Shown here piece by piece: positions 1 to 64,000 of a stretch of DNA of 64,000 nucleotides; within the stretch, counting starts at the first letter, position 1, and each line of letters begins with the position of its first letter. The position numbers and the translations under genes were made by a program. The DNA lies in contig NZ_WSZK01000015.1 in assembly GCF_009791395.1 (NCBI RefSeq), forward strand, positions 682,001 through 746,000, in the 5' to 3' direction. The notes beneath the pieces were generated by a model that saw only the letters and a list, made by a program, of their open reading frames with translations, searched no databases and had not been told where the DNA came from. Source of the DNA: Halomarina oriensis. Its GTDB lineage: Archaea; Halobacteriota; Halobacteria; Halobacteriales; Haloarculaceae.

Positions 1-39
1 TCCCTCGAACTCTTCGCGGGTGGGGGTGTCCTCGGTCAC
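1..39 (-). CDS. partial gene at the left edge, function unknown
   Basis: Only the first 13 codons are inside the window. Translation appears to begin at a GTG whose last two bases lie in the TGA of the preceding small gene (a GTGA overlap), and reads MTEDTPTREEFEG before the window ends. The fragment is acidic and hydrophilic, too short to assign. It is included because it continues the chain of overlapping minus-strand genes in this corner, which implies one polycistronic message. Confidence 0.4.
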   Translation of the reverse strand, partial: MTEDTPTREEFEG

Positions 40-179
40 GAGAGGAACACCCCGATGAATCCGATGACGAGTGCGAGGCCGCCAGCAGTCCATGCGTAGG
101 CGTCCTCGAACAGGCCCCCGCCGATGATGCAGGTCAGTGCGCCGGCGACGGCGATGCTGACGAAGAGGTTGGTGCTCAT
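36..179 (-). CDS. small membrane protein, 47 aa, unrecognised
   Basis: This is a 47-residue protein with two hydrophobic stretches, about residues 5-22 and 31-46, separated by the short polar turn FEDAYA; it is probably a two-pass membrane protein. Its ATG overlaps the TGA of the upstream 100-aa gene (ATGA) and its own TGA overlaps the GTG of the next gene, so translation is likely coupled on both sides. Small two-helix proteins are common in haloarchaeal virus and plasmid clusters, but I recognise no family. Confidence 0.5.
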   Translation of the reverse strand: MSTNLFVSIAVAGALTCIIGGGLFEDAYAWTAGGLALVIGFIGVFLS

Positions 180-478
180 CGCGTCTCACCCATCGGTGGC
201 AGGCCGCGGTCTGCGGGCCAGGACCCTTCGGTGATGTTCTCGACGCCGGCTCGCTCGGCGAAGCTCACGACGGTCCCGGCGTCGGTCGTCCAGGCGTCGT
301 AGTAGCCACCACCAGGGCCGTGACCGATGACGGCGAACTCACCGCGGTCGTTGAGCGTCCCCGCTGGGTGGCGCTTGACGATGTGCCGACCGGCTTTCGA
401 GTCCAGTCGGACCACCACTCCGCGACGGCAGAGCGCCGGGACCATCTTCGGGTCGTCGACGTCGGCAGTGAGACTCAC
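176..478 (-). CDS. hypothetical protein, 100 aa
   Basis: I do not recognise this protein. It starts at GTG, inside the stop of the tiny ORF before it, and ends in an ATGA overlap with the next gene. The N-terminal half contains several basic residues (around RLDSKAGRHIVKRHP); the middle is Gly/Tyr-rich (HGPGGGYYDAW). There is no signal peptide, membrane segment or metal-binding Cys cluster. Its place in a tightly overlapping minus-strand chain points to a mobile-element operon rather than a core gene. Confidence 0.45.
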   Translation of the reverse strand: MSLTADVDDPKMVPALCRRGVVVRLDSKAGRHIVKRHPAGTLNDRGEFAVIGHGPGGGYYDAWTTDAGTVVSFAERAGVENITEGSWPADRGLPPMGETR

Positions 479-522
479 GTCGAGTCGCCTCCAGCAGCGT
501 CGGGGCCGGCGGCCTCAGACAT
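475..522 (-). CDS. possible 15-aa overlapping micro-ORF
   Basis: An ATG lies within the last codons of the 397-aa gene (ATG and TGA share the eight bases ATGTCTGA). It opens a 15-codon frame, MSEAAGPDAAGGDST, whose TGA overlaps the GTG of the 100-aa gene. Without it there would be a 36-nt gap in an otherwise overlapping gene chain. It may serve translational coupling or may be fortuitous. There is no direct support for a functional peptide. Confidence 0.2.
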   Translation of the reverse strand: MSEAAGPDAAGGDST

Positions 523-1708
523 GCTTCCCCTCCTTGATGACGACGACGCGAGACAGCGCCGTCTCGATGTCCTCGCGCTCGACGGTCGGTCCCTTCTTAA
601 CCTTCTCGCGGATGCCGAGGTCCTTGGCGAGTTTGCTGGCGTTCTGTCGGTTGATTCGCAACCCTTGCTGAACGTCGTAGAGCGTGTCGGCACCGTCGAA
701 CGTGTCGATAATCGAGTCGACGCCGACCGTCGAGCCGTACTCGTCGAGGTCGAGAACATCCCCGTGCCGAACGCTATCGGTCAGGTCGTAGTGGTCGAGG
801 ATGCGGTAGGCCCGCCCCTGCTCGACGTCGAAGTCGGCAGCGACGTCCTCCAGCGTCTCGTAAAACTTCGCGACCTCGTGGACGTCGCCGTCGGTCAGCC
901 CATCGGGGAGGTCCGGCGACCGGCCGACGTTCTCCTCGGCCTCGTCTGGTTGGTCCTCGGCGTCTTCTCCAGAGCGCTCGTCGGTGCTCGCTTCGTCCGT
1001 GTCGTCACCGTCCTCTTGGACGTCGTCGGAGTCGTCGATGCGAGCAAACGGTTCTGTGGCGACGGTGTACGTCGCAGGGCCGTTGCCGTGGCGCTCGACG
1101 TCGACGAACAGGTCGTCGCGGTCGTCCTCGGCGAGTTGACCGAGGTAGTGGCCGGCCGCGCGTGAGTTGAAGTTCGTCCCCGCGGTGATGGCACTGGCAC
1201 GCTCGCTCTCGACAGGTGCCTGTTCGATGAGGAGGTCCGCGAGCCACTCTCGCTTCTCGCCGTTCGTGAGCGCGGAGAAGTCGACGCCGTCCTCCCGATG
1301 CTCGTCTTCGCTCTCACTCGGCCGGTTGGGAACGTCGACGCCCCCGGTGGCTTCGACGATGGCCGGGCGGCCGCTATCGACCGTCGGTGGGGTCGGAGCG
1401 GCCAGTCCGTCAGATTCCTGGCCGGCCTCTTCCTGGACATCCGTCGCGTCCTCGTCGATGACGCGAGGAGCGAGGACAGTTCCGACGCGCGTGTTTTCGA
1501 GCGTCCGAAGTGCGAGCCCGATACTCTCGCCGTCGGGCATCGTCATCGGCGTCACGCGGACGGTGGTCTTGTCGGTACGTTCGATGTACTCCGTCAGCGC
1601 CTCGCGAAGGCGACGCGCATCGACAAGGGCGGTGGGGTCGTCAACACCGGGCTCGACGACGCCCGTCGCGAAGACGCGGTCGCCCGCCTCCGCTTCGAGA
1701 AGCTTCAC
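515..1708 (-). CDS. 397-aa protein with putative winged-helix regions, likely mobile-element gene
   Basis: The protein starts at GTG with a good Shine-Dalgarno (GGAGGTG) about six bases upstream. Residues 1-100 form a compact domain without an obvious match. Residues 100-150 and 225-260 are acidic linkers. Two stretches look helix-turn-helix or winged-helix-like: about 155-215 (from the LADLLIEQAP region) and about 265-390, which contains several short helices typical of DNA-binding repeats. This suggests a DNA-binding or replication/regulatory role, but I cannot name a family. It is translationally coupled to the flanking small ORFs and probably belongs to a provirus or plasmid remnant. Confidence 0.5.
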   Translation of the reverse strand: MKLLEAEAGDRVFATGVVEPGVDDPTALVDARRLREALTEYIERTDKTTVRVTPMTMPDGESIGLALRTLENTRVGTVLAPRVIDEDATDVQEEAGQESDGLAAPTPPTVDSGRPAIVEATGGVDVPNRPSESEDEHREDGVDFSALTNGEKREWLADLLIEQAPVESERASAITAGTNFNSRAAGHYLGQLAEDDRDDLFVDVERHGNGPATYTVATEPFARIDDSDDVQEDGDDTDEASTDERSGEDAEDQPDEAEENVGRSPDLPDGLTDGDVHEVAKFYETLEDVAADFDVEQGRAYRILDHYDLTDSVRHGDVLDLDEYGSTVGVDSIIDTFDGADTLYDVQQGLRINRQNASKLAKDLGIREKVKKGPTVEREDIETALSRVVVIKEGKHV

Positions 1709-1776
1709 GCGACCACCTCCAAGTCAGCTGACCCTGCCCACTTTTGGTGACATGGCGCGCACTCGGTGACACTCAT
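1705..1776 (-). CDS. possible 23-aa CxxC micro-ORF heading the minus-strand chain
   Basis: This ATG-initiated 23-codon frame begins MSVTECAPCHQKW and contains a CxxC pair. Its TGA overlaps the GTG of the 397-aa gene in a GTGA arrangement, like the other junctions in the chain. Its own ATG faces the start codon of the divergent dehydrogenase gene (CAT directly beside ATG). It could be a real micro-protein, the truncated end of a longer gene lost at an integration boundary, or chance. Confidence 0.25.
   Translation of the reverse strand: MSVTECAPCHQKWAGSADLEVVA
1723..1747 (+). promoter_or_regulatory. palindrome and TATA-like element upstream of the SDR gene
   Basis: The perfect palindrome GTCAGCTGAC (1723-1732) is followed by the relatively AT-rich ACTTTTGG (about 1740-1747), roughly 30 bases before the SDR start. 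That fits an archaeal TATA box driving a near-leaderless transcript. A GGTGACA direct repeat (about 1746 and 1765) flanks the expected transcription start. The assignment is inferential, because the elements also lie inside the minus-strand reading frame. Confidence 0.3.
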
Positions 1777-2647
1777 GGCCGACATGTCCGTCGAGGACGC
1801 GATGGCGAAGTACGGACCCAGCGAGATAACGACCGACGACCTGCTGACGGTCCCCGACCCGGCGTTCACCGCCGAGAACGTCGCGCTCGTGACCGGTGCT
1901 GGCAACGGCATCGGACGGGCCATCGCGCTCGGCCTCGCCGCCAACGGTCTCACCGTCGTCGGCGTCGACGTCGACGAGGACGGACTGGCCGAGGTCGAAG
2001 ACACCGCCGACGACCTCGAACTCGACGGTCGGTTCCTGGGGTCGGAGGGCGACCTGACCGACGACGACGCGATGCGTGCGGTCGTCGACGCGGCCGCCGA
2101 AGAGGGGTCGATTCGCTACCTCGCCAACGTCGCCGGCGTCCAGCACATCGACGCCATCCCCGACTTCCCGATGGAGCAGTACGACTTCATGCACGACCTG
2201 ATGCTCCGTGCGCCGCTCCTCCTGACGAAGCTCTGTTGGCCCCACTTCGAGGCGTCGGGCGGCGGTGTCGTCTGCAACATGGCGTCGGTCCACGGCCACT
2301 ACGTCACCCGCGACAAGGTGGCGTACAACGCCACGAAGTTCGGCCTCCGTGGGCTCACGCAGTCCATCGCCGCGGAGGGCGAGGGCTCGATTCGCGCGTT
2401 CTCGGTCAGCCCCGCCTACGTCAAGACCGAACTCGTCGCCAAACAGCTCCCGGACACCGCCGACGCCCGCGGGTTGACCGTCGACGAGGCCGTCACGCAG
2501 GTCCTCCTGGAGCAAGCGCGGACGAAAGAGATGCTCGAACCCTACGAGGTAGCCAACGCCTGCACGTTCGGTCTCTCGAAACACGCCCACGCTCTCAACG
2601 CCGGGGACCTGCTGCTCGACGGCGGCTACACGCTCACCTACGAGTAG
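1775..2647 (+). CDS. short-chain dehydrogenase, 3-hydroxybutyrate dehydrogenase-like
   Basis: This is a 290-aa cytosolic SDR oxidoreductase. Visible motifs are the Rossmann glycine signature TGAGNGIG, an NVAG variant of the NAG motif, and a catalytic Ser (in MASVHGHY) followed by YNATK (YxxxK). The C-terminal half, with PAYVKTELVAKQLPD and a long helical insert before LDGGYTL, resembles D-3-hydroxybutyrate dehydrogenases, which interconvert 3-hydroxybutyrate and acetoacetate with NAD. The residues before the Rossmann fold (about 40) are longer than in bacterial BDH. The ATG at 1775 was chosen over an upstream GTG because of the TATA-like element; a further ATG lies three codons on. Substrate is inferred from similarity alone. 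Confidence 0.65.
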   Translation: MADMSVEDAMAKYGPSEITTDDLLTVPDPAFTAENVALVTGAGNGIGRAIALGLAANGLTVVGVDVDEDGLAEVEDTADDLELDGRFLGSEGDLTDDDAMRAVVDAAAEEGSIRYLANVAGVQHIDAIPDFPMEQYDFMHDLMLRAPLLLTKLCWPHFEASGGGVVCNMASVHGHYVTRDKVAYNATKFGLRGLTQSIAAEGEGSIRAFSVSPAYVKTELVAKQLPDTADARGLTVDEAVTQVLLEQARTKEMLEPYEVANACTFGLSKHAHALNAGDLLLDGGYTLTYE

Positions 2648-2689
2648 CCAGTAGCCACCGCCACGCGAGTCACCGAACCGGACTCTCGA

Positions 2690-4195
2690 CTACGACAGCC
2701 AGTCGACGAACGACCCCTCGACGAGCGTCTCGCGCTGGTTCTCGATGTAGTCCGTCTGCATCGCGTAGACCGCCTCGTCGAACGGCGTCCCCGCCTCGAC
2801 GCGCTCGCTGACCCGGTCGTGTTTCCACGACGCCGGGGTGACGCCGCGGTCCACCCGGACGCCCAGCGGTTCGATGTACTGGCTGATCTCTCGCTCCGAG
2901 AGCCCTCGCAACGCGAGGCCGTCACGGGCGTGTTCGAGCAGTTCGTCGAACAGCACGGCCGAGTTCGTCGTCTCCTCCCCGTCGGTCGTCACCCAGCGGA
3001 ACTCGCCGTCGAGGCCGTCTTCCACGGCGGCGTAGAAGTTGTCGCGGGCGGCCTCCCAGGGGAGCGAACGCAGCGGGTGGTCACGCGCGTAGAGGCTCTC
3101 GAGCAGGCCGGCGTAGGCGGCGAGGAACGCCACGGTGTCTCGAACGGTCGGCTGACCCGGAACCGGGCGGAACTCGATGCGGGCGTTGGCCGCGGACTTC
3201 GTCGGGCCGTCGAAGACGGGGCGGACCCACCGCCAGTACGAGCCGTGGGTGTGACGGAGGTGGGCGAACCGGTCGTCGAACCGACCCGTGTCGTCGGTGA
3301 GCATCGGGACGACGGTCCGGTCGGCGGCGATGTCGTCGATAGCGTCCTCGACGCTCTCGAAGTCCCGTGGGAACCGGACCTTGTTCTCGCCGCCGGTGTT
3401 GAGGAACGACTCGAAGATACCGACCCGTGACTCCATCCACCCCTCTTCCAGGACCGTCTCCGGGTCGGCGTCGTACAGTTCGGGCGGGACGAACGGGGAG
3501 TTGACGCCCAGTGCGAGCAACGGCCCCGCGATTCGCAGGGCGTACGCGAAGTAGTCCGGCAGGTCCGGGGCGTGCGAGACCTGATAGTGGGGCTGGAGCG
3601 ACGTGATGAGGCTCTCGGGCATCACGGTGTCGGCCGACAGCGAGACGTGGGGCACGTCCAGTTGCATCCGGATACCGCCGTCGACGTTCGCCATCGCGTG
3701 GTAGCGCACCGCGTCGGACATGTTCGTGGCGATACGGACGCCGCCGTCCTCGACGCTGTCCGAGAGGTAGTTCTCCGCGGTCTCGCCGACCGGTGGCACC
3801 GTCCAGATGCCGTCGGAGACGAGGTCGATACCCGACGAGCGCGTCTCCCGGAGAGCGGCGTCGAGACGCGCCTGCACCTCGGCGGTCTGGGCACGCAGAC
3901 CGTACTTCGAGAGCGGTTGAGGCGTCGTCTGCATCTCGGCGTTGTGGAGACCCAGTTCCTTCTCGAAGCCGATGTACTGGAGCAGTCGTCGCGGGACCCG
4001 CTTGAGGTGGTGGTCGTCGGTGTCGACGCCATAGAACTCGTACTCGAGGCCGACGATTCCTTGTGGGTTGTCGAACGTCCCCTCACGGACCTCGGCTTTC
4101 AGGTCCTCGGCTTCGCGCTCGACCCGGCGCTGGAACTCGTCGGCATCGACCGAGAGTACCTCGTTGACCCGCGCCGCGAGGTCTGAGGCTGTCAT
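2690..4195 (-). CDS. glutamate-cysteine ligase-like (GCS2 fold) protein
   Basis: This 501-aa protein contains VGLEYEF near residue 50, the Glu-rich metal/ATP-binding motif of carboxylate-amine ligases. It also has NAEMQTTPQP about 40 residues later, a His-rich core, and ARIEFRPVPGQPT near residue 340, the second signature of the GCS2/YbdK group. Members join glutamate to an amine using ATP. Haloarchaea make gamma-glutamylcysteine as a low-molecular-weight thiol, but their known ligase is shorter, so this may act on another amine. It is convergent with the SDR gene and has a strong palindrome immediately before its start codon. Confidence 0.55.
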   Translation of the reverse strand: MTASDLAARVNEVLSVDADEFQRRVEREAEDLKAEVREGTFDNPQGIVGLEYEFYGVDTDDHHLKRVPRRLLQYIGFEKELGLHNAEMQTTPQPLSKYGLRAQTAEVQARLDAALRETRSSGIDLVSDGIWTVPPVGETAENYLSDSVEDGGVRIATNMSDAVRYHAMANVDGGIRMQLDVPHVSLSADTVMPESLITSLQPHYQVSHAPDLPDYFAYALRIAGPLLALGVNSPFVPPELYDADPETVLEEGWMESRVGIFESFLNTGGENKVRFPRDFESVEDAIDDIAADRTVVPMLTDDTGRFDDRFAHLRHTHGSYWRWVRPVFDGPTKSAANARIEFRPVPGQPTVRDTVAFLAAYAGLLESLYARDHPLRSLPWEAARDNFYAAVEDGLDGEFRWVTTDGEETTNSAVLFDELLEHARDGLALRGLSEREISQYIEPLGVRVDRGVTPASWKHDRVSERVEAGTPFDEAVYAMQTDYIENQRETLVEGSFVDWLS

Positions 4196-4196
4196 A

Positions 4197-4227
4197 CCTC
4201 CCCCACGCAGGGGGAGGATTTCAACGT
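4197..4227 (-). promoter_or_regulatory. perfect 8-bp stem palindrome abutting the start of the GCS2-like gene
   Basis: CCTCCCCC (4197-4204) and GGGGGAGG (4210-4217) are exact inverted repeats with a 5-base spacer. The palindrome ends one base before the ATG on the minus strand. A weak TATA-like TGAAATCC lies just upstream (about 4218-4226), so the palindrome would span the transcription start and could be a repressor site. If the gene has a longer leader, the RNA hairpin would instead bury the GGAGG. Confidence 0.4.
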
Positions 4228-4385
4228 CGGGGTTCTGTCCGCGAACCGGTGTCGTCGCCCGGACGGCGCACCGAGACGGACACCGACGACGACGGCGACG
4301 GACGTCGGCCGCTTTCGACGGCCCCTCCCGTCACCGAAAGGCCATTACCCGAAGACATATACTCCTCGTACCTGTCGGTTCGTCA

Positions 4386-5288
4386 ATGCGAAGCGCCCTC
4401 CAGGTAGCCAGTTGTCTCGCCGTCCTCGTGCTCCTCGCCGGATGCGGTGGGATGCAGGGAACCGACACGACCGGCGCGGCCGCGAACACGACCAGCGCGG
4501 AGACGACGACGGACACGCCGACCCCGCCGACCAGTGACGCCGCGACGACCACCGAAGCGTCCACGCCGGCGACGACGACGGCGGAGCAGTCGAAGGAGTC
4601 CGCACTCGACGGCGCGCCGCCCGGGGTTCGAGTGACCGACATCGCGGACCCGTTCGCGCTGGCCGACGCGAACGACGAGGCGCTGGCAGGAGCCAACTAC
4701 ACGCGACAGCGCACCGCGACGTTGACGGCGAGCAACGGGACGGAACTCGTCGACGAGACGGCCACCAGTCGCTACGCGGCGAACCACACGAACGTCCTCG
4801 TCGAGCGTTCGTTCGCCGGGACCACGACGCTCGCCGGCGTCGACGTCACCGACGTCACCCAGTGGTACAACGGGACGGCCACGACGCTCAGACTCGAAGG
4901 CGTCGACGGGACCACCTACGTAACCATCGGGGCGACCCCCGAAGACTCGACGAGTCTCGGGCAGGAACTCTCCCGGTACTACGTCGATCCGGGGACGGTG
5001 ACGACGACGGAGACGAAGTCGGGCGTCGAGGTTCGACTGACGCCGCCGTCGGGTGAGGAGACGGTCGCCGGGTACGTGGTCGACGCCACGAACCGGACGG
5101 TGACCGTCTCGGTGACTGAAGACGGCCTCGTCGAGGGGTTCCGGGTCGAGTACACCGGAACGCTCGTCGACGACCCGGACGTGATCGTGCGGGGCGTTCG
5201 GGCGGTGGAGGTGACGGCGGTCGGTGAGACGACCGTCGAACGGCCGGCGTGGGTCGGGACCGGCGGAAACGCGACGGCGACACGGTAG
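4386..5288 (+). CDS. secreted lipoprotein, haloarchaeal family
   Basis: The 300-aa product has a short signal peptide ending in the lipobox LAGC (Cys about residue 20), a Thr/Ala/Glu-rich linker to about residue 75, and a beta-rich acidic domain with ANYTRQRT and several N-x-T/S sequons. Start at 4386 is supported by the lipobox position and a TATA element (CATATACT, about 4353-4360) giving a near-leaderless message. The domain resembles those of the two tandem lipoproteins at 40164 and 41687 (start motifs, repeated 'RPAWV/RPDWL' endings), so it is a divergent paralogue. Function is unknown; it is probably anchored on the outer face of the membrane. Confidence 0.7.
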   Translation: MRSALQVASCLAVLVLLAGCGGMQGTDTTGAAANTTSAETTTDTPTPPTSDAATTTEASTPATTTAEQSKESALDGAPPGVRVTDIADPFALADANDEALAGANYTRQRTATLTASNGTELVDETATSRYAANHTNVLVERSFAGTTTLAGVDVTDVTQWYNGTATTLRLEGVDGTTYVTIGATPEDSTSLGQELSRYYVDPGTVTTTETKSGVEVRLTPPSGEETVAGYVVDATNRTVTVSVTEDGLVEGFRVEYTGTLVDDPDVIVRGVRAVEVTAVGETTVERPAWVGTGGNATATR

Positions 5289-5374
5289 ACTCGTCGACCG
5301 ATTCCGACGTCTCTCGAACCCGTGAGCGGCGGCGGCCGAGACACCGGCCGGTCGGCGACGAGAGAGTCGAGAAG

Positions 5375-5447
5375 TAGTTCCACCAGGATTCGAACCTGGG
5401 TCGTTGCCCCCAGAAGGCAACAGGATTGGCCGCTACCCCATGGAACT
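5375..5447 (-). tRNA. tRNA-Gln (anticodon CUG)
   Basis: The minus strand folds as a complete cloverleaf. The acceptor AGTTCCA pairs with TGGAACT, with discriminator A. The D-arm contains GGGGTAGCGGCC, the anticodon stem-loop TTGCC-TTCTGGG-GGCAA gives CUG, and the T-arm has GGTTCGAATCC. It has no encoded CCA and no intron, and is 73 nt. It sits alone between a lipoprotein gene and purO. Confidence 0.95.
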
Positions 5448-5526
5448 GCACTCGATAGGAAGGAGGCCGGATATTAAAACGTCGTGGTTCGGACCCGACA
5501 CCCCAGCGAACCCCTTCGTTTCGGGT

Positions 5527-5577
5527 CGAACGTGTATCATCGCCAGCTACTTTGCCGAGAGCTATGCACGAACACGT
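5527..5577 (+). promoter_or_regulatory. candidate purine operator upstream of purO
   Basis: TATGCACGAACA at 5563-5574 ends three bases before the purO ATG, where a leaderless transcript driven by CTACTTTG (about 5547-5554) would begin. The identical 12-mer lies upstream of the GfcR-like regulator (29062-29073), and 10/12 variants precede the purine permease. A weaker inverted half-site (7/12) lies at 5527-5538. The site is inferred from repetition, not from a known consensus. Confidence 0.5.
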
Positions 5578-6159
5578 ATGTACGTCGGTCGCTTCGTCGT
5601 CGTCGGACCGGGCATCGGTGCGTATCGAGTCTCCTCACGGTCGTTCCCGAATCGGCAGGTCGTCGAGCGTGACGGGACGCTCACCGTCGCCCCGACGTCC
5701 GACGCGCCGCCGACGGACAACCCCTACGTCTCGTACAACTGCCTGCGAACGGTCGAGCAGAGCGGCGAGTCCCTCGCCGTCGTCGGCAACGGGTCGCACG
5801 TCGACCCCATCGCGGAGAAGGTGGGGATGGGCTACCCGGCCCGTGACGCGCTGGCGCTGTCGTTGCTCGCACTGGACTTCGAGAAGGACGACTACGACAC
5901 GCCGCGTGTGGCGGGCGTCGTCGAGACTCACGGTGCGACGATAGCCACCGTCCGGCGGGACGCACTGGTCGTCCGCGAGGTCGCGGAACCGACGCTCGTC
6001 GCCACCTACGAGGCCGACGACCCCGAACCGTTCGACCTCGGGGCGACCGACGCCGCGACCGCGGCACGGGAGGTGTACGACCACGCGTACGAACACGCGG
6101 TCTGTGCGGCGGGCGTCACCGTCGGTGAGACCGTCGAGACGTCGCTGGTCAACGAGTAG
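5578..6159 (+). CDS. purO: archaeal IMP cyclohydrolase
   Basis: The 193-aa product matches archaeal PurO across its length: [10 protein letters not shown] start, [11 protein letters not shown], and [10 protein letters not shown]. PurO closes FAICAR to IMP, the last step of de novo purine synthesis, replacing the cyclohydrolase half of bacterial PurH. The ATG at 5578 gives the canonical N-terminus; upstream in-frame sequence is not conserved-looking and runs into tRNA-Gln. It is monocistronic. The TATGCACGAACA element on its start suggests purine-responsive control shared with the purine permease and GfcR-like genes. Confidence 0.92.
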
Positions 6160-6253
6160 CGACGCCGCCCACCGTCGTCTCGTTGGCAATATCACACACA
6201 GGTAGCTCTCGGTAGCCGTACCGAGACGTTCCGACCACAATAGCGTGGTAGCA

Positions 6254-6280
6254 ATATTTTCTCAGAAAATATATACCTGA
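6254..6280 (+). promoter_or_regulatory. pstS promoter with a 19-bp palindrome overlapping TATA
   Basis: ATATTTTCT (6254-6262), a central C, and AGAAAATAT (6264-6272) form a perfect inverted repeat. It runs directly into the AT-rich AAATATATACC, the likely TATA box of the pst operon. A dyad on the core promoter fits a phosphate-responsive regulator that competes with or recruits the basal factors TBP/TFB. Haloarchaeal pst operons are known to respond to phosphate starvation; the identity of the factor here is unknown. Confidence 0.55.
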
Positions 6281-6320
6281 GTCGCAACCTTGATATTCCG
6301 AACAGTCCCACCGTAGGGTG

Positions 6321-7379
6321 ATGGCAGACAACTCGTCCACACGCGTCTCGCGTCGCAAGTTCATCGCCGCCTCGGGGACGGCCGGTGCGCTCGCGCTCGC
6401 TGGCTGTACGAGCAACGACAGCGGCGACGACGGTGGTAACGGCGGGGCCGGTGGCGACAACGGTGGCAACGGCGACGGTTCCACCACCACCGAGGGCGGT
6501 AGTGGTGGGTCGCTCTCCGGCGAGATCAACGTCACCGGGAGTTCGACCGTCTACCCGCTGGCCCAGGCGGTCGCCGAGGAGTTCATGGGACAACACGACG
6601 GCGTGAACATCACGATTCAGTCCACCGGGAGCGGTGGCGGGTTCCAGAACTACTTCTGTGTCGGCGACTCCGACATCAACAACGCCTCTCGACCCATCGC
6701 GGAGGACGAGACTCAGCTCTGCAGCGACAACGGCGTCACCCCCGTCGAGTTGAAGGTCGCAACGGACGCGCTGACGGTCGTCGTCAACAACGAGGCCGAC
6801 TTCGTCGACGAGATCACCTTCGAGCAGCTCGACCAGATCTGGTCGGCCGAGGAGCCTCCGACGACTTGGAGCGACGTCGACTCCGACTGGCCCGACGAGG
6901 AACTCAACCTGTTCGGTCCGACCGAGGCGTCGGGGACCTACGACTACTTCCTCGAGACGGTTATCGGCGAGGAGGGGCCCGGCATGCGCACGGACTACCA
7001 GGCGACCGAGAACGACCGTCAGATCGTCCAAGGTGTCCAGGGCTCGCAGTACGCGATGGGCTTCTTCGGCTTCGCGTACTACAGCAACAACCCCGACGTC
7101 GTCAAGGCGCTCTCCATCGAGGGCGGCGAGAGTGACGGGGCCGTCGAACCGTCGCTGGAGACCGCGAAGTCCGGCGACTACCCGCTGGCGCGGCCGCTGT
7201 TCACCTACCCGGCGACGGAGGCGCTCGCCGACGAACACGTCGCCGAGTTCGCCCGCTACTTCGTCGAGCAGTCGACGAACCAGGAACTCGTCGCCGGCAC
7301 GGTCGGCTACGTGCCCAACTCCGACGAGGAGATGCAGGAAGCGATGGACGCGCTCGACTCGGCCATCGAGAGCGCCTGA
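6321..7379 (+). CDS. pstS: phosphate ABC transporter substrate-binding protein
   Basis: This 352-aa Tat-exported lipoprotein has the twin-arginine motif SRRKFIAASG, lipobox LAGC (about residue 30) and a Gly/Asn/Asp-rich linker to about residue 70. The PBP domain contains VTGSSTVYPL, STGSGGG and GPTEASGTYDYF, which form the phosphate-binding site in the PstS family. It captures phosphate outside the cell and delivers it to PstCA. It is the first gene of pstSCAB, with a 72-nt gap to pstC. The ATG at 6321 was chosen; a GTG one codon upstream is in frame. Confidence 0.93.
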   Translation: MADNSSTRVSRRKFIAASGTAGALALAGCTSNDSGDDGGNGGAGGDNGGNGDGSTTTEGGSGGSLSGEINVTGSSTVYPLAQAVAEEFMGQHDGVNITIQSTGSGGGFQNYFCVGDSDINNASRPIAEDETQLCSDNGVTPVELKVATDALTVVVNNEADFVDEITFEQLDQIWSAEEPPTTWSDVDSDWPDEELNLFGPTEASGTYDYFLETVIGEEGPGMRTDYQATENDRQIVQGVQGSQYAMGFFGFAYYSNNPDVVKALSIEGGESDGAVEPSLETAKSGDYPLARPLFTYPATEALADEHVAEFARYFVEQSTNQELVAGTVGYVPNSDEEMQEAMDALDSAIESA

Positions 7380-7451
7380 ACCGCGTCGCGTCGCCTGCGG
7401 TCCGACCGGAACGAAGTGCTTTTTCCGACTACCAACTGAGAACTACGCAAA

Positions 7452-8453
7452 ATGGGGGCAGACAATCTCGACGACTCGCTCACGACGCAGACTGAGAACT
7501 CGCCTCGTGAGTTGCTCGCACGGTCGTTCTTCTTCGTCTGTGCGTTCGTATCGATCCTGACGACCGTCGGTATCGTCTTCGTGCTCGTCACGGAGGCGAC
7601 GACGTTCTTCAGCGAGACCGCCGGACTCCGGGGGGTGACGGGACCGACCGTCTCCATCGTCGACTTCCTGACGGGGACGGAGTTCAGCATCGCCAGCGAG
7701 CAGTTCGGGGTGTTGCCGCTGCTCTCGGGGACGCTCGCCATCGTCGTCGGCGCGGCCGTCATCGCCCTCCCGCTGGGGGTGGCGACGGCCATCTACCTCA
7801 GCGAGTACGCCGACCCACAGACCCGGAAGTACCTGAAGCCGGCCCTCGAAATCCTCGCGGGCGTGCCGACGGTCATCTACGGCTACTTCGCCGTCGAGTA
7901 CATCACGCCGCTGCTCGAACGCTACCTCTTCCCCGACATCGGCTTCTTCAACGCGCTGTCGGCGAGCATCGTCGTCGGCATCATGATCATCCCGATGGTC
8001 TCTTCGATCTCCGAGGACGCGATGAGCGCGGTGCCCGACGACCTCCGGGAGGCCGGCTACGGGATGGGCGCGACGAAGTTCGACGTCTCGACGGGCATCG
8101 TCGTCCCCGCCGCCATCTCGGGCATCTTCTCGTCGTTCATCCTCGCCATCTCGCGGGCCATCGGCGAGACGATGGCCGTCACCATCGCCGCCGGTGCGTC
8201 GCCCAAACTCGTCGAGTTCGGGACAGTCGGTGCCGGCCCGGTGTCGGTGCCGTACCCCGACCCGGCGTACTTCCTCGAACCCATCCAGACGATGACCAGC
8301 GCGATGGTCCAACTGCTGTTCTCGGACATCACCGGCGGCGGCGTCGCCTACCGGAGCCTGTTCGGCATCGGTATCACGCTGTTCGTCATCACCCTGATAA
8401 TGAACGTGCTGAGTGACTGGGTCGCCAGCCGCTACCAGGAGGACTACGACTGA
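7452..8453 (+). CDS. pstC: phosphate ABC transporter permease PstC
   Basis: The 333-aa integral membrane protein has about six hydrophobic segments (first around residues 28-48). Its permease signature contains EAGYGMGATKFDVSTGIVVP followed by ISRAIGETMAVTIAAG, the EAA-type loop that docks on PstB. It forms half of the transmembrane channel for phosphate import. The stop codon shares its last base with the ATG of pstA, indicating coupled translation. Confidence 0.93.
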   Translation: MGADNLDDSLTTQTENSPRELLARSFFFVCAFVSILTTVGIVFVLVTEATTFFSETAGLRGVTGPTVSIVDFLTGTEFSIASEQFGVLPLLSGTLAIVVGAAVIALPLGVATAIYLSEYADPQTRKYLKPALEILAGVPTVIYGYFAVEYITPLLERYLFPDIGFFNALSASIVVGIMIIPMVSSISEDAMSAVPDDLREAGYGMGATKFDVSTGIVVPAAISGIFSSFILAISRAIGETMAVTIAAGASPKLVEFGTVGAGPVSVPYPDPAYFLEPIQTMTSAMVQLLFSDITGGGVAYRSLFGIGITLFVITLIMNVLSDWVASRYQEDYD

Positions 8454-10123
8454 TGGCCACCGACACGCGAACCACGGTCAGTGAGGGGTTCGGCGAGGTC
8501 AGCCGAACCGTCGGAACCGCCTTCCGCTACCTGCTGTTGGCCGCGACGCTGGTCGGCATCCTCGCCGTCGGCGTGCTGTTCGTCTACGTCGGGAACGACG
8601 CCATCCAGCCGCTCACCGCCGACCCCGGCTGGCACCTGACGTTCTTCCTGACGCTGGTCGTCCCGACGCTCGCCGTCGGGGGCGTCCTCCGGGCGCGTGC
8701 CGACGGGAGCTTCCGCGTCGGCCTCGAATCGCTCGGCCTGCTCGCCGTGATGCCGCTGTTCGCGGGTGGGGTCGCCACCCTCTTCCTGAGCGTGCTCCCG
8801 GCGCTGGTGACGTTCTCCTACGCCGTCGCGCTCGGCCTCGTCGTCGCCACCGTCGTCGCCCTCATGCGCTCGCGCCGGGTCGGGTTCGGCGCGAAACTGC
8901 TCGTCGTCGGTGTCGCCACCGTCGTCTCGCTGCTGTTCGTCCCGGGCATCATCCAGTCGCTGCCGTTCGTCCCCGTCGAGTGGCTGCTCGTCGCGCTCAC
9001 CCTCGGCACTCCCGTCGCGGCCATCGCCGGCGCGTACGCGACGTCGTCGTGGAACGACCGCCGGACCGGTCGCATCGCCGGCGCGGCCGCCCTCGGCGGC
9101 GTCGTCGCCGCCGGCCTGCTCGGCTCGCTGATCGGCTTCGGCGGCACCGCGGCGACCATCCTGGCGGCCGTCGCGGGCGTCCCGGTGGCGCTGTACGCCG
9201 CGACGGCCCTCGACCGGCATCCCGCCCGGCGCGACGGACTGCTCTTGCCTCTCACCGTCGTCGGCGGGATGCTCCTCGGCGCGTTCCTCGTCCGGACGGT
9301 CGGGTTCGCCGGCCCGGCGGCGTGGCTCGACTGGGCGTTCCTGACCGGCCCCAACAGCATCACCGCCGAGGACGCCGGCATCTACCCGGCGCTCGTCGGC
9401 AGCATCCTGCTGATGCTCATCGTCGCGCTACTCTCTTTCCCCGTCGGTATCGGCGCGGCCGTCTACCTCGAAGAGTACGCCCCCGACAGTCGACTGGCAC
9501 AGCTCATCGAGGTGAACATCGCCAACCTCGCGGGCGTCCCCAGCGTCGTCTACGGCCTGCTCGGCCTCGGCCTGCTCGCCCGGATGCTCGACGAGGGACT
9601 CCCGATACTCCCCGCGGCCATCGCCGACCCGCTGGGTCTCGAACCCGTCCGGGTCGGAGCCAACCTGTTCGGTATCGGGACCGTGTTCGTCGGCGGGATG
9701 ACGCTCTCGTTGCTCATCCTCCCCATCGTCATCATCTCCTCGCAGGAGGCGATTCGGTCCGTGCCGCCGTCCCAGCGACAGGCCTCCTACGGGATGGGCG
9801 CGACCCGCTGGCAGACCATCAGGAACGTCGTCCTGCCGAAGGCGTTCCCCGGCATCCTCACGGGGACCATCCTCGCGCTGGGTCGTGCCATCGGCGAGAC
9901 GGCACCACTGCTCGTCATCGGCGCACCCAACCAGTTCGGACTGCCCCAGGAACTGTCCTCGCGCGTCGGTGCGATGCCGCTGCAGATTTACGCGTGGGCG
10001 ACGACGTCCGGCACACCGGAGTTCTACGCGAAGGTGATTCCGGCGGGTGTCGTCGTGCTGCTCGTGGCGATGTTGGCGATGAACTCCGTCGCCATCGTCT
10101 TGCGAAACAGGTTCCAGAGCTAA
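8453..10123 (+). CDS. pstA: phosphate ABC transporter permease PstA, extended form
   Basis: At 556 aa it is nearly twice the length of bacterial PstA. Residues 1 to about 285 hold seven or eight extra hydrophobic segments without an ABC loop. The C-terminal about 270 residues are canonical Pst[41 protein letters not shown], and [17 protein letters not shown]. It pairs with PstC to form the channel. The N-terminal membrane domain has no assigned role. It is followed 10 nt later by pstB. Confidence 0.92.
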
Positions 10124-10133
10124 CACAGAGACA

Positions 10134-11009
10134 ATGACCACCGAAGACACGACAACGGAGACCGTGGCCGAAGAGAGCAGCAACGACCCGACGAACGACG
10201 ACATGCTCATCCAGACGGACGTGAGCGAGAGCGTCTCGGCGTCGGGCACCGAGTCGACGCGAACCATCGTCGAGTCCCGGAACGTCAACGTCTGGTACGA
10301 CGACGACCAGGCGCTCCAGGACATCTCGATGGAGATTCCCGAGAACCAGGTGACGGCGATGATCGGCCCCTCCGGCTGTGGCAAGTCGACGTTCCTTCGG
10401 TGTATCAACCGGATGAACGACCTCATCGACGCCGCTCGCGTCGAGGGCGAACTCTACCTCGGGGGCAAGAACGTCTACGACGCCGACGTCGACCCCGTCG
10501 CGCTCCGACGCCGGGTCGGCATGGTGTTCCAGAAACCCAACCCGTTCCCCAAATCCATCCGCGAGAACGTCCTCTACGGACTGAAGGTGCAGGGCATCGA
10601 GGTCGACGAGGACGAAATCGTCGAACAGTCGCTCCGTCGAGCGGCACTCTGGGACGAGGTGAAAGACCGCCTCGACGAGTCCGGTCTCGAACTCTCCGGC
10701 GGCCAGCAACAGCGCCTCTGTATCGCCCGTGCCATCGCGCCGGACCCCGAGGTGCTGTTGATGGACGAACCGGCGAGCGCGCTCGACCCCATCGCCACCT
10801 CACAGATCGAGGACCTCATCGACGACCTGGCCGAGCAGTACACCGTCGTCATCGTCACGCACAACATGCAGCAGGCGGCGCGTATCTCGGACAAGACCGC
10901 CGTCTTCCTCACGGGCGGGGAACTCGTCGAGTTCGACGACACCCAGAAGATCTTCGAGAACCCCGAGAGCGACCGAGTCGAGGACTACATCACCGGGAAG
11001 TTCGGGTAG
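10134..11009 (+). CDS. pstB: phosphate ABC transporter ATPase
   Basis: The 291-aa nucleotide-binding subunit has Walker A GPSGCGKS (about residues 78-85), the Q-loop in [12 protein letters not shown], the ABC signature LSGGQQQR, Walker [13 protein letters not shown] and the H-switch [10 protein letters not shown]. The 45-residue acidic N-terminal extension, rich in Thr/Glu, is longer than in bacterial PstB. It drives phosphate import with PstCA. No phoU follows, although PhoU usually accompanies this operon. Confidence 0.94.
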
Positions 11010-11318
11010 TTCGACCCGCTGCCGACGAGTGTCGTCGTCTCCACGAGCGCCGCCGGGGCCGACCGCCCGAGGCTTCCCGTAATCGAGCCGAACGGAGCCG
11101 TCAGTAGTTCGATAGAGACCACTTAGCGAGCTACGTCACCCCGAGTCCTGTGGTCAACTGGCGCGTGGTAACCCCCGAGACGTGGGGCGACCCGCTACTG
11201 TCTGTGTTTCCCTGGCGGTCGACGCGCCCCCGTCGGTCGTGTGCGCACACCCCCGGCACACACGACCCCGTTCTCGCCGACCGCGTCGCGCCGACGACTC
11301 CACTGACCGCCGCGTCGA
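11010..11318. other. intergenic region between convergent pstB and ask, with one hairpin
   Basis: I see no gene in these 309 bases. GGTCGTGTG (11235-11243) and CACACGACC (11259-11267) form a perfect 9-bp stem with a 15-base loop and could mark a 3' end for either convergent gene. No U-run follows. Confidence 0.4.
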
Positions 11319-12503
11319 TTACTCCGTGAACTCCTCTTGGACGATGCGGAGTGCCTGTTCGCGGTCGTTCCACCGGACGAAGATGGCGACGCTCGTCGCA
11401 CTCGTCAGGAGGTCGTGGATGGTGATGTGCTGGTCGGCCAGCGGGTCGACGATCTGACGGATGACGCCCGGTCGGTTCGGGAGTTCCCCGCCGGTGACGC
11501 GGATGACGGCGACCGCAGGGTCGACGGTGACGCTCGACAGCGTCGCCTCCTCGACGACCTCGTCGTGGAGCACCGTCTCGGCCTGTTCGGCGAGCGACTG
11601 GTCGACGTAGTACGTGATGGAGTCCATCCCGCTGGCGACGGCGTCGATGTTGATGTCCGCCTCCGTCAGCGCCTTCGAGAGCCGTGCGAGGATGCCCGGC
11701 TGGTTCCGGATGGCTCGTCCGGCGATGGTGAGACAGGCCAGTGGCTCCTCCCGGAGGTCGATGAGGTTCTCGAACTGCCCCTCGACGCTCGTCCCACCGG
11801 CCAGCAGGTCGCCGTGCTGGTAGTGCGAGACGCGGACGCCGAGGTTCTCGGTCTTGTACGACAGTGCCGACGGCGCGATGACCTCCGCACCGCGGAACGA
11901 GAGGTTCCGCAGTTCGTCGACGGTTATCTGCCCGACGTTGCGTGCCCCCTCGACGACGGCCGGGTCGCCGGTCATGACGCCCTCGACGTCGGTGACGATG
12001 ACCACCTCGTCGGCGTCCATGTAGTTGCCGAGCATCACCGCGGTGGTGTCCGACCCGCCGCGGCCGAGGGTCGTCACGTTGCCCGCGTGGTCCTGTGCGA
12101 GGAAGCCGGTGATGACCGGGACGACGCCGTCGAGACGGTCGGCAAGCGCCTTCGCCCGTCGGGTCGTCTCCTCGACGTCCACCTCGCCGCGTGCGTCGGT
12201 GATGACCGGCCACGCGGCGCTGCCCGGTTCGACGACCAGCGCGTCGACGCCGCGGGCGGCGAGAGCGGCCTTCAGCATCCGGACCGAGGTTCGCTCGCCC
12301 ATCGAGACGATTTCGGCGCGGTCCTTCTCGTCGGCGTCGAAGCTGATTGCGTCGAGTAGGAAGTCGGTCGTGCTCCCCATCGCGCTGGCGACGATGGCGA
12401 CTTCGTGGCCCGACTCGACGGCGTTGGCGACGGAGTCGGCCGCCCGGTTCACCCGGTCGCCGTTGCCGAGGCTCGTCCCACCGAACTTCGCTACGACTCG
12501 CAT
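11319..12503 (-). CDS. lysC: aspartate kinase
   Basis: The 394-aa enzyme phosphorylates aspartate at the entry to threonine, methionine and lysine synthesis. The kinase domain opens with VVAKFGGTSL and contains TLGRGGSDTTAV and VIVTDVEGVMTGDP. Two C-terminal ACT domains (about 255-315 and 330-394, with RNQPGILARLSKAL and NRPGVIRQIVDPL) bind the feedback amino acid. Length and order match archaeal Ask. It is monocistronic, facing away from the GNAT gene. Confidence 0.9.
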   Translation of the reverse strand: MRVVAKFGGTSLGNGDRVNRAADSVANAVESGHEVAIVASAMGSTTDFLLDAISFDADEKDRAEIVSMGERTSVRMLKAALAARGVDALVVEPGSAAWPVITDARGEVDVEETTRRAKALADRLDGVVPVITGFLAQDHAGNVTTLGRGGSDTTAVMLGNYMDADEVVIVTDVEGVMTGDPAVVEGARNVGQITVDELRNLSFRGAEVIAPSALSYKTENLGVRVSHYQHGDLLAGGTSVEGQFENLIDLREEPLACLTIAGRAIRNQPGILARLSKALTEADINIDAVASGMDSITYYVDQSLAEQAETVLHDEVVEEATLSSVTVDPAVAVIRVTGGELPNRPGVIRQIVDPLADQHITIHDLLTSATSVAIFVRWNDREQALRIVQEEFTE

Positions 12504-12652
12504 ACGTCCCCTCGACGTCGAAGGCGTCGGTCGAGCACCGGTCGGTCCGCGAGCGGCCGCTTTCGCGTGTCAATCATTGCCGTGAGAACGGTGCCGTCGT
12601 GCATAAGCGAACGGAATCGGACGAAGCATTGCCGGTGGCGGCGGCGAGTGGG

Positions 12653-12660
12653 GGATTTAT
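12653..12660 (+). promoter_or_regulatory. TATA box of the GNAT-family gene
   Basis: GGATTTAT lies about 31 bases before the ATG at 12688, the spacing of a leaderless haloarchaeal promoter. It supports that start over the GTG at 12664, which would be upstream of the expected transcription start. Confidence 0.5.
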
Positions 12661-12687
12661 GCCGTGGCAGAAGCTAGCAAGCGAACG

Positions 12688-13071
12688 ATGCAGGTGCGGG
12701 ACGCAGTCGAGGCCGACGCCGAACGCCTCGCGGAACTGACGGGCCGGCCACGAGACGTGATGCGCAATCTCGTCCACGACCGGACGGTCCGTGTGGGCGT
12801 CGCCGACGACGCCATCGCCGGGTTCGTGAGCTTCGACGCCGAGCGCGAGACGGTGTACGTCACCCAACTCGAAGGCGAGTGCGACGTCTGTGAGCAACTG
12901 CTCGAAGAACCCATCCGGTTCGCCCGCGGTGAGTCGATGGCCGTCGAACTCCTCCTCCCGGAGCACGACGACAACCGCCGCGACGCCGTCGAGAACCACG
13001 GCTTCGAGAGCAGCGGGAGCGGCCCACGCTTCGAGGGGACGCCCACGGTTCGCTACCGGTTGGCCTCCTGA
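12688..13071 (+). CDS. GNAT-like N-acetyltransferase family protein
   Basis: The 127-aa protein begins MQVRDAVEADAERLAELTG, the usual beta1-alpha1 of GNAT acyltransferases, and continues with IAGFVSFDAE and a VYVTQLEG strand. The C-terminal half is compatible with the CoA-binding helix, though the classic Q/RxxGxG/A motif is not clear, replaced by EPIRFARGESM. It may acetylate a small molecule or have lost activity. It ends in a hairpin followed by a T-run. Confidence 0.5.
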   Translation: MQVRDAVEADAERLAELTGRPRDVMRNLVHDRTVRVGVADDAIAGFVSFDAERETVYVTQLEGECDVCEQLLEEPIRFARGESMAVELLLPEHDDNRRDAVENHGFESSGSGPRFEGTPTVRYRLAS

Positions 13072-13198
13072 ACGGGACGACAGACGACGCGTGGGGCGTC
13101 GTCCGAGGAGCGGAGGCTGTACGGTAGCGGTGCTGCTGCTGTGCGGTGGCACGGTGTGTTGTACCGCGAACGAACGCAGTGAGCGAGCGGGCCAAGGA

Positions 13199-13234
13199 AT
13201 CACCGAGCGCAGCGAGGTGATGCCGCGGGTTTTT
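13199..13234 (+). terminator. hairpin plus T-run downstream of the GNAT gene
   Basis: ATCACC (13199-13204) and GGTGAT (13216-13221) form a 6-bp stem, followed within ten bases by TTTTT (about 13230-13234). T-runs are the main archaeal termination signal. It lies between convergent genes. Confidence 0.45.
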
Positions 13235-13320
13235 AGTCCAGGTTTTGCCAGTGAGCCACGAGTGACCGCGCGGCGGAGCCGAGCGTGTCACTCGCGTGCG
13301 AACGCAGCAAAACGTGGGTG

Positions 13321-13947
13321 TTAACAGACCGGCTTCGGATTGACGCCCATCCCCTCCAGACGGTCGGTGTACTCCTCGTAGGCCGCCTGAATCGCACCGC
13401 TCGCGGCGTCGGCGGCGCGGTCCCAGTCCTCGTCGCGCTCACAGCACGAGTCGAGCAGCGAGAGCGCCCGGTCGAGTTGGCCCTCCAGGTCGCTGTTCAT
13501 CTCCCGAATCTTCCCGGTCGTCGTCGGGTCGGCCTGTCCGACGAAGAAGCCGACGAGTTGGTCCTTGGACCTCTCGGCGGCGAGCGTCCGCCCGAGGAAC
13601 CCGCCGGCGCGCTCGACGGTGCTCTCCTGTTCGCGGAGGAACTGCTGGATGGCGGGCACCTCGCTCACCGTGACGTCCTCGCCGAGTAACTCCGAGACGA
13701 GTTCGTAGTGCTCCTGTTCCTCCTCGGCGACGGCGGCGAACGTCTCGCCTGCGTCGCCGTCTTCGTCCTCGCCCCACCCTTCGTACGTCTCCCACGCGGC
13801 ACGTTCGGCCTCCGCGGTGGCACGGAGGACGGTGTCGCGTTCGATGTCCCCGCCCGTGTCGGCGTAGAGCGCCTTCGACGACCCGAGACGGGAGAGGGCG
13901 GTGCGGTTGTCCTCACGGATCCTGTCGGCGAACTCCTCGGTGGTCAT
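13321..13947 (-). CDS. ferritin-like / rubrerythrin-like four-helix protein
   Basis: The 208-aa helical protein has ERAAWETYEGW and EEEQEHYELV, Glu/His pairs with spacing resembling the diiron ligands of ferritin-like proteins, plus a further Glu-rich helix around SDLEGQLDRAL. The start at 13947 (MTTEEFADRI) gives a compact helical N-terminus; an in-frame ATG 18 codons earlier adds only unstructured sequence. The C-terminus has the Cys pair SCC and a final Cys. A role in iron or peroxide handling is possible but unproven. Confidence 0.45.
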   Translation of the reverse strand: MTTEEFADRIREDNRTALSRLGSSKALYADTGGDIERDTVLRATAEAERAAWETYEGWGEDEDGDAGETFAAVAEEEQEHYELVSELLGEDVTVSEVPAIQQFLREQESTVERAGGFLGRTLAAERSKDQLVGFFVGQADPTTTGKIREMNSDLEGQLDRALSLLDSCCERDEDWDRAADAASGAIQAAYEEYTDRLEGMGVNPKPVC

Positions 13948-14052
13948 GACGCGGGCTACGACCGGTGACGGTTTGTAGCCACCGGGATCGGCGGTTTTCA
14001 CGCGGTGACGCCGACGGGATAGCGTTTTGTCGCCGCGACGTGTGCCCGTGGT

Positions 14053-14499
14053 ATGGACCGCGTGCCAAGCGTCGTCGCCGGCGGCATCGCCGGAACCGCC
14101 GTCCTCTCGCTACTGTTGATTCTCCTGGAGGTCCAGACCCGCGAGCAGATACTGGTCTTCGACGTCATCGCCCGGTTCGTCGGCGTCCCCGACCAGCAGG
14201 CCGTCGGCTTCGTCGTCTTCCTGCTCGCCGGGTGTGTCGCGTGGCCGCTGGTGTTCGTCGCCGTCGAGCAGTACATCCCCGGTGGCCCCGACCCGGCGGC
14301 GCGGGGCGTCGTGCTGGCGATTCCGCTCTGGATAGCGTTCGACATCGCCGGGCGTGGCGACATCGCCGGGCCGCTACTGCTGGTCTACGTCGCGCTGACG
14401 TTCGTCGCGCACGTCGCCTACGGGTGGGTGATGGGCGCGGTGTACGCACATCTCCACAGCGGGACCGAACTCCCCCGCGAGGAGTACAGCTACGGCTGA
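14053..14499 (+). CDS. four-helix membrane protein upstream of the cytochrome oxidase gene
   Basis: The 148-aa product has four hydrophobic segments, about residues 7-25, 50-72, 85-100 and 112-132, and a short polar tail. I recognise it as a haloarchaeal conserved membrane protein (perhaps the DUF6789-type group) without known function. It lies 146 nt before the haem-copper oxidase subunit I on the same strand, so a role in oxidase assembly or electron transport is conceivable from position only. Confidence 0.5.
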   Translation: MDRVPSVVAGGIAGTAVLSLLLILLEVQTREQILVFDVIARFVGVPDQQAVGFVVFLLAGCVAWPLVFVAVEQYIPGGPDPAARGVVLAIPLWIAFDIAGRGDIAGPLLLVYVALTFVAHVAYGWVMGAVYAHLHSGTELPREEYSYG

Positions 14500-14645
14500 G
14501 GCCGACGACCCACCGTCGAGAGAGACTGTCGAGGGACGAACGAGGTCCCTCGAAAGACGACGAAAACCGCCGGACGCTACGCCGCCTCAACCTATTTGAC
14601 GTCTCCGCTCGGACGTGCCGTACGAGTCCCCGCGACTCGCTCACT

Positions 14646-16412
14646 ATGGTATCTGTCCAGACGATTCCTGGCCTTCTCATCGCCGGTGCGTTGCTGTCCG
14701 TGCTCGTCCTCGTCGGCGTCTATCGAGGGTCGGCGCGACGGACGGTGCCCGACGGTGGCTACGCGCGGCCGGGAGAGACGGCGACGGAGACGGCGAAACC
14801 GAGCGGCGTGCTCCGGTGGCTGACGACGGTCGACCACCGCGACATCGGCCTCATGTACATCTTCTTCGGGACCGCTGCCGCGCTGTGGGGCGGGACCGAC
14901 GCGATGATGGCCCGGACGGAGCTCCTGACGCCCGCCGAGACTATCTGGGGCAGCGAGACGTACAACGCGCTGTTCACCACCCACGGCATCACGATGATAT
15001 TCTTCTTCGTCGTGCCGGTGTTCACGGGCATCGCCAACTACTTCCTGCCCGTTCTCATCGACGCCGACGACATGGCGTTCCCGCGCATCAACGCCATCGC
15101 GTTCTGGCTGTTGCCGCCGTCGTTCCTGCTGGTTCGGGGTGGGTTGCTGACGGAGGTGTTCGCCAAAATCGTCGAACCGGCGCTGGGTGCGCTCGTCGAC
15201 CCGCTGTTCGCGTTACGACCGGTGACGCTCTCGTGGACGATGTACGCGCCGCTGTCGTACGCACAGACGAACCCACAGGTCGACTTCGTCCTGCTGGGGC
15301 TACATCTCTCGGGCATCGCCACGACGCTCGGGGCCATCAACTTCATCGTCACCATCTTCACCGAGCGTGGCGACGGCATCGACTGGGCCAATCTCGACAT
15401 CTTCTCGTGGACGATGCTCACCCAGTCGGCCATCATCCTGTTCGCGTTCCCGCTGCTCGGGAGCGCACTCATCATGCTCCTGATGGACCGCAACTTCGGG
15501 ACGACGTTCTTCGCGCTGGAGGGCGGCGGCCCCATCCTCTGGCAACACCTGTTCTGGTTCTGGGGGCATCCGGAGGTGTACATCCTCTTCCTCCCGGCGA
15601 CGGGGCTGACGAGCCTCATCCTCCCGAAGTTCGCGGGTCGGAAGCTGTTCGGCTTCAAGTTCATCGTCTACTCGACGCTCGCCATCGGCGTGATGAGCTT
15701 CGGCGTCTGGGCCCACCACATGTTCACGACGGGCCTCGACCCGCGCATCAAGGTGTCGTTCATGGCCGTCACCATCGCCATCGCCATCCCGAGCGCCGTC
15801 AAGACGTTCAACTGGATGACGACGATGTGGGAGGGGGCCATCAAACTCACCGCGCCCATGGTGTTGCTCATCGGCGGTATCGGGACGTTCATCATCGGCG
15901 GCGTCACCGGCGTCTTCCTCGCCTCCATCCCCGTCGACATGGCGTTCCAGGGCACCTACTACATCGTCGGCCACTTCCACTTCATCATCATGGGCATCAT
16001 CGCGATGGCGATGCTCGCCGCCAGCTACTACTGGTACCCCATCCTCACCCGTCGAATGTACGACCGACGACTGGCGATGGCGCAGGCGCTCGTCCTCATC
16101 GTCGGCGTCACCATCACGTTCAGCACCCAACTCCTGCTGGGCTACCTCGGGATGCCCCGTCGGTACGCCGAGTACCCCGAGCAGTTCACCCTGCTCCACC
16201 AGGCGTCGACCATCGGCGCGTACATCATGATGACCTCGGTGGCGATGTGGGCGGTCAACATGGTCCAGTCGCTGCGGACCGGCCCCATCGTGATGGACGC
16301 CGACGTCTGGCGGCTGAAAGAGACCGACCAGTTCACCCGCGAGTGGCAGTGGTTCGAGCGGAGACTCGAGGAGCGTCGTGGGTTCGACACCAACCCCTCC
16401 GAGGACGACTGA
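14646..16412 (+). CDS. coxA: haem-copper oxidase (cytochrome c oxidase) subunit I
   Basis: The 588-aa protein has about 12 membrane helices. Redox ligands are all visible: H113 (THGITM) and H445 for the low-spin haem; H308 with Y312 (WGHPEVY, the cross-linked His-Tyr pair), H357 and H358 (AHHMF) for CuB; and H443 (GHFHF) for the active-site haem. D142 (DDMAFPR), E310 and K386 suggest intact proton channels, hence an aa3-type A-family enzyme. It pumps protons while reducing oxygen. The ATG at 14646 is correct; in-frame sequence upstream overlaps the previous gene antisense to nothing conserved. No subunit II or III gene lies nearby. Confidence 0.93.
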   Translation: MVSVQTIPGLLIAGALLSVLVLVGVYRGSARRTVPDGGYARPGETATETAKPSGVLRWLTTVDHRDIGLMYIFFGTAAALWGGTDAMMARTELLTPAETIWGSETYNALFTTHGITMIFFFVVPVFTGIANYFLPVLIDADDMAFPRINAIAFWLLPPSFLLVRGGLLTEVFAKIVEPALGALVDPLFALRPVTLSWTMYAPLSYAQTNPQVDFVLLGLHLSGIATTLGAINFIVTIFTERGDGIDWANLDIFSWTMLTQSAIILFAFPLLGSALIMLLMDRNFGTTFFALEGGGPILWQHLFWFWGHPEVYILFLPATGLTSLILPKFAGRKLFGFKFIVYSTLAIGVMSFGVWAHHMFTTGLDPRIKVSFMAVTIAIAIPSAVKTFNWMTTMWEGAIKLTAPMVLLIGGIGTFIIGGVTGVFLASIPVDMAFQGTYYIVGHFHFIIMGIIAMAMLAASYYWYPILTRRMYDRRLAMAQALVLIVGVTITFSTQLLLGYLGMPRRYAEYPEQFTLLHQASTIGAYIMMTSVAMWAVNMVQSLRTGPIVMDADVWRLKETDQFTREWQWFERRLEERRGFDTNPSEDD

Positions 16413-16557
16413 GACGGCCGCTCTCGGTCGGCACGAGGAAAGGCCACTACATATCAAGGGGTCACTTGCCTCCTCGAATCGCACGAGGGGACGGCGACGG
16501 TGATTCGCTCTCGCAACCCGGCAGTGTACCCCGCCGGGACCGTTGTACTCGAACGAG

Positions 16558-16728
16558 ATGAACCGACGAATCCTGATCTGTACGGACTGCGAACAGGTCA
16601 TCGCCGGCCGTGTCGAGGATGATGGTTCGATAATCCTCCCGCTGGCGGACAACACCTGCAACTGTGGCGGTGACAGCTTCGACGTCGTCGAAGCGTCCAG
16701 TGACCCCGTCGACGCCGCGCCGGGGTGA
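16558..16728 (+). CDS. small zinc-ribbon-like protein, 56 aa
   Basis: MNRRILICTDCEQVIAGRV carries a CxxC pair, and CNCGG about 25 residues later gives a second CxC pair. This can bind one zinc, as in the many haloarchaeal zinc-finger micro-proteins. The tail is acidic. An in-frame GTG 15 bases upstream is less likely than the ATG at 16558. Its role is unknown; it follows the oxidase gene by 145 nt on the same strand. Confidence 0.5.
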   Translation: MNRRILICTDCEQVIAGRVEDDGSIILPLADNTCNCGGDSFDVVEASSDPVDAAPG

Positions 16729-17123
16729 ACGACCGACACCTGTCGTCCGTCGAGGAGTAGCGGGAGCGCTCCCGTCTCGCCTCGTGTCACGGGGGCCGAC
16801 CACGATGCTCAGGTAGAGAAATATCGACGTGCTATCGACTCCGACCGACGAGGAGTCGCTCCTCTCCGCGGGTCGCGTCGTTTCTCGTTCCACTACGAGG
16901 CGTCGTGCACTGACGCTTACTCGGCCTCGCCCTGCTCGCGGGCCTTCGGCCCGCTCGCGTTTCCGAGGCTTCCTCCGTCGCTCCGCTCAGTCGTCAGCCT
17001 CGCCGTTCTCCGCGGGTCGCTGTCGTCACCGGCGACACAGTCGCCGGTTTCCAGCGAGACCTTCGGTCTCGCCCGACTCCCCGCTCCGATTCGAGGCGGA
17101 GTTCGCCTTGCTCACTCCGCCTC
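16729..17123 (-). repeat. non-coding region with a cluster of perfect hairpins
   Basis: I see no gene here. Reading the minus strand from the end of the sulfurtransferase gene, at least four exact stems follow one another: a 10-bp stem (17093-17102 with 17114-17123, overlapping the stop codon), an 8-bp stem with a GAA loop (17054-17061 with 17065-17072), a 9-bp stem with a 3-base loop (17028-17036 with 17040-17048) and a 7-bp stem with a GAA loop (16938-16944 with 16948-16954). A weaker 7-bp stem lies between. No long T-run is present. Confidence 0.6.
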
Positions 17124-17972
17124 GCCTTTCTCTATCGGCGCACCGACGAGGTTCCCCCACTCGGTCCACGACCCGTCGTAGTTGACGACGTCGTCGTAGC
17201 CCAGCAGTTCGTGGAGCGCGAACCACGCGATGGAGGAGCGCTCGCCGATACGGCAGTACGCGACCACCTTGTCGTCGTCGGTGACGCCCTCGCTCTCGTA
17301 CATCTCGCGCAGTTCGTCGGCCGATTTGAAGGTGCCGTCGTCGTTGACCGTCGCGGCCCACGAGATGTTCGACGCGCCGGGGATGTGGCCGCCGCGCTGG
17401 GCGGTCTCCTGCAGTCCGGGTGGCGCGAGAATCTCGCCACGGAACTCCTCGGGCGAGCGGACGTCGACCATCGGGATGCCCGCGTTCATCGCGTCCTCGA
17501 CGTCGCCGCGGTACGCGCGGATGGACTCGTCGGGGTCGTTCGCCGAGTACTCCTGTGCCGGGAACTCGGGGACGTCGGTGGTCGTCGGGTAGTCGTTGTC
17601 CAGCCAGTAGTCGCGCCCGCCGTTCATGAGGCGGACGTCCTCGTGACCGAAGTACTTGAACTGCCAGTAGGTGTAGGCGGCGAACCAGTTCGAGTTGTCG
17701 CCGTAGAGGACGACGGTGGAGTCGTTGGCGATGCCGTGACTGCCCAGCAGGTCCTCGAAGTCGTCTTTCTCCAGCACGTCGCGTTCGGTCTGGTCTTGCA
17801 ACTGGGTCTCCCAGTTGAAGCCGATGGCACCGGGCGCGTGGCCCTCGTCGTACGCCTCGGTGTCCACGTCGACTTCTACCAGTCGATACTCGGGGTCGTC
17901 GCTCCGGAACTCGTCGAGGTGCTCCTCCACCCAGTCGGCCGAGACGAGCACGTCGTTCGCGTAATCACTCAT
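17112..17972 (-). CDS. thiosulfate sulfurtransferase, two rhodanese domains
   Basis: The 286-aa enzyme has an inactive N-terminal rhodanese domain (about 8-130, including HAPGAIGFNWE) and a catalytic C-terminal domain with HIPGASNISW and active-site C240 in AYCRIGERSS. It transfers sulfane sulfur from thiosulfate or 3-mercaptopyruvate to a thiophilic acceptor. A TATA box (GGATATAGC on the minus strand, about 18001-18008) lies about 30 bases before the ATG, indicating a leaderless transcript. It is divergent from a second two-domain sulfurtransferase. Confidence 0.88.
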   Translation of the reverse strand: MSDYANDVLVSADWVEEHLDEFRSDDPEYRLVEVDVDTEAYDEGHAPGAIGFNWETQLQDQTERDVLEKDDFEDLLGSHGIANDSTVVLYGDNSNWFAAYTYWQFKYFGHEDVRLMNGGRDYWLDNDYPTTTDVPEFPAQEYSANDPDESIRAYRGDVEDAMNAGIPMVDVRSPEEFRGEILAPPGLQETAQRGGHIPGASNISWAATVNDDGTFKSADELREMYESEGVTDDDKVVAYCRIGERSSIAWFALHELLGYDDVVNYDGSWTEWGNLVGAPIEKGEAE

Positions 17973-18183
17973 AATGCACCGGAACGTTACGTCAGCGGGG
18001 CTATATCCGTGTTACTGCCGGTCGAATTGGCCGCACGTTCCGTCTCCCGGAAACGGTTGCCGCATCACGGGACGGTCGGGGAGCCGAGACGACCACTGAC
18101 GGCTCTCTCGCGGTAGAGCCAGCAAATAGTGCAGGTATCTCCGAGCGGGGAACGGTGAAGTCCCGGCCAACGCAACTGCCGGC

Positions 18184-18990
18184 ATGGATTTCGCGGCCGC
18201 CGACTGGGTCGAATCGAAGGGTGACGAACTGCATCGCGTCGACGTCCGGGAGGACTGGGAGTACGACGGTATCGGCCACCTGCCGGAGGCGGTGAACGTC
18301 CCGTTCGACAGCTACCGGGCCGACGCTCACGCCGCCGACGGTGGCGAGGGCGAGGCGGGGATGCTCCCCGGTGCCGAGCGGTTCGCCGAGGTGATGGGCG
18401 CGGCGGGCATCTCACGCGACGACGGCCTGGTCGCCTACGACGACACGCACGGCGTCTTCGCGGCACGTCTGCTCGTCACCTGTGAACTGTACGGCCACGA
18501 CCCCGACCACCTCCACCTGCTCGACGGCGACTACTCGTCGTGGGTTCGTGACTACCCGACCAGCCAGGAGACGGTCGACCCCGACCCCGCGACCTACGAG
18601 GCACGGTTCGACCCCGACGGGCCGCTGGTCCAGGCGGACGTGGTCGAAGCGGCGCTCGACGACCCCGACGCGGTAGTCGTCGACACGCGCGAGGGGTGGG
18701 AGTACGACGAGGCACACCTCCCCGGCGCGGTCCGTCTCGACTGGCAGGAACTGGTCGACGGCGACACGCGTGGCCTGCGACCGACGTCCGAGCTCCGTGA
18801 CCTGCTCGAGGAGCGAGGTATCGACCCGGAGGGGCGCGTCGTCCTCTACTGCAACACCGCCCGACGCATCAGTCACACCTACGTCGCGCTCCGACAGCTG
18901 GGCTACGCGGACCTCGCGTTCTACGAAGGGTCCCTGACGGAGTGGGAGGAGGAGGGGAGACCGCTCGAATCGAACGAGCGCGCGGAGTAG
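18184..18990 (+). CDS. second two-domain rhodanese-type sulfurtransferase
   Basis: The 268-aa protein repeats the architecture of its divergent neighbour: an N-terminal rhodanese domain (VDVREDWEYDGIGHLPEAVN) and a C-terminal domain (VDTREGWEYDEAHLPGAVRL) with active-site C223 in LYCNTARRISH. The active loop CNTARR differs from CRIGER of the neighbour, suggesting a different acceptor or donor. Both are probably cytosolic. It ends two bases before the stop of the convergent transporter gene. Confidence 0.85.
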   Translation: MDFAAADWVESKGDELHRVDVREDWEYDGIGHLPEAVNVPFDSYRADAHAADGGEGEAGMLPGAERFAEVMGAAGISRDDGLVAYDDTHGVFAARLLVTCELYGHDPDHLHLLDGDYSSWVRDYPTSQETVDPDPATYEARFDPDGPLVQADVVEAALDDPDAVVVDTREGWEYDEAHLPGAVRLDWQELVDGDTRGLRPTSELRDLLEERGIDPEGRVVLYCNTARRISHTYVALRQLGYADLAFYEGSLTEWEEEGRPLESNERAE

Positions 18991-18992
18991 GA

Positions 18993-20171
18993 CTACTGCG
19001 AGGCGGGGCCGTCGCGGTCGGTCGAGGGGCCGCCTGTAGACGCGCCACCGTCGGCCGACGAGTCGTCCGCGACGGTCGAGTCGCCGGGCGCCTCCGACCC
19101 GGCGGCCCCCGCGTCGTCCGTGCCGACCACCCCTTCACCCTCGGGCGTGGCGTCCAGGTCGTCGTCCTCGCTCGCCTCCTCGGGCGTCGACTGCTCGGAC
19201 GCGATGAGTTCGACGACCTCGATGACGAGCGCGACGACCAGCGGCCCCATGATGAAGCCGATAGCGCCGACGGTGAGGATTCCGCCGACGAACCCGATGA
19301 AGTAGAGGCTCGTCGGGAGGTCCGCCGCCCAGGAGGCGAGTCGCGGCCGGATGACCGCGTCGGGCACCGCGCCGATGAGAACCCCCCCACCGACGAGGAC
19401 GAGGACGGCTCGCGTCCCGTCGCCCGCCGCCAGGTCGACGAGGGCGAGGACGACGACGAGCACGGTCGGCCCGAGCACGGGGACGAACTGGAGCAGCCCC
19501 GCGATGATGGCGAGGGTGAACAGCGACTCGTAGCCCAGTGCGTAGAAGACGACGAGCGCGACGACGCCCGTCCCGAACGCCGTCGCGGCCTGCAGCACGT
19601 AGATACCGTACAGGGTGTCGCGGATGCGCTCGTTGAGCGCGACGAGGATGTCGTGGTACGCCTCGGGGACGACTCGCTGAACACTCCGACCGGTCGCACC
19701 GGGGCGCAACAGGAGGCCGAACAGCAGGATGGCGAACAGCACGAGTTTGAGCGCGACGACGGGGAGCGCGGGCGCGACACTCGTCGCAAGCCCTTGCAAC
19801 GCGGCGGTGACCACCGCGATAGCCTCCGACAGTTCGAGGGCGTAGGTCATCCCGGCCAGGTCGAGCGACAGCGTGTCGGGGAGCGACTCGACCAGCGCGA
19901 GCGCCGAGTCCCAGCGCTGGTAGAGCAGATAGCCCAGCGCGGCGACGACGAACACGACGACGAGGAACGCTCCTACCGTCACCAGCGCGCTCGCGACCCG
20001 CCTGGAGAGACCACGACCGACCAGTCGGTTGCGGACCGGGACGAGGACGTACGCGACGGTGATGGCGAAGAAGACCGTCCCGACCACCTCCCAGAGGACG
20101 TACGCGGCGGCCAGCGAGAACAACACCAGCAGTACCGCGAGGACGTTTCGTCGACGTCGAGCGAGGTGCAT
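18993..20171 (-). CDS. AI-2E family transporter (PF01594 type)
   Basis: The 392-aa protein has about eight membrane helices. The typical middle is GYESLFTLAIIAGLLQFVP followed by LGPTVLVVVLALV and IRPRLASWAADLP. Family members include AI-2 exporters and sodium/proton antiporters, so the substrate is open. The last about 75 residues form an acidic, Ser/Gly-rich cytosolic tail. I start at MHLARRRRN (20171), right before the first helix; the longer frame upstream is low-complexity and overlaps the promoter of thiB. Confidence 0.75.
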   Translation of the reverse strand: MHLARRRRNVLAVLLVLFSLAAAYVLWEVVGTVFFAITVAYVLVPVRNRLVGRGLSRRVASALVTVGAFLVVVFVVAALGYLLYQRWDSALALVESLPDTLSLDLAGMTYALELSEAIAVVTAALQGLATSVAPALPVVALKLVLFAILLFGLLLRPGATGRSVQRVVPEAYHDILVALNERIRDTLYGIYVLQAATAFGTGVVALVVFYALGYESLFTLAIIAGLLQFVPVLGPTVLVVVLALVDLAAGDGTRAVLVLVGGGVLIGAVPDAVIRPRLASWAADLPTSLYFIGFVGGILTVGAIGFIMGPLVVALVIEVVELIASEQSTPEEASEDDDLDATPEGEGVVGTDDAGAAGSEAPGDSTVADDSSADGGASTGGPSTDRDGPASQ

Positions 20172-20262
20172 AGCACGTGCAAGGTGCCCGAAGTAGTAAT
20201 CAGTTCGCCGCCGGGCGGCGACACCGCGGAACGTAAGTACCACCGAGAGAAACAACCGAGTA

Positions 20263-21387
20263 ATGAAACGACGCAGTTTCCTCCTGACCGCCGGCGCGGG
20301 GACCGCGGCCCTCGCCGGGTGTCTCGGCGACGACGGCGGCGAGACGAACGGGACGGGCGACACGACCGACGGTGACGGCGAGACGAGGACCGAGACGACG
20401 GCCGGGACGACCACCGGGTCGAGCGACGGGGGCGACGAGACGCTCGTCGTCGCCACCTACCCGACGTGGGTCGAGGGCGACAGCCCCGCCGGTGCGTGGG
20501 TCAAAGAGCGCTTCGAGGCCGAACACGGCGCGACCGTCGAGTACACCACCCCCGACTCGCGGTTCAACTACTACCTCGGCCGGGCGGCACAGGGTGCGCC
20601 TATCGACGCCGACCTGTTCCTCGGGCTGAACGTCGACGACCTGATTCGCCTGGACGACGAGGTGGACGACGAGGTGTTCACGCCGCTGTCGGTGGACGCC
20701 CCCATCAAGGAGACCCTCCAGTTCGACCCGCAGGGGCGGGCGATTCCCTACGACACCGGTCTCATCAGTCTGGTCTACGACGAGACCGCCGTCGAGGCCC
20801 CCGCGACGTTCGACGACCTGCTGGCCGACGAGTACCGCGGCGACCTGCTCGCCCAGAACGCCCAGTCGAGCGCGACCGGTCGGGCGTTCATGCTCCACAC
20901 GGTCAAGGAGAAGGGGCCGGACGGCTACCTCGACTACTGGCGAGGGTTGCAGGACAACGAGGTGCGCATCCTCGGCAACTGGAGCGACTCGTACACCGCC
21001 TACGAGAACGGCGAGGCACCGATGGTGGTCTCGTACTCGACCGACCAGGTGTACGCCCACCGCAACGACGCCGACCTCTCGCGCCACCAGGTCGGCTTCC
21101 TGAACGGCGAGGGCTACGCCAACCCCGAGGGCGTCGCCCGGTTCGCCGCCAGCGAACAGCAGGAGCTCGCGGCGACGTTCGTGGAGTTCCTGCTGACGCC
21201 CGAAGCACAGGGTCAGATCGCCCAGCGCAACGTCCAGTACCCCGCGACGACGAACGCCGACCTCCCCGAGGAGTTCCAGCAGTACACGTTCGAACCGGAG
21301 ACCGCCGTGACGTTCACCTACGAGGAACTCAAGGGGAACGTGGACGAATGGGTCGACCAGTGGGCACGCGAGATCGCACAGGGCTGA
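20263..21387 (+). CDS. thiB: thiamine ABC transporter substrate-binding lipoprotein
   Basis: The 374-aa precursor has an RRSFLLTAG twin-arginine-like signal, lipobox LAGC (about residue 20) and a Thr/Gly/Asp-rich linker to about residue 58. The binding domain contains VVATYPTWV, ADLFLGLN, NWSDSYTAYENGEAPMVVSY and YPATTNADLPEEF, the pattern of thiamine/TPP-binding TbpA proteins. It starts a three-gene importer with thiP and an ATPase. I see no THI-box (CUGAGA) riboswitch in the leader; the divergent promoter region has GC palindromes instead. Confidence 0.85.
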   Translation: MKRRSFLLTAGAGTAALAGCLGDDGGETNGTGDTTDGDGETRTETTAGTTTGSSDGGDETLVVATYPTWVEGDSPAGAWVKERFEAEHGATVEYTTPDSRFNYYLGRAAQGAPIDADLFLGLNVDDLIRLDDEVDDEVFTPLSVDAPIKETLQFDPQGRAIPYDTGLISLVYDETAVEAPATFDDLLADEYRGDLLAQNAQSSATGRAFMLHTVKEKGPDGYLDYWRGLQDNEVRILGNWSDSYTAYENGEAPMVVSYSTDQVYAHRNDADLSRHQVGFLNGEGYANPEGVARFAASEQQELAATFVEFLLTPEAQGQIAQRNVQYPATTNADLPEEFQQYTFEPETAVTFTYEELKGNVDEWVDQWAREIAQG

Positions 21388-21438
21388 GCGGGGTGTCGCG
21401 GTGAGCGCCGCCCGTCGCCAGCGGGACGGAGACCAGCG

Positions 21439-23226
21439 GTGAATCCCGCCGACGGCCCGTTCGACCGACTGAACCTCGACCGCGAACGGGTCGGTCGCCT
21501 GCTGGCGACCCTCGTCGTCGGCGCGTTCCTGACGGCCATGCTCTACTACCCGGTCGCCAGCGTGCTCGTCGAAGCCGTCACGGACGACGGCCGACCGACG
21601 CTCACACCGGTGCTCACCGTCCTCACCGACCCGTTCTACACCGGCGCACTGGCGTCGGTGCTCGCGGCTCCCGGTACTCTGCTCGCCGGCCTCGTGGCGT
21701 GGGCGGCCAGCGGGTTCGCGTGGCCGGGGTTCGGCCTCGTCGGGTTCACCGCGTGGCAGGCGTTGCTCTCGACGGTGGCGAGCGTCGCCCTCGGCCTGCC
21801 GGGCGCGTACGTCCTCGCACGCTTCGAGTTCCGGGGGCGAGAGACCGTCCGGTCGCTGACCGCCGTCCCGTTCGTGTTGCCCTCCATCATGGTCGCCGTC
21901 GGTTTCGTCGCCACGTTCGGCATCCAGGGCACCGTCAGCGACGCGTTCGCGGCGGTGGGACTCTCGCGGTTCTCACTGGTGTTCACGCTCGAACTCGTCG
22001 TGCTGGCCCACGCCTTCTACAACGCGCCGCTCGTGGTCCGCATCGTGAGTGCTGCCGCCGAACGACTCGACACCCGCACCCTCGAAGTGGCCCGCGCCAG
22101 CGGCGCGTCGCGGTGGCGCGCGACGTGGGACGTGCTCGTCCCGCAACTGGTGCCCGCGCTCGGCACGGCCGCGCTGTTGACGTTCGTGTTCACCTTCCAG
22201 TCGTTCGCCATCGTGCTGGCGCTGGGCGGCCTCGAACTCGCCACCGTCGAGGTGTGGGTGTTCAGCCTCGTGCGCTCGTTCGACCTCCAGGAGGCCGCCG
22301 CGCTGGCGGCCGTCGAGGCGGCCATCTCGCTCGCGCTCACCTACGCCTACCTCCGCTACGAGGCCCAGCAGGCCCGTTCGACCAGCGGGCCGACACTCGA
22401 CCGAATCCGGTTCGGAGAGGCGTCGCCGCTCGCTCGCCGAGCGGTCGGCGCGTACGGCCTGCTCGCGTTCGTCGTCTTCGGCCTCCCGCTGGTGAGCATG
22501 GTCGCCGAGAGCCTGTTCGGCCCGAACGGCCTCACCCTGCGGTACTACCGCTTCCTCGTCGAACAGCAGGCCACCGCGGCGAGTTTCCAGACCAGACCCC
22601 TGACTGCAGTCCGCAACTCGCTGGTGTTCGGCGCGGGCACGCTCGTCGTCGCCGTCCCGCTGGGCGTGACCGTCTCGCTGTTGACCGCGCGTGGCGGTCG
22701 CCTCGCACAGGTCGGCGGGACGCTCGCGTTCGTCCCGTTCGCGGTCAGTGGTGTCGTCGTCGGCCTCGGCCTGCTCCAGTCGCTCGTGTTCGGCACCGTC
22801 GTGTTCGGCCACCGCATCGTCGTCACGGGCGCGGTGGCCATCGTCGCGGCCCACGCCGTCGGCGCGTACCCGTTCGTCACCCGGTCGGTGTCGCCGCTGC
22901 TGGCGCGTCTCGACCCATCGCTCCCGGAGGTGGCCCGCGCGAGCGGAGCGAGTCGTCTCCGGGCGCTGTGGGACGTCGAACTCCCGCTGGTGGCCGGCGG
23001 CGTACTCGCGGGCGCGGCGTTCGCGTTCGCCATCTCCGTCGGCGAGTTCGACGCGACGGTCATCCTCGCGGAGAACTCCGGGAGCTACACGATGCCCGTC
23101 GCCGTCGAGCGCTACCTCAGCGAACGCTCGCTGGGCCCGCCCAGCGCGATGGGGACCGTCCTGCTCGTCGTGACGGCGGCGAGTTTCGTCGTCATCGACC
23201 GCCTCGGGGGTGCGTTCGATGGCTGA
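21439..23226 (+). CDS. thiP: thiamine ABC transporter permease, fused double unit
   Basis: The 595-aa permease has about twelve helices arranged as two repeats. Each has an EAA loop: LEVARASGASRWRATWDVLVP near 215-235 and PEVARASGASRLRALWDVELP near 495-515, the second docking site for the ATPase. A fused duplicate is typical of ThiP. It starts at GTG, 51 nt after thiB, and overlaps the ATPase gene by 8 nt. Confidence 0.87.
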   Translation: MNPADGPFDRLNLDRERVGRLLATLVVGAFLTAMLYYPVASVLVEAVTDDGRPTLTPVLTVLTDPFYTGALASVLAAPGTLLAGLVAWAASGFAWPGFGLVGFTAWQALLSTVASVALGLPGAYVLARFEFRGRETVRSLTAVPFVLPSIMVAVGFVATFGIQGTVSDAFAAVGLSRFSLVFTLELVVLAHAFYNAPLVVRIVSAAAERLDTRTLEVARASGASRWRATWDVLVPQLVPALGTAALLTFVFTFQSFAIVLALGGLELATVEVWVFSLVRSFDLQEAAALAAVEAAISLALTYAYLRYEAQQARSTSGPTLDRIRFGEASPLARRAVGAYGLLAFVVFGLPLVSMVAESLFGPNGLTLRYYRFLVEQQATAASFQTRPLTAVRNSLVFGAGTLVVAVPLGVTVSLLTARGGRLAQVGGTLAFVPFAVSGVVVGLGLLQSLVFGTVVFGHRIVVTGAVAIVAAHAVGAYPFVTRSVSPLLARLDPSLPEVARASGASRLRALWDVELPLVAGGVLAGAAFAFAISVGEFDATVILAENSGSYTMPVAVERYLSERSLGPPSAMGTVLLVVTAASFVVIDRLGGAFDG

Positions 23227-24304
23227 CGTGCGCCTGTCGGGCGTCGAGAAACGCTACGGCGACACCCGCGCGCTCGGCCCCGTCGACCTGCACGTCGATG
23301 ACGGCGAGTTCTTCACCCTCGTCGGCCCCTCCGGGTGCGGGAAGACGACGACCCTGCGCCTCGTCGCGGGGTTCGAAGCGCCGACGGCGGGCGAGGTGAC
23401 CATCGGCGAGCGGTCGATGGCGAGCGTCCCGCCCGAGAAGCGCGACGTGGGCGTCGTCCCCCAGCAGTACGCGCTGTTCCCCCACATGAGCGTCCGCGAG
23501 AACGTCCGCTACCCGCTGAAGTTCCGCGACCCACCGGGCGGCGACGCCGACGCGCGCGTCGACGACCTGCTGGACCTGGTGGGGCTCACCGGACTGGGCG
23601 ACCGGGACCCGGAGGACCTCTCGGGTGGCCAGCGCCAGCGCGTCGCCCTCGCCCGTGCGCTCGCGCCGAGTCCCGAACTCCTCCTGCTCGACGAACCGAT
23701 GAGCGCGCTCGACGCGCGGTTGCGAGAACGACTCCGCCGCGAGGTGCGGCGCATCCAGCGCGAACTGGGTGTGACGACCGTCTACGTCACTCACGACCAG
23801 GAGGAGGCACTGGCGGTGTCCGACCGCGTCGCGGTGATGAACGACGGCCGGGTCGAGCAGGTCGGCACGCCACGCGAGGTGTACGACGCGCCCGCGACCC
23901 GGTTCACGGCGGCGTTCGTCGGCGAGAACAACCTGTTCGACGGCGAGGTGGTCGAGCGAGTGGCGGGGGAGAGTGTTCCGGCGGCTGATGGCGGGCAACC
24001 TGACTCACTCGCCCGCGTCCGCCTCGACCGACTGGACGCGACGGTCACCGTCACACACGACGCCGCCGTGGGCGCGCAGGCGGCGTTCTCGGTCAGACCC
24101 GAGGCGTTCACGCTCGCGGCGGGCGGCGGTGAGCACGGCAACACGTTCACCGGACAGGTCCGCGAGACGGAGTTCCTCGGGACGGCGACTCGACTCACCG
24201 TCGACTGTGGCGACGTGTCGCTCGTCGTCAGGCTGGCGGCGGACGCCATCCCCTCGGGGACGGTGACGGTCGAGTTCGAACCTGACGCCGCCCGACCGCT
24301 CTGA
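23219..24304 (+). CDS. thiQ: ABC transporter ATPase of the thiamine importer
   Basis: The 361-aa subunit has Walker A GPSGCGKT (36-43), Q-loop VVPQQYALFPHMSV, signature LSGGQRQR, Walker B LLLLDEPMSALD and VTHDQEEALA. Residues after about 240 form a TOBE-type regulatory domain, so it resembles the longer PotA/FbpC class more than the short bacterial ThiQ. The operon assigns it to thiamine import; an iron or putrescine system is the alternative from sequence alone. Confidence 0.8.
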   Translation: MADVRLSGVEKRYGDTRALGPVDLHVDDGEFFTLVGPSGCGKTTTLRLVAGFEAPTAGEVTIGERSMASVPPEKRDVGVVPQQYALFPHMSVRENVRYPLKFRDPPGGDADARVDDLLDLVGLTGLGDRDPEDLSGGQRQRVALARALAPSPELLLLDEPMSALDARLRERLRREVRRIQRELGVTTVYVTHDQEEALAVSDRVAVMNDGRVEQVGTPREVYDAPATRFTAAFVGENNLFDGEVVERVAGESVPAADGGQPDSLARVRLDRLDATVTVTHDAAVGAQAAFSVRPEAFTLAAGGGEHGNTFTGQVRETEFLGTATRLTVDCGDVSLVVRLAADAIPSGTVTVEFEPDAARPL

Positions 24305-24346
24305 GTCGAGCGGAACCGAGAAGTGGCCGCTGGACGAAGGCGACGT

Positions 24347-24571
24347 ATGGTCCCCTCTCTCAGTGCCGAACAGCGACGCGGGATGACAGCGGCCCTGATC
24401 GGGTCGCTGTCCTGCCTCTCGATGGCGTGGTTCACCATCGTCGACGAACCGGGACGGTTGCAGAACGACACGATACTGGCCGGTGCGACTGCGACGTTCG
24501 CACTCTGTGCGCTGGTCGCGGGCGGTACGTTGCTCTTCGACCGTGTCGCCCCGTCGGAGACGACGACCTGA
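24347..24571 (+). CDS. small two-helix membrane protein, 74 aa
   Basis: Two hydrophobic segments, about residues 13-30 and 44-65, are joined by the polar stretch DEPGRLQNDT. The ATG at 24347 was taken because the extra upstream residues are basic and overlap the likely promoter. It ends two bases before the convergent methyltransferase. No family is recognised. Confidence 0.5.
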   Translation: MVPSLSAEQRRGMTAALIGSLSCLSMAWFTIVDEPGRLQNDTILAGATATFALCALVAGGTLLFDRVAPSETTT

Positions 24572-24573
24572 CG

Positions 24574-25254
24574 CTACGGCGCGACGCCGACCGTGAGCAG
24601 CGTCCCGAACACCCGGTAGCGTTCGACCATGTCCTCGCGCGTCTCCCAGCCCTCGTGGGGGAACTCCTCGGCGGGCGGAATCTCCGTCTCCTCGTCCGGG
24701 ATGGAGTCCTGCTCGGCGACGTACAGACCCGCTCGCTCGAACGCCTCGCGGTACTCCGCACGCGACCAGCGGGTCATCTCCACCGAGATGTTCTCCTGCC
24801 AGTCGTGGCTGTGGACGTTCTCCTCGTAGTAGTTGACGGCGCAGTAGAACGTCCCGCCCGGCTTCAGCACGCGAGCGACCTCTTCGAGCGTGTGGTCGGG
24901 GTCGGCGGCGTAGTAGAACGCCTCCATCGTCCAGACGTGGTCGAGCGAGTCGTCGGCGAACGGCAACGAATCGAAGTCTCCGACCACGAACCCCACGTCC
25001 GGGTCGTCGGTGTACGACCGCGCGTTGGCGGCCATCTCGGGCGACCCGTCGAGACCGTAGACGCGGCCAGCCTCCGTGGCTTCTCGAATCGCTCGCGGGA
25101 TGTAGCCCGACCCGGTCCCCAAATCGAGCACTCGGTCGCCCTCCTCGATGGGCATCCGGGCGAGAGCGTGTCTCGCGGTGTGCCAGTGGCGCTCTTCCAT
25201 CCCCTTGTCGCGGCCGTCGGCCGCCCACGCGTCGAACTCCTGACGAACGCTCAT
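24574..25254 (-). CDS. SAM-dependent methyltransferase, class I
   Basis: The 226-aa protein has the Rossmann-type motif I VLDLGTGSGYIP, an acidic residue after strand 2 (VYGLDGSPEM), motif II/III GDFDSLPFADDSLDHVW and the post-motif RVLKPGGTFYCAVN. This is the UbiE/COQ5-like Methyltransf_11 group. The C-terminal region (WETREDMVERYRVFG) may confer substrate choice, which is unknown. It is monocistronic and divergent from the membrane protein at 25359. Confidence 0.75.
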   Translation of the reverse strand: MSVRQEFDAWAADGRDKGMEERHWHTARHALARMPIEEGDRVLDLGTGSGYIPRAIREATEAGRVYGLDGSPEMAANARSYTDDPDVGFVVGDFDSLPFADDSLDHVWTMEAFYYAADPDHTLEEVARVLKPGGTFYCAVNYYEENVHSHDWQENISVEMTRWSRAEYREAFERAGLYVAEQDSIPDEETEIPPAEEFPHEGWETREDMVERYRVFGTLLTVGVAP

Positions 25255-25358
25255 GTGCAGGGCGCGTGGCCGGACGCCAAACCGATTGCGGAGTCACGGG
25301 CGAGAAAACCGAGAGACGAAGGCGGGAGGGTTATACCGACCGCTAGCCACGACCTTGC

Positions 25359-25799
25359 ATGGTCGGACCGCGTCGCCGCTTCAAGACCGCCGACGTCGCC
25401 CAGCAGTTGGTCGGTGGCTTCCTCCTCGCCGGCCCGTTCGTCGTCACCGCCGAAGTGTGGCAGTTGGCGAACAACATGCGCTGGTACCACGTCCTCGCCA
25501 CGGTCGGCATCGTCTTCGGCATCGGCTACGGAGCGCTGTACAAGGCCGACGCGGGGCGGGACCCCGACCGCGAGGTCGAAATCGCCGGGGTTCCGACGCG
25601 ATTCGTCTCGCTGATGGCCGTCTCCTTCGGGTCGGTGCTGGTCCTGGCGCTGGCGTTCAACGCCCCGAACACCTTCGCCGGGGACTTCCTGCAGGACGCT
25701 CCCGACCCGACGACGCTCGCGTTCTTCACGCTGAAGGCCACCGCTGTGGGAGCCATCTTCTCGGTGGTCGGCGCGGCCACGGCGGACTCCGTCTTCTGA
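25359..25799 (+). CDS. four-helix membrane protein (DUF2391-like)
   Basis: The 146-aa protein has hydrophobic segments at about 17-35, 46-62, 80-100 and 122-142. The loop sequences (WQLANNMRWYH, LKATAVGAIFSVVG) fit the TIGR02587/DUF2391 membrane proteins of haloarchaea. A TATA box (GGTTATACC, about 25328-25336) precedes the ATG by 23-31 bases. Function is unknown. Confidence 0.55.
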   Translation: MVGPRRRFKTADVAQQLVGGFLLAGPFVVTAEVWQLANNMRWYHVLATVGIVFGIGYGALYKADAGRDPDREVEIAGVPTRFVSLMAVSFGSVLVLALAFNAPNTFAGDFLQDAPDPTTLAFFTLKATAVGAIFSVVGAATADSVF

Positions 25800-25804
25800 A
25801 CGAC

Positions 25805-25850
25805 CTTTTATCCACGAATCGGGGACCTCCGGCCCCCGATAGGGTAAAAG
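25805..25850. terminator. bipartite hairpin between convergent genes
   Basis: An outer stem CTTTTATCC (25805-25813) pairs with GGGTAAAAG (25842-25850, one G-U), and an inner stem ATCGGGG (25818-25824) pairs with CCCCGAT (25834-25840). Read from either strand the stem is preceded or followed by a T4 run, so it could terminate both convergent genes. Confidence 0.55.
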
Positions 25851-26028
25851 CTCGATCAAAAGGATTCCCTCACCACCTCGGAGACTCGCTTCGCTCGTCT
25901 CCTCGATGGTTCAGTCACCCCGCTCGCTCCCTCCGGTCGCTCACGGCACAGCGGAACGACCGTTCGCTCGGTCTGCCGTCGCAGGCGCTCGTGGAACCGA
26001 GCGTCCGAGCCGAGAACGGCGACTCGGC

Positions 26029-26610
26029 TTACGAGAACTGCGACTCGACGCGACCGTCCGCTTCGAGTTCGATGACGCCGTCGAACAGGTCGCGGTAGCC
26101 GTCGACGACGTCGTCATCGTGGACCTCCTCGGCGACGTGGAAGATGCCGATGGCGTCGTGTTCCGCCAGCAGGTCGAGGATCTGCTCGACGGCGGTGCGG
26201 GTGCGCTCCTCGTCGGCGTAGTACGCCATCTCGGTGACGGAGTCGATGGAGATGCGCAGTTTCCCGTCGTGGGTCGTCAGGAACGTCTCGATGGCCTCGA
26301 CCATCCCGTCCAGGTCGTCGGGCGAGGAGACGTAGCGGATGTTCTGGCCCGAGCGCCGGGAGTAGCCACGCTCGATGGAGAGCGTGTCGAGGATGGTCGC
26401 TCTGGTCTCGTCGACCTCGTAGTACTCCAACTTCTGCTGGACCTCGCGGGCCGTCGTGCGCGTCGAGAGGATGAACAGGTAGTCGGTGTCGGTCTTGAAG
26501 AAGTCGGTGTCGATTCGGTCCGTCTCGCCGGTACTCGGGTGGAGTAGCATGATGCCGGTCCCCCCCGGCACGGTCTCGGGCGTCGTCTCGATGGCGAGCT
26601 CGTAGTCCAT
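26029..26610 (-). CDS. RecA/KaiC-like protein without a P-loop (HTR-like)
   Basis: The 193-aa protein has the strand-helix pattern of KaiC/RecA ATPases (DYLFILSTRTTAREVQQKLEYY; LRISIDSVTEMAYYADEERTRTAVEQIL). However, the Walker A GxxxxGKT is replaced by GGTGIMLLHP, so nucleotide hydrolysis is doubtful. Such degenerate KaiC-domain proteins are common in haloarchaea and thought to be signalling or regulatory partners. It lies upstream-adjacent to nothing on its strand except the permease 105 nt earlier. Confidence 0.5.
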   Translation of the reverse strand: MDYELAIETTPETVPGGTGIMLLHPSTGETDRIDTDFFKTDTDYLFILSTRTTAREVQQKLEYYEVDETRATILDTLSIERGYSRRSGQNIRYVSSPDDLDGMVEAIETFLTTHDGKLRISIDSVTEMAYYADEERTRTAVEQILDLLAEHDAIGIFHVAEEVHDDDVVDGYRDLFDGVIELEADGRVESQFS

Positions 26611-26714
26611 ACCACGTCCGCGTCCCGTGTTCTCTTAAATCTCAATATTCGTGTGTCGAGTTGCCACGGGGCGACGGTGCCGGCCGACGGCCTGTCGAAT
26701 CGGGACCGAGTCGG

Positions 26715-28217
26715 CTACGAACCGACCGCAGCGTCCAGCACGCCGCCGGTGGCGACGACGAAGTAGACGACGAACGCCAGCGCGAGGGCGACCTGTGTCG
26801 GGCGGACGTCCTCCCACTCGCCGACGGCCACCTTCACGAGCGGGTAGGAGACGATGCCGGCGGCGATGCCGTAGCCGATGTTGAACGTGAACGGCATGAC
26901 GAGGATGGTCAGCCCCGCCGGAACCGCGTGGGTGATGTCGTCCCAGTCGACGGCAGCGATGTTGCCGAGCATCACGACGGCGATGACGACCAGCGCGATG
27001 TGACTGGCGTAGAGCGGAATCGCCGTCGCCAGCGGGACGAACGCCAGCGAGACGAGAAAGAGCAGCGCGACGACCAGCGCGGTCATGCCCGTCCGGCCGC
27101 CCTCCTCGACGCCCGTCGCGGACTCGATGAAGGTGGTGACGGTGGAGGTGCCGAGCATCCCGCCGACGGTGGTGCCGACGGCGTCGGCCATCAGCGGCTT
27201 CTCTATCTCGGGCAGGTCGCCGTCCTCGTCGAGGAAGCCGGCAGCCTGGCCGACACCCGTCAGCGTGCCGGCGGTGTCGAAGAAGTCGACGAAGAAGAAC
27301 GTGAAGACGATGAGCGCGAACGAGAACGGTTCGACGCCGGAGAGTCCGGTGACGAACGCGCCGGCCAGCGGCGAGATGTCGTACTGTGCGCCGAACAGTT
27401 GGCTCTGGAGGGCGGCCCAGTCGAACCCCCCCGAGACGACCAACGGGTCGAGGCCGAGACGCAACGGCACGACGAACGACGGGGCGACGGTCCCCGTCGA
27501 GACGAGACCGGCCATCGTGACGAGACTCCCCAGCACCGTCGTTCCGAGGATGCCGATGACGATGGACCCGCGAATCCCACGCGCGTAGAGCGCGAGCGTC
27601 AGGAACAGGCCGACGATGGACACGATGGCGATGGGGTCGCTGGCGACGTTGCCCAGCGTGACGAGCGTCGTGTCGTCGTTGACGACGATGCCCATCTCTT
27701 CGAGGCCGATGAGTGCGAGGAACGCGCCGATACCGGCCCCGACGGAGAACTTCACCGGTTCGGGGAACGCCTCGATGATGAACTTCCGTGCGCCGACGGC
27801 GGTCAGCAGGACGAAGACGACTCCCTCGACGACGACGGCGGCGAGCGCCGTCTGCCAGGCGACGCCCAACCCGAGGACGACGGTGAACGCGAAGAAGGCG
27901 TTCAGCCCCAGACCGGGGGCCTGCCCGAACGGTCGGTTGGCGTAGAGCGCCATGACCGTCGTGGCGACGACGGCCGAGAGGATGGTGACGACGGCCAGCA
28001 TCGACCGGACCGCCCCGTCGCTCATCCCCGGTACGGTGATGGCCGGGCCGAGGATGGCGGGGTTCAGGAAGACGATGTAGCTCATCGTCAGGAACGTCGT
28101 GACGCCGGCGGTCACCTCGGTCCCGAGGTCGGTCCCGTACCGGTCGAACTCGAAGAACCCCCGGACTCCCCCGGACTCGTTCGACGACTCGTCGGTCTGT
28201 GTATCAGCGGGCCCCAT
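26715..28217 (-). CDS. AzgA-type purine permease (NCS2 family)
   Basis: The 500-aa protein has about 13 membrane helices. Signatures are GVTTFLTMSYIVFLNP, GQAPGLGLNAFFAFTVV, FVDFFDTAGTLTGVG and GTSTVTTFIESATGVEEGGRTG, which place it with adenine/hypoxanthine/guanine proton symporters (AzgA/PbuG) rather than uracil permeases. It brings purine bases into the cell for salvage. It lies just downstream of the GfcR-like regulator, and its promoter carries an inverted pair of the same 12-mer found at purO. Confidence 0.85.
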   Translation of the reverse strand: MGPADTQTDESSNESGGVRGFFEFDRYGTDLGTEVTAGVTTFLTMSYIVFLNPAILGPAITVPGMSDGAVRSMLAVVTILSAVVATTVMALYANRPFGQAPGLGLNAFFAFTVVLGLGVAWQTALAAVVVEGVVFVLLTAVGARKFIIEAFPEPVKFSVGAGIGAFLALIGLEEMGIVVNDDTTLVTLGNVASDPIAIVSIVGLFLTLALYARGIRGSIVIGILGTTVLGSLVTMAGLVSTGTVAPSFVVPLRLGLDPLVVSGGFDWAALQSQLFGAQYDISPLAGAFVTGLSGVEPFSFALIVFTFFFVDFFDTAGTLTGVGQAAGFLDEDGDLPEIEKPLMADAVGTTVGGMLGTSTVTTFIESATGVEEGGRTGMTALVVALLFLVSLAFVPLATAIPLYASHIALVVIAVVMLGNIAAVDWDDITHAVPAGLTILVMPFTFNIGYGIAAGIVSYPLVKVAVGEWEDVRPTQVALALAFVVYFVVATGGVLDAAVGS

Positions 28218-28222
28218 GATTC

Positions 28223-28283
28223 ACGTTCGAGCATACACACGCATACTGACTTAGGCGTTGCCTTCCGATATATGCACAAACGT
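28223..28283 (-). promoter_or_regulatory. inverted pair of candidate purine operators upstream of the permease
   Basis: The half-site TATGCACAAACG (plus strand 28271-28282) overlaps the likely TATA (TGCATATATCGG on the minus strand). The opposite half-site TATGCTCGAACG (minus strand 28235-28224) ends six bases before the start codon. Each matches TATGCACGAACA at 10 of 12 positions, and the centres are 47 bp apart. Confidence 0.5.
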
Positions 28284-28334
28284 GGATTGACACGACGCGC
28301 GGCGGCGGTGTCGGGCGGCGTCGGGCCGTCGCCG

Positions 28335-29048
28335 TCAGTCGAGCGTCGTGAGTGCGCCCACCGGCGCGTCGGTGCGGGACTCGGCGACCTCGACGCCGTC
28401 GGTGCCGGCGGCGATGAGCGCGAAGACGCCGGTGACGTTCGTGTTCGCCTGGGCGGCGATGTCGAGTAGCAGTTCCTGGGTCTCGCCCGACCGGATGAGG
28501 TCGTCGACGACGAGGACGCTGTCACGCTCCGAGAGGGCGCGTTCGGGGAGGTAGTAGGTCAACTCGATACCCGACTCGAAGCGCTTGCGCGCCTCGATGA
28601 ACTCCTCGACGGCGGTCTCCTTGGACTTCTTCGCGTAGGCGAGTCGCGCGTCGAAGTGTCGCGCCATCGCCGAGCCGAGCGTGATGCCGTCGGTAGCCGC
28701 GGTGAGGACGACGTCCGGGGACTCGAACTCGAAGCGTTCGGCGACGACGGGCGCGACGAGGTCGAGGAACGGCTGGTCGAAGACGGCCGCGGAGTTGTCG
28801 ACGTACCCCTCCTCGTCGTGGCGGATGCGCGATTCGAGTTCGGCCGCGAGCGTCTCGTAGCCCGTCTCGCTCACGAGTTCGTGCGCACGGGCCTCACCGG
28901 GGAGCACGTGGCCGTTGACGTATCGGTTGAGGTCACCGGCCGGGAGCCCCGTCTCGTCGGCGAGTTCGTCGTACGTGCGCGTCCGCTTGAGCGTCCTGAG
29001 GACGGCGACCGCTCGCAGTTGGAGGGTCGCCTTCTCGGCGCGGTTCAT
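28335..29048 (-). CDS. gfcR: HTH-phosphoribosyltransferase transcriptional regulator, GfcR-like
   Basis: The 237-aa protein fuses an N-terminal HTH (about 10-55, with TYDELADETGLPAGDLNRYV) to a type-I phosphoribosyltransferase fold ending in the PRPP motif VLVVDDLIRSG (178-188). This is the GfcR architecture; GfcR of Haloferax controls sugar-degradation genes. Similar PRT-domain regulators (bacterial PurR) sense PRPP and control purine genes. Here the next gene is a purine permease and the promoter shares an exact 12-mer with purO, so a purine role is at least as likely. Start MNRAEK chosen; longer frame upstream is unlike the family. Confidence 0.75.
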   Translation of the reverse strand: MNRAEKATLQLRAVAVLRTLKRTRTYDELADETGLPAGDLNRYVNGHVLPGEARAHELVSETGYETLAAELESRIRHDEEGYVDNSAAVFDQPFLDLVAPVVAERFEFESPDVVLTAATDGITLGSAMARHFDARLAYAKKSKETAVEEFIEARKRFESGIELTYYLPERALSERDSVLVVDDLIRSGETQELLLDIAAQANTNVTGVFALIAAGTDGVEVAESRTDAPVGALTTLD

Positions 29049-29050
29049 AC

Positions 29051-29074
29051 TGTTCGCGTGGTATGCACGAACAT
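29051..29074 (-). promoter_or_regulatory. candidate autoregulatory operator of the GfcR-like gene
   Basis: TATGCACGAACA (plus strand 29062-29073) is identical to the purO element. A second half, TGTTCGCG (29051-29058), faces it in the opposite orientation, 11 bp centre to centre. The pair lies immediately upstream of the start codon on the minus strand. Confidence 0.5.
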
Positions 29075-29183
29075 GAGTACGTCGATGCGGAACGGGTATC
29101 GGGTAGGCATCCCGGTGGGTAGTTCGTGACACGCCGGGGAGAGAACCCATACAGCCAAACCCCCCGCGGCAAATATCGCGTGT

Positions 29184-30608
29184 ATGGTCGTCGGAGACAT
29201 CGCCACAGGGACGGACGTCGTCGTCATCGGCGCGGGGCCGGGCGGCTACGTCGCCGCCATCCGCGCCGCACAGCTCGGGAAGGACGTCACGCTCGTCGAG
29301 AAGGAGGCCTACGGGGGGACCTGCCTCAACTACGGCTGTATCCCCTCGAAGGCGTTCGTCACGGCGTCCTCGCTCGCACACGACGCGGGCACCGCCGAGG
29401 AGATGGGTATCCACGCCGACCCCGCCGTCGACATGGCGGCGATGACGTCCTGGAAGGACGGCGTCGTCGACCAGTTGACCGGCGGCGTCGAGAAACTCTG
29501 TAAGGCCAACGGCGTCAACCTCATGGCGGGGACGGCGACGTTCGCCGACGAGAACAAGGTCCGCGTCGGTCACGACGGTGAGGGCCAGGGCAGCGAGTCC
29601 ATCGAGTTCGAGCACGCCATCGTCTCGACCGGGTCACGTCCGGTACAGGTACCGAACTTCGAGTTCGACGGCGAGCACATCCTCTCCTCGCGCGAGGCGC
29701 TCGACCTCGATTCGGTCCCCGAAAGCCTGCTCGTCGTCGGCGCGGGCTACATCGGGATGGAGCTCTCGACGGTGTTCGCCAAACTCGGCACCGACGTCAC
29801 CGTCGTCGAGATGCTCGACTCCGCGCTGCCGGGCTACGAGGACGACGTCGCGCGCATCGTCCGGTCGCGCGCCGAGGACCTCGGCGTCGAGTTCCACTTC
29901 GGCGAGGCCGCCAGCGAGTGGGAGGAGATGGGCGAGGGTATCTCGGTACGAACCGAGAACGCGGACGGCGAGGTCAGCGAGTTCGGCGCGGAGAAGGCCC
30001 TCGTCGCCGTCGGACGCTCGCCGGTCACAGACACGCTGGACCTCGAGGCGGCGGGCGTCGAGACGAACGACAAGGGGTTCATCGAGACGGACGACCGCGC
30101 TCGCTCGAACGTCGAGCACATCTACGCCGTCGGCGACGTCGCCGGCGAACCGATGCTCGCGCACAAGGCCAGTACGGAGGGACAGGTCGCCGCCGAGCAC
30201 ATCGCCGGCGAACCCGCCGCGCTCGACTACCAGGCCATCCCGGCCGCGGTGTTCACCGACCCCGAAATCGGGACGGTCGGTCTCACGGAAGCCGAGGCCG
30301 ACGAACAGGGCTTCGAGCCGGTCGTCGGCCAGATGCCGATGCGTGCCTCGGGGCGCGCGCTCAGCATGAACGAGTCCGAGGGGTTCGTCCGCGTCGTCGC
30401 CGACGAACCGAGCGGGTTCGTCCTCGGGGCACAGATAGTGGCCCCCGAGGCGAGCGAACTCGTCGCGGAACTCGCCCTCGCCATCGAGATGGGCGCGACG
30501 CTCGAAGACGTCGCCGCGACGGTCCACGTCCACCCGACGCTGTCGGAGGCGACGATGGAGGCCGCCGAGAACGCGCTGGGCCACGCGATTCACACGCTCA
30601 ACAGGTAA
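29184..30608 (+). CDS. lpdA: dihydrolipoyl dehydrogenase (E3)
   Basis: The 474-aa flavoprotein has FAD motif VVIGAGPGGYVAA, redox disulfide C47-C52 (GGTCLNYGCIPSK), NAD-binding LVVGAGYIGMELS, second FAD motif YAVGDVAGEPMLAH and the C-terminal active-site HVHPTLSE (His-Glu). It reoxidises dihydrolipoyl groups of 2-oxoacid dehydrogenase complexes or the glycine cleavage system. No E1 or E2 gene is adjacent here, unlike the haloarchaeal gene cluster where E3 often sits. Residues match the family throughout. Confidence 0.93.
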   Translation: MVVGDIATGTDVVVIGAGPGGYVAAIRAAQLGKDVTLVEKEAYGGTCLNYGCIPSKAFVTASSLAHDAGTAEEMGIHADPAVDMAAMTSWKDGVVDQLTGGVEKLCKANGVNLMAGTATFADENKVRVGHDGEGQGSESIEFEHAIVSTGSRPVQVPNFEFDGEHILSSREALDLDSVPESLLVVGAGYIGMELSTVFAKLGTDVTVVEMLDSALPGYEDDVARIVRSRAEDLGVEFHFGEAASEWEEMGEGISVRTENADGEVSEFGAEKALVAVGRSPVTDTLDLEAAGVETNDKGFIETDDRARSNVEHIYAVGDVAGEPMLAHKASTEGQVAAEHIAGEPAALDYQAIPAAVFTDPEIGTVGLTEAEADEQGFEPVVGQMPMRASGRALSMNESEGFVRVVADEPSGFVLGAQIVAPEASELVAELALAIEMGATLEDVAATVHVHPTLSEATMEAAENALGHAIHTLNR

Positions 30609-30635
30609 CGCTCGGACCGCAACTGCGATCGCTTC

Positions 30636-31121
30636 TCACTCCGCGACGTACTGTGTCCACTCGTCGCTCTCGGCGACGCGTTTGACGAACGCGTTGCGCT
30701 CTTCGAGGATACTCGTGAACCGCTGTTCTGCGGCGCGGTCGAACACCCGCCCGACGGGGCCGAGCGGGGTCTCGAAGGTGAGGACGTCGCGGAGGACGGT
30801 GCCGTCTTCGGGGTCGTCGGCGTCCTCGAAGCCGAAGAAGTGGTCGTGAACGAACGTCTCCATCGGGCCGTCGGTCATCGTCCACCGGAAGTGGTTCGGA
30901 CGGGAGTACGCGGTGACCTTCGTCGTGAGTTCGAAGCGCTTGCCGAGCAGCGAGACGCGCCAGACCGTCGACTCGCCCGGTTCGGAGAGGCCGGCGACCG
31001 CTCCCGCGATCGGGGCGACACCGGACCCGGCGGCCGTCCGCCGCACGTCGACGCTGCGTGCGAGGTCGAAGACGCGCTCGGTGGGGGCGTCGACGTGCGT
31101 CTCCAGCCGAATCGTCACCAT
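30636..31121 (-). CDS. SRPBCC (START-like) ligand-binding family protein
   Basis: The 161-aa protein starts VTIRLETHVDAPTERVFDLARSVDVR, the first strand and helix of SRPBCC/polyketide-cyclase folds, and continues with the usual seven-strand pattern (FRWTMTDGPMETFVHDHFFGFE) and a long C-terminal helix (FTSILEERNAFVKRV). The fold forms a hydrophobic pocket; the ligand is unknown. Start MVTIRL at 31121 chosen. It is divergent from prephenate dehydratase. Confidence 0.65.
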   Translation of the reverse strand: MVTIRLETHVDAPTERVFDLARSVDVRRTAAGSGVAPIAGAVAGLSEPGESTVWRVSLLGKRFELTTKVTAYSRPNHFRWTMTDGPMETFVHDHFFGFEDADDPEDGTVLRDVLTFETPLGPVGRVFDRAAEQRFTSILEERNAFVKRVAESDEWTQYVAE

Positions 31122-31205
31122 CGTCTCTGGCGTCACCACACGAGCGCTCGGGATGAAGATTGCGACCGGCGACGCGCTTTTCCGGAACCGCGCCGAGAGC
31201 CGGGT

Positions 31206-32042
31206 ATGAAGGTCATCACGCTCGGTCCGGCGGGAACCTACTCCCACCGCGCGGCCCGAGCGGTCGTCGGCGAGGACGGGGACGACGAGGCCATCTCGTT
31301 CACCGAGTCGGTCACCGACATCGTCGCCAGCGTGGTCGAGGGCGAGGCCGACCGTGGCGTCGTCCCCATCGAGAACAGCATCGAAGGCTCGGTGACCGAG
31401 AGCCTCGACGCACTCACCGACAGCGACGTGGCGGTCGTCCTCGAACTCGTCACGCCGATTCGCCACGCCCTGCTCGCCCAGTCGTCCTCGTTCTCGCGGG
31501 TCGTCAGCCACGCACAGGCGCTCGCACAGTGTCGCAGCTACCTCGAAGCGAACCACCCCGACGTGACCCAGGAGGCCGTCGCCTCGACCGCTCGCGGCGT
31601 CCAGATCGCGCGCGACGACCCGACGGCGGCCGCCATCGCCCACCCCGATACAGCGTCCGACACACCGGACGGGGCTCTGCGAGTGCTCGCCGAGGACATC
31701 CAGGACCGCACCTCGAACGCGACCCGGTTCGTCGTCGTCGCACCCGTCAGCGAGCGTCAGGAGGCGGGCGGGAAGACCTCTATCGTCGTCTACCCGAACA
31801 CGAACTACCCCGGCTTGCTGCTCGAACTGCTCGAACCGTTCGCCGAACGCGACATCAACCTCTCGCGCATCGAGTCGCGGCCCAGCGGCGAGCGACTGGG
31901 CGACTACGTCTTCCACGTCGACGTCGCGGCGGGCCTCTACGAGGACCGCACACAGGAGGCCATCGAGGTGGTCGAGTCGCTCGTCGGCGGCGGCTGGGTA
32001 CGGACCCTCGGCTCCTACGACACGCGACACGTGCTGTACTGA
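31206..32042 (+). CDS. pheA: prephenate dehydratase
   Basis: The 278-aa monofunctional enzyme converts prephenate to phenylpyruvate in phenylalanine synthesis. It begins MKVITLGPAGTYSHRAA, contains VVPIENSIEGSVTESLDAL, the catalytic TRF motif in SNATRFVVV, and a C-terminal ACT domain (PGLLLELLEPFAERDINLS, with ESRPSGE) that binds phenylalanine for feedback. No chorismate mutase domain is present. Monocistronic. Confidence 0.92.
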   Translation: MKVITLGPAGTYSHRAARAVVGEDGDDEAISFTESVTDIVASVVEGEADRGVVPIENSIEGSVTESLDALTDSDVAVVLELVTPIRHALLAQSSSFSRVVSHAQALAQCRSYLEANHPDVTQEAVASTARGVQIARDDPTAAAIAHPDTASDTPDGALRVLAEDIQDRTSNATRFVVVAPVSERQEAGGKTSIVVYPNTNYPGLLLELLEPFAERDINLSRIESRPSGERLGDYVFHVDVAAGLYEDRTQEAIEVVESLVGGGWVRTLGSYDTRHVLY

Positions 32043-32099
32043 GCGTCGACCGGACGACGGGCCACCCACAGTTTTGTCGCGGTGCCGTCACGTGACGGT

Positions 32100-33455
32100 A
32101 TGGCTCCACGGAACTCCCTGCCCTCCACGACCGTCCGGGACGTCGAGCGCTACCTCGACGACTGGCGAGCGGACGTCGACGGACCGGGACTCGGTGTCGC
32201 TGTCGTCGACCGCGAGTCGCTGCTGTACGCGGAGGGGTTCGGCGACCGCAGCACCGACCCGCAGGAACCGGCGACCCCCGACACGGTGTACGGCGTCGGG
32301 TCCATCGCCAAGGTCGCCACCGCCGTCGCCGTCCTCCAGTTGGCCGAGCGCGGAGCCCTCGCGCTGGACGACCCCGTGAGCGAGCACCTCCCGGTCCTCG
32401 AAGACGCACCGGGCGACCCGGTGACGGTTGGGGACCTGCTGTCGCACTCGTCGGGACTGCCACGCGGGTTCTACGCCCAGCGCGAGGCCATGGACCGGAC
32501 GGAACTGTTCGAGTTCGTCGACGACCTGGCCCGCGAGCGGGTCACCGACGAGGACCGCTACATGTACTGCAACGCCGGGTTCGTCGTGCTCGGCGAACTC
32601 GTCGCGAGCGCCGACGGACGGGCGTTCCCGACGTACGCCGACGAGGAGATGTTCACTCCACTCGGGATGGACCGGTCGACGTTCGACCCGGCGGCCGTCC
32701 CCGACGACGACCTGATGACGGGCCACCACCCCGACGGCACCCCGACGAGTATCGAGGCGTTCGCCGACGACTTCCGGCACGCCGGCCCGTCGGGCGGCCT
32801 CCTCAGCACGGTACGTGACCTCGGCACGCTGCTCCGGTGGCTGCTGAACCGGGGCGAACTCGACGGGAGGCGCGTCCTCGAGAGCGAGTCCGTCGAGGCG
32901 ATGACGACGCGCCAGTCACCGCCCCTACCGACCGTCGACGGCACGGCCCCCGGCTACGGCTACGGGCTGGAGGTGAGCGAGTGCCTCGGCGAACCGCTCG
33001 TCGAGCATCAGGGCGGTATCCACGTCTCCGGTGGGTACGTCGGCGCGCTCCCCGAGCGTGGCTACGGTGTCGCCGTCGCGTGTAACGGGACCGCTCGCGG
33101 CATCGTCTCGACGGGGAAGGCCATCCTCGCGCTCGTCTGCGGAGAACGGCCCGAGGAGGCCGTCCGACTGCTCGCCGCCCGGGAACGCGTGGCAGCGGTG
33201 ACGGGCACCTACGGAACGGGCCGGAGCGAGATGACCGTCGAAGTGGAGCCGGGACCGCTCGGGACCGTCCAGGTGACCGCCGAGGGGCGAGACCTCTCGT
33301 TCACCGCTTCGCCCGTGTGGGACGACCCGCCGTACTCCTACGCCGTCGCGATGGGCGGCGGCGTCTGCTGGCGTGCGGACTTCCACGAGACGGCAGTCGG
33401 GATGGACCTGCTGCTCTCGACGGGGAAGTGGACGACGCGACTGTCCCGGAAGTGA
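32100..33455 (+). CDS. serine hydrolase, beta-lactamase/class C-like
   Basis: The 451-aa protein belongs to the beta-lactamase-related (PF00144) group. Catalytic S68 and K71 lie in GSIAKVAT (SxxK), the YxN motif is YCN in YMYCNAGFVVLG, and the third motif is HQGGIHVSG (HxG). The C-terminal about 110 residues form an extra beta domain. There is no signal peptide, so it is probably cytosolic and an esterase or peptidase, not an antibiotic-resistance enzyme. Start ATG at 32100 follows a weak TTTTG TATA-like run. Confidence 0.8.
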   Translation: MAPRNSLPSTTVRDVERYLDDWRADVDGPGLGVAVVDRESLLYAEGFGDRSTDPQEPATPDTVYGVGSIAKVATAVAVLQLAERGALALDDPVSEHLPVLEDAPGDPVTVGDLLSHSSGLPRGFYAQREAMDRTELFEFVDDLARERVTDEDRYMYCNAGFVVLGELVASADGRAFPTYADEEMFTPLGMDRSTFDPAAVPDDDLMTGHHPDGTPTSIEAFADDFRHAGPSGGLLSTVRDLGTLLRWLLNRGELDGRRVLESESVEAMTTRQSPPLPTVDGTAPGYGYGLEVSECLGEPLVEHQGGIHVSGGYVGALPERGYGVAVACNGTARGIVSTGKAILALVCGERPEEAVRLLAARERVAAVTGTYGTGRSEMTVEVEPGPLGTVQVTAEGRDLSFTASPVWDDPPYSYAVAMGGGVCWRADFHETAVGMDLLLSTGKWTTRLSRK

Positions 33456-33513
33456 GCCGACGGGGCGGCCGCCAGGGTCGGCATTTATTTTCGACGACAG
33501 CATACCGTCGCGC

Positions 33514-33921
33514 ATGTCCCGACGCAGTCCGTTCGACGACATCGAGCGCATGTTCGAGGAGATGAACGAGGGGTTCCAGGCGTTCGACACCAGCCTCACC
33601 CGTGGAATCCCCGTCGACGTCGTCAGCCGCGAGGACGCCTACGTCGTGACCGCCGACCTCCCCGGCTACGAGAAGGAGGACATCGAGGTCAGCCTCTCGG
33701 GGGACACGCTCACCGTCGGCGCGAGTCGTGAGACCACGAGCGAGGACGAGAACGGCGACTACGTCCGACAGGAGCGTTCGAGCAAGTCCGTCTCGCGGAC
33801 GCTCCGCCTGCCCGAACGCCTCGACGAGAGCGCGACCGAAGCGGCGTACAACAACGGCGTCCTCACCGTGACGCTCGGGAAGGCGAGCGGCGACGACGGC
33901 GACTCCATCCCCATCAACTGA
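33514..33921 (+). CDS. small heat-shock protein Hsp20
   Basis: The 135-aa protein has an alpha-crystallin domain (about 33-120) with VDVVSREDAYVVTADLPGYEK, GDTLTVGASRE and the family motif YNNGVLTVTLGK. A short N-terminal helix (DDIERMFEEM) and an I-x-I-like tail (SIPIN) support oligomerisation. It holds unfolding proteins in solution. The TATA box CATTTATTTT (about 33481-33490) lies about 25-33 bases before the ATG, giving a leaderless message. Confidence 0.9.
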   Translation: MSRRSPFDDIERMFEEMNEGFQAFDTSLTRGIPVDVVSREDAYVVTADLPGYEKEDIEVSLSGDTLTVGASRETTSEDENGDYVRQERSSKSVSRTLRLPERLDESATEAAYNNGVLTVTLGKASGDDGDSIPIN

Positions 33922-33978
33922 GCCACGGTTGGCGACTCGGCGGCACGTCTAAGGCTCGGGGGGACGAACGTCTCAACC

Positions 33979-34809
33979 ATGGGACGTTTCGCCCGTGGAA
34001 CCAAGGTCCTCGCCCGTAGCGTCGGCGTCCTCCGCCAGGAGCCGTCGCTGTTCCTCCTCCCCGTCGCCAGTACCGCCACCGTCCTCGCCGTCCTCTGCCT
34101 CCCCCTGTGGGCGGCGCTCGGCGTCGACGTGCTGACCGTCGACGCGCTGACCGACGCGTTCACCCAGCGGACCGACCCGCTGCGCTACGCGCTGCTGTTC
34201 CCGGCGCTGTTCGTCGGGACGGCCGTCGCGACGTTCTTCAACGCCGCGCTCGCGCACTGTGCGTACCGCCTGCTCGCCGGCGAGGAGACGTCGCTTCGCG
34301 ACGGCCTCGACGCGGCGTGGGCCGTCCGCCGCCGTATCGTCGCGTACTCGCTCGTGACGGCGACTATCGGCGTCGTGTTGCAACTGCTCGAAGACGCGAT
34401 TCCGGGCGGTGGGCGGCTGACGGCGCTCGTCCTCGAACTCGGCTGGGGGCTGTTGACGTTCTTCGTCGTCCCGGTGATGGTGCTCGACGACACGCCCTCC
34501 CTCCGCGAGATGTTCGAAGAGAGCGGCCGCACGTTCGCCGACACGTGGGGTGAGTCCGTCACCGCGACCGTCGGTCTGGGGATGGCCGTCCTCGCCGTCG
34601 CGCTCGTCCCGCTGTTCGTCGTCGTGGGCGTCGGCCTCCAGGTCGCCGGTATCTGGGGGATGGTCGTCGGGACGGCGCTCGTACTCGTCGTCGTCGGCAC
34701 GGTGTCGAGCGCGCTCGGAACGGTCGCTCGGACGATGCTGTACGTCTACGCTCGGGACGGCGAGACGGCCGGTCTCGACGGGTTGCACCCGCCGACGCTG
34801 CTGGAGTAG
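33979..34809 (+). CDS. polytopic membrane protein (DUF6159-like)
   Basis: The 276-aa protein has about six hydrophobic segments (about 25-50, 70-92, 115-135, 145-170, 190-215, 220-245) and begins MGRFARGTKVLARSVGVLRQEP. It fits the DUF6159 group of prokaryotic membrane proteins, function unknown. It is followed without any gap by the convergent AlkZ-like gene: its TAG ends at the base before the neighbour's stop. Confidence 0.55.
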   Translation: MGRFARGTKVLARSVGVLRQEPSLFLLPVASTATVLAVLCLPLWAALGVDVLTVDALTDAFTQRTDPLRYALLFPALFVGTAVATFFNAALAHCAYRLLAGEETSLRDGLDAAWAVRRRIVAYSLVTATIGVVLQLLEDAIPGGGRLTALVLELGWGLLTFFVVPVMVLDDTPSLREMFEESGRTFADTWGESVTATVGLGMAVLAVALVPLFVVVGVGLQVAGIWGMVVGTALVLVVVGTVSSALGTVARTMLYVYARDGETAGLDGLHPPTLLE

Positions 34810-35952
34810 TCACCACTCCAGTCGCGGTTCGAGTCGCAACTCGACCGGTTCGCCGAGGAAGCGCCCGACGTCGGACGCCTCCGCCGCCAGTTCCGCGCGA
34901 GCGTCGTCGAGCGGGCCGAGCGGCGTCACCTCGACGGCCGTCGTCGCCCGCGAACGGTCGAGTCGCCAGATACCCATCGTCCACCCATCGCGGACGACGG
35001 CCGGTCGGATGATGCCACCGCCCGGCCAGAGGTGTGACTCCGTGTCGTTCGGAATCACCCGGTTCTCCTTGGCGTAGCCAAGCAGGTACGAGTCGTACCC
35101 GCCGAGCAGTCGGACGGTCGGGAACGGGACGAGCGGGTCGTCGAGGGCCACGTCCGCGACCGTGTCGAGGACGGACGCCATCCCACCGGGCGCGGGCACC
35201 TCGGTCGTCTCGTCGGCCAGCGACGCCCACGCCGTCTTCACGTCCGTCGCGTAGAGCCCACACCACGCCGCGAAGTCGGCGCGCGTCGCCGGGCCGTAGG
35301 CGGTGAGGTAGCGCCGGGCGAGCGTGGCGAGACGCTCGTCGTCCGCCGGCGGGTCGTCGAGGTCGACCCACGAGTCGAGTCGGTCGTAGGCGTTCTTCCC
35401 GTCGATGGGGGCGACCTCACAGCAGACGCCGCACAGCGCCGCCCGACGAATCAGGAACCACGGAGCCTGTGTGCTGGGGTCGACGTCGGTTCCACGAGCG
35501 ACGAGGGCCTCGGCGATGCCCTGCTTCGTGAGCGGTCCCTCGTCGGCCAGCACCTCGCCGATGGTCTCCACGGCGGTTTCGGCGGTGTCGTTGTCGAGGC
35601 CCCACGCGGCGAGGCGGCGCGGTTCCGGCCCGCGGGTGGCGAACGTCGGCCCACACAGCGCCAGGAGCCACGGCAGGTCCTCGGTGGCGACGTAGTGCAG
35701 CGTCCCGCGCATACACCACGTCCGAACGATGGAGCGTTCCTCGTAGAGCGCGTGCTCGATATCGACGGTCGTCAGGCCACGACGACGGGCGCGAAGCGAG
35801 AGCGCGGCGGCCGGTTTCTCCTGAGCCTGGATGCCGACGACGTCACGGACGACGTCGGCGACGGGCGTGTCCTCGGACGCGCGAGGCGCGATACGTTGTT
35901 CGCGCAGTCGCGTTCTGACCGCCCGTTCGATGGAGTGGGGCATCGCCACCAT
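34810..35952 (-). CDS. winged-helix DNA glycosylase-like protein (AlkZ/HTH_42 family)
   Basis: The 380-aa protein belongs to the HTH_42 superfamily of bacterial AlkZ/YcaQ, which unhooks interstrand crosslinks and excises bulky N7 adducts. The diagnostic catalytic QxQ is present as Q42-A-Q44 in GIQAQEKPAAALSLRAR. Further hallmarks are RTWCMRGTLHYV, RYLTAYGPATRADFAAWCG and a C-terminal beta domain with FPTVRLLGGYDSYLLGY. Substrate range in haloarchaea is unproven. A second in-frame ATG lies three codons downstream. Confidence 0.72.
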   Translation of the reverse strand: MVAMPHSIERAVRTRLREQRIAPRASEDTPVADVVRDVVGIQAQEKPAAALSLRARRRGLTTVDIEHALYEERSIVRTWCMRGTLHYVATEDLPWLLALCGPTFATRGPEPRRLAAWGLDNDTAETAVETIGEVLADEGPLTKQGIAEALVARGTDVDPSTQAPWFLIRRAALCGVCCEVAPIDGKNAYDRLDSWVDLDDPPADDERLATLARRYLTAYGPATRADFAAWCGLYATDVKTAWASLADETTEVPAPGGMASVLDTVADVALDDPLVPFPTVRLLGGYDSYLLGYAKENRVIPNDTESHLWPGGGIIRPAVVRDGWTMGIWRLDRSRATTAVEVTPLGPLDDARAELAAEASDVGRFLGEPVELRLEPRLEW

Positions 35953-36012
35953 ACGGGCGGTACGTGTCGGTGAGACAAGAAGATGGCCAGCCGGTCGGGA
36001 GACCGAGGGGTC

Positions 36013-38697
36013 TCAGTCGATTCGGATGGCGGGGCGGTTCGGGGCGGCCTTCTTCGCCACGTCCTCGTCGGCCTCGTCGGCGGGAACGACCGACACCTCG
36101 GCGTCGAACTCGCGTTCGACCAGCCAGACGGCCTGTCGCAGGACCGCCAGTTCCCGGTCGGGAGTCAGCGCCCGGTTCAGCGACTGGCGTTCGTTCTGCA
36201 ACTCCTGCCCGTAGCTGGCGGCCTCGTCGCCCTTCGAGCGCAGGTCCTCGTCGCCCATTATCTCGCCGATGACGTTCGGCGCGTCGCTCTCGACGGCGAT
36301 ATCGAGCGCGCGGTGTTTCCACGCGGGGGCGACGACGATGGTGACCCGCTCGGGGTCCTCGATGCCCGCTACGTCGACGATGTTGCGCACGTCCTCGCGG
36401 GTGTTCTCGACCAACTGGCGTTCGCGCTCGGCGTCGCTCACGTCGCCCGCTGGCTCGGGGAACGACGCCTCGGCGACGAACTCCTCGTGACCCAGCGTCG
36501 CCCACAGCTCCTCGGCGACGTGCGGGGCGACGGGGGCCAACAACCGCACCGCCACGGACAGGCCGCGCTCGAACGTCTCGGCGTCCGGGTCGGTGTGCTC
36601 GCGGTACTGGCGCAACAGGCCCACCAGATCGCGGGTCTCGCGCAACGCCTCGGTGAACGTCAGCGCCTCGTAGCTCTCGTGAGCGCTGGCGACCGTCGCG
36701 TCGATCTCGCGGGCGACGTAGTCGGCGGTGGCGTCGGCCTCTCCGTCGGGTGACGACTCCACGAACGCCTCGACCGTCTCGTGGAGGCGTTGCAGGAAGC
36801 CGTAGGCCGACTGGACGCCGGTCTCCGACCAGTCGAAGTCACGCTCCGGGCGGGCGGCCTGCATCGTGAACAGACGGGCGGTGTCAGCACCGTACTCCTC
36901 GACGATGGCCAGCGGGGAGACGCCGTTGCCCTTCGACTTCGACATCTTCTCGCCGTCGGCCAGCACCATCCCCTGTGTGACCAGGTTCTCGAACGGTTCG
37001 CGGTGCTCCAGCAGTTCCATGTCGGCGATGGCCTTCGTGACGAACCGGGAGTACAGCAGGTGCATCACGGCGTGTTCGATACCGCCGACGTACTGGTCGA
37101 CGGGCATCCACTCGTTGGCTCGCTCGACGTCGAACGGAGCCTCGTCGTCGTCCGGGGAGACGTAGCGCAGGAAGTACCACGAACTGTCGACGAACGTGTC
37201 CATCGTGTCCGTCTCGCGGGTCGCCTCGCCACCGCAGTCCGGACAGGTCGTCTCCTTCCACTCGGTGGCCTCGTCCAGCGGGTTCCCGGTCGTCTGGACG
37301 AACTCGGGCAACTCGACGGGCAACTGCTCGTCGGGCACCATCACCGGGCCACAGTCGTCGCAGTTGACGACCGGAATCGGCGTCCCCCAGTAGCGCTGGC
37401 GGGAGATACCCCAGTCGCGCAGGCGGTACTGGACGTGGTCGGTCGCCGAGTCGATGTCTCGCGTCAACTCCTCGCGGGCGGCGGCGCTCTCGGTCCCGGA
37501 GTAGTCACCGCTGTTGACCAGCACGCCGTCGTCGGTGTAGGCGGCCTCGCTCACGTCAGGGACGTCGTCGGGCGAGGGGGCGACGACGGGCACGATGTCG
37601 ACGCCCTGGTCGCTGGCGAACGCGTGGTCGCGGTCGTCGTGGCTGGGCACGCCCATCAGCGCGCCCGTCCCGACGTCCGAGAGGACGAAGTCCGCGACGA
37701 ACACCGGAATCTCCTCGCCCGTCGCGGGGTTGGTGGCGGTCAGGTCCGTCTTCACGCCCTTCGGTTCGTCGCCCTCGGGGTCGGCCTCCTCCTCGACGAA
37801 CTGACGGACCTCCTCGTTCTCGGCGGCCAACTCCTCGCTGATGGGGTGGCCGGGAGCCAGCGCGAAGAACGTCGCGCCGTAGATGGTGTCGATACGGGTC
37901 GTGAACACCTCGACGGGGCCGTACTCTCGCGGTTCGTCACCGCTCGAATCCTCCGAGGCGCTTCGCGCCTCGCCGACGTCGAACTCCAGTCGAGCGCCCG
38001 GTTGGCGGCCGATCCAGTTCTCCTGCATCTGCCGGACGTTGTCGGGCCACCCGCCCAGTCGCTCGATGTCGTCGGCCAACTCGTCGGCGTACTCGGTGAT
38101 GCCCCAGAACCACTGGTCCAACTCGCGGGTCTCGACGGGCGTGTCACACCGCCAGCACAGTTCGGCGTCGCCCTCGACCTGCTCGTCGGCCAGGACGGTC
38201 TCACAGGAGGGACACCAGTTGACCTCGCTGGCCTCGCGGTGGACCAACCCCTCCTCGTACAGGCGGGTGAACAGCCACTGGTTCCACTGGAAGTACTCGG
38301 GTTCGCAGGTGGCGATTTCGCGCTCCCAGTCGTAGCCAAAGCCCATCGCCCGCATCTGCTCGCGCATCGTCTCGATGCACTGCATGGTCCAGTCGCGCGG
38401 GTTCGTGTCGCGTTCGATAGCCGCGTTCTCGGCGGGCAGTCCGAACGAGTCCCAGCCGATAGGATGCAACACGTCTTCGCCGCGCATCTTCCGATAGCGG
38501 GCGTAGGCGTCCGTGATGGTGTAGTTGCGGACGTGGCCCATGTGCAACTCCCCGGAGGTGTAGGGGAACATCCCCAGCACGTACGTCGGGTCGTCGGCGT
38601 CGTCCGGGATGTGGAAGGTGCCGGCGTCGGCCCACTCGTGTTGCCACCGCGACTCTATCTCGCCGTGGTCGAAGCCTCGTTGGTCCTGGTCCTGCAT
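36013..38697 (-). CDS. leuS: leucyl-tRNA synthetase
   Basis: The 894-aa class I synthetase charges tRNA-Leu. The nucleotide site is formed by HMGH (in GELHMGHVRN) and KMSKS (in DGEKMSKSKGN). Zn-binding CPSC and CWRC pairs lie near residues 168-190, and the editing domain (about 235-430) includes TTRIDTIYGATFFALAPGH. The large editing insertion after the first Zn module resembles bacterial LeuS, as known for haloarchaea, not the usual archaeal type. Full length. Divergent from a small membrane protein. Confidence 0.95.
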   Translation of the reverse strand: MQDQDQRGFDHGEIESRWQHEWADAGTFHIPDDADDPTYVLGMFPYTSGELHMGHVRNYTITDAYARYRKMRGEDVLHPIGWDSFGLPAENAAIERDTNPRDWTMQCIETMREQMRAMGFGYDWEREIATCEPEYFQWNQWLFTRLYEEGLVHREASEVNWCPSCETVLADEQVEGDAELCWRCDTPVETRELDQWFWGITEYADELADDIERLGGWPDNVRQMQENWIGRQPGARLEFDVGEARSASEDSSGDEPREYGPVEVFTTRIDTIYGATFFALAPGHPISEELAAENEEVRQFVEEEADPEGDEPKGVKTDLTATNPATGEEIPVFVADFVLSDVGTGALMGVPSHDDRDHAFASDQGVDIVPVVAPSPDDVPDVSEAAYTDDGVLVNSGDYSGTESAAAREELTRDIDSATDHVQYRLRDWGISRQRYWGTPIPVVNCDDCGPVMVPDEQLPVELPEFVQTTGNPLDEATEWKETTCPDCGGEATRETDTMDTFVDSSWYFLRYVSPDDDEAPFDVERANEWMPVDQYVGGIEHAVMHLLYSRFVTKAIADMELLEHREPFENLVTQGMVLADGEKMSKSKGNGVSPLAIVEEYGADTARLFTMQAARPERDFDWSETGVQSAYGFLQRLHETVEAFVESSPDGEADATADYVAREIDATVASAHESYEALTFTEALRETRDLVGLLRQYREHTDPDAETFERGLSVAVRLLAPVAPHVAEELWATLGHEEFVAEASFPEPAGDVSDAERERQLVENTREDVRNIVDVAGIEDPERVTIVVAPAWKHRALDIAVESDAPNVIGEIMGDEDLRSKGDEAASYGQELQNERQSLNRALTPDRELAVLRQAVWLVEREFDAEVSVVPADEADEDVAKKAAPNRPAIRID

Positions 38698-38843
38698 GAT
38701 GGTGATATGTCCTCGCTACTCGGTACGTGCTTCTGTAGGTTGTCATTCGACAGCGGGGAGTGACAGGTACGAGCGTGGACCGAAGTCGAGGTAGCACCTC
38801 GCTCGGGGCTACCGATATATGCTCGCGGGTCATCACGTCCGAT

Positions 38844-39062
38844 ATGAGCGAATCCGACGACCCCGGTGTACTTCGGGAGGCTATCCGCAGCGTCACGCCG
38901 GCGAGCGGCGGCCGGCCGAACATGGAGATGGACGTCCTCGGCTGGGGGGTGTTCCTCGGGATGGTCGTCCTGCTCGTCCCACTCCTCCCGTTCATCCTCA
39001 TCGTCTGGCTCGTCTCGAAACTCGCCGAGCGCGGGGAGCGACGACTGAGCGACGAGAACTGA
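38844..39062 (+). CDS. small single-helix membrane protein, 72 aa
   Basis: MSESDDPGVLREAIRSVTPASG forms a polar N-terminus, followed by one long hydrophobic helix (about 33-58, LGWGVFLGMVVLLVPLLPFI) and a charged tail. It resembles a haloarchaea-wide small protein family (DUF7535-like). A TATA box (CCGATATATGC, about 38810-38820) lies about 27 bases before the ATG, indicating a leaderless gene. Function unknown. Confidence 0.6.
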   Translation: MSESDDPGVLREAIRSVTPASGGRPNMEMDVLGWGVFLGMVVLLVPLLPFILIVWLVSKLAERGERRLSDEN

Positions 39063-39073
39063 GCGAGGCCGAC

Positions 39074-40066
39074 TCAGACCCGCGTGTCGACGAGGTCGAA
39101 CGGGTCGCCGTTGCCCGTCTCGGCGGCGTGGGCGTAGACGACGTGGGCGGTGGCGATGTCCTGGATGGCGAGACCCGTCGAGTCGAACAGCGAGATGCCC
39201 GTCTCCTCGGTTCGGCCCGCCTTCTCGCCGACGACGATCTCGCCGATAGCGCCGTGGATGTCGTCGTCGTCGAGCACACCCTCACTCCACGGGACGTTGA
39301 TCTCACCCGAGTGGGTCGTCTGGGCGTAGTCGTCGATGACGAGCGTCGCGTCGAGCAGCGTCCGGTCCTCGTGTTCGTGTTTTCCCTCGGCGTCCGCCCC
39401 CATCGCGTTGATGTGGGTGTGCTCGCCCAGCCACTCGCGTTTGACGATTGGCTCTTCGACGGGCGTCACCGTCGAGAGCACGTCACAGGCGGCGGCGTCC
39501 TCGATGGAGCCCGACTGGACGTCGAACTCGTCGCCGAAGCGGTCGGCGAACGCCTGCACGCGCTCGTCGGAGAGGTCCGAGACGACGACACGCTCGATGG
39601 GTCGCACGGTCGAGATTGCTTCGAGTTGGGAGTACGACTGGACGCCCGCGCCGACGATACCGAGCGAGGTGGCGTCCGCGACGGCGAGGTGGTCGGTGGC
39701 GACGGCGGCGGCCGCGCCCGTTCGCAGGCGCGTGACCGTGGTGCCGTCCATGACCGCGAGCGGGAACGCCGTCTCGGGATCCGAGTAGATGATGGTCCCC
39801 ATGACGGTGGGGAGGTCGTGGTCCGCGATGTTGTCGGTGTGGACGTTGACCCACTTGACGCCGGCGGCGTCCCAGTCGCCCGCGTCGAGGTAGGCGGGCA
39901 TCGACCGGAAGTCGCCGTTGTACTTCGGCAGGTCGATGTAGGACTTCGCGGGCATCTGGGCGTTCCCGTGTTCGTAGGCGGCGAAGGCGTCCTCGACGGC
40001 CCGGATGACGTCGGCCATCCGCGCGTTCTCGACCACGTCCTCGCGGTCAAGGAGTAGCGTCTGCAT
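39074..40066 (-). CDS. ornithine cyclodeaminase / alanine dehydrogenase family enzyme
   Basis: The 330-aa protein belongs to the OCD/mu-crystallin family: GVKWVNVHTDN, TRLRTGAAAAVATDHLA and the NAD-binding LGIVGAGVQSYSQLEAI with VVVSDLSDERV. Family members are ornithine cyclodeaminases, archaeal alanine dehydrogenases and ketimine reductases; these cannot be separated by eye. It likely reversibly deaminates an amino acid in the cytosol. Monocistronic. Confidence 0.75.
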   Translation of the reverse strand: MQTLLLDREDVVENARMADVIRAVEDAFAAYEHGNAQMPAKSYIDLPKYNGDFRSMPAYLDAGDWDAAGVKWVNVHTDNIADHDLPTVMGTIIYSDPETAFPLAVMDGTTVTRLRTGAAAAVATDHLAVADATSLGIVGAGVQSYSQLEAISTVRPIERVVVSDLSDERVQAFADRFGDEFDVQSGSIEDAAACDVLSTVTPVEEPIVKREWLGEHTHINAMGADAEGKHEHEDRTLLDATLVIDDYAQTTHSGEINVPWSEGVLDDDDIHGAIGEIVVGEKAGRTEETGISLFDSTGLAIQDIATAHVVYAHAAETGNGDPFDLVDTRV

Positions 40067-40163
40067 GGTGGCAGTTCTTGCCTACCGGTACTTATTCCAA
40101 CCGAAGCGCCCGGCGGACTCGTCCGTCAGAAGACATTTGTCGAACTGTCACGGAGTGGAATCA

Positions 40164-41645
40164 ATGCGCCCTCCCGCGCTCGCCGTCGCCCTCGCCGTGC
40201 TGTGCGTCCTCGCTGGCTGCAACGCGTTCGCGCCCGGTACCGACACGGACTCGGCGACCGGCGACGACCCGACCGTCACGCCCGCCGACGTCCCGCGTGA
40301 CCCCGAAGACGGAACGCTCGCCCCCGGCCTCTCCGAGACGGGGCTGGTGGACGCGAACGCGCTCTACGAGGCCCACCGCTCGGCGCTCGCGGACCGACCG
40401 CTCCGGGTGGACCGACTGACCGCCATGACCTACCGGGGCCGGGTCGTCGACGAGACGAACGAGACGGCGTGGTACGGCCCCGACCGGAAACGGACCCTCG
40501 TAGACGCCGCCGTCGGCGGCGTGATGGGGTCGACCGTCGACAACTACGGACTGTTCTCGACCGGGAACGGCACGTTCGAACGACGTGTCGTCGACGGACG
40601 GGTCCGGTACTTCGCGGACCGACAGAACGTCCGCACCGGCCGAGAGCGACTGAACGGGCGACTGGAGGACCTCCGGAACCTGCTCTATCGCCTCGACGTC
40701 GACCGTGTGGAGACGGTCGGGGAACGCGACGGCGTGACGGTGTATCGCATCGTCGGGAGCGACCCGGACGCGAACGAGGTTCCCGACGACGGTGGCACGA
40801 CGGGTATCCAGCCGGAGGTGACCGTCGACGTCGACGAACGCGGGACCGTCCACTCGGTCCGGACCGTCGAGGAGGTCCGCCTGAACGCCGAGTCGGTCCA
40901 GAACGTCTCCGCGGAGGGCGAGGACGAGTACGTCGTCCTCGGGCGCGTGCAGACGGTGACGTTCGACGCGAGCGTCGGGACGCCGTCGTCCCCGGCGTGG
41001 GTCGCCGACGCCCGCGAGACCGTCTCGAACCGCGAGTTCGTCGCCCCCGGTCTCACGACCGACGGCGTCGTCGACGCCAACCGACTGGACGCCGCCCACC
41101 GGGCGGCCGTCGAGAGCACCTCGATGCGCGTCGAAGCCGACCTGCTCCGGCGCGCGAACGGGACGGTCCGAAACCACTACCGGGAGCGTATCGTCGTCGA
41201 CCGGGCGAACGGGACCCGGCTCTGGACCACCACGGACACCACCGAGGAGTGGAGCAGGACACGGTGGTGGAACGGGAGCGAGGGCTACCGCCGGTACGTC
41301 CAGGAGAACGCGACGAGCTACGACGCCGTCGGTGGTCCCCGACCGCTGAGTGCGGCCTCCCCGGAGTTCCCGCCGTACGTCGAGTTCGCGGACACGAGCG
41401 TCGAGGCGCTCGGGAACGGCAGCTATCGCGTCGTCGTCACCGACCTGCCACGGGTGAGCTACTACCCGACGGTCACCGAACGCCTCGCGTTCGTCGTCGC
41501 ACCGAACGGTCTGATTACACAGTACAGCACGACGTTCCGGACGGGGAACGGCCTCGTGTCGACCCGGTCGTTCACCCTGGACCCCGGACCGACGACGGTG
41601 CCGCGACCCGACTGGCTCGACACCGCCCGGAACGCGACGGGATGA
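40164..41645 (+). CDS. secreted lipoprotein with two repeated domains (first of a tandem pair)
   Basis: The 493-aa precursor starts MRPPALAVALAVLCVLAGC (lipobox LAGC) and continues with NAFAPG. The mature protein holds two repeats, each opening with APGLSETGLVDANALYEAH or APGLTTDGVVDANRLDAAH and closing with RPDWL- or SPAWV-type sequence. It is beta-rich, acidic and has many N-x-T/S sequons. Its stop codon overlaps an ATG of the next gene (ATGA). It is probably anchored on the outer membrane face; the repeat architecture resembles lipoprotein-sorting or lipid-binding folds, but function is unknown. Confidence 0.7.
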   Translation: MRPPALAVALAVLCVLAGCNAFAPGTDTDSATGDDPTVTPADVPRDPEDGTLAPGLSETGLVDANALYEAHRSALADRPLRVDRLTAMTYRGRVVDETNETAWYGPDRKRTLVDAAVGGVMGSTVDNYGLFSTGNGTFERRVVDGRVRYFADRQNVRTGRERLNGRLEDLRNLLYRLDVDRVETVGERDGVTVYRIVGSDPDANEVPDDGGTTGIQPEVTVDVDERGTVHSVRTVEEVRLNAESVQNVSAEGEDEYVVLGRVQTVTFDASVGTPSSPAWVADARETVSNREFVAPGLTTDGVVDANRLDAAHRAAVESTSMRVEADLLRRANGTVRNHYRERIVVDRANGTRLWTTTDTTEEWSRTRWWNGSEGYRRYVQENATSYDAVGGPRPLSAASPEFPPYVEFADTSVEALGNGSYRVVVTDLPRVSYYPTVTERLAFVVAPNGLITQYSTTFRTGNGLVSTRSFTLDPGPTTVPRPDWLDTARNATG

Positions 41646-41686
41646 CGACAGGAAGACACTTGTTCCGAGACGAGCGAGACGAACCA

Positions 41687-43102
41687 ATGCGCCCCGCCCT
41701 CCCAGCAGTCGCACTCGCGCTCTGTTGTGTGCTCGCCGGCTGTAACGCCTTCGCGCCGGGAGCGACGGGAGACGAGAGCCTGCCGACCGTCACGCCCGCC
41801 GACGTTCCCGAGGGACATCCCGACCGCCTCGCGCCGGGACTCACCGAGAACCGACTGACGAACGTGAGTGCGCTGTTCGCCGCTCACGAGTCCGTCCTCG
41901 CGAATCGGTCGGTCGCCGTCGAACAGCGGACGTCCGTCCGAGCCGAGAACGGAAGCACGCTCCACGAACGGGTCTACGACTACCGGTTCGCAGCCAATCG
42001 CTCGCGCGTGGCACTCGACGCGACCGGGCTTCCGTACGACGTCGAGAACGCCTCGGTGTGGTCGAACGAGACGACGACGCTCGTGTTCCGGGAGGGACAG
42101 ACACCGCAGTACCGCGTGCAGAACCGACCGAGTGGCTACGAGGCGGCCGGCCTCGTCGCCGGAACTGTCGGCTGGAACCGGAACGTCGACGTCCGACCCG
42201 TGACGACCGAGCGGGTCGCGACCGACGGTGACCTCGCGGTGTATCGTGTCACGGTCGAGTCGGGAAGTGTCACGACGACCCTCCTCGTCGACGAACGGGG
42301 ACTAATCCACCGCGTCGTCGAGCGGGGTGTCGCTCTGTCGTACGGCGGTGAGCAGTACGGCCCCGAGACGACGACCACTCGCGTCACCACCGTCACACCC
42401 GACGTCGGACCCGTCGGACCGCCGCCCTGGGTCGCCGAGGCCCGCGAGGCCATCGCCGACCGCGAGTACGTCGCTCCCGGTGTCACGACCGAACGGGTCG
42501 TCGACGACGACGCGCTCCGTCGAGCCCACCTCGGCGTGCTGGAGGGAGAGAGCATCACCTACACGACCGAACGGTGGGCGAACACCTCGAACGGGACGGT
42601 TGCACGGTACGACGCAGAGCGGATTCGAGAGGGGCCGAACCGCTCGAACGTCCGGTTCGTCTCGGTCGAGCGGACGGGCGACCACGGAGAGCGAACCGAC
42701 CGGTGGCAGAACGCCTCCACGGGGTACCAGCGGACGGTCGAGGGGAACACGACGCGCTACAGCGAAACCGGCAGTTCGCGGTACGTCCCGCTCGAACCGC
42801 GACTCGGTCGGGGACTGCTGACCAGCGAGACGACCATCACACCGTTCGGTGACGGTCGCTACCGGTTGGTCGTCGAAGACGTGACGGCGACGGTGGCCAT
42901 CCGTGGAGTCGTCGTGAACCCGCGAACGGTCGTCGTGTTCGACGAGCGCGGGTTCGTCTCGAACGTCACCCGAACCTACGCCGTCGAAGGGGACGGACCG
43001 ACGCGGTACGTGGCCCAGACGACACGGTTCACGAGGCTCGGCGAGACGGCCGTCGAGCGCCCCGACTGGCTCGACGCGGCCGTGAACGCGACGAGCGACT
43101 GA
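41687..43102 (+). CDS. secreted lipoprotein, tandem paralogue of the previous gene
   Basis: The 471-aa precursor begins MRPALPAVALALCCVLAGC then NAFAPG, almost the same signal as its neighbour, and shares VTPADVPEG, APGLTENRLTNVSALFAAH and a second repeat beginning APGVTTERVVDDDALRRAH. It also shares the RPDWLDAA ending. This is a recent-looking duplication of the upstream gene. The ATG at 41687 places the lipobox at about residue 19; an earlier in-frame ATG (41642) would overlap the preceding stop but lengthen the signal with charged residues. Confidence 0.7.
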   Translation: MRPALPAVALALCCVLAGCNAFAPGATGDESLPTVTPADVPEGHPDRLAPGLTENRLTNVSALFAAHESVLANRSVAVEQRTSVRAENGSTLHERVYDYRFAANRSRVALDATGLPYDVENASVWSNETTTLVFREGQTPQYRVQNRPSGYEAAGLVAGTVGWNRNVDVRPVTTERVATDGDLAVYRVTVESGSVTTTLLVDERGLIHRVVERGVALSYGGEQYGPETTTTRVTTVTPDVGPVGPPPWVAEAREAIADREYVAPGVTTERVVDDDALRRAHLGVLEGESITYTTERWANTSNGTVARYDAERIREGPNRSNVRFVSVERTGDHGERTDRWQNASTGYQRTVEGNTTRYSETGSSRYVPLEPRLGRGLLTSETTITPFGDGRYRLVVEDVTATVAIRGVVVNPRTVVVFDERGFVSNVTRTYAVEGDGPTRYVAQTTRFTRLGETAVERPDWLDAAVNATSD

Positions 43103-43204
43103 CCTGGCCGAATCGGCGTCGCCACTCGGAAACGTGAAAAACGGAGAGAATCGGTCGAAGCGCGGTGCGGCAGTCGGCTGTGGGCGTGTGTTCGTTCCCG
43201 ATTT

Positions 43205-44884
43205 TCACATCGCGCCGCCCATGCCGCCCATACCGCCCATACCGCCCATGCCACCCATGCCGCCGGGTGCGCCGCCCTCTTCGTCCCCGCCGGCGGTCGA
43301 CAGGTCGCCCGCGGCGATGATGTCGTCGATTTTGAGGACGAGGTTCGCGGCCTCGGTGGCAGACGAGAGCGCCTGTTCCTTGGCGTGGGCCGGTTCGACG
43401 ACGCCGGCCTCGAAGGTGTCCTCGACCTCGCCGCTGAAGACGTTCAGGCCGGCGCGCTTCTGGCCGTCCTCGTGGGCGGCCCGGAGGTCGACGAGCGTGT
43501 CGATGGAGTCCAGCCCGGCGTTCTCGGCGAGGACACGGGGGATGAGCTCCAGCGAGTCGGCGAACGCCTCGACGGCGAGCTGTTCGCGGCCCTCGACGGA
43601 GTCGGCGTAGTCGCGCAGACGACGGGCGACCTCCACCTCGATGGCACCGCCGCCGGCGACGACGCGGCCGTCGGAGACGGTCGAGGCGACGACGTCGAGC
43701 GCGTCGGTGATGCCGCGTTCGAGTTCGTCGACGACGTGCTCGGTCGAACCGCGGAGCAGGAGCGTGACGCCGTGGGTCTCGTCGCCGCTCCCCTCGACGT
43801 AGAACAGTTCGTCGGCGTCGTCACGCGTGACCGAACCGTGCCCGAGGTCGGCCTCGGTGGCGCTGTCGAGGTCCGAGACGACGCGTGCGCCGAGCACCTC
43901 CTTGAGGAACTTGATGTCGGACTTCTTGACGCGGCGGACGGCGAGGACGCCCTCCTTGGCGAGGTAGTGCTGGGCGAGGTCGTCGATGCCTTTCTGACAG
44001 AAGACGACGTTCGCGCCGGTGTCGACGATCTGGTCGACCTTCGCCTTCAGCTGTTCTTCTTCCTTGTCGAGGAACGACTGGAGCTGGTCGGGGCTGTCGA
44101 GGCTCAGCGAGGCGTCGGCGTCGGTCTCCTCGATCTCGATGGCCTCGTTGATGAGCAGCGCCTTCGCCTCGTCTGCCGACGACGGCATGTCGGGGTGGGT
44201 CGGGTCCTTGTCGATGACCGCACCACTGAGGAGTTCGGACTCGCCCGCCGAGCGACCGGTCTGGGTCTCGATGTTGACGAAGTCGAGGTCGACGACGTTC
44301 TCGCCGTCGGGGCCTTCGACCGTCACCGCGCGGACGGCCTCGACGATGAGTTCGCCGAGGACCTCCTTGTTGAGCTCCGCACCCTTGCCGGTCATCGAGG
44401 TCTCGGCGACCTTCCGGAGGAGCTGTTCGTCCTCGGTGTCGACGCGCTCCGCGATGTCGTCGACCTCCTCGCGGGCCTGCTCGCTCGCCATGTGGAAGCC
44501 CTTGATGATAGCCGACGGGTGGATGTCCTGTTCGAGGAGGTTCTCGGCGTTCTTGAGCAGTTCACCAGCGATGGCGACGGCGGTCGTCGTGCCGTCGCCC
44601 GCCTCGTCTTCCTGGGTCTCGGCGACCTCGATGATCATCTCGGCGGTCGGGTTGTCGATGTCCATCTCCTGGAGGATGGTGACGCCGTCGTTCGTGACGG
44701 TGACGTCGCCCATCGAGGAGACGAGCATCTTGTCCATCCCTTTCGGCCCGAGCGTCGAGCGGACGGCCTCCGCTACGGCGCGGGCCGCCTGGATGTTGTA
44801 CGACTGCGCGTCGCGGTCCTTGACGCGCTGACTGTCCTCACCGAGGATGATCATGGGTTGTCCCATGCGCTGTCGCTGGCTCAT
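43205..44884 (-). CDS. thermosome subunit (group II chaperonin)
   Basis: The 559-aa chaperonin has the ATPase motifs GPKGMDKMLVS, DGTTTAVAIAGELL and GAIEVEVARRLR, and the family GGGA segment. Its C-terminus is a GGM repeat run (five GGM units then GGAM), typical of archaeal thermosomes and expected to point into the cavity. It folds proteins in an ATP-driven double ring. A strong TATA and an inverted repeat precede it, suggesting heat-shock control. Which of the thermosome paralogues it is cannot be told here. Confidence 0.93.
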   Translation of the reverse strand: MSQRQRMGQPMIILGEDSQRVKDRDAQSYNIQAARAVAEAVRSTLGPKGMDKMLVSSMGDVTVTNDGVTILQEMDIDNPTAEMIIEVAETQEDEAGDGTTTAVAIAGELLKNAENLLEQDIHPSAIIKGFHMASEQAREEVDDIAERVDTEDEQLLRKVAETSMTGKGAELNKEVLGELIVEAVRAVTVEGPDGENVVDLDFVNIETQTGRSAGESELLSGAVIDKDPTHPDMPSSADEAKALLINEAIEIEETDADASLSLDSPDQLQSFLDKEEEQLKAKVDQIVDTGANVVFCQKGIDDLAQHYLAKEGVLAVRRVKKSDIKFLKEVLGARVVSDLDSATEADLGHGSVTRDDADELFYVEGSGDETHGVTLLLRGSTEHVVDELERGITDALDVVASTVSDGRVVAGGGAIEVEVARRLRDYADSVEGREQLAVEAFADSLELIPRVLAENAGLDSIDTLVDLRAAHEDGQKRAGLNVFSGEVEDTFEAGVVEPAHAKEQALSSATEAANLVLKIDDIIAAGDLSTAGGDEEGGAPGGMGGMGGMGGMGGMGGAM

Positions 44885-44891
44885 AGTCGGG

Positions 44892-44919
44892 ACGAACGTT
44901 GTTCGTGGTTCTATATAAA
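44892..44919 (-). promoter_or_regulatory. thermosome promoter with downstream inverted repeat
   Basis: TTTATATAG on the minus strand (about 44911-44919) is a strong TATA box. ACGAAC (44892-44897) and GTTCGT (44901-44906) form an exact 6-3-6 dyad between TATA and the start codon, at about the transcription start. A dyad there could bind a heat-shock repressor. Confidence 0.6.
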
Positions 44920-45078
44920 GGTTTGAGGTTCGAGCTGAGAACAGCTACCACACACCACAGGCGAAGTCTCCCGAAAACGCGGTCGAGTGAACGCGTGGAG
45001 ACAGTCGAGTACGAGGCGGCGGACGCGGGTCCGTCGTCGAGCACTGGGTCGTTTATATACTGTCCGAAGGGTGAGCGG

Positions 45079-45471
45079 TCACGCGACCGGTTCGCGCCAG
45101 TTGACGCGGACCGTCCCGACGACGAAGGCGTCCCGCGAGTCGGTGTCGCGGCGGACCTGGATGGTGTTCTCCCCCTCGTGGAGCGTCGCGCCGGTCATGA
45201 CGTCCATCCACGACTGCCACCCCGAGGCGGGCGGGATGTCGAACCCCGACAGCGGGTCGCCGTTGACGAGAATCTCGTGGCCGTAGGCGTCGACGTCGAG
45301 GGCCTGAACGGTGACGTAGCCGTCGACGGCACCGTCGACGGGGACCTCGAAGGTCTGTTCGGTCGACTCGTCGCCGGCGAACGTGGCCCACGGGACGTCG
45401 AGCGCCCCCTCGCGGTCGGCGAGCAGTTCACCGAACTCGACGAGGGCGTAGTTGCTCCGGTAGTGGCTCAT
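45079..45471 (-). CDS. haloarchaeal beta-sandwich protein, 130 aa
   Basis: The protein begins MSHYRSNYALVEFGELL and consists of short strands with an Asp/Glu-rich composition. EILVNGDPLSGFDIPPASGW and EGENTIQVRRDTDSRDAF resemble the jelly-roll turns of carbohydrate-binding-like modules, matching a haloarchaea-restricted family (DUF7383-like). It has no signal peptide. The ATG at 45471 is the first Met compatible with the family; upstream frame runs through tRNA-like repeats and is not coding. Confidence 0.55.
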   Translation of the reverse strand: MSHYRSNYALVEFGELLADREGALDVPWATFAGDESTEQTFEVPVDGAVDGYVTVQALDVDAYGHEILVNGDPLSGFDIPPASGWQSWMDVMTGATLHEGENTIQVRRDTDSRDAFVVGTVRVNWREPVA

Positions 45472-45662
45472 ACCACGTCGTTTCGGTCCAGTTACAAAGA
45501 AGGCGCGGGACGGACCCGGAGTCGGTACGCATCCGGCGGTCACGCTCCGCCCCCGTGCTCGGTCGAACGCCCGGACTGCTCGCTCGGGACGCTCGCTGTG
45601 CGGTCCGGTCTGGTTCGAATACCTCCGGAGGTTCTCACTGCTCGCGCGTTGCTCGCAGCCAA

Positions 45663-45789
45663 AAGCGCCAGGACAGGGATTTGAACCACGGTCGCTCACG
45701 TCGGTCGCTCCCTGATTCGAACCCTGCCGTCGGACGCGTCGCTCGTTACGTTCGCTCCTCGCAGAAGCGCCAGGACAGGGATTTGAACC
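45663..45789. repeat. 25-bp direct repeat of the tRNA-Ser 3' end (att-like)
   Basis: The 25 bases at 45765-45789, which are the 3' end of tRNA-Ser (acceptor and part of the T-arm) plus three flanking bases, recur exactly at 45663-45687, 102 bp further downstream of the tRNA. Between the copies is another T-arm-like fragment (ATTCGAACCCTGCC, about 45715-45728). Duplicated tRNA 3' ends are the hallmark of integrase-mediated insertion, but no integrase is present. Confidence 0.6.
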
Positions 45790-45848
45790 CTGGATCCCAG
45801 AGGGAACACGCTTTCCAGGCGTGCGCCTTACCACTCGGCCATCCTGGC
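45768..45848 (-). tRNA. tRNA-Ser (anticodon GGA)
   Basis: The minus strand gives acceptor GCCAGGA pairing with TCCTGGC, discriminator G, a D-arm with GGCCGAGTGGTAAGGC, the anticodon stem-loop CACGC-CTGGAAA-GCGTG (GGA), a long variable arm (TTCCCTCTGGGA) and T-arm GGTTCAAATCC. The long variable arm is diagnostic for Ser. No CCA is encoded. Its 3' end is duplicated downstream. Confidence 0.95.
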
Positions 45849-45937
45849 TTCAGCAGTGAGTACCGGAATGGGACGGATAAGTCCTTCTTTCCGCCGCCGC
45901 CCGAGCGGTTATACCGACCCCGTGAGAAGGTGGTGCC

Positions 45938-46177
45938 ATGGCGACACTCACCGACGGCGACGAGGGCAAGATTCTGGTCGACGCGAGCGGCAAAGACATC
46001 GGCATCGTCACCGCCGTCTCCAGCGACCGAGCACTCGTGGACCCCGAACCCGGCTTCGTCGAGGGACTGCTCGCGGCGTTCGGCCGCACCGACGGCGACA
46101 GCGACGACGTCGAGGTCCCCCACGACGCCGTCGAGACGGTGACCGACAGGGAGGTCCGACTCCGCGAGACGCTCTGA
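45938..46177 (+). CDS. small PRC-barrel-like protein, 79 aa
   Basis: MATLTDGDEGKILVDASGKDIGIVTAV opens like a PRC-barrel beta domain (a conserved KDIGIV turn after two strands), followed by VDPEPGF, a polar loop and VPHDAVETVTDREVRL. The product is acidic and cytosolic. PRC-barrel micro-proteins occur in many haloarchaea, function unknown. The TATA box GGTTATACC (about 45907-45915) lies 23-31 bases upstream, so it is leaderless. Confidence 0.6.
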   Translation: MATLTDGDEGKILVDASGKDIGIVTAVSSDRALVDPEPGFVEGLLAAFGRTDGDSDDVEVPHDAVETVTDREVRLRETL

Positions 46178-46211
46178 GAGACGACACGACGACGGCCGAT
46201 TCCCGGAGGGT

Positions 46212-46427
46212 TCAGGGGCCGAGGAGATACGTCACCAGCGTCGTCGCGCCGAACACGACCAGAGCGACGGTGACGACGACCCCCAGCGGGAGGCCCCCGA
46301 ACTCCAGCAGTTGGTAGGCCTGGACGAGCACGAGGAAGGCGAGCGTGGCGATGACGCCCCAGAGCACCGCCGCCTTGAGTGCGTCTCGCCGGACCCCGCC
46401 GCCCAGTCGGTCCTGCTCGTGACTCAC
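46212..46427 (-). CDS. two-helix membrane protein downstream of RidA
   Basis: The 71-aa protein starts at GTG inside the TGA of ridA (GTGA overlap) and has two hydrophobic helices (about 18-40 and 47-68). Translational coupling suggests it is co-expressed with RidA. No family recognised. Confidence 0.5.
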   Translation of the reverse strand: MSHEQDRLGGGVRRDALKAAVLWGVIATLAFLVLVQAYQLLEFGGLPLGVVVTVALVVFGATTLVTYLLGP

Positions 46428-46804
46428 TCCAGCGTGGCGATGGCCTCGATTTCGACGCCGACGCCCTTCGGGAGCGCACCGGCCTGAACCGCACTGCGCG
46501 CCGGCGGTTCCTCGTCGAAGTACGTCGCGTACGTCTCGTTCATCTCCTCGAAGTCGTCGATGTCGGCGAGGAACACCGTCGTCTTGAGCACGTCCGAGAG
46601 GTCCGCGCCGGCCTCCGCGAGTACCGCTTCGACGTTGTCGAGGGCGAGTTCGGTCTGCTCGGCGATGGCGGCGTCCGCCTTCGACTCGCCGTCGGGCGTG
46701 AACGGAATCTGACCCGCCGTGAACACGATGCTCCCGTTCGTCGTCGCCTGACTGTACGCGCCGACTGCCGCCGGTGCCTCGTCGGTACTGACGATGTCCT
46801 TCAT
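46424..46804 (-). CDS. ridA: RidA family reactive-intermediate deaminase
   Basis: The 126-aa protein carries the RidA signature: GAYSQATTNGSIVFTAGQIP, a Gln-rich helix, and a C-terminal PARSAVQAGALPKGVGVEIEAIA, with the active-site Arg in PARSAV. RidA hydrolyses 2-aminoacrylate/2-aminocrotonate released by PLP enzymes such as threonine ammonia-lyase. Such a lyase is encoded 1.1 kb away. It overlaps a small membrane protein gene at its 3' end. Confidence 0.9.
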   Translation of the reverse strand: MKDIVSTDEAPAAVGAYSQATTNGSIVFTAGQIPFTPDGESKADAAIAEQTELALDNVEAVLAEAGADLSDVLKTTVFLADIDDFEEMNETYATYFDEEPPARSAVQAGALPKGVGVEIEAIATLE

Positions 46805-46932
46805 CGCTCCACCCTGCTTCGGGGGCGAGCATAAAACCCGGCGAGTCGGCGGGCGGGACGACCCGACGTCGCCCCGGTCTCTCGACCGTCACGAATGCGA
46901 ACCGTTACCCGAGCGCACGGTGAGAGAGCGGC

Positions 46933-47925
46933 ATGGTCACGAACGTCGCCATCGCGTGTCAGGGCGGTGGCAGTCACACCGCGTTCACCGCTGGTGCACT
47001 GCGCGAGTTGCTCCCGCCGCTCGACGCGAGTCCCGACCACCGACTCGTCGGCATCTCGGGGACGTCGGGGGGTGCGCTCTCGGCGCTCGCGGCGTGGTAC
47101 GGACTGGAGAGCGACGGTCCGAGATACGCTCGGCGACTGCTCAGGGAGGCGTGGATGGACCTCTGTGCCGGCGACCCGGTCGACTGGTGGGCCAACGAGG
47201 TGACCGTCACCACCGCCCGCCTGACCAACGGCGGCGCGGCGGTGCCCGAGGTGAGCCCCTACTACACGCCGACCGCACCGTGGGGCCAACACCGCATCAG
47301 ACGGGTCCTCGAAGGACTGGTCGACTTCGAACGCGTCAACGAGTTGGCCGAAGGCGACGACCCGCCCGAACTCCACATCGGCACCGTCGACGTCAACGGT
47401 GGCGAGTTCGAGACGTTCGGCGCGGCGGCCGTGACGCCCGACGTGATGCTCGCGTCGATGGCGCTGCCCGAGATGTTCCGAGCGGTCGAACTCGACGACG
47501 ACGACCACGGCCACGCCCACTGGGACGGCCTGTTCTCACAGAACCCGCCCATCCACGAACTGATGCAGGTCTCTGCGGCGAGGAAACCCGACGAACTGTG
47601 GGTGCTCCAGATCAACCCACAGGAACGCGAGGACGTCCCGACCGCGATGACCGACATCGCCGACCGGCGCAACGAACTGTCGGGGAACCTCTCGCTCAAC
47701 CAAGAACTGCGGTTCGTCGAGCAGGTGAACACGTGGCTCGAACGCGGACACCTCCCCGAAGAGCACTTCTCGTACACGCACGTCCACCGCATCGGTCTCG
47801 GACGCTCCTACGACCTCAGTTCGAAACTCGACCGCTCGCCACGGTTCGTCCGACAGTTGCTCAGACTCGGCGAGCGACGGGCCGAGGAGTTCCTCGACGG
47901 CCACGAGACGCTGTCGCAGGCTTGA
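46933..47925 (+). CDS. patatin-like phospholipase
   Basis: The 330-aa protein shows the oxyanion-hole glycines CQGGGSHTAF, the nucleophile elbow GTSGG (S45) and the catalytic Asp in HWDGLFSQNP. This patatin fold hydrolyses acyl esters. No signal peptide is present, so it is probably cytosolic or membrane-associated. Haloarchaeal lipids are ether-linked, so its physiological substrate is not obvious. Confidence 0.8.
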   Translation: MVTNVAIACQGGGSHTAFTAGALRELLPPLDASPDHRLVGISGTSGGALSALAAWYGLESDGPRYARRLLREAWMDLCAGDPVDWWANEVTVTTARLTNGGAAVPEVSPYYTPTAPWGQHRIRRVLEGLVDFERVNELAEGDDPPELHIGTVDVNGGEFETFGAAAVTPDVMLASMALPEMFRAVELDDDDHGHAHWDGLFSQNPPIHELMQVSAARKPDELWVLQINPQEREDVPTAMTDIADRRNELSGNLSLNQELRFVEQVNTWLERGHLPEEHFSYTHVHRIGLGRSYDLSSKLDRSPRFVRQLLRLGERRAEEFLDGHETLSQA

Positions 47926-47953
47926 GAGGGCGAGACGAGCAGCGAGCGGTCGG

Positions 47954-49165
47954 TCAGACCAGAATCTCGACCGGGTAGCCGTGGGCTTCCAGCGCGTCGA
48001 CGAGTCGCGTGACGTGGTCGTGGCCGCGCGTCTCCAGGTCCAGTTCCACCTCGGCACTGCCCATCCCGATGTCGCGGGCGGTCCGGTCGTGCTGGATGCC
48101 GTAGATGTTCGCACGCTGGTCGGCGATGACCCGCGTCAGTTCGGTGAGCGTACCGGGTTGGTCCTTGAGGACGGTTCGGACGCGGAGGTAGCGCCCGCTC
48201 TCGATGAGGCCGGTCATCAGCACCGTCGTCAGGACGTTCGGGTCGATGTTGCCCCCACAGAGGAGGGGGACGACCACCTCTCCCTCCGCCGTCTCGAACT
48301 TCCCTTCGAGCGTGGCGGCGAGGCCGGCCGCACCCGCCCCCTCCGCGAGCAGTTTCGAGCGTTCGAGCAGGTTCGTGATGGCCATCGCTATCTCCCGGTC
48401 CGACACCGTCACCACCTCGTCGACGCGCTCTTCGATGACCGAGAACGTGTGCTCGCCGACCTCGCGGACCGCGATGCCGTCGGCGATGGTGTCGACGCTA
48501 TCGACACAGACCGGACCACCCTTGTCGAGTGCGTCGGCGACCGTCGAGGCACCTTCCGCCTGCACACCGACGACGCGCACGTCCGGGGCCAACCCCTTGA
48601 CCGCCGTGGCGATACCCGAGATGAGACCCCCGCCACCGATGGGGACGACGACGGTGTCGACCTCCGGGCAGTCCTCGACGATTTCGAGGCCGATGGTGCC
48701 CTGCCCGGCCATCACGTACTCGTCGTCGAACGCGTGGAGGTAGAACCGGCCCTCCTCGCGTTCGATGTCGTGGGCACGCTCCTGGGCCTCGTCGTAGTCC
48801 TTCCCGTGGAGGACGATGGACGCGCCGTAGCCCTCCGTGGCCTTGACCTTCGAGATGGGCGCGTTCTCGGGCATGACGATCTTCGCGTCGACGCCGGCCG
48901 TCGTCGCCGCCAGCGCGACACCCTGTGCGTGGTTCCCCGCACTCGCGGTGACGACCCCCGACTCGCGCTGGTCGTCGGTGAGCGTGGCGATGCGGTTGGT
49001 CGCACCACGAATCTTGAACGCGCCGGTGCGCTGGAACTGCTCGCACTTCAGGTAGATTTCGGCGTCCGTGAACCGCGAGAAGGTGTTCGAGTACTGCATC
49101 GGCGTGTGCGTCGCGGCGTCGGCGATCCGCTCGCGTGCCGCACGCACGTCCGAAAGCGAGAGCAT
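47954..49165 (-). CDS. ilvA: threonine ammonia-lyase with ACT domain
   Basis: The 403-aa PLP enzyme deaminates threonine to 2-oxobutyrate. The PLP lysine lies in TGAFKIRGA, the phosphate-binding loop is VVPIGGGGLISG, and the C-terminal part (about 325-403, PGTLTELTRVIADQRANIYG) is an ACT domain. Length matches the YbdH/TdcB-type archaeal enzyme rather than the double-ACT IlvA. The ATG at 49165 (MLSLSDVRAA) is the family start. It feeds isoleucine synthesis or threonine catabolism and can release the enamines that RidA removes. Confidence 0.88.
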   Translation of the reverse strand: MLSLSDVRAARERIADAATHTPMQYSNTFSRFTDAEIYLKCEQFQRTGAFKIRGATNRIATLTDDQRESGVVTASAGNHAQGVALAATTAGVDAKIVMPENAPISKVKATEGYGASIVLHGKDYDEAQERAHDIEREEGRFYLHAFDDEYVMAGQGTIGLEIVEDCPEVDTVVVPIGGGGLISGIATAVKGLAPDVRVVGVQAEGASTVADALDKGGPVCVDSVDTIADGIAVREVGEHTFSVIEERVDEVVTVSDREIAMAITNLLERSKLLAEGAGAAGLAATLEGKFETAEGEVVVPLLCGGNIDPNVLTTVLMTGLIESGRYLRVRTVLKDQPGTLTELTRVIADQRANIYGIQHDRTARDIGMGSAEVELDLETRGHDHVTRLVDALEAHGYPVEILV

Positions 49166-49363
49166 ACGCGGACCTGAGCGGGGAGGGTCGTATGTGTTAT
49201 GCAATACTTGCCACTCCGGGCGTGGGGGAAACGCTCCAGAAGGGGAACACCGGAGCGTGTGACGTCTCTCTCAAGGACGGTGAACATCATAAATGCCGGC
49301 CATGCAGAGTGAAAGTGAAATCGTGGTGCTGCGCCGCTGTCTCCCGGCGTGGAGCGGGAGCCT

Positions 49364-49771
49364 TTAGTGTTCAACCGTGTCGGCCGGTCGGTCGGCGGCG
49401 GTCCGGACCCGGACGTCGTGTTCGCGGAGGTAGCGGTCGACACGTTCGTCGAACGGGCCGTCGCCGGGCCACGTCGCCTCCGCGTCGAGGCGCTCCGGGT
49501 CCCCGACGTAGAGCGCACACGGTCCCGTCGGTCCGGGAACCGACGTGCGGACGTACAGCCCCCGGTCGACCCCCTCGTAGGCGTCGAGCGCGCCGACGTT
49601 CGGCGTCCGGAGCACGCGGCCGGTCGTCTCGTCACCGGGGGCGAGCGTCGGGTACGCGCCGTCGACGCGGTGACAGCCGACCAGCGTGGCGTCCGGGCCG
49701 AACGTGAACGCGTCGACCACCTCGGCGACCCGATTCGGGTCGGTGAGCGTCCCGTAGACGAAGACCTCCAT
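49364..49771 (-). CDS. gamma-glutamylcyclotransferase-like protein
   Basis: The 135-aa protein starts MEVFVYGTLTDPNRV, with the YGTL motif that binds the gamma-glutamyl group in GGCT folds, followed by GRVLRTPNVGALDAYEGVDRGLYVR, where the catalytic Glu of the family lies in the DAYEG segment. Activity may be cyclisation of gamma-glutamyl compounds, such as the cysteine ligand used by haloarchaea. It is divergent from the MATE gene. Confidence 0.7.
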   Translation of the reverse strand: MEVFVYGTLTDPNRVAEVVDAFTFGPDATLVGCHRVDGAYPTLAPGDETTGRVLRTPNVGALDAYEGVDRGLYVRTSVPGPTGPCALYVGDPERLDAEATWPGDGPFDERVDRYLREHDVRVRTAADRPADTVEH

Positions 49772-49875
49772 GGCGCGACCACGGTGACTGCCGACAAAAG
49801 CGATACGCCGGAGCTAGCCGGCCGCAATCGGACGACGCCGACGGCATCGAACACCACGACACGCCAACCCCCGGT

Positions 49876-51405
49876 GTGAAGAGCGGCGGGCGAGAAAGGC
49901 GTGACGTGTCGACAGGCAGCGTGGCTCGGGGCTGGCGTGGGCTGGTGAGCGTCTGGAGACGCGTGTTCGGCCTCGCGTGGCCCGTGATGGCCGAGCAGAC
50001 GTTCCGGACACTGATGCGCACCACCGACATCGTCGTCACCGCCGCCATCTCACCGGTCGCCGTCGCCGCTATCGGCCTCGCGGACCTCTACGCCCGGTTC
50101 CCGCTGTGGGTCGGTCTCGGGATGGGCGGCGGGGCCATCGCGCTGTCCAGCCAGGACACCGGCGCGGCAGACGCCGGGGACGCAGGGAGCGACGATGGGT
50201 CGGAGCCGGGAGGGGACGACCCCGACCGGGCGACGAGCACCGTCGAGGAGACGACCACCGACGCGACGACGCGGGCGGCGGCCAACCGCGACCAGGCCAT
50301 CTCGACGGCCGTCGTCCTCGGGGCACTCCTCGGGGTTCCGTTCGCCGCCTTCGGCGTGCTGTTCGGGGAGCAGGCCATCGCGCTCGTCGGCGCACCGGCC
50401 GACGTCGCACGACAGGGCGGGCAGTACCTCGCCATCGTCTTCCTCACCGCGCCCGCGAGACACGTCTCGCTGGTCGCCGCTCGCTCGCTACAGGGCACCG
50501 GCGACACCCGCACCCCGATGTACGTCAACGTCGTCGCCAACGGCCTCAACATCACCGCGAGCGCGGTACTCGGCCTCGGCCTGGTCGGCGTCCAGCAGTA
50601 CGGCATTGTCGGCGTCGGGGCGGCCACCGCCGCCGCGAACGTCCTGACCGCGAGCGCGCTCTGTCTCGCCTTGCTGACCTCGTGGTCCGACGCCAACCTC
50701 GTGCTCCCCTCCGACCCCGTCGTCTTCCGCCAACTCGTCACGGTGAGCGCGCCGAGCGTCGCCGAGGGCCTGCTCTCGACGCTCGCGGAGTTCCCGTTCA
50801 ACGCCATCCTGCTCGGGTTCGGCACGGAGGTCAACGCCGCCTTCCAGGTCGGCCGCCGGGTCTACCAGCAGGTCACCAGTCCGCTCGGGCGTGGCTACAA
50901 CGTCGCCGTCAGCGTCGTCGTCGGGCAGGCGCTCGGCCGTGACGACGCCGCCGACGCCCGCTACCTCGGCTGGGCGACGACGGCGCTGGGCGTCTGTACG
51001 GTCGGTGTCATCGGCCTCGTGCTCGCGGTGTTCGCTCCGAGCCTCGTCTGGACGTTCACCGACGACCCCGCGACGGCCCGCTACGCCGTCGACTTCGCGC
51101 GAGTCTACGGCCTGACCGCGCCGTTCCTCGTGAGCTTCACCGTCCTCCAGGGGGCGCTCCGGGGAGCCAGCGAGACGCGCGTCCCGCTGGTCGCCCGCAC
51201 GACGGGCATGTTCGGGTTCATGGTCGGGTTCACCTACCTCGCGGGCGTCGTCTGGGACTACGGCGTCCTCGGCGCGTACGCCGGTCTCGCGCTGAGCTAC
51301 GTCTGGATGGCGTTCGTCGTCGCGTCGAGTTTCCACCGTGGGGACTGGGCCGGACGCGCGACCCGGATGCTCGCCGACCGTGGCTCGACGGCCGACGACG
51401 ACTGA
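49876..51405 (+). CDS. MATE-family efflux transporter with acidic insertion
   Basis: The 509-aa protein has about 12 helices with MATE signatures AWPVMAEQTFRTLMRTTDIVV, SLVAARSLQGTGDTRTP and LQGALRGASETRVPL. Unusually, residues about 93-133 are a hydrophilic, Asp/Gly/Thr-rich insert between helices 2 and 3. It exports cationic drugs or metabolites in exchange for ions in known members. The start at GTG 49876 is uncertain; GTG at 49906 or 49945 are alternatives. Confidence 0.8.
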   Translation: MKSGGRERRDVSTGSVARGWRGLVSVWRRVFGLAWPVMAEQTFRTLMRTTDIVVTAAISPVAVAAIGLADLYARFPLWVGLGMGGGAIALSSQDTGAADAGDAGSDDGSEPGGDDPDRATSTVEETTTDATTRAAANRDQAISTAVVLGALLGVPFAAFGVLFGEQAIALVGAPADVARQGGQYLAIVFLTAPARHVSLVAARSLQGTGDTRTPMYVNVVANGLNITASAVLGLGLVGVQQYGIVGVGAATAAANVLTASALCLALLTSWSDANLVLPSDPVVFRQLVTVSAPSVAEGLLSTLAEFPFNAILLGFGTEVNAAFQVGRRVYQQVTSPLGRGYNVAVSVVVGQALGRDDAADARYLGWATTALGVCTVGVIGLVLAVFAPSLVWTFTDDPATARYAVDFARVYGLTAPFLVSFTVLQGALRGASETRVPLVARTTGMFGFMVGFTYLAGVVWDYGVLGAYAGLALSYVWMAFVVASSFHRGDWAGRATRMLADRGSTADDD

Positions 51406-51436
51406 ACCCGGCCGAGAGGAGGACGGTGACGACGGC

Positions 51437-51952
51437 TCAGACCAGCGCCATCGCGCCGCCGACGAGGCCCGCGACGGCCAGCAGTCGGACGATGGTCCCG
51501 ACGAACGCCGCGAGCGCGAACTTCACGTAGTTCATCTCCAGCACGCTGAACGCGTAGATGATGGCCGTATCCGGGAGGAACGGGATGGCCAACCCGACCC
51601 CCAGTCCGAGGTAGCCGTAGCGTGTCGCCACCTCGGTCACGGCTCCCTCGCGGAACGAGAGCAGCCTCGGCTGTCCGTCGAGCAGTCGGTCGAGCACCCC
51701 CGTGCGTGCGCCGTTGCCGACTCGGAGGGCGAGCAGGCTGCCGCCGGCCTTCCCGATGCTGCTGGCGACGACGAGCAAGGCGAGTTCCGTCATCGGGTCG
51801 AACCCCAGGTCGAGCGGGATGGCGAGGACGAGTTCACCGGGGAACGGGAGAATCACCGCGACCAACAGCGAGTACACCGCCGCGACCAGGAGGCCGAGCG
51901 GACCCGTCACCTCGTGGATGACTGCCTCTATCACCTCGGGAACGGGAATCAT
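51437..51952 (-). CDS. VTT/SNARE-associated (DedA/YqaA-like) membrane protein
   Basis: The 171-aa protein has about four helices and the family loop PFPGELVLAIPLDLGF, with GKAGGSLLALRVG and GVGLAIPFLPDTAIIYAFSVLEMN. These patterns fit the VTT/DedA superfamily, thought to move lipids or ions. It is shorter than DedA and closer to YqaA. Convergent with the MATE gene. Confidence 0.7.
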   Translation of the reverse strand: MIPVPEVIEAVIHEVTGPLGLLVAAVYSLLVAVILPFPGELVLAIPLDLGFDPMTELALLVVASSIGKAGGSLLALRVGNGARTGVLDRLLDGQPRLLSFREGAVTEVATRYGYLGLGVGLAIPFLPDTAIIYAFSVLEMNYVKFALAAFVGTIVRLLAVAGLVGGAMALV

Positions 51953-52094
51953 GAGTAGAGGAGAGCGTCTCCGCTGCCTAAGTCGAGTGGCTATTAGTAT
52001 TAGCCCGAGTCCGTCGTCCGTTACGACCGTAGCGTGGTTGGATAATCAAGTGACTCGGCCGGCCTCGCGGCCCGCGACGGTCGCCGCCGCCCGG

Positions 52095-52922
52095 TCAGGG
52101 ACCGGACCCACGTCCGAGGACCGCGAGCGGGCCGAGTTCACCCTCGACCCAGACGACGACGCCGACGACACTGGCCCGACGGCGTGGCTCGAAGACGTAC
52201 CGGTCCGTCGTCCCGTCGGGAAGCGTCCCCACGACGCGGTACCGCCGCAGGTGCGTGACCGCGTCCTCGAACGTGACCGTCTCGCCCGCGTCGACGGTCA
52301 CCGTCTCGCTGAAGACACGCTCACCGGTCGCCTCGTCGACCACCGTCACGTCGACCCGTCTGGCGACGTCGTCGTCGTTCTCGACGCTGACGGGGAGCGA
52401 CACCGACTGCGGGACGACACGCCACAGCGGCAGCACCGCGTTCGACCCGACGCCGACCAGTGCCGCGAACGCCAGGACGACCACCGCAGTCCGGAGCGTG
52501 AGCACGACCGGCGGCGCATCGGCGAGAAGCACCAGCGACCCGTACTCGGCGACAGCCAGGACACCGAACGCCAGGAGGTAGGCCGGCCAGAAGACGGCCG
52601 GCGGCGGTCCCTTCAGGTCGCCGACGGTCGGGTCCGCGACGAACAGGAGATAGTCGAGAGCGAGCAGACCGAGCGGGAGTACCGTCCCGAACGCGACGAA
52701 CAGCGTCGCCGGAACTGCACCGACCAGCCACAGGCCGCCGAAGACGTACGCGACGATGCCGACGGCCCCGGTGAACGAGGACGAGATGTCGACCGGGAAC
52801 TCGTCGTGAACGACCACCGCCGTGGCGACCTGAACGGCGAGGTAGCCGAATCCGGCGAGCACGCCGAGCGCGACCGACCGAGGTGTCGAGGGGAGCGCGA
52901 ACGTGAGCGACGCGGGGAGCAT
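52095..52922 (-). CDS. membrane protein with C-terminal extracytoplasmic beta domain
   Basis: The 275-aa protein has five hydrophobic segments (about residues 14-34, 48-68, 70-92, 108-128, 132-155) followed by a soluble about 115-residue domain of Ig-like strands (VSVENDDDVARRVDVTVVDE, FSETVTVDAGETVTFED). I recognise no family. The ATG at 52922 precedes the first helix; a longer in-frame start is basic and unlikely. Convergent with nothing; the citrate synthase lies just upstream on the same strand. Confidence 0.5.
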   Translation of the reverse strand: MLPASLTFALPSTPRSVALGVLAGFGYLAVQVATAVVVHDEFPVDISSSFTGAVGIVAYVFGGLWLVGAVPATLFVAFGTVLPLGLLALDYLLFVADPTVGDLKGPPPAVFWPAYLLAFGVLAVAEYGSLVLLADAPPVVLTLRTAVVVLAFAALVGVGSNAVLPLWRVVPQSVSLPVSVENDDDVARRVDVTVVDEATGERVFSETVTVDAGETVTFEDAVTHLRRYRVVGTLPDGTTDRYVFEPRRRASVVGVVVWVEGELGPLAVLGRGSGP

Positions 52923-53022
52923 CGTTCGTCGTGCGGCGGCCGGAGGCAAAAACCGTTCTGCGGAGGCGGGCACCGTCGGCACTCACCGGGTGACGAGGAG
53001 GAATCGAGACGGAGGGTCGAGG

Positions 53023-54159
53023 TTACCGCTCGTCGAGCGGCGTGAATTCGGCGTCCTTCTCGCCGACGTAGCGGGCACGCGGGCGGATGAGGCGGTTGTC
53101 GTCGTACTGTTCGAGGACGTGGGCGACCCACCCCGAGACGCGGCTGATGGCGAAGATGGGAGTGTAGACGTCGATGGGGATACCCATCTGGTAGTACGTC
53201 GAGGCGGAGTAGAAGTCGACGTTCGGCGCGAGGCCCTTCTCCTCGGCCATGTACTCCTCGATGGTCGAACTCATCTCGAACCACTTCCGGTCGCCCGCTG
53301 CCTCGCCGAGTTCCTCCGAGCGCTCGCCGAGAATCTTCGCACGGGGGTCCTTGACGTTGTAGACGCGGTGGCCGAACCCGGCGACGCGGCGACCCTCGTC
53401 AAGGGCGGTCGTCACCCAGTCGAGGGCGTCCCGGTCGGAGCTGTCGACCTCTTCCAGCATCCGCATCACGTTGGCGTTCGCGCCACCGTGGAGACTCCCC
53501 GAGAGCGTGCCGACGGCGCTCGTCACGGCCGAGTGCATGTCCGCGAGCGTGCTCGCGGTGACCATCGCGGAGAACGTCGAGGCGTTCAGACCGTGGTCGG
53601 CGTGGAGCACGAGCGCCATGTCGAACGTCTCGGCGAGCACGTCGTCGGGTTCCTCGTCGTTGAGCATGTAGAGGAAGTTCCCGGCGTGGCTCAGGTCCTG
53701 CCGTGGTTCGACGGGGTCGGTCCCGTTGCGAGCGCGGGCGAACGCCGCCAGTGCGGTCGGCAGTTTCGCGGTGAGGCGGCGGCCCTTCCGCAGGTTGGCC
53801 TCGTAGTCCGTCGGGTCCGCGTCGGCGTCGGGGTCGTACGCCGAGAGGTGGGAGGCGACGGTCCGCATCGCGGCCATCGGCTCCTCGTCGGCGGCGGCGA
53901 GTTCCTGCGTCAACTCGACGATGGCGTCGTCGACGACACGCTCCTCGGCCATCGCGTCGGCGAACGGTTCCAGTTCGTCGGCGGTCGGCAGTTCGCCGTG
54001 CCACAGCAGGTAGACGACCTCCTCGAAGCTCGCGTCGCGGGCGAGGTCCTCGATGGAGTAACCGCGGTAGACGAGTTCGCCGGCGTCGCCGTCGATGAAC
54101 GAGAGTTCGGACTCGGCGACGAGAACGCCTTCCAGCCCCTTCTTGAGTTCGTCAGCCAT
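53023..54159 (-). CDS. gltA: citrate synthase
   Basis: The 378-aa enzyme condenses oxaloacetate and acetyl-CoA. Catalytic residues are H224 (SLHGGANANV), H264 (GFGHRVYNVKDP) and D317 (VDFYSAST). The N-terminus MADELKKGLEGVLVAESELS is the archaeal/Gram-positive dimeric type. Start at 54159 matches the family; the longer frame upstream is low complexity. It may also serve the 2-methylcitrate cycle, which cannot be excluded. It runs opposite the neighbouring PhoU/RCK gene. Confidence 0.93.
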   Translation of the reverse strand: MADELKKGLEGVLVAESELSFIDGDAGELVYRGYSIEDLARDASFEEVVYLLWHGELPTADELEPFADAMAEERVVDDAIVELTQELAAADEEPMAAMRTVASHLSAYDPDADADPTDYEANLRKGRRLTAKLPTALAAFARARNGTDPVEPRQDLSHAGNFLYMLNDEEPDDVLAETFDMALVLHADHGLNASTFSAMVTASTLADMHSAVTSAVGTLSGSLHGGANANVMRMLEEVDSSDRDALDWVTTALDEGRRVAGFGHRVYNVKDPRAKILGERSEELGEAAGDRKWFEMSSTIEEYMAEEKGLAPNVDFYSASTYYQMGIPIDVYTPIFAISRVSGWVAHVLEQYDDNRLIRPRARYVGEKDAEFTPLDER

Positions 54160-54292
54160 AGACAACGCTTCCCGAGGCGAGTCTAAAAGGATTGTTATAC
54201 GGGGAAATCGCGAGTCGCGTGCGAGGGCGGCGCCGTCCCCGAGCGCCGACACCGGAGGCAACCCTTTAGCTTCGGGCGATTGACTCGGGAGT

Positions 54293-55516
54293 ATGAGCGA
54301 GGTGGCGTACGAACCGGTGTCGGTCAAGGAGGTGCTGGCGGAGATGAAAGACACCGCCGAACTCCTCATCGACCTGTCGTACTCCGCCGTCCTGCTGGGG
54401 AGCGACGACATCGCCGAGGAGGTACTGGAACTCGAAGGCCGGATGGACATCCTCCAGATGAAAGCCCGGATGAGCCTGCTGATGGCCGCTCGCAGCCCCG
54501 AAGACGCCGAAGCGCTCGCACCGGTGCTCGGCGTCGTCGGGGCCGCCGAGAAGATATCGGACGCGGCGGGCGACATCGCCAAGGTCGTCATGGAGGACAT
54601 CGGCCTGCCCGAAGCGATGCGGGCGGCGCTGCCCGAAGCCGTCGAGACGCTCGTCCGTGCCCGTCTCGACGAGTCGTCGACGCTGGCCGGCCAGCGACTC
54701 GGCGACCGCTCGCTGGAGACCACCACCGGCGTCCGTGTCATCGCCGTCCGCCGCGAGGGTGGGTGGCTGGTCGCGCCGGGGTCGGAGACGCGACTGGAGG
54801 CGGGCGACGTGTTACTCCTCCGTGGTCCCGAGGAGGCCGTCGGCGAGGTCTACACCGAGGCGACGGCCCGAGAGTTCGTCCCCGCCGACGCCCCCGAACC
54901 GGCCATCGACGACCTCGAACGCGCGGTGGACTCCATCGTGCTGATGAAGAACATGAGCGAACTCGCCGTCGACCTGGCGTACGGCGCGGTGCTGTTCGAC
55001 TCCACCGACGTCGCCGAGGAGGTACTCGAACTCGAAGCCGAGGTCGACGCCCTCCAGTCGCGGTTCGAGGCGTGGACGCTCCAGGCGGCCGCCCGCGTCG
55101 AGGACCCCGTCTCGCTGCGCGGACTCGTCCACCTCGCGCGGGCGACGGAGGTCATCTCCGACGCCGCCCTCGAAATCAGCGAAGGGGTCCTGCGAGGACT
55201 GGGCACCCACCCGGTCGTCGAGGAGGCCGTCCGCGCGAGCGAGGAGGTGATCGTCCGCCTCGTCGTCGCGCCGGGCAGCGTCCTCGACGGCGCGACCCTA
55301 CGCGACGAGATGGTCGGCACCGAGACGGGGATGCGCGTCATCGCCGTCCGCCGGGGCGAAGAGGAGGGTGCCACGATGCAGGGACGGTTCGGCCGCGAAC
55401 GCGGCGAGTGGGTCGTCTCGCCGCGGGCGTCGACGGAACTCCACGACGGCGATACTATCATCGCCAAGGGGACGGCCGACGGCGCGGCCCGACTGTCGGA
55501 ACTCGCCGGCGAGTAG
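54293..55516 (+). CDS. duplicated PhoU-like/TrkA-C (RCK_C) protein
   Basis: The 407-aa protein is a tandem duplication. Each half has a PhoU-like helical bundle (about 8-120 and 210-320, each with AEEVLELE and a second helical pair) followed by a TrkA-C/RCK_C beta domain (TTGVRVIAVRREGG..AGDVLLLRG at about 145-190 and TETGMRVIAVRRG..DGDTIIAKG at about 345-395). RCK_C domains bind regulatory ligands (nucleotides) in ion channels and antiporters. It is soluble, so it likely regulates a potassium channel or transporter. PhoU relates to phosphate sensing, but here the RCK_C domain favours ion transport. Confidence 0.75.
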   Translation: MSEVAYEPVSVKEVLAEMKDTAELLIDLSYSAVLLGSDDIAEEVLELEGRMDILQMKARMSLLMAARSPEDAEALAPVLGVVGAAEKISDAAGDIAKVVMEDIGLPEAMRAALPEAVETLVRARLDESSTLAGQRLGDRSLETTTGVRVIAVRREGGWLVAPGSETRLEAGDVLLLRGPEEAVGEVYTEATAREFVPADAPEPAIDDLERAVDSIVLMKNMSELAVDLAYGAVLFDSTDVAEEVLELEAEVDALQSRFEAWTLQAAARVEDPVSLRGLVHLARATEVISDAALEISEGVLRGLGTHPVVEEAVRASEEVIVRLVVAPGSVLDGATLRDEMVGTETGMRVIAVRRGEEEGATMQGRFGRERGEWVVSPRASTELHDGDTIIAKGTADGAARLSELAGE

Positions 55517-55562
55517 CGCGGTTCGGAGCGAGCGACACGACCGGAGCGAGGCGTCGGCCGAC

Positions 55563-55868
55563 TCAGAGGTCGCGCGCTTCCCTGACCGCCGAGCGAACGG
55601 TCAGGCCGACGGTGACCAGCAGGGCGACACCGACCGCGAGGACGAACGCGAGCAACAGGAAGTACCACGGGCCGGCGGCGTCCGGGGCGGGACCGAGGAG
55701 TTCGAACACGCGGACGGCGTAGACGAGTGCGGCGAAGACGACGCCGACGCCGACGCCGATGCGAGCGTTCCGTGGGACGTCGAGCGTCGTGACGAGGGTC
55801 GCCGCGCTGGGCCGTTCCGGAACCGTCTCCCCGGGCGTTCCGGGGGCCGGGTCGTCTGACTCTGCCAC
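55563..55868 (-). CDS. two-helix membrane protein, 101 aa
   Basis: After a Pro/Glu-rich N-terminal tail, the protein has two hydrophobic segments (about 37-58 and 67-92) and ends in a basic/acidic stub. I start at GTG 55868 (MAESDDPAPG); a TTG nine codons earlier is possible. No family recognised; convergent with the PhoU/RCK gene. Confidence 0.45.
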   Translation of the reverse strand: MAESDDPAPGTPGETVPERPSAATLVTTLDVPRNARIGVGVGVVFAALVYAVRVFELLGPAPDAAGPWYFLLLAFVLAVGVALLVTVGLTVRSAVREARDL

Positions 55869-56037
55869 GCGTACCGGTTGGAGCGGCGCGCTCAAAGCGT
55901 CTTCGTGACGGCGGTGTCGGAACGGGGGGTCGGCGGCCGAACGTTCGACCCTCGCGGTCCGAAACGGACGTTCGGTCGCGGTACGGGAGTTCCGAGACCG
56001 AACTGCATAAGAGCGTGTGCGTTCCGCCTAGTGGTAT

Positions 56038-56994
56038 ATGACCACGCTCGGTACCGCGACGGCCGCGCCCGGGGAGTTCTCGACCGGGCGTCTGCCCGTC
56101 GGGGAGGCCCGCGACGGCAGCGAAGTCGCCCTCCCGGTCGCGGTGCTCAACGGCGCGCGCGACGGCAAGACGCTCTATCTCCAGGCCGTCAGCGACGGCG
56201 ACGAACTCAACGGTGTCGGTGTCCTCCAGCGTCTGATTCCCCGACTCGACCCCGCGGACCTCGCCGGCCAGATTCTCGTCGTCGGTATCGTCAACCTCCA
56301 CGCGTTCCACGTCGCCGAGCACCGCAACCCCATCGACGACACGAAGATGAACCGGGCGTACCCCGGCGACCCGAACGGCACCTCCTCCGAGCGCATCGCC
56401 GCGGCGACGTTCGAGGCCGCCCAGCGTGCGGACGTCGTCCTCGACCTCCACCAGGGGTCGACCTCCCGGATGATCAACGAGACGCGCGTCCGCTGTGGCC
56501 CGCGTCACCGCCTGCACGACGACTGTCTCGAACTCGCGCGGGTGTTCGACGCGGGCTACGTCCTCGACCAGAAGGGACCCGACGGCCAACTCGCCCGCGC
56601 CGCCCCCGACGAGGGCATCCCGACCATCGACCCCGAACTCGGCGGGGCGGTCGGCTGGGACGAGGAGTCCATCTCTATCGGCGTGCAGGGCGTCGAGAAC
56701 GTCCTCGTCCACTACGGCTTCCTCGACGGCGAGACGAGCCACGGCGAGCAGACCCGCGCCAGCGGCTTCGAGCAGTACGGCGCACCCGCCGGTGGCCTCG
56801 TCTCGTTCCGCAAGGACCTCGCCGACGAGGTGTCGCGGGGTGACCCGCTGTTCGACGTCACCGACCCGTTCGGCGCGGTCAAATCGACCGTCACGGCCGA
56901 CTCCGACGGTATCTTCTGGCGGACCCGTCGCCTGCCGCAGGTTGCGACCGGCGAGTACGTCTGTTCGGTCGGAACGGACGTCGACACGGTCTGA
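56038..56994 (+). CDS. succinylglutamate desuccinylase/aspartoacylase family protein
   Basis: The 318-aa protein resembles AstE/AspA-type zinc deacylases, including KMNRAYPGDPNG and DLHQGS (H138). The usual first metal motif HxxE is replaced: at residues 53-56 the sequence is DGDE, so the first ligand is Asp instead of His, with E56 retained. Zinc binding may therefore differ or activity be altered. The C-terminal half (about 225-318) is the beta domain typical of the family. It starts with a leaderless TATA (TGCATAAG, about 56004-56011). Confidence 0.65.
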   Translation: MTTLGTATAAPGEFSTGRLPVGEARDGSEVALPVAVLNGARDGKTLYLQAVSDGDELNGVGVLQRLIPRLDPADLAGQILVVGIVNLHAFHVAEHRNPIDDTKMNRAYPGDPNGTSSERIAAATFEAAQRADVVLDLHQGSTSRMINETRVRCGPRHRLHDDCLELARVFDAGYVLDQKGPDGQLARAAPDEGIPTIDPELGGAVGWDEESISIGVQGVENVLVHYGFLDGETSHGEQTRASGFEQYGAPAGGLVSFRKDLADEVSRGDPLFDVTDPFGAVKSTVTADSDGIFWRTRRLPQVATGEYVCSVGTDVDTV

Positions 56995-57074
56995 GTTCGT
57001 CGTCGGACCGCGACGAACGCCGCCGGCGTTCTGCAACCGCAATTCTCACCACACCGCCACGCGGAGCCTCGTTC

Positions 57075-58164
57075 ATGCTTCGCTGTCCGGCCTGTGGCGA
57101 GGAGTTCGAGGACCGCTGGCGCTGTGTGTGTGGGCACGCGCTCGACGTCGCCGACCCGCCGCGACCCGAACCGTACACCCCGGACGCCCGCGAGGGCCTG
57201 TGGGCGTTCGCCTCCTTCCTCCCGGTGGAGCGTCGCGTCACGCTCGGCGAGGGCTACACCCCGTTGACCGACGCCCCCCCACTGGGACGCGACGGTCAAA
57301 CTGGAGTACGTCCTGCCGACGGGGAGTTTCAAGGACCGCGGCGCGACGACGACGCTCTCGCGGGCGCTCGACGTCGGCGCGGAGCGGGTCGTCGAGGACT
57401 CCTCGGGGAACGCGGGGGCGGCCATCGCCACCTACGCCGCGCGGGCGGGCCTCGACTGTGAAATCTACGTCCCCGCCTCGGTGACGGCGTCGAAGGTGCG
57501 AGCAATCGAACGCGCCGGGGCCGACGTGGTCCGTGTCGAGGGGACCCGGCAGGCGGTCACCGACGCCTGTATCGAGGCCGTCGAGTCCGGTGCCGGGTGG
57601 TACGCCAGCCACGCGTGGAACCCCGCGTTCTTCGCGGGGACGGCGACGTTCGCCTACGAACTCGCCCACCAGCGCGACTGGAACGTGCCCGACGCCGTCG
57701 TCCTCCCGCTCGGTCACGGGACGCTCTTTCTGGGTGCGTACCGGGGCTTCGAGGCGCTCAGGGCGGCCGGCTGGACCGACTCGGTACCGCGACTGCTCGG
57801 CGTGCAGGCCGTCGGCTACGACCCGATCGCCCGCGAGTTCGAGTCGAAACGGGGGGGTTCGGGACGCGACGACGTGACGAGCGGGGAGGACACGACGAAC
57901 GACGTCGCGGACGGCATTCGGATTCGTGACCCCGCACGTGGCGACCAGGTTCGGGCGGCTATCGAGGCGACCGGTGGCGACTGCATCGCCGTCGACGCCG
58001 CGGCCACCGAGCGCGAACTCGACGCGCTCCACGAGCGTGGGTTCTACACCGAACCGACGTGCGCCGTCGCACCCGCCGGCCTCCGCGAGTACCGCGAGCG
58101 TGGCGTGCTGAGCGGCGACGAGGACGTCGTCGTCCCGCTGACGGGGAGCGGCCTGAAAGGGTAG
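57075..58164 (+). pseudogene. frameshifted threonine synthase-like PLP enzyme
   Basis: The first reading frame (57075-57461) begins MLRCPACGEEFEDRWRCVCG, a zinc ribbon, then FLPVERRVTLGEGYTPL, the threonine-synthase start. It then meets a run of seven C (57274-57280) and loses homology. The +1 frame resumes exactly with WDATVKLEYVLPTGSFKDRG, where the PLP Lys sits in FKDRGAT, and continues to 58164 with DSSGNAGAAIATYAARAG and PLGHGTLFLGAY. One C fewer restores a 362-aa protein. It is either a pseudogene, a sequencing error in the homopolymer or a programmed frameshift. It resembles a ThrC paralogue, shorter than the biosynthetic enzyme. Confidence 0.7.
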
Positions 58165-58231
58165 TCCGGTCGAACACCGGACGGCGTAGCTCGACGGCTA
58201 CCGAACAATCGTTCTCTGATTCCGACCTACA

Positions 58232-58245
58232 GTTAACATGTTAAC
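58232..58245 (+). promoter_or_regulatory. 14-bp perfect palindrome upstream of the PHB depolymerase
   Basis: GTTAACATGTTAAC is its own reverse complement. It lies 40-54 bases before the ATG at 58286 and overlaps the most plausible TATA region (AACATGTTAAC). An operator for regulation of the esterase by substrate or starvation is likely. Confidence 0.5.
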
Positions 58246-58285
58246 CTAGAGAAACTGTACCCTGGGTGCGTTAAATCCAACTGTT

Positions 58286-59755
58286 ATGTCAGATGTAACC
58301 AGGCGTAACGTGCTTCGGACGCTCGGGGCGGCGGCCGCGACGAGCGCAGTAGCGTCGACGGCGACGGCGGCCGCAGGGTCGTTCACCGACCAGCGCTACG
58401 ACGGACGCCGCTACAAGCGGTACGTCCCGAGCGGGTACGACGGGAGCACGTCGACGGCGCTGGTCGTGATGCTCCACGGCTGTACCCAGACGCCCGGCGG
58501 GTTCGCCAGCGAGACGCGGATGAACGAACTCGCCGAACAGGAGGGGTTCCTGGTCGTCTACCCCGACCAGACCAGCAGTGCGAACGCCAACGAGTGCTGG
58601 AACTGGTTCGAACCGGCCCACCAGCAACGTGGGAGCGGCGAACCCGCGCTCGTCGCCGGGATGACCCGAGAGGTCGTCGACGGGTTCGAGGTCGACCCCG
58701 AACGGGTCTACCTCGCGGGGTTCTCGGCGGGCGGTGGGATGGCTCCCATCATGGGTGTCACCTACCCGGACCTCTACTCGGGGATCGGCGTCCACTCGGG
58801 ACTGGAGTACGATGCGGCGAACAGCCTCACCGAGGCGACGACGGCGATGAACTCCGGTGGACCGGACCCCCAGCAGAAGGGGACGCTCGCCTACCGAGAC
58901 ATGGGGAGTCGGGCACGGGTCGTCCCGACGGTCGTCTTCCACGGGACGAGCGACTACACCGTCGTCACCCGGAACGGCCACCAGGCGGCCGAACAGGCGA
59001 CCCAGACCATCGACCTCGCGGCCGACGACACGGACGACGATGGTACCGACTACACCGCCGAGACCACCCGCACCGAGCAGTCGGCGGGTCACAGCTACAC
59101 CGTCAGCGAGTACGCAGACGAGAGCGGGACCGTGGTCGTCGCCAAGTACATCGTCGACGGGATGGGCCACGCCTGGGCCGGCGGCGCGTCGGGCGGCGCG
59201 TACACCGACCCCGACGCCCCCGACGCGAGCGCCGTCATGTGGGAGTTCTTCGAGTCGAGCGACGGTGGCGATGGAGGCGGCGACGGCGGTGGTGGCGATG
59301 GGGACGACGGGACGAACGACGCCCCGGCCGCCAGCGTGACTGCGAACCCCACGACGGCCGCCGTCGACGAGTCGGTGACGTTCGACGCGACCGGGTCGAC
59401 CGATTCCGACGGCACCGTCGCCAGTTACGACTGGTCGTTCGGCGACGGGGCGACGGCGAGCGGTGCGACCGCGAGTCACGCCTACGGGAGCGCGGGGAGC
59501 TACACTGCCACCGTCACCGTCACCGACGACGCGGGAGCGACCGACAGCGCGAGCGTGACGGTCACCGTCGAGTCGACGGCGGGGTACTGCGGGACGGCGA
59601 CGAACTACGCCCACGGGACCGCCGGACGGGCCTCCCAGTCGATGACGGGCGCGTACTACGCCGAGGGCTCGGACGACTACATGGGGTTCCCGGCGTACTC
59701 GTCGACGCTGAAAGAGACCGCACCCGGCTACTTCGAAGTCGTCCAGAACTGCTGA
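58286..59755 (+). CDS. secreted PHB depolymerase-type esterase with PKD domain
   Basis: The 489-aa precursor has a Tat motif (TRRNVLRTLGAAA) and Ala-rich signal. The catalytic domain (about 35-310) is the short-chain-PHA depolymerase/feruloyl esterase type, with HGCTQTPGGFA, the GFSAGGGM elbow (nucleophile Ser), and HGTSDYTVV. A Gly/Asp-rich linker (about 325-345) leads to a PKD domain (about 350-430, TFDATGSTDSDG), and a 55-aa C-terminal domain beginning CGTATNYAHG completes it. This suggests degradation of polyhydroxybutyrate or plant ester outside the cell. Confidence 0.82.
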   Translation: MSDVTRRNVLRTLGAAAATSAVASTATAAAGSFTDQRYDGRRYKRYVPSGYDGSTSTALVVMLHGCTQTPGGFASETRMNELAEQEGFLVVYPDQTSSANANECWNWFEPAHQQRGSGEPALVAGMTREVVDGFEVDPERVYLAGFSAGGGMAPIMGVTYPDLYSGIGVHSGLEYDAANSLTEATTAMNSGGPDPQQKGTLAYRDMGSRARVVPTVVFHGTSDYTVVTRNGHQAAEQATQTIDLAADDTDDDGTDYTAETTRTEQSAGHSYTVSEYADESGTVVVAKYIVDGMGHAWAGGASGGAYTDPDAPDASAVMWEFFESSDGGDGGGDGGGGDGDDGTNDAPAASVTANPTTAAVDESVTFDATGSTDSDGTVASYDWSFGDGATASGATASHAYGSAGSYTATVTVTDDAGATDSASVTVTVESTAGYCGTATNYAHGTAGRASQSMTGAYYAEGSDDYMGFPAYSSTLKETAPGYFEVVQNC

Positions 59756-59764
59756 GTCACGGCG

Positions 59765-60409
59765 TCAGTCGTCGACGGTCGTGTTCAGTCCGGAGAACTC
59801 GACCCGCGTCCCCGGTTCGATGCCCGTCTCGTTGGCGAACCCACGGTTGACCTCGACGACGTACTGCGCGTCACCGTCGCTGCTGTACGACCCGTAGTCG
59901 GAGGAACCCTCCGGCGGAACCGATGCGTGACGAACGTTGAGGACGGTGCCGTCGGGACCGACGAAGATCATGTCCAGTGGGACGAGCGTGTTCTTCATCC
60001 AGAACGTTCGCCGGTCGGCGTCGGGGTAGACGAACACCATCCCGTGGTCGGCCGCCAGCGACTCGCGGTGCATCAGGCCATGAGCGCGCTCGCTGTCGTT
60101 GTCGGCGACTTCGAGCGTCACCGTCGCCAGCGTCTCGCCGTCCCCGACGAACGTCGCACTCGGACCGACGGGTGTGTCGGTCGGGTCGGTGGTCGTGTTC
60201 TGGCCGGGGGTCGCCTCGGCCGTCGTCGTTCCGTCGCTCGTCGCGGTGGCCGTCGGGTCGGGCGTCGGTGTGGGAACCTCCGTCGGTGTGGCGGGTGGAA
60301 CCGTCGTCTCCGTGCTGGCGGCGTCTTCGGCGAGACCGAGACACCCCGAGCACGCGAGGAGGACGGTCAGCGCAGCGAGGAGCGCGGCCGTTCGTGTCGT
60401 CCGGACCAT
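59765..60409 (-). CDS. DUF192-domain lipoprotein
   Basis: The 214-aa precursor has lipobox CSGC after MVRTTRTAALLAALTVLLA. The linker is a long Thr/Pro-rich stretch to about 85. The DUF192 domain follows (about 90-214), with RAHGLMHRESLAADHGMVFVYP and FWMKNTLVPLDMIFVG. DUF192 is a small beta protein of unknown function, often secreted in archaea. Start at 60409 fits the lipobox. Confidence 0.75.
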   Translation of the reverse strand: MVRTTRTAALLAALTVLLACSGCLGLAEDAASTETTVPPATPTEVPTPTPDPTATATSDGTTTAEATPGQNTTTDPTDTPVGPSATFVGDGETLATVTLEVADNDSERAHGLMHRESLAADHGMVFVYPDADRRTFWMKNTLVPLDMIFVGPDGTVLNVRHASVPPEGSSDYGSYSSDGDAQYVVEVNRGFANETGIEPGTRVEFSGLNTTVDD

Positions 60410-60485
60410 ACCGTTCGACGGAGCGGGAGACACTTCGCTGTTCTGTCGTCGGGACGCTCTCTCGACCCGCGGGGCGGGACCTCGA

Positions 60486-61844
60486 CTACCGTTCGGGGTG
60501 GGTCGGCGCGTCGAACCCACCTCTGACCAGCGGTTTGGCGACGTGGCGACGCGCACACGGCGGCACCTCGTACCACCCCGGTTCGAGGTCGCGGTCGAGA
60601 GAGCGCTCGACCTTCCCGTCGGTCCGGGTCGAACAGTCCCGGCAGCGATAGCCCTGATTCCGCCCGGCGCTCTCCATCCGTCGAGCGCAGTCGGGACAGT
60701 CGGGGACGACCAGTTCGCTCGTTTTGAGCCCTCTGACGGCGAACTTCTCCAGTTTGACCGTCCCGTCGCTCACCTCGCCACAGACGGTGAGACGGTCACC
60801 GGAACGGAGGGCGCGCACCCGGTCGCGGAACCGCTTGGTCGGTTCGAAGGCCGCACAGCGGAGGGTCGTACGGTCGTCGCCGGGGTCGGCGTCGGTGTGA
60901 CGCTCGTCGGCCGCCGCGAACGTGAAGAAGACGTGGCCGCCGCGACGCGTCTCGGGCGTGTCGACGACGTTACCGTCGAGGCGATATGCACGGCCGGCCA
61001 GCGCGTCCGCGACGGTGCCCTCGCGGAGGTGGGCGTCGGTCCCCTGGTTCGTGAGGAACGTCTCGCTGGTGGCGACCGGTTCGCTCTCGATGGCGGCCGC
61101 GACGTCACGGGTGGCCGCGGCGTCGTCGCCGCGAATCCCGTAGAGGACGGGACCGGGCGTGTGCGGGACACAGACCGGTTCGTGTTCGCCCCGGTCGACG
61201 GTGTCCCAGACGGTCGGGTACGCCGCCTCGGCGGCGGCGAACACCGACTCGGTGTCGACGTCGCGGGGCGTCCCCCACCGCTCGCGCTCGCGGTAGGCGA
61301 CGTGTTCGGCCGTCCAGTCGCCGAAGACCGTGTCGTCGGTCCCGGTGTCGGTGGAGTCGTCGCCGTCGAGACCCGCCGCCCACGCGCCGACGGCGGCCAG
61401 CGCACCGATGCGTCCACGGCCGTCGCCCCACCCCTCGGCGAGGAACCCCGCGTGGTCGAGCAGCGTCTCGGCGTCGGCGATGGCGAGGTGGTCGCGGACG
61501 GCGGCGCGTGCGAACCGAACGACGGCGTCGTGTGGGCCGACCGTCGCGTCGGGGTCGCCCGCGGCGACGACCAGTCCGGGGTTCGTGTTCGGGTCGGTGG
61601 CGACGGCCGCGCCGTCGACTTCCTCGCGGGCGACGGCGAACGCCTCGTCGGGGGCCACGTCGGTGTGGACCGCGAGCGCGGCGTTCCCGCGGGTCTTGTG
61701 TTCGACGGCGGGGTTGAGTCGGACGAGCAGGAGGCGCTCGACGGTGCCGCGTTCGCGCAGTCGCTCGGCGATACGGTGGGCGACGTAGGTCGTACACATC
61801 CCCTCCTCGCGCGAGTCGGTGTCGTCGAGGCCGATGACGGTCAC
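60486..61844 (-). CDS. tiaS: tRNA(Ile2) 2-agmatinylcytidine synthetase
   Basis: The 452-aa enzyme attaches agmatine to cytidine 34 of archaeal tRNA-Ile(CAU), letting it read AUA. Signatures are VIGLDDTDSREEGMCTTYVA at the start, VRLNPAVEHKTRGNAA (ATP-binding region), and a C-terminal zinc ribbon CPDCARRM..CRDC, with an OB-like domain between. Length matches haloarchaeal TiaS. It is divergent from the COG1395-type regulator. Confidence 0.9.
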   Translation of the reverse strand: MTVIGLDDTDSREEGMCTTYVAHRIAERLRERGTVERLLLVRLNPAVEHKTRGNAALAVHTDVAPDEAFAVAREEVDGAAVATDPNTNPGLVVAAGDPDATVGPHDAVVRFARAAVRDHLAIADAETLLDHAGFLAEGWGDGRGRIGALAAVGAWAAGLDGDDSTDTGTDDTVFGDWTAEHVAYRERERWGTPRDVDTESVFAAAEAAYPTVWDTVDRGEHEPVCVPHTPGPVLYGIRGDDAAATRDVAAAIESEPVATSETFLTNQGTDAHLREGTVADALAGRAYRLDGNVVDTPETRRGGHVFFTFAAADERHTDADPGDDRTTLRCAAFEPTKRFRDRVRALRSGDRLTVCGEVSDGTVKLEKFAVRGLKTSELVVPDCPDCARRMESAGRNQGYRCRDCSTRTDGKVERSLDRDLEPGWYEVPPCARRHVAKPLVRGGFDAPTHPER

Positions 61845-62035
61845 GCGACTCCTCGGCGGCCGAGCGGGTAAGCGCTTTCGTCACGTGCGAGAGGGCCGCG
61901 GGCCGCGGGTCGGACGGTGAGACGAACGCGGGCCGAACCGCCACCCGAAGCGAGCGCCAGCCGGCCGTCCTCGGGCACTTAAATCCGGCACGGAGCGGCG
62001 CTGAAATCGCCGGACGCGAGGGACGGTATTGACAC

Positions 62036-62050
62036 AATATATATATGTGG
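62036..62050 (+). promoter_or_regulatory. strong TATA promoter of the COG1395-type regulator gene
   Basis: AATATATATATGTGG (about 62036-62050) is the most AT-rich promoter element in the region. It lies 21-35 bases before the ATG at 62071 and gives a leaderless or very short leader transcript. Confidence 0.6.
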
Positions 62051-62070
62051 ACAGGCGCTTACCACCAGCT

Positions 62071-63081
62071 ATGTCACGGACTGCACTGGTCGGAAACGTG
62101 ACGGCGATGCTCGCCGACGCGGGCTTCCTCGTGAGCGACCGGTGTGCCGTCCGTCCGAAGAGCTTCGACGTCGCCGCGCGCCGACGGGACGACGTCATCC
62201 TCCTGAAGGTGCTCGGCAACGTCGACTCCTTCGACGCGGCGACCGGCGCTGAGATGCGTCGTCTCGGGACGTATCTCGACGCGACACCGCTGGTCATCGG
62301 CCTCCGGACGCGTGACGAGGACCTCAAACCGGGCGTCGTCTACTTCCGCCACGGCGTCCCCGTCCTCTCGCCCGACACGGCGATGGACCTGTTCATCGAG
62401 GGGGTCCCGCCGCTCATCTACGCCGCGCCCGGTGGGTTGTACGTCAGTATCGACGGCGACGTGCTCGCCGACAAGCGCAAAGAGCGCGAGTGGTCGCTCG
62501 GCCAACTCGCCAGCGAACTCGGCGTCTCCCGACGCACCGTCTCGAAGTACGAGAGCGGGATGAACGCGAGCGTCGAGGTGGCCGCCCGCCTCGAAGAACT
62601 GTTCGGCGGCGCGCTCTCGAACCCCGTCGACGTCTTCGACGACGAGGACCTGAGCGACGCCGACCCGATGCCCGAGGACCCCGAGGCCGACCCGAACGAC
62701 GAACCGCTGGTGACGGTGTTGACGCGCGTGGGCTTCGACGTCCACCCGACGCTCCGCTCGCCGTTCAAGGCCATCAGCGAGGACCGCGAGGCCGCCGCGA
62801 ACGGCGGCGACCGTCGGTCACGGAGCGACGACGACGAAGTGGGGACGATGCTGACCGGCCACTCGACGTTCGACCGGACCGCCGAGAAACGCGCACGCAT
62901 CATGAGTTCTGTCGGGGAGGTGACCCGCACCTCCGCCATCTACGTCGTCGACCGGGCCCGCCGGGACAGCGTCGACCGCACGGTCCTCATCGAACAGGAC
63001 GAGATCGAGAACATCGAGGACACCGAGGACCTGCGCGAACTCATCCGGACCCGCACGGACCGCTCGGAGTCCGAAGCCTGA
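62071..63081 (+). CDS. HTH-type transcriptional regulator (COG1395 family)
   Basis: The 336-aa protein has an N-terminal alpha/beta domain (about 1-125, with [20 protein letters not shown]), a lambda-type HTH (about 130-175, [20 protein letters not shown]), then a linker and C-terminal domain (about 205-300, [19 protein letters not shown]). This is the archaeal 'putative HTH-type transcriptional regulatory protein' family, with unknown targets. Strong promoter and monocistronic arrangement suggest a constitutive regulator. Confidence 0.75.
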
Positions 63082-63179
63082 CGAGGGACGGAGTCGCCCT
63101 CGCGGCGACGACCCCGTCCAGCCCCGCCGATCGCCCGGTTAACGACCGACCGCGACCCGTTCGTCGCTACATACCTATA

Positions 63180-63200
63180 TCGTGGTAGTTACTACCACGA
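63180..63200 (+). promoter_or_regulatory. 21-bp perfect palindrome at the start of the gene at 63205
   Basis: TCGTGGTAGT (63180-63189), central T and ACTACCACGA (63191-63200) are exact inverted repeats with 10-bp arms. The palindrome begins at the end of the likely TATA (ACCTATAT, about 63173-63180) and ends four bases before the ATG. A repressor bound here would block initiation. Confidence 0.65.
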
Positions 63201-63204
63201 ACAC

Positions 63205-63660
63205 ATGACGAGAGAGTCCCCGGACGGCGTGCAGTCCCACGAACGACGAACCGGGCCGCTCCGTGACGCCGTCTACAACACCGTCCGTGCGTGGGACGGC
63301 GTCGAGACCGGAACGACGAACGGCTACCCGGCGTTTCTGGTCGAGGGCAGACCGTTCGCCGTCGTCGGTGACGGCGGCGTCGCACTGGGCGGTCTCTCGG
63401 CGGCCGACCGCGAACGACTCCGGGGTCGCTGGTCGGCGCTGACCGTCGACTGGCCGACGACGGACACGACCGGTGACGGCCGTGTTCGAGCGGACGGCGG
63501 CCGACCGGGTGGTGGAGCGGCCAACGGAGGACACACCGACGGTGGACGGAGCGACCCGTGGCCGCTCGTCCCCATCGGTGGTAACGATCTCGTCGTCCTC
63601 CGACGGTTCGTCCGACTCAGCTACGACGGCGTCCGCAGCGGTCGGGCGGCGGTCGAGTAG
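63205..63660 (+). CDS. hypothetical protein, YjbR-like, 151 aa
   Basis: The protein starts MTRESPDGVQSHERRTGPLR, then AVYNTVRAWDGVETGTTNGYPAFLVEGRPFAVVGDGGVAL, a helix-strand pattern resembling the MmcQ/YjbR DNA-binding-like fold. A Gly-rich insert (about 97-120) follows, and the C-terminus WPLVPIGGNDLVVLRRFVRLSYD resembles the end of the same fold. Weak match; function unknown. The 21-bp palindrome on its promoter suggests tight repression. Confidence 0.45.
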   Translation: MTRESPDGVQSHERRTGPLRDAVYNTVRAWDGVETGTTNGYPAFLVEGRPFAVVGDGGVALGGLSAADRERLRGRWSALTVDWPTTDTTGDGRVRADGGRPGGGAANGGHTDGGRSDPWPLVPIGGNDLVVLRRFVRLSYDGVRSGRAAVE

Positions 63661-63772
63661 CGGTCGAACCACGGCTATCGGAGGGAGCGGTCGAAAAACG
63701 AGCGCGTTCGGCGGGGCGGTGGCGCGGGGACGGAAGCGCCCACCGGTCGTCGGTCGTCGGTCGTCGCCTCGG

Positions 63773-64000
63773 TCAGGCGCTCGCTTCCTGGCCGTAGGTC
63801 GTCTCGAGGTACTCGACGATGTCGTCGGACTCGGACATCCCGTCGACGCCGTGGTCCGGGTCGACGAGGACGGGGACGCCCGTCTGGCCGCTGACCTCCT
63901 CGACCTCGGTGCGCTCGTCGTGCGAGCGCGGGACCATGTGTGATTCGTACTCCAGGTCGAGTTCGTCGAGTTTCGTCTTCACCTTCGCGCAGTAGGGACA
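63773..64000 (-). CDS. glutaredoxin-like protein (5' end outside window)
   Basis: The partial product shows the redox motif CPYC at the window edge (read from the minus strand), then AKVKTKLDELDLEYESHMVP and SGQTGVPVLVDPDHGVDGMSES, with a cis-Pro in TGVPVLV and C-terminal helix IVEYLETTYG. This is the glutaredoxin/GST N-terminal fold, in haloarchaea likely using gamma-glutamylcysteine. About 10 residues before CPYC are missing. Confidence 0.8.
   Translation of the reverse strand, partial: CPYCAKVKTKLDELDLEYESHMVPRSHDERTEVEEVSGQTGVPVLVDPDHGVDGMSESDDIVEYLETTYGQEASA

Follow-up and report, generated by a model that had tools for sequence, protein, structure and literature searches.

What does the PRT-fold protein encoded next to a purine permease in Halomarina oriensis regulate, and through which DNA site? 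The stretch analysed here (64,000 nucleotides, hereafter the window) contains both genes and, further away, purO for archaeal IMP cyclohydrolase. A sequence-only reading, starting from a 12-mer common to the promoters of all three, had proposed a GfcR-like, PRPP-binding regulator controlling purine uptake, the last step of IMP synthesis and its own gene. Profile matches confirm this outline of the genes (Table 1). The best explanation of the data as a whole is that the PRT-fold protein, referred to below as the regulator, is very probably a dedicated purine regulator present in most haloarchaea.

Table 1. Genes and predicted operators in the window. Operator scores are matches among the 14 defined positions of the 18-bp repeat.
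Feature	Position	Strand	Sequence	Score	Evidence or remark
Regulator gene, 237 aa	28335..29048	-			NF006328/PRK08558, 334 bits; PF00156; N-terminal helix-turn-helix and purine-type phosphoribosyltransferase domain
Predicted helix-turn-helix of regulator, about residues 25-48	28905..28976	-			alignment of 44 homologues, model helices
PRPP-binding loop of regulator, about residues 177-190	28479..28520	-	VLVVDDLIRSGET		nearly invariant in alignment
Predicted operator of regulator gene	29062..29079		TATGCACGAACATGAGTA	12/14	14-31 bp before ATG
Second, weak predicted operator of regulator gene	29104..29121			9/14	42 bp from first
Purine permease, Xan_ur_permease, NCS2 superfamily	26715..28217	-			PF00860; directly downstream of regulator
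Predicted upstream permease operator	28271..28288		TATGCACAAACGTGGATT	12/14	
Predicted downstream permease operator	28218..28235		GATTCACGTTCGAGCATA	12/14	abuts permease ATG; 53 bp from upstream one
purO, archaeal IMP cyclohydrolase	5578..6159	+			PF07826, TIGR01922, NF003167
Predicted purO operator	5563..5580		TATGCACGAACACGTATG	11/14	overlaps start codon
Second, weak predicted purO operator	5521..5538		TCGGGTCGAACGTGTATC	9/14	42 bp upstream; conserved in three Halomarina

We examined the protein itself by profiles and structure prediction. It is a full-length member of NF006328 (PRK08558, 'adenine phosphoribosyltransferase'), scoring 334.1 bits over residues 1-236 against a cut-off of 184, and its counterpart in the closest named relative, Halomarina rubra, is 95% identical. 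The designation 'GfcR-like' had to be given up. Against the curated GfcR model NF002620 the protein reaches 22.6 bits (cut-off 115), and the true GfcR of the same genome (272.8 bits) is encoded on another contig, which together rule out membership in that family. The AlphaFold2 model (mean pLDDT 92.6) has N-terminal helices at residues 26-33 and 37-44 and, after them, a PRTase fold; modelled in isolation, the N-terminal domain has a pLDDT of 64 and is thus of low confidence, and Pfam helix-turn-helix models match below their cut-offs only. Among 44 homologues, AGDLNRYVNGHVLP in the helix-turn-helix region is invariant, and so is most of the PRPP loop.

In fold, the protein comes closest to B. 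subtilis XPRT, several APRTs and PurR; in sequence, its nearest PDB entry is B. subtilis PurR. The PurR model TIGR01743 gives 40.2 bits (cut-off 258.7) through the PRT part only, and full-length superposition on PurR is poor (11-13 A rmsd). Since sequence similarity to PurR begins only at residue 63-71, past the DNA-binding part, PRTase has probably been joined to different DNA-binding domains in the two proteins. The invariant PRPP-loop sequence and the homology to PurR suggest that the regulator may sense PRPP. The database name 'adenine phosphoribosyltransferase' is probably misleading, as the evidence describes a predicted DNA-binding regulator.

Next, we turned to the DNA site. Exact copies of the 12-mer TATGCACGAACA occupy 5563-5574 and 29062-29073, and variants matching at 10 of 12 positions lie before the permease at 28224-28235 (minus strand) and 28271-28282 (plus strand), as had been noticed before. 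A genome-wide search revealed no further exact copy in the whole 4.07-Mb genome. In the window alone, four 12-mers with up to two mismatches were found against 1.17 expected, a marginal excess reached by 5 of 100 shuffles. The 12-mer is not the operator unit. Each copy forms part of an 18-bp inverted repeat, TATNCACGNNCGTGNATA, and because relatives show full dyads, the 12-mer was abandoned as the binding unit in favour of this repeat. Perfect dyads, for example TATCCACGTTCGTGGATA, occur among the regulator and permease upstream regions of 80 named haloarchaeal genomes, in which sites matching at least 11 of the 14 defined positions cluster just upstream of the regulator gene and between it and the permease gene. 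The position frequencies come from 54 distinct primary sites chosen by closeness to the consensus and are sharpened by this selection; genome-wide scoring was done by pattern searches with mismatches. In the window, five places score at least 11/14 (0.45 expected under a first-order Markov model), and four of these are located at the three promoters. The sequence TAGCCACGACCTTGCATG at 25344-25361, which overlaps the start of an open reading frame for a small membrane protein (25359-25799), also scores 11/14 and may be a chance occurrence.

When the operator was searched for in the whole genome with up to two mismatches, nine places were obtained, eight of them upstream of purine-regulon genes: purF; the region between a purU/purN-like formyltransferase gene and purSQ; folD; gcvPA (the site being about 100 bp upstream of the gene); a second NCS2 permease; the window permease (two places); and the regulator gene. 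The ninth lies inside an unrelated, sulfatase-like coding gene. Among places with three mismatches, purO, purD and the divergent purB/purH stand out, most of the others being within coding genes. NCBIfam models identified PurS, PurQ, PurD, PurL, PurB, PurF, GuaA subunit A, FolD and GcvPA above their cut-offs; the formyltransferase beside purS passes the model of the formyltetrahydrofolate deformylase subfamily, and a PurN-PurH-like fusion passes the PurN cut-off. No sugar gene was found among the operator-bearing targets identified. The idea of a shared operator for purine uptake, purine synthesis and the regulator's own gene is thus supported by sites at pur, folD, gcvPA and permease genes, and the predicted regulon extends well beyond what had originally been claimed.

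At one locus (L172, G000 C6:33636) the operator is placed between divergent purSQ and a gene with an ACT domain and a formyltransferase domain, which passes the formyltetrahydrofolate deformylase subfamily model and may encode PurU or PurN. At L237 and related loci, purB is divergent from a fused PurN-PurH-like gene devoid of the usual PurH start; the IMP cyclohydrolase step would there be left to purO. Two loci (L179 and L265) contain a second NCS2-type (xanthine/uracil-like) permease with an operator, far from the regulator locus.

Genomes differing by the presence or absence of the regulator were compared for the prevalence of operators. Near-perfect sites number 488 in 255 regulator-bearing genomes versus 7 in 77 genomes without it. 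Within the family to which Halomarina belongs (98 genomes), 71 sites with at most one mismatch were counted in 45 genomes possessing the regulator and five in 53 devoid of it (Fisher p 7e-14), a reversed-pattern control giving 2 and 3 sites, respectively; in the other families of the class there were 417 sites in 210 regulator-bearing genomes versus 2 in 24 without (p 6e-14). Both p-values ignore shared ancestry and count related genomes repeatedly, so that independence is overstated. No site with up to one mismatch is found in 8 of the 45 regulator-bearing genomes of the own family and 33 of the 210 in other families.

The genomic context of 82 sites was read. In regulator-bearing genomes, 67 of 77 sites occupy a position upstream of a purine-regulon gene (55 of 63 in the own family, 12 of 14 in others), compared with none of five in regulator-less genomes; purF, purS, purD, purL, purB, purH, folD, gcvPA, guaA, permease and regulator genes were counted as targets. 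For several genes, the site keeps an almost constant distance from the start codon (purD 54 bp, purL 40, purS 49-50, folD 73-74). Operator, target genes and co-occurrence with the regulator, together with the helical spacing described below, can be read directly from the genomes. This comparative genomics lends strong support to a purine regulon governed by a PRT-fold regulator, and the predicted capacity of the protein to bind DNA gains support from its helix-turn-helix and from the co-occurrence. We are highly confident that the regulator binds the 18-bp operator, although this has been deduced from genome comparison.

The regulator was detected above the cut-off in 234 of 294 sampled Halobacteria genomes, and about 190 other genomes of the phylum yielded no full-length relative above it. 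Whole genera lack the gene, such as g53 of family f4 (7 of 7 sampled genomes). These seven (G164, G207, G235, G284, G290, G322, G328) contain at most one operator-like site each. In one genome (G092) the regulator gene is present twice, with equal scores for the copies at C1:27787 and C2:1758639.

Operators come in pairs. Of the ten promoters examined in the Halomarina genome, none lacks a partner site scoring at least 8/14; it lies at 42-43 bp in eight and at 53 bp in two, while any other distance is seen on average at about 0.3 of the ten. The second site is mostly the weaker one, as at purO and the regulator gene. The pair spacings of 11, 36 and 47 bp given by the sequence-only reading are not the meaningful ones; the dyad starts are separated by 53 bp in the permease promoter (28218/28271) and by 42 bp in the promoters of purO (5521/5563) and of the regulator gene (29062/29104). 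At the 80 named loci, distances from the strong to the second site concentrate at 52 (18 cases), 53 (11), 63 (7), 61 (5) and 42 bp (5), against 0.29 expected per distance; for purine promoters, the commonest distance is 42-43 bp. Spacings of 42, 53 and 63 bp correspond to four, five and six helical turns, placing both sites on the same face of DNA.

Positions of the sites bear on the sign of regulation. Transcripts in haloarchaea are usually leaderless or have short leaders, and on this the following argument relies. Sites lie over or near the presumed core promoter at purS (-26 to -9), purO (-15 to +3), the permease (-18 to -1) and purF (-48 to -31). Mainly because one site of a pair is usually so placed, we predict that the regulator acts as a repressor, which we regard as probable. 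The sign remains uncertain, since it is deduced from site position and a scan for TATA-like elements located them clearly only at purF and purL. The same regulator might instead be mainly an activator that recruits the transcription machinery to the same regulon when purines are short: the strong site of several promoters, purF and folD among them, is upstream of the presumed TATA box, and GfcR was reported to be an activator (PMC11519228). This we consider unlikely, for at most promoters (purS, purO, permease, purF) the second site covers the TATA/start region and occlusion fits better.

An ordinary adenine phosphoribosyltransferase, with some other transcription factor acting on the operator, would agree with the family name, the intact PRPP loop and a fold resembling APRT and XPRT. 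However, few parts of the protein are as strongly conserved as the recognition region of its helix-turn-helix, operators precede its own gene, and genomes in which the protein is missing contain hardly any operators, which makes such an enzyme very improbable. A GfcR paralogue regulating sugar degradation would share the general plan of a helix-turn-helix followed by a PRT domain; the low score against the GfcR model, the true GfcR at another locus and the lack of sugar genes among identified targets leave hardly any room for it. Nor can the shared 12-mer seriously be taken for a coincidence. The marginal count in the window and the failure of purO sites to persist in most genomes would speak for chance, yet enrichment at purine genes throughout the genome and the class, as well as the helical pairing of sites, reduce its probability to next to nothing. 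A dedicated purine regulator, most likely a repressor, thus stays the preferred reading.

Among the targets, purO deserves separate treatment, because the sequence-only reading had made conservation upstream of purO orthologues its own test and the site is not conserved there in most regulator-bearing genomes. Three Halomarina and genus g8 (G007, G023) have it intact, possibly along with a few others. The best purO scores are 8.43 with and 7.92 without the regulator (p 0.07), and 10/14 is reached at this position in some genomes lacking the regulator. With a site confined to few lineages and nearly equal scores in both groups, purO was rejected as a core target. Two blocks in the purO upstream region of the three Halomarina, the 15 bp adjoining the ATG and a segment from about -70 to -41 that includes the weak second site, are conserved amid diverged sequence, and the 42-bp spacing conforms to the pattern of paired operators. 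From these sequence features purO is likely a lineage-restricted member of the regulon; that its site, taken alone, arose by chance is improbable. In genus g6, the purO loci L301, L305 and L307, from genomes without the regulator, carry TGTGCACACTCGCGTATG or a close variant (10/14) at -15, either by chance or as a relic of lost regulation. The purO promoter of the window is immediately preceded by a minus-strand tRNA-Gln (CTG) gene at 5374-5447.

The following mechanism can be proposed. A dimer of the regulator would bind the 18-bp inverted repeat, and two dimers would occupy a strong and a usually weaker copy 42, 53 or 63 bp apart on the same DNA face. With one copy over or next to the core promoter, transcription would most likely be blocked at de novo purine genes, genes for one-carbon supply (folD, gcvPA), purine permease genes and the gene of the regulator itself. 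As a sensor, the protein would have retained its phosphoribosyltransferase domain, whose ligand is most likely PRPP, a purine nucleotide or both. We can only tentatively suggest PRPP as an inducer, and a purine nucleotide or base as co-repressor is an equally tentative choice. In Halobacterium salinarum, pur genes rise at low purines, in a mutant in which PRPP is thought to be low too (PMC4540570). If an orthologue is present and acts there, this conflicts with PRPP as inducer, as pur genes rise when PRPP is thought low, and a co-repressor, be it a purine nucleotide or a purine base, would account better for the data. A bolder variant would be a trigger enzyme, that is, a working purine phosphoribosyltransferase that is at the same time the purine repressor, its grip on the paired operators being set by PRPP, base and nucleotide, and reached independently of bacterial PurR by fusion of a different helix-turn-helix to PRTase; taken jointly, these assumptions seem rather unlikely to hold.

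Todor et al. (2013; PMC3794607), of the group that reported the H. salinarum data above, inferred that a regulator independent of TrmB must act on the purine genes of Halobacterium, and stated that they could identify no PurR homologue. We now name a candidate for the regulator these authors inferred, together with its operator, its targets and a geometric rule. No description of a haloarchaeal purine repressor was found in the literature searched, which mostly did not extend to subscription papers.

How does the proposed regulator compare with known systems? B. subtilis xanthine phosphoribosyltransferase (1y0b, 2fxv) is the best fold match of its PRT domain, but is an enzyme without a DNA-binding domain. 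Haloarchaeal GfcR (NF002620/PRK02277; pyrE1) likewise combines an archaeal helix-turn-helix with a PRT fold. It belongs, however, to a different family and has different target genes. E. coli PurR, of the LacI family, is a single repressor over de novo purine genes and one-carbon supply, as proposed here, although its protein fold and operator are unrelated. The nearest solved relative is B. subtilis PurR (TIGR01743; PDB 1o57, 1p4a, 7rmw), which likewise has a PRT-type effector domain, regulates its own gene together with those of de novo purine synthesis (for the haloarchaeal protein judged from operator positions) and uses two operator boxes per promoter (PMC8789054). The boxes themselves differ, being 14-bp CGAA PurBoxes with a spacer of 16-17 bp in B. 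subtilis (PMC8789054) and 18-bp palindromes paired at 42, 53 or 63 bp in haloarchaea. PRPP releases PurR from PurBox pairs and (p)ppGpp opposes this (PMC8789054); by analogy, release by PRPP could hold for the haloarchaeal regulator as well. Archaea and bacteria would have placed the same pathway under one type of sensor fold, apparently combined with different DNA-binding parts.
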